22,628 bases of DNA from a virus: positions 1 to 22,628 of IMG/VR virus record IMGVR_UViG_3300020190_000374. One strand, given 5' to 3'. Numbering within the stretch: position 1 is the first letter of the stretch; the number at the start of each line of letters is the position of its first letter. Made by a program: the position numbers and the translations under genes. Positions 1 through 22,628 of the stretch are shown one piece after another. Under the pieces are notes generated by a model. It ran no database searches, was not told the DNA's origin, and was given only the letters and a program-made list of their open reading frames with translations.

Positions 1-2
1 AT

Positions 3-104
3 GTGTATTTCGCACACAGACAATGTGAGCACATTTGGGGAGATGCAGATGGGGACGGAATCATTGAATGTTTAAAATGTGGTAAAATAAAAGATGCCGA
101 ATAA
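3..104 (+). CDS. 3' end of a small zinc-ribbon protein (partial)
   Basis: Only the last 33 residues are inside the window; the reading frame is open from base 3 to the TAA at 102-104, and its start lies upstream. The visible tail holds C8-x-H10, then the acidic stretch GDADGDG, then C23-x-x-C26-G, a spacing that suits one zinc-binding knuckle. It ends with a short charged tail. It overlaps the next gene by 11 bases, as expected for genes in one phage operon. The function cannot be told from this fragment. The zinc-binding reading is inferred from the Cys/His spacing; the frame itself is seen directly. Confidence 0.6.
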   Translation: MYFAHRQCEHIWGDADGDGIIECLKCGKIKDAE

Positions 105-744
105 TTTAGATAATATAAAATACGGTAATCCAGCTAAAGAGCATGTTTTAAAAGTTAAAATTGATGTTGGTGGATTATTAAAAAAAAGTTTGGATTTGGG
201 GATTATCAAAGATGTTATAAATAACCACCCATTTCCTGCTAATTCATCACAAGAAACTAAAAAAGAAATAGAGTATTTAGTTTCGGTTACAAAAAACCTA
301 TCTAAAGATCAAAAAAGGTTTTGTGAATTAATGGAAACTAACCATTATGATTTACTTAAGATTGTTGCAAAAAAATTAGGAATTAGTGTAACAAAAAATC
401 AAATTTTAAAATGGGTTGAGGATGTTGATCCTATTACTTTTTATCTAAAAGATAAATTTAACAGAGCAAGACCATATCAATTAGCTAGAGAAATGGGATT
501 AAATCTCTATCCGGTAATAAGAACAGATGCAAATTCAGCCGCATATCCTTCTGGACATTCACTTGATTTTTTAGTTGTACTTTACCATTTTGCAAAATTA
601 AAACCTGAATTAGTTAAAACTCTTAATAATTTTTATCAAAAAATAAAAAATGTAAGGGAATTGAGTGGAGTACACTATCCATCTGATAGAAAAGTATCTG
701 AATATATATTTAAACAATTAGTTAAAAATAATCTTTTAAAATGA
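94..744 (+). CDS. PAP2-superfamily phosphatase, soluble
   Basis: This 216-residue protein carries the full PAP2 / class A acid phosphatase signature in order and with canonical spacing: K119-x6-R126-P127, then PSGH at 152-155, then R188-x5-H194-x3-D198. In this family the second histidine forms a phospho-enzyme intermediate and the first acts as acid/base. I see no signal peptide and no convincing membrane helix, so it is probably a soluble cytoplasmic enzyme, unlike the membrane lipid phosphatases of the family. The substrate is unknown; a phospholipid, a nucleotide or another phosphomonoester are all possible. The first ~110 residues are lysine-rich, probably helical, and not recognised. 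The ATG lies inside the end of the preceding gene, and the stop overlaps the next start (ATGA), so translation is probably coupled. Confidence 0.85.
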   Translation: MPNNLDNIKYGNPAKEHVLKVKIDVGGLLKKSLDLGIIKDVINNHPFPANSSQETKKEIEYLVSVTKNLSKDQKRFCELMETNHYDLLKIVAKKLGISVTKNQILKWVEDVDPITFYLKDKFNRARPYQLAREMGLNLYPVIRTDANSAAYPSGHSLDFLVVLYHFAKLKPELVKTLNNFYQKIKNVRELSGVHYPSDRKVSEYIFKQLVKNNLLK

Positions 745-1550
745 AAAAGATAATAAATGAATGTATAATAGTCCACAAAAAATTGGGTGATACAACTATT
801 ATGGCCAAAAATCGTGATAGAATGTATAAACCAGAACTGGAAATTATACATGAATTAATTAATGGTGTTGAAGTTGCATACCTACATGATGTTATAACTG
901 ATTGGAGTGAAGGTATGAACGAATTTGGGATTGGGGTAGTAAATACTGCTCTTTTGGTTGGGTTTGATGAAAAAGAAAAACAATTAGTTAAAAAAACAGG
1001 AAAAAAATCAAAAGATGGAGTAAAGATAAGAGAATCTTTAGGACAAAAAAATTTAAAAGATACAATAAAGACTGCTACAAAATATATGGGTGGTATTAAA
1101 GGTCATACGTTTGTATCTACTGAAGATAAATTTATATCAATAGAAACAACATCTAAACACAATCCTAAATTTACTATACACGATAATAAAAAAACAGTTG
1201 TAAGAACAAATCATGGACATGATTATTTGAATGCTGGATATACTGAAGGGCCTGATTATCTTTCATCAAAAGTAAGAAAATCATCTGCTGAAAGGATTAT
1301 TAACAGAACTAATAATCCTACAAATATTTTATCAAATATGAGAAAGGATTTATTTGACACAGAATCTAATCTTAATATGAGTAGAAAGACCGAAAAAATG
1401 TTTACATCATCACAATTACTTCTTAATCTATCCGAATTAAAGTTAGAACTAAATTACTATGGTGATAAAGTTGAAAAATTTCATGGCGTAAAAAATAATT
1501 TTCCAAAAGGATACCAACCAAAAATTAAAATAGAGGTTAAAAAAGTGTAA
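741..1550 (+). CDS. Ntn-type amide hydrolase/acyltransferase, C45/C59-like
   Basis: The 269 residues match the Ntn-hydrolase group that includes choloylglycine hydrolase and acyl-CoA:6-aminopenicillanate acyltransferase. Visible signature pieces are a candidate nucleophile C8, the KNRDR block at 23-27 (in place of the family GRNxD, with D26 18 residues after the cysteine), TDWSEGMNE at 53-61 followed by GIG, the RTNHGH block at 155-160, and SSAER at 181-185, where the family has its conserved arginine. Such enzymes cleave linear amide bonds after their N-terminal residues are removed to free the cysteine. Here seven residues (MKKIINE) would have to be removed. There is no signal peptide, so action is probably inside the host cell. 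The substrate is unknown. The start overlaps the phosphatase stop (ATGA) and the stop overlaps the next small gene. Confidence 0.75.
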   Translation: MKKIINECIIVHKKLGDTTIMAKNRDRMYKPELEIIHELINGVEVAYLHDVITDWSEGMNEFGIGVVNTALLVGFDEKEKQLVKKTGKKSKDGVKIRESLGQKNLKDTIKTATKYMGGIKGHTFVSTEDKFISIETTSKHNPKFTIHDNKKTVVRTNHGHDYLNAGYTEGPDYLSSKVRKSSAERIINRTNNPTNILSNMRKDLFDTESNLNMSRKTEKMFTSSQLLLNLSELKLELNYYGDKVEKFHGVKNNFPKGYQPKIKIEVKKV

Positions 1551-1648
1551 TGACTAATAGGCAAAGAGCAAAAAAAAATAGAAAAAGAATTCAAAAACAA
1601 ACAATAAAATTCCAACAAAAAAAAGGGATTTATAAAAAGAAAACTTAA
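1550..1648 (+). CDS. tiny basic protein, 32 aa
   Basis: A short frame opens at the TAATG junction after the amide hydrolase and encodes 32 residues, of which about half are Lys or Arg and several are Gln. There are no acidic residues, cysteines or hydrophobic stretches. Such a peptide could bind nucleic acid or another acidic partner, but it has no recognisable family. Support for a real gene is the stop/start overlap, the same arrangement used by several surer genes in the window. The low complexity of A-rich DNA means a chance frame remains possible. Confidence 0.45.
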   Translation: MTNRQRAKKNRKRIQKQTIKFQQKKGIYKKKT

Positions 1649-1757
1649 TTTAATGGATTTTTACATTTAATCTTTTTAATTGAAATTTTGTTTTATTTGA
1701 ATAGTTAAAAGTAAAATTAAAAAAATATAAAACAATTAAATACTAAAGGGGGGCGAT

Positions 1758-2117
1758 ATAAAAAAGTTTCTAATTTTCATACTACTTCTCTTCCTTTCTT
1801 GCAAAAAGGAAATTGAACCATTATATCCTCATAAGGGAAAGTTAGTTCTTAAGGGAATCTGCCTTAACTATACCATTCAATTTATTGGTGGTGAACCCAT
1901 AAGGTTAGATAAATGGGAAAGGGAATGGATAAATCCTATTGATGGGAAGAGATGGGAGAGGGTTTTCCGCTTAGAAAATGAGTGTGCATTTCCCGAAAGT
2001 TTAGAAGAGGGTGATGAGTTTTGGTTTCGAATTGTTGCACCCCAACCTACCTGCATTAAGTGTAAAGGGTACTCACCTACACCGAATTATGGAATACCAA
2101 TAGAAGTATTATATTAA
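1758..2117 (+). CDS. lipoprotein with atypical ATA start, host-like
   Basis: The frame 1740-2117 is open but contains no ATG, GTG or TTG before a textbook lipoprotein signal. From ATA at 1758 the product is 119 residues: two lysines, a hydrophobic core (FLIFILLLFL), and lipobox LFLSC with C15, followed by KKE as in many Bacteroidota lipoproteins. Four further cysteines follow, including a TCIKC CxxC pair near the C-terminus, and several Trp residues. A G-run (AAAGGGGGG, 1745-1753) sits just upstream of the ATA. Base use differs from its neighbours: about 39% GC over 1801-2100 against about 29% over 2221-2520, with AGG, GGG and CCC codons that neighbours avoid. It looks acquired, and may be a surface lipoprotein altering the infected cell (for example superinfection exclusion; inference). 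It could also be a gene that has lost its start. Confidence 0.65.
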   Translation: MKKFLIFILLLFLSCKKEIEPLYPHKGKLVLKGICLNYTIQFIGGEPIRLDKWEREWINPIDGKRWERVFRLENECAFPESLEEGDEFWFRIVAPQPTCIKCKGYSPTPNYGIPIEVLY

Positions 2118-2130
2118 ATAATAATATCTT

Positions 2131-2153
2131 ATCTCAATGAGGTTTTTTCTTTT
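2131..2153 (+). terminator. weak intrinsic terminator after the lipoprotein gene
   Basis: A short hairpin (ATCTC, loop AAT, GAGGT; five pairs including one G-T) runs straight into a T-rich tract (TTTTTTCTTTT). It lies between the lipoprotein stop and the promoter-like box ahead of the next gene. The stem is weak, so termination may be partial. Confidence 0.5.
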
Positions 2154-2156
2154 AGG

Positions 2157-2166
2157 ATATTTATAT
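2157..2166 (+). promoter_or_regulatory. candidate late promoter box ATATTTATAT
   Basis: Exact copy of a word that recurs ahead of other transcription-unit starts in the window (6088, 18154, 20132, near matches at 21241 and 12990). It follows a terminator and ends 20 bases before the ATG at 2187. It resembles the Bacteroidota -7 element (TAnnTTTG) with A for the final G. Confidence 0.5.
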
Positions 2167-2184
2167 ATTAAACTAATATATAAA
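2160..2184. repeat. perfect 11-bp inverted repeat in the leader
   Basis: TTTATATATTA (2160-2170) and its exact reverse complement TAATATATAAA (2174-2184) are separated by AAC. The dyad overlaps the promoter-like box and ends two bases before the ATG at 2187. It could be an operator for a dimeric protein or a weak mRNA hairpin over the ribosome site. Confidence 0.6.
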
Positions 2185-2186
2185 AT

Positions 2187-2594
2187 ATGAGCACCAATTT
2201 TGAATTATTTCCAGGCAAAAATTTATCTGGATTATTTAAAGATATATACGAAAATCAACAAAATAAAAAACAAAGAATTTCTGAACTAATAGCAGAAATG
2301 AAAAAGGTTGTACGTCACGCGGGTGATTATGCAAGTATAGGGCCTATAATTAAAGATTTAGTAGATGTTTCAGTAAGAAACGATGAATCATTAATAAAAA
2401 TGGCAGCAATAGCACAAAGAATAATTGGAGCTCAAGCTAAAGCTGAGGGCGATGTAGGATTTTTATCAGATTTAGAAAAAGAACAATTATTAAAAGATTT
2501 AGAAAATACTGCTAAAGAAGTAGTAAATGAACAAGAACAAAAAGTAGATGAGCTTACTTTTGAAATTGAAGATATAAAAAAAAGAATTAAATAA
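2187..2594 (+). CDS. small helical protein heading the baseplate operon
   Basis: A 135-residue protein of unknown function, first gene after a terminator and a promoter-like box. The N-terminus has FPGKN followed by a GLFKDIY segment. The rest is strongly helical and charged, with a likely coiled coil from about residue 95 to the end (LEKEQLLKDLEN onward). Size and helical character recall T4 UvsY, whose gene lies just before gene 25 in T4, but I see no sequence signature of UvsY and do not assign it. Its place directly ahead of the spike gene, with a TAATG overlap, favours a role in baseplate assembly, for example as a chaperone. That is inference from position only. Confidence 0.75.
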   Translation: MSTNFELFPGKNLSGLFKDIYENQQNKKQRISELIAEMKKVVRHAGDYASIGPIIKDLVDVSVRNDESLIKMAAIAQRIIGAQAKAEGDVGFLSDLEKEQLLKDLENTAKEVVNEQEQKVDELTFEIEDIKKRIK

Positions 2595-3859
2595 TGTCAG
2601 AAAGATTACAAAAATCTATAATTTCATCAAATGCTAATAAATTAACGCCAACTAGAGTAACTCAAACAGGTGTTGTTGTAGATATAATATTGGATGAATC
2701 TCACCCTAGTTTAAAACAAAAAAATGATAAACAAACGTTTTATACAGAAAAAGATTTGTTTAATATTGGTGGGGTTGTAATTAGACCATATTCTGATAAA
2801 ACTTCTCCAAATGAAAGATTATCAGTTTATAGACCAATTAATCAATATGATATTGATTTACCAATAATAGGTGAAACGGTAGAGTTAATTGAAGTAGCCG
2901 GTGCAACTTATTATAAAAGATTTTTTGGTAATTCTTTAAATAAAGGCAAGGCAGCAGAAAAAAGGGCAGATTTAATATATCCAGAAAAAGAAAAAACAAA
3001 TACTAGCGTAGAATACAATATTGCATCAGTAACCGGTACTCCTTTAGGAAATACATCATCTTCTGAAACAAATGATACTACAAAATTTGGTAAATATTTT
3101 ACACACAACCCAATCAATCGTTTAAAGCTATTTGAGGGAGATAAAATAATACAATCTAGGTTTGGCCAATCAATTAGATTTAGTGGTTATAATAACACTA
3201 ATAATGTTTTTTCACCAACTATTATTTTAAGAAATAGACAAAATGCAGAAACTTTATCAAGTTTAAAAGAGGGTGATTTAACTGAAGAAGAAGTAAATAA
3301 AGATGGTTCTATTATAGTATTATCAAGCGGTGATTATCAAATTCCATTTGTTGCAACAACTTCAATTTCACCATCAAAATTTTCATCATATCCAAATCCA
3401 TTAAAGGGAGATGACCATTTGTTGATTAATAGTGGTAGAATTATCATTTCATCAAAAACAGCAGAAATGGTTTTTCATTCAAAGGCAGATTATGGATTTA
3501 TTTCAGATGGAAAATTTTCTATTGATGGTGGTTTAGGTGCTGATTTAGATTTTGGTGATGATGTTAATATTACAACTGATAGAAATGGTTCTAATTTTTT
3601 AGTTAAAACGGGTGATGGTAAAATATTTTTAAATACCAACACTAATGGTAAATCACCAAATACTGGCAAATCATCAGAACCATTAGTTAGAGGCAATACT
3701 CTCAAAGAACTTTTAGAAACACTAATAGATTTAATAAAAGAACAAGTTTATAGAACTCCATCTGGTCCTACTGCTATTGGACCTGAAAACAAACCAGATT
3801 TTAATCAACTTAAAAGTAGATTATCTGAAATGTTATCTACTCAAAACTTTACCGAGTAA
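2594..3859 (+). CDS. gp5-like baseplate hub/spike protein without lysozyme
   Basis: 421 residues with a spike-like layout. Residues ~20-110 look like an OB-fold barrel (TQTGVVVDII, a central VVIRPY strand, IGETVELIEV), as at the start of gp5/VgrG-type proteins. A second conserved block, FEGDKIIQSRFGQSIRFSG, covers 180-198. Residues ~275-348 alternate short beta strands with Gly/Asp turns (GRIIIS, GFISDGKFSI, NFLVKTGDGKIFLN), as expected for the beta-helix needle of a puncturing tip. A short helical segment (NTLKELLETLIDLI, 368-381) follows, of a kind often seen at the end of phage spike proteins. T4 gp5 has a lysozyme domain in its middle; none is visible here, and wall hydrolases are the next two genes. 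It starts and stops with TAATG overlaps. The fold is inferred, not proven by an identity match. Confidence 0.6.
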   Translation: MSERLQKSIISSNANKLTPTRVTQTGVVVDIILDESHPSLKQKNDKQTFYTEKDLFNIGGVVIRPYSDKTSPNERLSVYRPINQYDIDLPIIGETVELIEVAGATYYKRFFGNSLNKGKAAEKRADLIYPEKEKTNTSVEYNIASVTGTPLGNTSSSETNDTTKFGKYFTHNPINRLKLFEGDKIIQSRFGQSIRFSGYNNTNNVFSPTIILRNRQNAETLSSLKEGDLTEEEVNKDGSIIVLSSGDYQIPFVATTSISPSKFSSYPNPLKGDDHLLINSGRIIISSKTAEMVFHSKADYGFISDGKFSIDGGLGADLDFGDDVNITTDRNGSNFLVKTGDGKIFLNTNTNGKSPNTGKSSEPLVRGNTLKELLETLIDLIKEQVYRTPSGPTAIGPENKPDFNQLKSRLSEMLSTQNFTE

Positions 3860-5067
3860 TGTCATTAGAAGTTTTTAAACAGAATATGTTATCATATATG
3901 CAAAATCAAAATGGAATAAAATCCTACGAAGATTTTGCAAAAAAACTTACACAAGAATACGATGCTGCTTGTAAAAGAGGATTTGATACCGTAAATGGTA
4001 TTGTTATTTCAAAGGGTAACACCGAATTAATGGAAACAATACTTAAAGGTGTTTTAGCCTCCGCACTTCAACAATCAAGTGGAGAACACCCTATTATAAC
4101 AAATTTAGGTAAGGCGTTTGTTGGATATTGGACAGGAGCTCAAATGAGTCTTTCACCTCCACCAATTATACCGTCTCCTGGTGCAGTTCTTAATATATTA
4201 CAAGTATCAAATACTATTGTAGATCCAGGTATATGGCAACCAACTGATAAACTTCAATTAAACGAAGTAGATGCAGCAAAAGACACGGTTCAAAATCTAT
4301 ACGATAAATTGGATTGGAGTAAAATACCATTGGATAAAAATAGTCCAGAAGTTCAAGAAATTATAAATCCTGATATAAACAAAATAAATCAAAAAATAAG
4401 ACAAGAGGGTGCAACAAATGATTTAGGAAGGGCTGGTGCAACTCAATTAAATAATGTTGTAGCAGAAATAATTGATAACGCTTTATATGAACAAGGAATA
4501 ATTAAATTATCTGATACTGATGGTAACTTAAAAAGTGGTTATAGAAATTTAGATGAACTTTTAAAAATTGCTGGAAGTTGGGCACCAAAGTTAGGAAAAA
4601 ATCCAAGAGTAAAATATGAAAATTTAAAATCAGGTTATATTAAAGGTGTACATGGTTTATGTCCACAAGGTACTCAAGCAGTTGTTGTTGCTTTAACTGG
4701 TATTTCTGGTTTGGGAAGAATTAGTGGAAACGCCGATTGGTTTTCTTTTAAGAATCCAAGTACTGGGGGAGGTAGAAGTTCTTTTGCAAATACTATTGGT
4801 GGGAAAATATACTACAATGATAAAGTTAAAATATCTTTAGATTATTTTAATAATCCATCTCAATGGCAAGTCGGTGATGTTGTAGTTATGGGTTATACCG
4901 GTGGGAAACCTTATGGACACATACAAGTTTGGACTGGATGGGCGTGGGTAAGTGATTTTACTCAAAGACAAATACAAAAAAATAATGTAGATTTTCCATC
5001 TGTTGCATTATGGAGATTAAATCAAAATGGTAAAGAGGCAGTTCAATCTCAAAAAACAAAAGCGTAG
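3859..5067 (+). CDS. tail-associated CHAP/NlpC-type peptidoglycan hydrolase
   Basis: 402 residues. The C-terminal ~140 residues look like a CHAP or NlpC/P60 cysteine peptidase/amidase: candidate nucleophile C268 in GLCPQGTQ, then a QVGDVVVM strand (337-344), H354 in YGHIQVWTG, and D366 in the WVSDF strand as possible third catalytic residue. These enzymes cut peptide or amide bonds of peptidoglycan. The N-terminal ~130 residues are different: a helical start, then PPPIIPSPG at 100-108 followed by NTIVDPGIW. A similar proline motif occurs in the next gene product, suggesting a shared anchor to the baseplate. Residues 130-260 are helical linker. There is no signal peptide, consistent with delivery as part of the virion. 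Coupled by TAATG to the spike gene, so probably a wall-piercing enzyme used at infection. Confidence 0.7.
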   Translation: MSLEVFKQNMLSYMQNQNGIKSYEDFAKKLTQEYDAACKRGFDTVNGIVISKGNTELMETILKGVLASALQQSSGEHPIITNLGKAFVGYWTGAQMSLSPPPIIPSPGAVLNILQVSNTIVDPGIWQPTDKLQLNEVDAAKDTVQNLYDKLDWSKIPLDKNSPEVQEIINPDINKINQKIRQEGATNDLGRAGATQLNNVVAEIIDNALYEQGIIKLSDTDGNLKSGYRNLDELLKIAGSWAPKLGKNPRVKYENLKSGYIKGVHGLCPQGTQAVVVALTGISGLGRISGNADWFSFKNPSTGGGRSSFANTIGGKIYYNDKVKISLDYFNNPSQWQVGDVVVMGYTGGKPYGHIQVWTGWAWVSDFTQRQIQKNNVDFPSVALWRLNQNGKEAVQSQKTKA

Positions 5068-5072
5068 AACAA

Positions 5073-6038
5073 ATGGCTAAACCAACTGATAATAGTGAAA
5101 TTTTTTTAGACCAATTAATTGGTTCTATACAAACACACTTACCTACAATTAAAGGTATATATGTCACTACATCTATGTATCCACCATTAATACCTGGACC
5201 AGGTATTGTATTTTGGAATGGTTATAGTATTCCGCCTACAAAACCAGGATCTCCATCAATAGAATCACCAACTACACAAGAAGTTAGTCAAGAAAGTTTT
5301 GAAGAATCAACGACTTTATCAACAGAGGAAGCAGCTGCAGCAGATTTTGCAACCGAAGCAGGATATGGAGGAACGGAAGCTTTAGCTATAGGCCTAACGG
5401 TAGGTAAACAAATTAGAGAAGGAAAATTATCTGTTTCAAATCTATCATCCGAAATCCCACAAAAAAAGAGAAGCTCTTCAGATACGAACCAACCAGAACC
5501 AGTATCGTCTGAACCTATAAGTGGGTGTGGTGATATAAAAAATTTACCAATTCCAAACGCTTTATTAGTAGAGGCTATGAAAAAATTTGGTATCATAACT
5601 CCAATACAAAGGGCACATTTTCTTGCTCAATGTGCACACGAAAGTGGTGGTTTTAAATGGGTAAGAGAATTTGCAAGTGGAGCCGCGTATGAGGGTCGAA
5701 AAGATTTAGGTAATACTGAACCTGGAGATGGTGTAAAGTTTAAGGGTAGAGGATATATACAATTAACTGGAAGAGCTAATTATACAAAATTTAAAGGTAG
5801 TATAAAAGATGATATTATAACTAATCCAATTTTGGTAGAGCAAACTTATGTTGCACAAAGTGCAACGTGGTTTTGGAAAACAAGAGATTTTAATTCAATA
5901 GCAGTAAATGATTCAGTTGAAACACTACAAAAGGTAACAAAAAGAGTAAATGGGGGTTATAATGGATATGAGGATAGAAGAAAATATTTTTGTGGATATT
6001 GGAAAAAACTACAAGAAAATCCAAATCTTTATACATAA
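5073..6038 (+). CDS. GH19 chitinase/lysozyme-type tail hydrolase
   Basis: 321 residues. The C-terminal half (~155-318) is a glycoside hydrolase family 19 domain of the phage-lysin type: AHFLAQCAHESGGF with catalytic E190, YEGRKDLGNTEPGDG (206-220, a second acidic candidate at E207), the hallmark KGRGYIQLTGRANY (224-237), and RVNGGYNG (291-298). The family cleaves the glycan chain of peptidoglycan. The N-terminal ~60 residues hold PPLIPGPG (37-44), echoing the motif of the upstream CHAP protein. Between lies a low-complexity Ser/Thr/Glu-rich linker (60-155). There is no signal peptide. The N-terminal anchor and place among baseplate genes argue for a virion-borne enzyme, but a lysis role cannot be excluded. 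It is the last gene before a clear terminator. Confidence 0.85.
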   Translation: MAKPTDNSEIFLDQLIGSIQTHLPTIKGIYVTTSMYPPLIPGPGIVFWNGYSIPPTKPGSPSIESPTTQEVSQESFEESTTLSTEEAAAADFATEAGYGGTEALAIGLTVGKQIREGKLSVSNLSSEIPQKKRSSSDTNQPEPVSSEPISGCGDIKNLPIPNALLVEAMKKFGIITPIQRAHFLAQCAHESGGFKWVREFASGAAYEGRKDLGNTEPGDGVKFKGRGYIQLTGRANYTKFKGSIKDDIITNPILVEQTYVAQSATWFWKTRDFNSIAVNDSVETLQKVTKRVNGGYNGYEDRRKYFCGYWKKLQENPNLYT

Positions 6039-6061
6039 CCCCTAATTTAAAGGGGTTTTTT
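6037..6061 (+). terminator. intrinsic terminator after the GH19 gene
   Basis: AACCCCT (6037-6043), a seven-base AT loop, and AGGGGTT (6051-6057) form a 7-bp stem followed by a run of six T (6056-6061). The stem begins within the stop codon of the upstream gene. Confidence 0.85.
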
Positions 6062-6087
6062 ATTATAATACAAAATCCACCAATTCT

Positions 6088-6097
6088 ATATTTATAT
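6088..6097 (+). promoter_or_regulatory. candidate late promoter box ATATTTATAT
   Basis: Exact copy of the recurring box, just after a terminator, ending 22 bases before the ATG at 6120. The ten-base word AATACAAAAT lies at 6067-6076, 21 bases upstream of the box start; the same word occurs 22 bases upstream of the copy at 18154. Confidence 0.55.
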
Positions 6098-6119
6098 TGG
6101 AATAAAGTATAATTTTATT

Positions 6120-6749
6120 ATGGATACAAAAAAATTAGCAAAATTAATTAAATTAGTTGTTGAACAGGAGGTTAAAAAACAATTACCCCAACTAATTAAA
6201 GAAGAAATTGCAAAATCACAAAAAATTTCTTTAAAAGAATCTAAATCGGTTGAAATAGAAGATGACCCATTTGCACTTGCTGATAAGGTATTGCAAAGAG
6301 AAAGACAAAAATCAAACAAAGAGTTTAATCTTCCTCTAAATGAGAGTCAATCATATACTCAACCAAAAAAACAATTTACAAAAAATCCGGTGATAAATCA
6401 AATTTTAAATGAAACTAGACCATTTTCATCGGCTGAAAGAAATCCCGAAACAAAATCAGTTTTAGATAAATTTGTACAACAACCAATTAATGAAGGATAT
6501 ACAAATACTCACATACCAAATTATTTGGATGCTGAACCTAATATCGATGAAACGTTTTCAACAACATCAGTTTCTGCACAATTAGGTTTAGAATCAATGA
6601 GATCTCAAATGGCCTCAAAAATGGGATATGGGGATATGAATTCAACTGGTGTAATAAAAACTGGATTGGGTGTAAAAACAGGATTAGCTGGATTAGATAG
6701 AATATTAAATAGAGATAATTCCGAATTAGTAAAAAGATTTAAAAAATAA
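6120..6749 (+). CDS. unknown helical protein ahead of the wedge genes
   Basis: 209 residues, not recognised. The first 35 residues are an amphipathic, lysine-rich helix (KKLAKLIKLVVEQEVKKQL onward). A DDPFALADKVLQRERQ segment follows at about 48-63. The middle is Asn/Pro/Ser-rich and probably unstructured, and the C-terminus has Gly-rich turns (MGYGDMNSTG, GLGVKTGLAGLDRIL). Such a build suits an assembly or scaffold-type protein, but nothing specific supports that. It is the first gene after a terminator and a promoter-like box, and leads into the gp25/gp6 wedge genes, with a TAATG overlap to the next small gene. Confidence 0.75.
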   Translation: MDTKKLAKLIKLVVEQEVKKQLPQLIKEEIAKSQKISLKESKSVEIEDDPFALADKVLQRERQKSNKEFNLPLNESQSYTQPKKQFTKNPVINQILNETRPFSSAERNPETKSVLDKFVQQPINEGYTNTHIPNYLDAEPNIDETFSTTSVSAQLGLESMRSQMASKMGYGDMNSTGVIKTGLGVKTGLAGLDRILNRDNSELVKRFKK

Positions 6750-6877
6750 TGAAGATACCTTTTGAAATTATATTAGTATTTGTAATTGGTTGTTCTTTTT
6801 TAGGATACGAATTAGTAAAGCATTTTAATAATTTAAGAAAAGGAAAGTGTGGTTGCAACAAATGTGGAGGTAAATAA
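6749..6877 (+). CDS. tiny membrane protein with a Cys cluster, 42 aa
   Basis: The frame opens at a TAATG junction and encodes 42 residues. Residues ~4-20 (PFEIILVFVIGCSFLGY) form one hydrophobic membrane-spanning segment. A short basic stretch follows (NNLRKGK) and then a compact CGCNKC cluster at 34-39 ending in GGK. Basic residues after the helix suggest the Cys cluster faces the cytoplasm, where it could bind a metal. The last codons contain the GGAGG (6866-6870) that serves as ribosome site for the gp25-like gene nine bases on. It might be a holin-like, spanin-like or signalling peptide, but no family is recognised. The frame is seen directly; expression is inferred from coupling. Confidence 0.6.
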   Translation: MKIPFEIILVFVIGCSFLGYELVKHFNNLRKGKCGCNKCGGK

Positions 6878-6879
6878 AG

Positions 6880-7311
6880 ATGGCGTATGTATTAGATAGA
6901 AAAGTTGTAAAAGATACCAAAGAATTTAACGATTACGCCTATGGTATAACTTTACCAATTCAAAGAGGTAATACTGGATATTTTAATCAGGCATTTTCTT
7001 CATTTGAACAGGCAAAATCTAATCTAAAAAATCTTTTACTTACAAAAAAAGGTGAAAGAATAATGCAACCAAATTTTGGTACTGGGTTACATGAATTACT
7101 TTTTGAACAATTGGATGATACATTTGAAACGAAATTAGAAGATACAATAACTAAAAATGTAAATTTTTGGTTACCATATATTAGCATTAAACAAATAGAC
7201 GTTGAAATGACAGACGAAATGAAAGATAGAAATACGGCGAATATGAAAATAGAATTTACCGTTGGAAATCAAATAGAATTACAAGAAATAACATTTACAG
7301 TACAGGGGTAA
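6880..7311 (+). CDS. 25: baseplate wedge protein, gp25-like
   Basis: 143 residues with the GPW/gp25 signature: a run of strand and helix from ~45, then LLLTKKGERIMQPNFGTG (52-69), LHELLFEQ, a helix (ETKLEDTITKNVNFWLPYI), and a final beta portion ending in IEFTVGNQIELQEITFTVQG. T4 gp25 is 132 residues, so the length fits. In contractile-tail phages this small wedge protein links the inner baseplate to the sheath and is among the best conserved baseplate parts. GGAGG at 6866-6870 supports the ATG at 6880. It lies four bases before the gp6-like gene; both products belong to the baseplate wedge. Confidence 0.9.
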   Translation: MAYVLDRKVVKDTKEFNDYAYGITLPIQRGNTGYFNQAFSSFEQAKSNLKNLLLTKKGERIMQPNFGTGLHELLFEQLDDTFETKLEDTITKNVNFWLPYISIKQIDVEMTDEMKDRNTANMKIEFTVGNQIELQEITFTVQG

Positions 7312-7315
7312 TTAA

Positions 7316-9307
7316 ATGGCATTAAATAGTATAACAAAAAAAAGTAATCAAGGTAGGGATATTAAATATCTTAATAAAGATTTTGCATCTTTTAGACAAA
7401 ACCTTATTGAGTATGCAAAAACATATTTTTCAAAAACATATTCCGATTTTAACGAATCTTCTCCTGGTATGATGTTTATAGAAATGGCATCATATATAGG
7501 TGATGTTCTTTCATATTATGTAGATGATTCATTAAAAGAATCATTGATGTTATATGCAGAAGATAAAGAAAATGTAATTGCTCTTGCAAGTTATTTAGGA
7601 TATAAGCCTAAAGTAACTTCTCCTGCAGTTACTACCTTATCGGTATATCAATTAATTCCATCCAAAATTAATTCGACAGGTGCAAGTGGAGATGGAAGAT
7701 TTGAGCCAGATCCATCATACTATCTTCGTATTAAAGAAGGTATGTTAGTTTCTGGCGTAGAAGGTGTAAAATTTAGAACAACTGAACTTTTGGATTTTAA
7801 TGTTGATGAAAACAGAGAAATATCAGTTTATACGAGAGATACTAATGGTCCAGCCTTATATTTAGTTAAAAAATATGTGAATGCTATTTCAGCGGAAGTA
7901 AAATCTCAAACAATACAATTTTCATCACCAACATCATTTTCTAAAATAAATTTAGCAGATACAAATGTAATAGATGTTTATGATATAAGAGATAGTAATG
8001 GTAATAAATGGTACGAAGTTCCTTATTTAGCACAAACTGATTATGATTTATCTCAATTCAAAGATTCTGTACCTAATATTTTAAAATTAATTAAAACATC
8101 TCGTAGATTTGTAAAACAAATTAATTCAGATAATACCACATCTATTGTATTTGGTGGTGGAACCGCAACATCAGATGAAACTCTTATACCAAATTTTAAA
8201 AATGTTGGTTTAGGATTAAATTCTTCAATTAGTAGATTGGGTTCATCTTTTGACCCTGCGAACTTTTTGAAAACACAAACATATGGTCAAGCTCCATCTA
8301 ATACATCAATGACTGTTTCTTATTTAGTTGGTGGAGGTGTTCAATCAAATGTTCCTGCATCAGATTTAACAAAAATAGATAAAATTGAATTCGAAGAAGA
8401 TATAATAACATTTACAGCTGAAGAATTAAGATTGTATAATTCAATGAAGGCTTCAGTTGCAGTAGAAAATGAAGTACCTGCTACTGGAGGTAGGGGTGCT
8501 GAAACAATAGAAGAAATAAGAGAGAATTCACTAGCTAATTTTGGTTCTCAAAACAGAGCAGTGACAAGAAAGGATTATCAAGTTAGAGCACTTTCTCTTC
8601 CACCAAAATATGGTGGAATAGCAAAAGCATATTGTGCACCTGATGGGGAATTGGATAATAATTCACCGGCATCTTTATTAGCAAATCCTGATTCATTAGA
8701 TGAATTTACAGGATTAGTTACCAATTTAAAAAATAAAAATTTGACAGAACAACAAATAAAAGAAGAAATTCAAAAATTTTTGATTGGTAAAAAGAATAAT
8801 TTAGCTGAAAAAAATAATCCATTTGCAATAAATTTGTATGTTCTTTCTTATAATTCAAATAAAAATTTAACAAGTCTTAATAGGGCTGTAAAAGAAAATT
8901 TAAAAACGTATTTAAATGAGTATCGTTTACTAACTGATGGTGTAAACCTTTTAGATGGCTTTATAATTAATATAGGAGTAGATTTTGAAATAAGAGTATA
9001 TGGTGGATATAATAAGAGAGAAGTATTAACTAGATGTATTAGTGAATTAAAAGAATATTTTAGTATTGATAATTGGACATTTAATATGGCAATTAATATT
9101 TCGGAAGTTGAATTATTAATTGCGGGTGTAGAAGGAGTTCAATCAGTACCTAAATGCGAAATCGTAAATAAATGTTCTGGAAGTTATTCAAAACACTCTT
9201 ATAATATACAGGCCGCAACTAAAGGAAAAATGGTCTATCCTTCTTTAGATCCATCAGTATTTGAAATTAAGTTTCCAAATAGAGATATTAAGGGGAGGGC
9301 TATCTAA
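7316..9307 (+). CDS. 6: baseplate wedge protein, gp6-like (gpJ family)
   Basis: 663 residues, close to T4 gp6 (about 660). The N-terminus (NKDFASFRQNLIEYAKTYF, then SSPGMMFIEMASYIGDVLSYYVDD, about residues 20-75) is typical of gp6/Baseplate_J proteins. Further hallmarks are the RAVTRKDYQVRAL block near residue 415 and a C-terminal ISEVELLIAGVEGVQSV segment at about 595-610. In T4, gp6 dimers form the iris-like ring that joins wedges around the hub. Its place right after the gp25-like gene matches their physical partnership. The stop codon overlaps the next start (TAATG), and AGGGGAGGG at 9291-9299 inside this gene can serve as ribosome site for that gene. Confidence 0.9.
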   Translation: MALNSITKKSNQGRDIKYLNKDFASFRQNLIEYAKTYFSKTYSDFNESSPGMMFIEMASYIGDVLSYYVDDSLKESLMLYAEDKENVIALASYLGYKPKVTSPAVTTLSVYQLIPSKINSTGASGDGRFEPDPSYYLRIKEGMLVSGVEGVKFRTTELLDFNVDENREISVYTRDTNGPALYLVKKYVNAISAEVKSQTIQFSSPTSFSKINLADTNVIDVYDIRDSNGNKWYEVPYLAQTDYDLSQFKDSVPNILKLIKTSRRFVKQINSDNTTSIVFGGGTATSDETLIPNFKNVGLGLNSSISRLGSSFDPANFLKTQTYGQAPSNTSMTVSYLVGGGVQSNVPASDLTKIDKIEFEEDIITFTAEELRLYNSMKASVAVENEVPATGGRGAETIEEIRENSLANFGSQNRAVTRKDYQVRALSLPPKYGGIAKAYCAPDGELDNNSPASLLANPDSLDEFTGLVTNLKNKNLTEQQIKEEIQKFLIGKKNNLAEKNNPFAINLYVLSYNSNKNLTSLNRAVKENLKTYLNEYRLLTDGVNLLDGFIINIGVDFEIRVYGGYNKREVLTRCISELKEYFSIDNWTFNMAINISEVELLIAGVEGVQSVPKCEIVNKCSGSYSKHSYNIQAATKGKMVYPSLDPSVFEIKFPNRDIKGRAI

Positions 9308-10368
9308 TGTATCAATTTATAACCGCATCAAAAGATGCAAGCATTTATTTACAACAACCTAACCAAAATACTGGATTAGATGAAATATTAGAAGTTTCTA
9401 AAACATACTATGGAAACTTAAAAGATGTTGTCAGAGCAATAATCAAATTTGATACAAATGATTTGTCCTCATCTATATCTACTGGTGATATTACTATGAG
9501 TTCTGCTCATTTTATTCTAAAAGAATGTGAATCATCTGAAATACCAATTGAATATAGTATATATGTTTATCCTGTATCACAATCATGGGAAATGGGTATT
9601 GGAACTCGATTTGATGAAATATCGACAGATGGTGTAACATGGAATCACAAAGCTACATCTACAAATTGGTTAGGTGCGGATTCTTTATCATTAGATTCTT
9701 CTGGATCATTTAATGGTAAAGGTGGTACTTGGTACACTTCATCAGAGTGTTCTCAATCTTTTGATTATGAAACATCAGATTTAGATGTAGATGTTAAACC
9801 AATTTTTGAGCAATGGTTAAGTGGTTCAATACCAAACAATGGATTTATTTTAAAATTTGATTCATCATTAGAAAACGATACAATTGATTACGGTCAACTT
9901 AAATTCTTTTCAAAAGAAACAAATACAATTTATCAACCAAAAATAAGAATTGGTTGGGACGATTCATTATTTATAACAGGTTCTCTAACAGAATTAACAA
10001 GTGATGATATTCATGTAACATTTAAAAAATTAAAAACAAAATATAAAGTTGGAAGTGAGCCTGAAATAAAGGTATTTGGAAGAGAAAAATATCCACTCAA
10101 AACCTACACAAATCTTTATGCATATAATGATGTAAAATACTTACCATCAACAACTTATTATCAAATAAAAGATGTAGTTACAGATGAAATTATACTTCCA
10201 TTTAGTGAATATTCTAAAGTAAGTTGTAATTCATCTGGAAATTATTTTAAAATAAATCTTTCTAATTGGGAAACTAATAGAGAATATTATATTGAAATAA
10301 AAGTTGAAAGAGATGGTGAAGTAGAATACTTTTCTGATAAAGATTTAACATTTGTAGTAGAAAAATAA
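9307..10368 (+). CDS. DNRLRE-like tail/baseplate protein
   Basis: 353 residues, nearly all predicted beta. The first ~220 residues resemble DNRLRE-type domains found in secreted and phage adhesion proteins: an opening ASKDASIYLQQPNQNTG, a VVRAIIKFD strand, SSAHFILKE, the SWEMGIGTRFDE and WNHKATSTNWLG turns, and a later LKFFSKETNTIYQPKIRIGW. The last ~130 residues form a separate beta domain (KLKTKYKVGSEPEI to DLTFVVEK), perhaps Ig-like. Position directly after gp25 and gp6 suggests an outer wedge component or a base for fibre attachment. The DNRLRE assignment is from general resemblance, so moderate. Confidence 0.6.
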   Translation: MYQFITASKDASIYLQQPNQNTGLDEILEVSKTYYGNLKDVVRAIIKFDTNDLSSSISTGDITMSSAHFILKECESSEIPIEYSIYVYPVSQSWEMGIGTRFDEISTDGVTWNHKATSTNWLGADSLSLDSSGSFNGKGGTWYTSSECSQSFDYETSDLDVDVKPIFEQWLSGSIPNNGFILKFDSSLENDTIDYGQLKFFSKETNTIYQPKIRIGWDDSLFITGSLTELTSDDIHVTFKKLKTKYKVGSEPEIKVFGREKYPLKTYTNLYAYNDVKYLPSTTYYQIKDVVTDEIILPFSEYSKVSCNSSGNYFKINLSNWETNREYYIEIKVERDGEVEYFSDKDLTFVVEK

Positions 10369-10369
10369 A

Positions 10370-11473
10370 ATGGCATTAGATAACGAATTTATATTATCTG
10401 AATTAATAGTTAGTGGCTCATCAGCATTAAGACAAACTAAAGATTCTAGTGGCAATATTGTAGTTAATACAAGAATTGATACTGATGGTGAATCATTTGG
10501 ATATGTTGAAAGACCTATATACAATGAGAAGCAAGTAAAAAAGGCAGTTGATACAATTGTAGATGAACTTATTGGGCCAAAACAAAAAGATACACCCGCT
10601 GTTGTTTTAAAAACTATATATGATGATTTAAGAGAACAATATAATGAAGCTCTTAAAACAATTAAGGATTTACAAAAAGAACTAAATGATGCATTACAAC
10701 AAATTGAAGCACTTAATATTGTAATAGATGATTTAAATGTAAAATTAGATTTAGAAAAATTATTACGAGCTAATGCTGAAACTGAAAGAGATGTTGCAAA
10801 TGAAAAGTATGTATCGACAGTATTAGATACTCAAACTGCATTTTCAAAAGGAATTAAAGAAGGAATTGAAAGAGTTTCTATTGAAGCACAAGTTAGTGGT
10901 TTACTTTCTGAAAAGGAAGCGTTTATTGAATTTACCAAAAATGCACAAATACAAATTACGAACGCAAATAACCAAATTATAAATTTGGGAAATCAGTTAA
11001 ATGATGCATTTGCTCAATTAGCAAAAGCACAGGGTGAAGCTATATCAGCACAAAATCAAGCGGCAGCCTCAAACGCACAAACACAAGTTGCTGCCGCATC
11101 AGCCAATAATAAGAAAAAAGGAACTATAATTTGTACAGAAATGTATAATCAAAATTTGATGCCTAAATTTATATTTGATGCTGATAAAAGGTTTGGTTAC
11201 CGTATGTATAAAAACAACAGAGAACTTTTAGAGGGTTATTGGATTTGGGCAACTCCTGTTGTGGAGTGGTTAAAACAAAATCCAAAAGGTTCAAAATTAT
11301 TTTATAACATAATTGTAAAACATTGGTCAGAACACATGGCATATAGTGTAGATGTATTACCAAAAGATAATTTATTTGGAAAAATAATTCACAATATAGG
11401 AATTAAGTTTACAAAATTAGTTTATTTATATTATAAGAATAGATTACAAAAACTAAATTACCAATGGCAATAA
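10370..11473 (+). CDS. coiled-coil virion protein with a conserved phage C-terminal domain
   Basis: 367 residues in three parts. The N-terminal ~80 residues are a beta/mixed head (EFILSELIVSGSSALRQTKD). Residues ~80-245 are a long coiled coil with heptad character (YDDLREQYNEALKTIKDLQ; LNIVIDDLNVKLDLEKL) ending in an Ala/Gln-rich stretch. The C-terminal ~120 residues (IICTEMYNQNLM, DADKRFGYRMYKNN, GYWIWATPVVEWL, KHWSEHMAY) resemble a domain I associate with many phage virion proteins; its role is unknown to me. The overall build suggests a fibrous, probably trimeric structural protein. It starts one base after the previous stop and overlaps the next gene by ten bases in another frame. Confidence 0.7.
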   Translation: MALDNEFILSELIVSGSSALRQTKDSSGNIVVNTRIDTDGESFGYVERPIYNEKQVKKAVDTIVDELIGPKQKDTPAVVLKTIYDDLREQYNEALKTIKDLQKELNDALQQIEALNIVIDDLNVKLDLEKLLRANAETERDVANEKYVSTVLDTQTAFSKGIKEGIERVSIEAQVSGLLSEKEAFIEFTKNAQIQITNANNQIINLGNQLNDAFAQLAKAQGEAISAQNQAAASNAQTQVAAASANNKKKGTIICTEMYNQNLMPKFIFDADKRFGYRMYKNNRELLEGYWIWATPVVEWLKQNPKGSKLFYNIIVKHWSEHMAYSVDVLPKDNLFGKIIHNIGIKFTKLVYLYYKNRLQKLNYQWQ

Positions 11474-12987
11474 AGGGATTCAAAGAAATAGTTGATAAAA
11501 AGGGATACAAAGTAAATTCCAAAGATAGAACCATTTTTGAAAGAGAAATTGGTAAAGCTTACTTTGGTATGGGTGTATCTGATATGATTGAATTTATACT
11601 TTATGATTTAAGTGATAATCAATTACCTCAAGGTGAAGAAGAATCATTAGTAAGATATATACCTTTGGATAATGAAAATATTAGAAAATATTTTCTTATT
11701 ACTAATAATAAACAAAACAAAAGACTAAATGGTGCAGATGAATATATCATAGATATTGAAAAATTGATAACTGAAGCAGGTTATTCAAATGGTATATTTA
11801 AAACACAAGTAACATTATTAAATAAAAGAGTTGGTTCTGAAAATATATCTAAAGATAAACTTTGGATACATGAAATATCACCATCGAGAACGGAGGTAAG
11901 AGTTCTTCCATTAGAAACAAAAGATGAAAAAGTTTATGAAGATTTACAAAATAGATTAGATATTATTCTAAATCAAAAACAATTTAGAGATGATACAATT
12001 TACTTTGTAAAATCTATGATTGAATCAATAAAAGTTGAAGAAGTTCTTAAATCTTTTTTATTATTAAATGGTAATGTAACAATTGGTGAAAATTATATAA
12101 AATTAATAAAAAAAGAATTTAAAATAAATGATTGGGAACTTTTTATTAATAGTATAAAAGAAAAATTAATAGAAGGTGCTCAATATTTCGTTGAGAATAG
12201 AAATTGGGATATATCATCTGTAAATTATGGTAAACCATTAAGTACCAAAATTGATTTAGAATTGAGTGTTGATAAAATAGTAGAAACATTAAATTCAATT
12301 TTAATTAAAATTATAGATAAATTTTTACCAAAACAAAGTATTCAAGATGAAAATATTTTAACTATTGATGAACAAAAAACTTTAGATGAAACAACCAAAA
12401 TTATAAAAACATTGACATCGAATACAAAATATGATACTGATAGTTTATCAAATAAACAACCAATAGTAAGAGGTTGTACTGATAAATCGGCATTAAATTA
12501 TAATCCATTAGCAGTGGAAGATGATGGTAGTTGTATATACTTACCAATACCACTAAAAAAAGAAACTCCGGATCCTAATCCAAAAAAGAAATTACCACCA
12601 CCTCCACAAATTAATGAGCCAAAAATTAAAGAGTATCAAACAATTACCAAAAAGTGGTATGGTTGTGCACCAATAACAATTGTAAATTTTCAAGACAAGT
12701 ATGGAAATACTAATCAAACTAAAATTTATGAAAATGCTAATCAATTATTAACCTATATAGACGGATCATTAAAATTTGATGGTGATATTAGAGAAACTCC
12801 TAAACAAAATACTAACTTACCACAAAAACCAAACAATGAAACACCTGAAATAGTGATTAGTGGAATTGGTGGTTCTGGCGGAGGAATGGGTAGTAGTGGT
12901 GAATTAATCACAAGAGAATACGGTGTTAATACTAATGTGGAAAGAGTTGTTGAAGGAAATTTAGTAGATAGACGAAACACCAAATAA
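11464..12987 (+). CDS. large virion protein with Cys-framed NYNP motif and Gly-rich tag
   Basis: 507 residues. The first ~315 residues are mixed alpha/beta and not recognised (FEREIGKAYFGMGVSDMIEF near the start). Residues 337-359 form a motif starting GCTD (C338), with NYNP at 345-348 and DDGSC ending at C357, a short disulfide-type repeat well known from Bacteroidota surface proteins. A Pro/Lys-rich linker follows (KKKLPPPPQ), then a small beta domain, then a Gly-rich spacer (GIGGSGGGMG) and a 32-residue tail (476-507) also found at the end of the next gene product. The layout suggests a baseplate-attached protein with exposed surface modules. It starts ten bases before the end of the upstream gene; the next gene follows after 15 bases. 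Confidence 0.7.
   Translation: MAIKGFKEIVDKKGYKVNSKDRTIFEREIGKAYFGMGVSDMIEFILYDLSDNQLPQGEEESLVRYIPLDNENIRKYFLITNNKQNKRLNGADEYIIDIEKLITEAGYSNGIFKTQVTLLNKRVGSENISKDKLWIHEISPSRTEVRVLPLETKDEKVYEDLQNRLDIILNQKQFRDDTIYFVKSMIESIKVEEVLKSFLLLNGNVTIGENYIKLIKKEFKINDWELFINSIKEKLIEGAQYFVENRNWDISSVNYGKPLSTKIDLELSVDKIVETLNSILIKIIDKFLPKQSIQDENILTIDEQKTLDETTKIIKTLTSNTKYDTDSLSNKQPIVRGCTDKSALNYNPLAVEDDGSCIYLPIPLKKETPDPNPKKKLPPPPQINEPKIKEYQTITKKWYGCAPITIVNFQDKYGNTNQTKIYENANQLLTYIDGSLKFDGDIRETPKQNTNLPQKPNNETPEIVISGIGGSGGGMGSSGELITREYGVNTNVERVVEGNLVDRRNTK
12889..12987 (+). repeat. 99-bp direct repeat, copy 1 (C-terminal tag)
   Basis: The last 99 bases of this gene, stop included, match 13402-13500 with seven mismatches (92/99, counted by hand). 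It encodes a 32-residue tail with 28 identical residues between copies, preceded in both genes by glycine-rich sequence. Confidence 0.9.
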
Positions 12988-12989
12988 AA

Positions 12990-12999
12990 ATATTTATTT
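12990..12999 (+). promoter_or_regulatory. possible promoter box ATATTTATTT (variant)
   Basis: Two mismatches from the recurring ATATTTATAT box, in the 15-base gap before the ATG at 13003. Only three bases separate it from the start codon, so a transcript starting here would be nearly or fully leaderless. It may be chance. Confidence 0.25.
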
Positions 13000-13002
13000 T
13001 AA

Positions 13003-13500
13003 ATGGCACAATATCAATTTAATTCAGAACTTTTAAATTTACCATCAAATGATACAAATTCTTTTGATCAAAGTGGTGCTGGTGTAATTATTGGCGGTGG
13101 AGTGGGTGCTTCAACTCCAATACCTATGCCAACGTGTAGAACTATTTCTTTTAATTTAAATTCATCACCAGCTGGTGCAAGTATTTTTGTTGATGAAATA
13201 GATACAAAATTTACTACACCGCATACTTTACAATTTAAAGAAACTGAATTACTAACACCAAAAGTAATAACTGTTAAAACACCTAATAGAACATCAAATG
13301 AAAATTACGTTATTTCAGCTGAATTAGTAGAACAAATTTTTGGTGGTACAGGTGGTAGTGGCGATGGTGCAGGAGGTAGTGGCGGTGGAGGTGGAGGAAT
13401 AGGTAGTAGTGGTGAATTAATCACAAGAGAATTTAATGTTAATACTAATGTGGAAAGAGTTGTTGACGGAAATTTAGTAGATAGACGAAATATCAAATAA
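13003..13500 (+). CDS. PEGA-like small virion protein with Gly-rich C-terminal tag
   Basis: 165 residues. Residues ~45-95 resemble a PEGA-type surface domain: CRTISFNLNSSPAGASIFVDE, with the SPAGA turn and IFVDE strand, then TTPHTLQF and an ITVKTPN strand. PEGA domains are small beta folds common in cell-surface proteins. A long glycine-rich spacer follows (GGTGGSGDGAGGSGGGGGG) and then the 32-residue tail (134-165) shared with the preceding gene product. The N-terminus MAQY is also shared with the next protein. It looks like a minor tail-tip or adhesin protein plugged into the same site as its neighbour through the common tail. PEGA resemblance is by eye. Confidence 0.65.
   Translation: MAQYQFNSELLNLPSNDTNSFDQSGAGVIIGGGVGASTPIPMPTCRTISFNLNSSPAGASIFVDEIDTKFTTPHTLQFKETELLTPKVITVKTPNRTSNENYVISAELVEQIFGGTGGSGDGAGGSGGGGGGIGSSGELITREFNVNTNVERVVDGNLVDRRNIK
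13402..13500 (+). repeat. 99-bp direct repeat, copy 2 (C-terminal tag)
   Basis: Second copy of the repeat at 12889-12987. The seven differences are scattered (two in TAC/TTT, two in GGT/AAT, one GAA/GAC, two near the end) and give four amino-acid changes. Confidence 0.9.
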
Positions 13501-13506
13501 GATAAA

Positions 13507-16500
13507 GTGGCACAATATAAAATAAAAATATTAAAAGTAGATACTTCAAACGAAGTACGTTCAGATTTTGGAACAATAAATCCAACAGATGCTGCCGCAA
13601 TAAGCATACCGTTTACTTTTAAACCAATTCAAGTTGTAGGAGGTCAACAACCTTCAGTTCCAACATCAATAATAAATGTAACTGCAGACGTTCACAAATC
13701 AAACATTTTATCTTATAAAACTTCTGATGGTCAATCTGGATTTGTAAATGGAGATTTAAATTTAGAAGTATTATTAATTGGTAATTCGAATTATATTGAA
13801 TTTATTGGAGATAAAAATGAAAAATACTTTTTTCAAGCTAAAGTAACGAACTCTTCAAACGCAAAACAAAATAAAACTTATGAATCGTCAGATTTTAAGT
13901 TAGAAGTTGCAAATGAAAAAATAAGTATTTCATTAGTAACAAGTAAAAATAATGCTCCAGCCTTAAAAGATGCACCAAAAATCAAAGTATTAAATGAATC
14001 GTATACTTGGAATATAAACGATGATAAAAATTTAGAAATATCTTATAAAACAAGTTTTGCAGATTATGTACAGTTGGCATTAGGAAAAATTCAAAGAAAG
14101 ATTGATTCTAATGGGGTATTAAAACTTTCAAAATCAGATTTTACTAATGGTATAGGTAATTACACTTTATACCTACAACCTGTTTCTAATATAAATGGAA
14201 GTGGAGAATTAAAAAAACTATCTATTAATGTAATTAGTAAATCTTTTTTACCAGGACCAGATATTACGAATATATCATATCCATCGATAATTAAAGGTAA
14301 AGATTTTGCAGGTTTAAATGTTGAATTTGATATTTCATATCAATCAATTTATACAAATTACGTTGAAATTTATGTAGGTAAAAAAGATAAAGAATTTGCA
14401 TTAGGTAAGTTTTCAAATAGTGGTTTAGCAACATTTAATGTAGCAGATATAATTAAAAAATCAAAAAAGAATTATAATGAAGATACTGATAATATACAAT
14501 TTAGTTTATTATTAATTCCATATAATATTGAAGGAGATTCTTTAACAGAAGGTAACACAGAAGAAATTTCTATTCTTTTTGATAAAGGTGATTTAAAACT
14601 TAATAGAGGTAAAGTTGTAAGTGATATTAGAGAAGCTTTTAATAGAAATTTAAAAACACAAATTTTTAAAGATGAAATTTCAAATTTACTTACTCATTTT
14701 GCTCATTTTGGAAACGGAGATAATAAATTAATTGCAACATGGGCAGTTGATACTGAAACATTTTCTGAATATGAAGAAGGATTTAATGAAAATGGAGAAC
14801 GATTTAAAAGAAAAACAAATAACCCAAAATCTCTAGTTCTTAAATTATATGAACCATTACCAACATCAGTAGAATTAAATCAAACTCTTTGGATTTCAAA
14901 AATTCAATCGATTCCGGTAATTGAACAAATTACAATTGTTGGAGATGTTTTAAAAGATTGTACTCAACTAACACCAAACTTTAGCGTAAATATTGGTGAT
15001 GAAATTGGTTATCAAATATTAAATGATTTGATAGCAAGTGGTTCTACTACATCAAATGATTTAGTAAAAACTTATTTATCATCATCAGATTTTTCATTAG
15101 ATAATTTAGATTTTCAATTTACAAAATACTCTGAAGTAGTTGATGGTTATTTAATTGTTGAAGGCTCAAAAGAATATTGCTGGAGTAATTTTGTAAAATA
15201 TTCATCCGCATCTGAAAGGGTTGAAAATTTTTATTATAAAATAAAATTATTAGAATTTTATAATTCAAAATATAATAATCTTACTTCAGGAAGCACGTGG
15301 ACTGGTTCAGTATCAGTTCTTAATGAAGCAAATAGGGTACAACAACAAATTAATCAATTAAAAAATAGTTTTGATTCATTTGAAAAATGGTTATTTGAAT
15401 CATCTTCAGAAGATGGATTTACATATCCAAAACTTAATAATACAGGAAGTTTTTTAAATCCAACTGGATCAGATGGTCTATTTTGGTATAATAGTACATT
15501 TGCATCTGCCAGTTTATATGATACTAACAATAAATCAAATTTAGTAAATAATTTACCTGATCACATTCAAAATGATGAAGACGGTCAAGAATTTATTTTA
15601 TTCTTTCATATGCTTGGACAACACTTTGATATAGTGTGGTCATATATTAACGGATTACAATATTCAAAAAAATTAGAACAAAAATACGAAATTGGAATAA
15701 AAGATGATTTGGTATATCATATGCTTGAATCATTAGGTTATAATGCTGATATGGGAGTAAAATCTCAATTCCTTTGGGAATACGCATTTGGTAAACATAG
15801 TGATGGAACACAAATTTCATCAATGAGTGGTAAAGATAGACAAAATGAAATTTGGAGAAGATTATTAAATAATTTACCATATCTTAATAAACACAAAGGT
15901 ACTAAAAGAGCATTACACGCTGCAATGGCGTGTTATGGTATTCCTGCTTCATTATTAACTGTAATGGAGTTTGGTGGTCCGCAAGATCCACAACTAAATG
16001 GTACAACTAAATTTACATTTGAAGATAGAACTGCAGCACTTAATTTATCTGGTTCAAATAATGTTACATTAGATTGGAAATCTTATGATGATGATTTTCC
16101 AAATTCTGTACAATTTAGAATTAATACAATTACAAAACAAAATCAAGTAATTGCAGAAGTTCAAGATGGTTGGAAATTGGAAATTATTAGTGGTTCTAAC
16201 TATTTAGGTAAAGTTAAATTTAGTATAAGTGCAAGTAATAATTTAGTAACTTCATCAACTGACGATGTACCAATTTTTTATGATGATTATTATACAATTA
16301 CATTAAATAAAATAATATCCGCTGGATATGATGTGTTTAACGTATATGTAAAAGAAGGATTTAATGGAAGAATAAGAAATTACGGCTCATCAGAATTATC
16401 AACCAATGGTCCAACCTCTTGGAAGAGCGGTTCAGAATTAGTAATAGGTGGAGCCCAACCATATTTTACTGGTTCTATTGATGAATTTAGATTATGGAAA

Positions 16501-18123
16501 ACTGCATTATCTGAATCTAGAATTGAAAATCATTCATTAATTCCTGATGCAATAGATGGAAATCATGTATCTGCTTCAACTGTTGATTTAATTTTTAGAA
16601 ATGATTTTGAATATCCGAAAAATCGTGGTGTAGATGTTGATATTAAGAATGTTGCATACATTCAATCATACCAAACATCTTCAATTGCAAATGGATTTAC
16701 ATCAATAACAACATATCCATATAATTACACTCCATACGATAGAAATGTAACTGCAACAGTACCACAAACTGGATTTAACTTTGGAAATAAATTTAGATTT
16801 GAAAAACAATATGATAGATTAGGAAATGAGATTACATCGGATTCTGTAATAAATTCTGAAGATGGTTTATCTTTGGATTATAAATCTCGTTCAACAAAAA
16901 AATCATTTGATACCGCTCCAATTGATACGGATAGATTAGGATTATTCTTTTCTCCTATAAAAGAAATTAATATGGATATTCTTAAATCATTGGGTAATTT
17001 CAATATTGATGATTATATAGGAAATCCATCAGATGAATACAATTATGAATATTCTGATTTAAAAAGATTAAGAAATTATTATTTTAAAAGATTTGAATTA
17101 AATTTTAACGAATATGTTCAACTTGTAAGATATATTGATAAATCATTATTTGATACTTTGGAATCTTTAGTTCCAGCGAGAGCAAAAGTTTCATCTGGTT
17201 TATTAATTGAACCACATATTTTAGAAAGAAGTAAAGTTAAATGGAAAAAGCCAGATGGTACAATAAATAATTTTGATGCCTTAATTAACACCGAAGAAGA
17301 TAGAAATATAGTTGGTATTAATGAAGGAAAAGAATCTTTAATTTCAGCAACTGAAAATATTTTATTTGATGTAACAAATCCTCAATATGAAGGAAAAATT
17401 GTAAATACAACAATAACAAATATTGAAGGTTCTACTGCAAATTATACTGGAATTCATTCTATAAATGATACGTCTGTTCAATACGGATTTATAACAGTAA
17501 ATTCTGGATCTGATATGGGTGGTATTTCTATTGTAGTGGATGCTGAATTAGGTGCATCATTGGTTGGACAGTATGATTCAAGTCAATTTATTCAAGTAAA
17601 TAATGAGCCCAATTCTTTAAGTTCAAAGGGGTTTGGTTTATTTGGTAGTGGTTCTCATACAATAAGAACTTATATTGATAATTTTGGAAATACAATTAGA
17701 GAAAGAGTAAAGGTATTTAAAATTAAAGAAAGTTATACTGAAAAAGTTCCAACTATAAGTGGAAGTGAAGGTGGTAGTTATTACAGATTATCTGTTCCTG
17801 TTTTTGAAAACATTACAAAATTTAAAACAAAAGTAACAATATTACCACTTACAGGTTCCGATGGAAATCCAACAAATAATCCATCAGTACAAGGTAATAT
17901 CGTTGAAGTTACTCCACTTAATGGATATTTTGTAACACATTATAGAAATGTGGGTGACTTAACAACTGGATTAGAAAATTCATATTTTAATGGTTCAAAA
18001 CAAACATCTCAAACTACAATAGATGGTGGTTCACCTGTTGTAACATTCACAACTAACCCTAACACATTGAGAGTTTCTGATACTGGTCGTGGTAGTGGAG
18101 AACCAATATTGATAGTAGAGTAA
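13507..18123 (+). CDS. 1538-residue baseplate/adhesin protein, gpI-like plus LamG-like
   Basis: This is the largest gene. It starts with GTG at 13507; the MAQY beginning equals that of the upstream protein, which supports this start. Residues ~155-350 look like two Ig-like beta repeats (NLEISYKTSFADYVQLALGK; LNVEFDISYQSIYTNYVEIY). Residues ~690-815 resemble the tail protein I (P2 gpI) family found in baseplates: MLGQHFDIVWSYINGL, LLNNLPYLNKHKGTKRALHA and ACYGIP. Residues ~838-1010 form a LamG/concanavalin-like jelly roll ending in the typical GSIDEFRLWKTALSESRIE. The remaining ~500 residues are beta-rich, unrecognised, and end in GRGSGEPILIVE. It may combine a wedge-initiating role (compare T4 gp7) with sugar binding at the cell surface; that combination is inference. 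Confidence 0.75.
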   Translation: MAQYKIKILKVDTSNEVRSDFGTINPTDAAAISIPFTFKPIQVVGGQQPSVPTSIINVTADVHKSNILSYKTSDGQSGFVNGDLNLEVLLIGNSNYIEFIGDKNEKYFFQAKVTNSSNAKQNKTYESSDFKLEVANEKISISLVTSKNNAPALKDAPKIKVLNESYTWNINDDKNLEISYKTSFADYVQLALGKIQRKIDSNGVLKLSKSDFTNGIGNYTLYLQPVSNINGSGELKKLSINVISKSFLPGPDITNISYPSIIKGKDFAGLNVEFDISYQSIYTNYVEIYVGKKDKEFALGKFSNSGLATFNVADIIKKSKKNYNEDTDNIQFSLLLIPYNIEGDSLTEGNTEEISILFDKGDLKLNRGKVVSDIREAFNRNLKTQIFKDEISNLLTHFAHFGNGDNKLIATWAVDTETFSEYEEGFNENGERFKRKTNNPKSLVLKLYEPLPTSVELNQTLWISKIQSIPVIEQITIVGDVLKDCTQLTPNFSVNIGDEIGYQILNDLIASGSTTSNDLVKTYLSSSDFSLDNLDFQFTKYSEVVDGYLIVEGSKEYCWSNFVKYSSASERVENFYYKIKLLEFYNSKYNNLTSGSTWTGSVSVLNEANRVQQQINQLKNSFDSFEKWLFESSSEDGFTYPKLNNTGSFLNPTGSDGLFWYNSTFASASLYDTNNKSNLVNNLPDHIQNDEDGQEFILFFHMLGQHFDIVWSYINGLQYSKKLEQKYEIGIKDDLVYHMLESLGYNADMGVKSQFLWEYAFGKHSDGTQISSMSGKDRQNEIWRRLLNNLPYLNKHKGTKRALHAAMACYGIPASLLTVMEFGGPQDPQLNGTTKFTFEDRTAALNLSGSNNVTLDWKSYDDDFPNSVQFRINTITKQNQVIAEVQDGWKLEIISGSNYLGKVKFSISASNNLVTSSTDDVPIFYDDYYTITLNKIISAGYDVFNVYVKEGFNGRIRNYGSSELSTNGPTSWKSGSELVIGGAQPYFTGSIDEFRLWKTALSESRIENHSLIPDAIDGNHVSASTVDLIFRNDFEYPKNRGVDVDIKNVAYIQSYQTSSIANGFTSITTYPYNYTPYDRNVTATVPQTGFNFGNKFRFEKQYDRLGNEITSDSVINSEDGLSLDYKSRSTKKSFDTAPIDTDRLGLFFSPIKEINMDILKSLGNFNIDDYIGNPSDEYNYEYSDLKRLRNYYFKRFELNFNEYVQLVRYIDKSLFDTLESLVPARAKVSSGLLIEPHILERSKVKWKKPDGTINNFDALINTEEDRNIVGINEGKESLISATENILFDVTNPQYEGKIVNTTITNIEGSTANYTGIHSINDTSVQYGFITVNSGSDMGGISIVVDAELGASLVGQYDSSQFIQVNNEPNSLSSKGFGLFGSGSHTIRTYIDNFGNTIRERVKVFKIKESYTEKVPTISGSEGGSYYRLSVPVFENITKFKTKVTILPLTGSDGNPTNNPSVQGNIVEVTPLNGYFVTHYRNVGDLTTGLENSYFNGSKQTSQTTIDGGSPVVTFTTNPNTLRVSDTGRGSGEPILIVE

Positions 18124-18153
18124 TATTTATTAATACAAAATTAAAAAATACTT

Positions 18154-18163
18154 ATATTTATAT
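18154..18163 (+). promoter_or_regulatory. candidate late promoter box ATATTTATAT
   Basis: Exact copy of the recurring box in the 67-base gap after the giant gene, ending 27 bases before the ATG at 18191. AATACAAAAT lies at 18132-18141, as upstream of the 6088 copy. A second partial copy (ATATTTAT, 18123-18130) begins 31 bases earlier. Confidence 0.55.
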
Positions 18164-18190
18164 ACTGAAAGTAAAAAGGAAAAATAAACT

Positions 18191-18820
18191 ATGGCATATT
18201 TAGATAATTCAGAAATTACAGTCGATGCTATTCTTACCAAAAAAGGTAGAGAAAAATTAGCAACTGGAGAAGGATTAAACATTACAAAATTCGCATTAGG
18301 TGATGATGAAATTGATTACACCTTATACGAACCGGCACACCCAAAAGGTTCTGCATATTATGATGCAGCTATTTTGGGAATTCCTGTAACCGAAGCATCT
18401 CCTGATGAAACACAAGTGTTAAGATACAAATTAGTTACCTTACCAAAAGGTACAGTTAAAATTCCAAAAGTCGAATTTGGTGTTCCATCAATTTCTGTAA
18501 ATCAAAATTCAGGTCAAGTTGCACTTACACCAACAACATCTCCTTCTGGAAATACTCAAGCTGGATATACATTAGTACTTGCTAACAAAAACGCAGGTTC
18601 TATTGTTGGTAGTGGTTTAGCAGCAGGTAGCGGTACTGTACCAGTATTTTTAGGTGATGAAATTACAACAACAGCGGCTGTGGAAAGAGGAATATCATTT
18701 ACTTTCATTCCAAATCCAAATATTACAACAACAATTAAGACAACAATAACGGTGTATGGTAACGAAACTGGAGGATCACAATCAATTCCAGTGACAGTTA
18801 CTTATGTACAACCAACATAA
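18191..18820 (+). CDS. probable virion structural protein
   Basis: 209 residues. The N-terminal half has the sequence style of a conserved virion protein of marine T4-like phages: MAYLDNSEITVDAILTKKG, then REKLATGEG, ITKFALGDDEIDYTLYEPAH and VLRYKLVTLPKGT. The C-terminal ~110 residues are Ser/Thr/Gly-rich beta sequence, probably an Ig-like domain (SISVNQNSGQVALTPTTS; PVTVTYVQPT). There is no signal peptide or membrane segment. The start has AAGGA at 18176-18180 ten bases upstream and a promoter-like box before it. It probably contributes to the tail or fibre network; its exact place is unknown. The association with marine phages is from memory. Confidence 0.7.
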   Translation: MAYLDNSEITVDAILTKKGREKLATGEGLNITKFALGDDEIDYTLYEPAHPKGSAYYDAAILGIPVTEASPDETQVLRYKLVTLPKGTVKIPKVEFGVPSISVNQNSGQVALTPTTSPSGNTQAGYTLVLANKNAGSIVGSGLAAGSGTVPVFLGDEITTTAAVERGISFTFIPNPNITTTIKTTITVYGNETGGSQSIPVTVTYVQPT

Positions 18821-18841
18821 TAAAACGGAGAAAATAAAGAT

Positions 18842-20086
18842 ATGGCACAAATTACAGGACAAGCTGGTGTAAACTTAACCCAAGAATTAACCGCGTATTT
18901 AAACGCACAACAAGGTAGTTTAACATCTGAGCAATTATCAACAATTATCAACCAATACTTAACTGGTGGTGATAAGTTAGGTGCTCAAGGCGGAAACATT
19001 AATACTGGTATTTACAAAAGATTTGGTGAATTTGATCAAGTGACTGGCAAAGTAGAAATTGTAACTACTGGTATGTGGAGTGGTGATACTGGAAGTTTAA
19101 ATTCATATTTTACAGCTTCTTCAACTGAAGGTTTAGCAACTCAAACATCAGATTCAAAAAATTATTATGTTAATGTTTATAATCTAAATCCAGCATCATC
19201 TTCAGCTGCAGCTGTTCAGTTTGCAATTGCCTACGGCCATAAATTTGCAAGTGGTTCAGTAGATTTGGATACAAATAATGATTCAAAATTAGCAACTAAA
19301 GCTACTTACGCACAATATCGTTCTATATTATTAGAACAAGATGATGAATACTTTACATTCTATTCTTCATCTGCAGGAAACGTACATGATTCAAATGATA
19401 TTTATGTAATTAATGTTGCGAGAGCAAGATATAAAGAAAAAATGGATGCTGGTAACTGGGAACTTTCAATTAGTGGTTCAACTCGTACCAGTACACTTAT
19501 TGATGATAGTGGTAAGAAATTTTCTGATTCAGTTGGTAAAGCTGGAAGAGTATTCTTTGTAGGTTCTGGATCTCTTAATTTAGGACAAGATTCAGAAGCT
19601 AGTCTAAATTCACTAACCGCATCTAATGGTCAAGGATTAGGATTATTCTATCCAGATCAAGGTTTAATTGTATTGAATCCACAAGCAATTCATGATTTAA
19701 TTGGTAACTCAACAGATAGTGGTTCAAACGATAATAAAGGATTGTATTTGGGAACTGATTACGAAGGACAAAACCATTTCTTATTGTATAACGCGATTAG
19801 AAAAGGTGCTGACTTTGAAGCAAGAAGAACTGAAAATGTATCTACATCTCATTATTTTGTAAGAGCAACAAATAGAGAATTTAATTTCTCCAATAACCCA
19901 ACATTTGTAACTGGTTCTGATGGAACTTTTGCAGAATCTACTTTTGAAAGAGACCCTAAAACTTTCATTACTACAATTGGTTTATACAATGATGCAAATG
20001 AAATGATTGCAGTTGCAAAAACTTCACAACCTATTCCTAAATCATTTGATAAGGAAATTCTTATAAAGGTTAAATTAGATTTCTAA
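18842..20086 (+). CDS. probable tail/baseplate structural protein, C-terminal domain paralogue 1
   Basis: 414 residues, beta-rich, with many Ser, Gly and Asn. The start has GGAG at 18827-18830, 11 bases upstream. The central part includes HDSNDIYVINVARARYKEKMD and repeated SGS turns. The C-terminal ~75 residues (REFNFSNNPTFV from 345, then FITTIGLYNDANEMIAVAK at 375-393, ending VKLDF) recur in the next gene product. Location between probable virion genes supports a structural role in the baseplate or short tail fibres. The gene is followed by a strong terminator, so it ends a transcription unit that begins at 18191. No specific T4 counterpart can be named with confidence. Confidence 0.7.
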   Translation: MAQITGQAGVNLTQELTAYLNAQQGSLTSEQLSTIINQYLTGGDKLGAQGGNINTGIYKRFGEFDQVTGKVEIVTTGMWSGDTGSLNSYFTASSTEGLATQTSDSKNYYVNVYNLNPASSSAAAVQFAIAYGHKFASGSVDLDTNNDSKLATKATYAQYRSILLEQDDEYFTFYSSSAGNVHDSNDIYVINVARARYKEKMDAGNWELSISGSTRTSTLIDDSGKKFSDSVGKAGRVFFVGSGSLNLGQDSEASLNSLTASNGQGLGLFYPDQGLIVLNPQAIHDLIGNSTDSGSNDNKGLYLGTDYEGQNHFLLYNAIRKGADFEARRTENVSTSHYFVRATNREFNFSNNPTFVTGSDGTFAESTFERDPKTFITTIGLYNDANEMIAVAKTSQPIPKSFDKEILIKVKLDF

Positions 20087-20099
20087 AATAAATTTTAAG

Positions 20100-20123
20100 A
20101 ACCCCACTTCGGTGGGGTTTTTT
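20100..20123 (+). terminator. strong intrinsic terminator with UUCG loop
   Basis: AACCCCAC (20100-20107), loop TTCG, GTGGGGTT (20112-20119): a perfect 8-bp stem capped by the extra-stable C(UUCG)G tetraloop and followed by six T (20118-20123). It is the clearest terminator in the window. Confidence 0.95.
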
Positions 20124-20131
20124 GATTTAAT

Positions 20132-20141
20132 ATATTTATAT
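20132..20141 (+). promoter_or_regulatory. candidate late promoter box ATATTTATAT
   Basis: Exact copy of the recurring box, eight bases after the T-run of the UUCG terminator and 14 bases before the ATG at 20156. The terminator-then-box order matches 2131/2157 and 6037/6088. Confidence 0.55.
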
Positions 20142-20155
20142 TAAGTTAAGTAGAT

Positions 20156-21238
20156 ATGTTAAAGACAATACCAAAATCAAGTATTTCACAAAGAAAATTT
20201 CAAGTTTACAAACTATGGAATGTTTCTGAATCACAATATCCAGCCACCGAAACAAGTGGTTCGGATTCCCTATATCGATCAATTAGAAACAAATATCACT
20301 CCCAAACTGATGGTAATTTAGTAAATATATTTGGTTCAATTAAAAATCCAGCTCAATTTGCAACGGAAAGGTCTTTACCGTCAACAATTAATGTAATTGA
20401 TATACCACAAAACAAAATTGGTGAACGAATTAAACCAAAATCAATTATTTTGAATACATCCGATGGTTCTGAATATAATGATGATGGATTCGGTAATATT
20501 GTAAATCCATCACCAACTTATGAATTAGTTAGTGTCAATTATGAAAATGAAACATTAATAATAAAAAATGAGGGTATCGATATAGAAATTACATTAGTAA
20601 ATGAAACTGATTTTGAAGATGGTGAAATTACTTTATTGTATAATAGTGATACTGATACATATAATTTAGTACAAATAGATTTAGAATTAGGAATAATAAC
20701 ATTTGCACAAACATTAGATTTTAATGGATTATCTATCGGAAATATAAAATATGGAAACGTCTTTTATTCAGATGGTATTTTAGTTTTGGATACAACGTTA
20801 GGAGTTAATACATACACATTAGAATATCGTTCCACACAAACTATATATGAAAATGAAATTTTAATTACTGCAAAAGCGGGAGAATTTAATTATTCTCAAA
20901 ACCCATCTGCTGTAAATGTTTTATTAAGTGGGTCATATGAATTTGAAACAACCAAAATTACAAATTCAAGTCCTTCTAAAACAGTCAAAATTAAAGAAAT
21001 TTTAGATATAGAAAGAAAAAATTATTACAGCGGGTCAGTTGGTTCAATTAGTGGAAGTTGGGATGATTATTTTAATTCATCATCAATTGACCCAACTGGT
21101 TCTTACTTAACAACGTATATAACAACAATTGGTTTATATGATGATAATGGTGATATGGTGGCTGTAGCAAAATTACCAAAACCAGTCAAAAATCTACCAG
21201 ATTATGATATAAATTTTTTAATTCGTTTTGATACTTAA
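20156..21238 (+). CDS. probable tail/baseplate structural protein, C-terminal domain paralogue 2
   Basis: 360 residues, mostly beta. The N-terminus is basic (MLKTIPKSSISQRKFQVYK), followed by a conserved-looking block with SIRNKYHS, NIFGSIKNPAQFATERSLPS and IGERIKPKSIIL (65-110). GNVFYSDGILVLDTT lies near 200-214. The C-terminal portion repeats the domain of the preceding protein: GEFNYSQNPSAV from 242, then TTIGLYDDNGDMVAVAK (323-339) and a final FLIRFDT. A helical insert separates the two blocks here (ISGSWDDYFNSSS region). It is set apart from its paralogue by a terminator and its own promoter-like box. Its function is inferred only from position and domain sharing. Confidence 0.7.
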   Translation: MLKTIPKSSISQRKFQVYKLWNVSESQYPATETSGSDSLYRSIRNKYHSQTDGNLVNIFGSIKNPAQFATERSLPSTINVIDIPQNKIGERIKPKSIILNTSDGSEYNDDGFGNIVNPSPTYELVSVNYENETLIIKNEGIDIEITLVNETDFEDGEITLLYNSDTDTYNLVQIDLELGIITFAQTLDFNGLSIGNIKYGNVFYSDGILVLDTTLGVNTYTLEYRSTQTIYENEILITAKAGEFNYSQNPSAVNVLLSGSYEFETTKITNSSPSKTVKIKEILDIERKNYYSGSVGSISGSWDDYFNSSSIDPTGSYLTTYITTIGLYDDNGDMVAVAKLPKPVKNLPDYDINFLIRFDT

Positions 21239-21240
21239 TA

Positions 21241-21249
21241 ATATTTATA
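21241..21249 (+). promoter_or_regulatory. candidate late promoter box, ATATTTATA
   Basis: Nine of ten bases of the recurring box, three bases after the previous stop and 14 bases before the ATG at 21264. There is no terminator before it. Confidence 0.45.
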
Positions 21250-21263
21250 ATAAAGGAGACAAT

Positions 21264-21470
21264 ATGTACGAAATTCAAAATTATTTAGGCGTTAAACTTT
21301 GTGAAGTAGCAAAAGAGGAATTAGATAATCTTCTGATTAATGCTGAGCAAGATCATTTAAATTATTTTCAATATGATGCCATAGAGGAAAATGATTTAGT
21401 AAAAAAATGGGAATTAGAGGATTCTATTGATAATAAAACAAATTATAGAATTTACAAATATATAGGATAG
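21264..21470 (+). CDS. small acidic protein, 68 aa, unknown
   Basis: From the ATG at 21264 the product has 68 residues, is acidic and aromatic-rich (MYEIQNYLGVKL, then NYFQYDAIEEND), and lacks a signal peptide or cysteine cluster. The frame could extend to a TTG at 21228, but the ATG is preferred because a good ribosome site, AAAGGAG (21252-21258), lies five bases upstream and because the upstream extension would run through the promoter-like box and overlap the previous gene. No family is recognised. It begins the last transcription unit of the window. Confidence 0.65.
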   Translation: MYEIQNYLGVKLCEVAKEELDNLLINAEQDHLNYFQYDAIEENDLVKKWELEDSIDNKTNYRIYKYIG

Positions 21471-21476
21471 GAAAAA

Positions 21477-21662
21477 ATGGCAAATATACAAGATTTATAT
21501 AAAAAATCAGAATTTAGTAAACTACCTTCAAAAAAAGATAGAACACCGATTTCATCAGGAGATTTTGATGTAAAAAAACTATCAATAAGCACAGAGAAAT
21601 TAGAAAAGGCTAGAGGTGGTAAATTGAATGAAAAAAAATATTCTGATACTGTAAAAAAATAA
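21477..21662 (+). CDS. small basic protein, 61 aa, unknown
   Basis: 61 residues, Lys- and Ser-rich: MANIQDLYKKSEFSKLPSKK, DRTPISSG, FDVKKLSI, and a closing EKARGGKLNEKKYSDTVKK. AGGA at 21467-21470, within the preceding stop region, is a plausible ribosome site. There are no hydrophobic segments. The sequence style (short, basic, probably unstructured) fits a minor virion or assembly protein, but no function is known to me. It sits six bases after its upstream neighbour, so both are likely co-transcribed. Confidence 0.65.
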   Translation: MANIQDLYKKSEFSKLPSKKDRTPISSGDFDVKKLSISTEKLEKARGGKLNEKKYSDTVKK

Positions 21663-21672
21663 AAAATTAGTT

Positions 21673-22248
21673 TTGGCTCTACTTATTAATCGTGCTAAAA
21701 AGTGGGCATACATACATATTCCTAAAACAGGTGGCACATCAATATCATCCTTATTATTAAAAATACCCAATACTGAAATTGTAAATTCTCATGGTTCTTT
21801 GAATGAATTAAAAGAAGTAGATGGTTATTTTATTTTTTCTTTTGTAAGAAACCCTTTTACACGATTGGCTTCTTGGTATGAACACTACAAAAAAAATAAC
21901 AATTATACTCAATCATTTTTGTATTTTATACAACAAATAAATCCATTAGATTTTGTTTTTTATTCACAGGAGTATTTTTTAAAACATGGAGAAACAAAAG
22001 AAAAAAAAGTTTCTTTTATTGGAAAATACGAAAATTTTGAAAATGATTTAAGATATGTATTTAAAATAATTGGAGAAAATTTAGAAAAAATACCAAAATT
22101 AAATACAAACAAATATATTGAAAAACATCCTAATTTAAATACAGATAAATTATATAAAGGATATTTCAAAAATAATTATATAAAAGATTGGACAATAAAA
22201 AAATACAAAAACGATTTTTTAATTTTTGGTTATGATTTGGAAATATAA
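21673..22248 (+). CDS. sulfotransferase-family protein
   Basis: 191 residues with both PAPS-binding signatures of the sulfotransferase superfamily. The 5'-phosphosulfate loop is IHIPKTGGTS at 14-23, and the 3'-phosphate block is FVRNPFTRLASWY at 57-69. The first motif follows a short strand (KWAYIHIP), as in this fold. The family moves a sulfuryl group from PAPS to hydroxyl groups of sugars or other acceptors; the acceptor here is unknown. At 191 residues it is short for the family. No ATG is available: the frame is closed upstream by TAA at 21652-21654, so TTG at 21673 is the likely start, ten bases after the previous stop. Its tail overlaps the next gene by 17 bases. Possible roles are changing host surface sugars or decorating phage parts (inference). 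Confidence 0.8.
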   Translation: MALLINRAKKWAYIHIPKTGGTSISSLLLKIPNTEIVNSHGSLNELKEVDGYFIFSFVRNPFTRLASWYEHYKKNNNYTQSFLYFIQQINPLDFVFYSQEYFLKHGETKEKKVSFIGKYENFENDLRYVFKIIGENLEKIPKLNTNKYIEKHPNLNTDKLYKGYFKNNYIKDWTIKKYKNDFLIFGYDLEI

Positions 22249-22628
22249 AGAAAAAGAGATATTATCTTTAGATGATATGCCAGAAGAAACTTATGGATTT
22301 ATTTACAAAATAAGTAATAAAATCACTAGTCAATATTATATAGGAAAAAAACAAGTTGTTTCTTTTAGAAAAAAGAACTTTAGTAAAAAGAAACTATCTA
22401 CTATAACTGATAAAAGGGTTAAGAAGTATGAAATGGTTTCAAAAGAATCTGATTGGAAAACATATCGCTCATCAAATTCAGTTGTAAAAAATTGGAATGA
22501 GAATGAAATTCAATTGGAAATTTTACGTTTTTGTAAATCAAAAAAATCTCTTACCTATTACGAATTGCATGAACAATTCTATTATAATGTTCTTGCAGAT
22601 ACAAATTCACTTAACGATAACCTTATTG
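22232..22628 (+). CDS. GIY-YIG nuclease-family protein (3' end missing)
   Basis: The frame runs from ATG 22232 off the window end (132 residues seen). The GIY-YIG core appears as GFIYKISNK (22-30) followed by YYIGKK (35-40), with G-F-I-Y replacing the first GIY. Later features match phage SegE-like members: KESDWKTYRSSNSVVKNW, an EIQLEILRFCKSK strand-helix, and TYYELHEQF, whose Glu is the likely metal-binding catalytic residue. Such proteins are free-standing endonucleases, often homing enzymes of T4-like phages, or repair-type nucleases. The start overlaps the sulfotransferase end by 17 bases. The start could also be the in-frame ATG at 22277, just before the core. Confidence 0.75.
   Translation, partial: MIWKYKEKEILSLDDMPEETYGFIYKISNKITSQYYIGKKQVVSFRKKNFSKKKLSTITDKRVKKYEMVSKESDWKTYRSSNSVVKNWNENEIQLEILRFCKSKKSLTYYELHEQFYYNVLADTNSLNDNLI

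Follow-up and report, generated by a model that had tools for sequence, protein, structure and literature searches.

A Bacteroidota-like lipoprotein gene with no standard start codon in a marine phage: recent capture and probable silencing

When a phage carries an open frame with a complete lipoprotein signal and an ATA where the start codon should stand, is the gene still expressed, or was it captured from a host and then silenced? The question is raised by a locus in a 22,628-base virus record from a marine phage (IMGVR_UViG_3300020190_000374), the whole of which was analysed and is referred to here as the window. The features of the locus are collected in Table 1.

The open frame and its start region

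The frame at 1758-2117 encodes the protein IKKFLIFILLLFLSCKKEIEPLYPHKGKLVLKGICLNYTIQFIGGEPIRLDKWEREWINPIDGKRWERVFRLENECAFPESLEEGDEFWFRIVAPQPTCIKCKGYSPTPNYGIPIEVLY, whose lipoprotein signal reads KKFLIFILLLFLSC/KKE. It opens directly 3' of the TAA at 1737-1739, and between that stop and the lipobox no ATG, GTG or TTG was found in the lipoprotein frame; the only in-frame candidate initiators are ATA 1740, ATA 1758, ATT 1773 and ATA 1779. Elsewhere in the window, genes begin with ATG and rarely with GTG or TTG. The first-pass annotation had described a frame with a lipobox, only ATA at the expected start (1758-1760) and a G-rich run just upstream, and each of these observations holds: the run is GGGGGG at 1748-1753, the longest run of G or C in the window. 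A start hidden in a hairpin was considered and dropped, as RNA folding of the start region was no better than that of shuffled sequences.

The lipoprotein insert is known from two assembled contigs only, the window and the 37-kb contig IMGVR_UViG_3300020183_004756 (hereafter G001), which overlap by 19.4 kb. Six substitutions separate the contigs across this overlap, two of them at the contig end, together with an indel of 36 bases at 8030 and two single-base indels, the only ones of their kind in the 19.4 kb. G001 has one more G in the G-run and one T fewer at 1767, so that both single-base indels lie in the inserted stretch, in the start region of the lipoprotein. The first-pass annotation had proposed comparing the ATA position in related phages; G001 likewise has ATA and no ATG, and all other bases of the gene are identical. 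Read from ATA 1758, the G001 copy gives IKKF followed by a stop, and initiation at AUA 1758 is therefore not a conserved property. The added G and the missing T cancel, so that a frame beginning at ATA 1740 is uninterrupted in either contig.

Table 1. Features of the lipoprotein locus and its flanks, in window coordinates
Position	Strand	Feature	Basis
1550..1648	+	Small conserved phage ORF, 32 aa; borders the insert on its left; in relatives it stands directly 5' of the terminator	
1649..1747	+	AT-rich leader (11% GC) within the inserted stretch; among viral contigs seen only in G001	Composition fit, exact 24-mer
1748..1753	+	G-run, 6 G in window and 7 G in G001; left boundary of the segment with host-like composition	
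1758..2117	+	Lipoprotein gene of 119 codons and a stop, with ATA where the start is expected; lipobox FLSC/KKE	Bacteroidota chromosomal lipoprotein family
1766..1770	+	GTTTC in window, GTTC in G001 (1-base deletion, signal-peptide region of the G001 copy)	
2126..2148	+	Intrinsic terminator, weakened; probably left over from the conserved phage terminator, which in relatives reads AACCTCAC..GTGAGGTTTTTT	
2158..2165	+	TATTTATA, motif resembling a late promoter; relatives conserve it 5' of gene 2187	

Host family, composition and insertion site

A search of the protein against Bacteroidota genomes, as the first-pass annotation had advised, recovered homologues in the chromosomes of Flavobacteriaceae and other Bacteroidota. 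A six-frame whole-genome search gave one match in Flavobacteriaceae bacterium LSUCC0859. Homologues occur in 5 of 12 genomes of its genus, in five of the seven genomes of the small-genome genus of G063, in 11 of the 397 genomes from the family of G004 and LSUCC0859, and in 7 of 395 genomes of the same phylum, with best per-genome E values down to 1e-24. A scan of genome contigs with the single sequence, which needs near-exact peptides, had missed this family, which the six-frame Flavobacteriaceae search recovered. The phage and plasmid collections, Pfam, NCBIfam, PHROGs and PDB gave no convincing match to the lipoprotein (and no model of the family was found in Pfam or NCBIfam), exact and protein scans of IMG/VR for further copies returned G001 only, and Rfam had no match in the window. 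The AlphaFold single-sequence model of the lipoprotein (mean pLDDT 45) was too poor to use.

This un-named Bacteroidota family is marked by the motifs GKL.LKGICMNYVIEV ... CDFP..IEEGD.F.F ... CAVC.AYSPTP. The phage copy is homologous to it across the whole mature domain, carries an N-terminal signal peptide with lipobox, is close in length to the single-domain members, and keeps 15 of the 15 invariant columns, both CxxC cysteines included. It differs from the family in its phage rather than chromosomal location, in the absence of a cysteine that many members have near the C terminus, and in its start: in the host homologues examined the signal peptide always begins with ATG, whereas the window and G001 have ATA. 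No G-run was found 5' of the gene in the host copies examined. Since the standard start is missing, we class the phage copy as a probable pseudogene within the Bacteroidota GICxNY/CxxC lipoprotein family and not as a working member. In the tree it groups with G785 and G783, both from the genus of G063, with support 90/86; its identity to the nearest relatives, small-genome Flavobacteriaceae, is 45-46% (46% to L231), which places the true donor outside the sample. In the genus of G063 the family gene stands directly behind a gene that by eye is topoisomerase subunit A-like, and in G037 and G263 the protein has a further domain ahead of the family domain, identified as Pfam DUF6174 in G037, the one of the two that was tested.

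The gene has a GC content of 36.4%, whereas the window averages 28.6%; the earlier estimate of about 39% versus 29% was too high in its figure for the gene. As 3.2% of all 357-base stretches in the window reach this GC, the GC content would by itself be weak evidence. What decides for a foreign composition is codon usage, which is unlike that of the phage, as had been noted: GC3 is 0.311, compared with 0.079-0.168 in 20 other genes, and the z of the codon log-likelihood is -8.7, compared with -1.95 to +3.9. A three-segment GC fit over 1649-2186 delimits a host-like segment at 1748-2106 between flanks of 11-13% GC, with its left edge at 1739-1749 (within two log units), coincident with the G-run. 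The part that looks host-derived is almost the bare gene, and the difference between coding and non-coding DNA may account for some of this contrast.

The insertion site was compared with 80 related viral loci, found using the next gene (2187), which itself has distant matches in Flavobacterium phage immuto, at 42% over 72 residues. In nearly all relatives examined, gene 2187 is preceded by the terminator AACCTCACTTCGGTGAGGTTTTTT and then the TATTTATA motif. Four loci of the same phage group (L007, L038, L058 and L060) have an empty site from which the whole stretch of about 480 bp is absent, their matches stopping at 1648 and restarting at 2136-2138; L007 is 86% identical to the window up to 1648 and 81% from 2138 on, with 18 bases between. 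The insert is therefore the derived state. In relatives with the empty site a strong terminator directly follows the 32-codon ORF, and the stem in the window has a free energy of -3.0 kcal/mol compared with -8.2 to -13.6 in ten relatives. Its right arm and T-run survive and its stem is weak, which indicates insertion beside or inside the terminator. The first-pass annotation had given the gene a weak terminator of its own; it is weak, but more likely what is left of the conserved phage terminator. As in phage morons, an extra gene of foreign composition is missing at the same site in close relatives. Morons also have a promoter and terminator of their own; here the TATTTATA motif, the one promoter motif sought, does not occur within 1649-1757, and the terminator behind the gene is the weakened phage one. 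Recent host origin, as proposed in the first pass, is upheld by the host-chromosome homologues with none in phages except G001, by the empty sites and by the unadapted codons.

Several other features of the window may be recorded. TATTTATA motifs lie just 5' of gene starts at 2158, 6089, 18155, 20133 and 21242 and resemble T4-type late promoters. Shortly before the insertion site are two accessory genes, a PAP2-like phosphatase (94-744; weak, below the Pfam cutoff) and, by eye, an NRDE/Ntn-hydrolase-like protein (741-1550). Gene 5073-6038 encodes an endolysin (PHROG endolysin, E 4e-45) that carries a domain of the GH19 chitinase type. The genes at 11464-12987 and 13003-13500 share near-identical tails, GIGSSGELITRE(Y/F).VNTNVERVV(E/D)GNLVDRRN.K (12800-13000 and 13380-13500), probably a partial duplication. 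A sulfotransferase-like protein (21673-22248; Pfam Sulfotransfer_2, E 2e-14) follows the phage tail genes, and the frame at the window end (22226-22628) looks by eye like a GIY-YIG homing endonuclease.

Silencing weighed against expression

We consider it probable, though well short of certain, that this is a recently acquired gene that has been silenced and is beginning to decay. A small lipoprotein gene would have been taken from a host among the Bacteroidota, one most similar to small-genome Flavobacteriaceae, and inserted between the accessory operon and the terminator that closes it. The start codon would have been lost first and small indels tolerated afterwards, an order that we infer, and capture, start loss and first indels would all be so recent that codons and residues are still those of the host. 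The first-pass annotation had left a choice between translation from AUA and silencing by start loss; G001, which keeps the ATA with a one-base deletion behind it, tips the balance towards silencing and away from translation at AUA 1758. The overlap contains 868 non-coding bases with the insert counted as non-coding, 538 of them in 1649-2186, so two free indels there are unremarkable if the gene is unconstrained, and it is mildly surprising that they fall within 20 bases of each other. Decay, if real, must be very recent, since all 119 codons still read without a break and none of the invariant residues has been lost. Against silencing, the two indels cancel and leave the ATA 1740 frame open in both copies, which is the one escape for the reading in which the gene is expressed.

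Low-level expression from a non-AUG codon is possible but unlikely; the codon would be AUA 1758, aided by the G-rich run that resembles a Shine-Dalgarno sequence, or AUA 1740, which lies 5' of the run. The intact frame, signal peptide and family residues fit it, as do the cancelling indels and the position of AAAGGGGGG, which ends 4 nt upstream of 1758. AUA is, however, a poor initiator codon, the other genes of the window do without it, host genes have no G-rich run before them, and G001 meets its stop four codons after AUA 1758. That the phage retains the lipoprotein behind an impaired AUA start (1740 or 1758) as a trace surface protein, with the cancelling indels of G001 selected to hold the frame, strikes us as decidedly doubtful. 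It is also rather improbable that the true phage has a normal start and that both assemblies have a faulty consensus over 1748-1767, or one that conceals a mixed population. The contigs do differ by two one-base indels at exactly this place and nowhere else in the overlap, and at 8030, within the baseplate-wedge gene 7316-9307, the window is without 36 bases (12 codons) that G001 and L007 keep; this is either a real deletion or an assembly fault, so that local consensus errors in the window assembly are possible. Nevertheless, both contigs agree on ATA and on every other base of the gene, and runs of six G or three T are short for a fault of assembly. A G-run that switches a surface lipoprotein on and off by slippage would agree with the six and seven G of the two copies, but the run is short and no upstream frame that a length change could join has an ATG, GTG or TTG; phase variation was rejected on the latter ground and is hardly credible.

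Silencing after a recent capture thus remains the preferred explanation, and under it an early stage of host-to-phage transfer seems to have been caught, with insertion, start loss and first indels preceding codon adaptation or frame decay. As far as the collections searched show, this is the first phage copy of an unstudied Bacteroidota lipoprotein family. The case is interesting in detail and ordinary in kind.

Comparison with known lipoprotein systems

A superinfection-exclusion lipoprotein is known elsewhere, namely Ltp of Streptococcus phage TP-J34 (PMC3952083). Like phage morons and Ltp, the present gene is a lone lipoprotein gene of foreign composition between phage transcription units; unlike Ltp, it has no standard start, and no lysogeny genes were noticed in the fragment. 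Nothing here ties the family to superinfection exclusion or links its sequence to Ltp. If it was ever expressed, the product would probably be an outer-membrane lipoprotein during infection, perhaps on the host cell surface, a location suggested by the KKEIE that follows the anchoring cysteine. The Bacteroidetes lipoprotein export signal, K-(D/E)2 or, in MucG, KKEVEEE, was defined in Capnocytophaga (PMC5080379). Checked against the surface-lipoprotein form X-K-(D/E)2-3, the phage copy reads C-K-K-E-I-E; this resembles the KKEVE of MucG (PMC5080379), differs from the Capnocytophaga signal in having only two acidic residues, which are not adjacent, and, if translated, may point to the cell surface.
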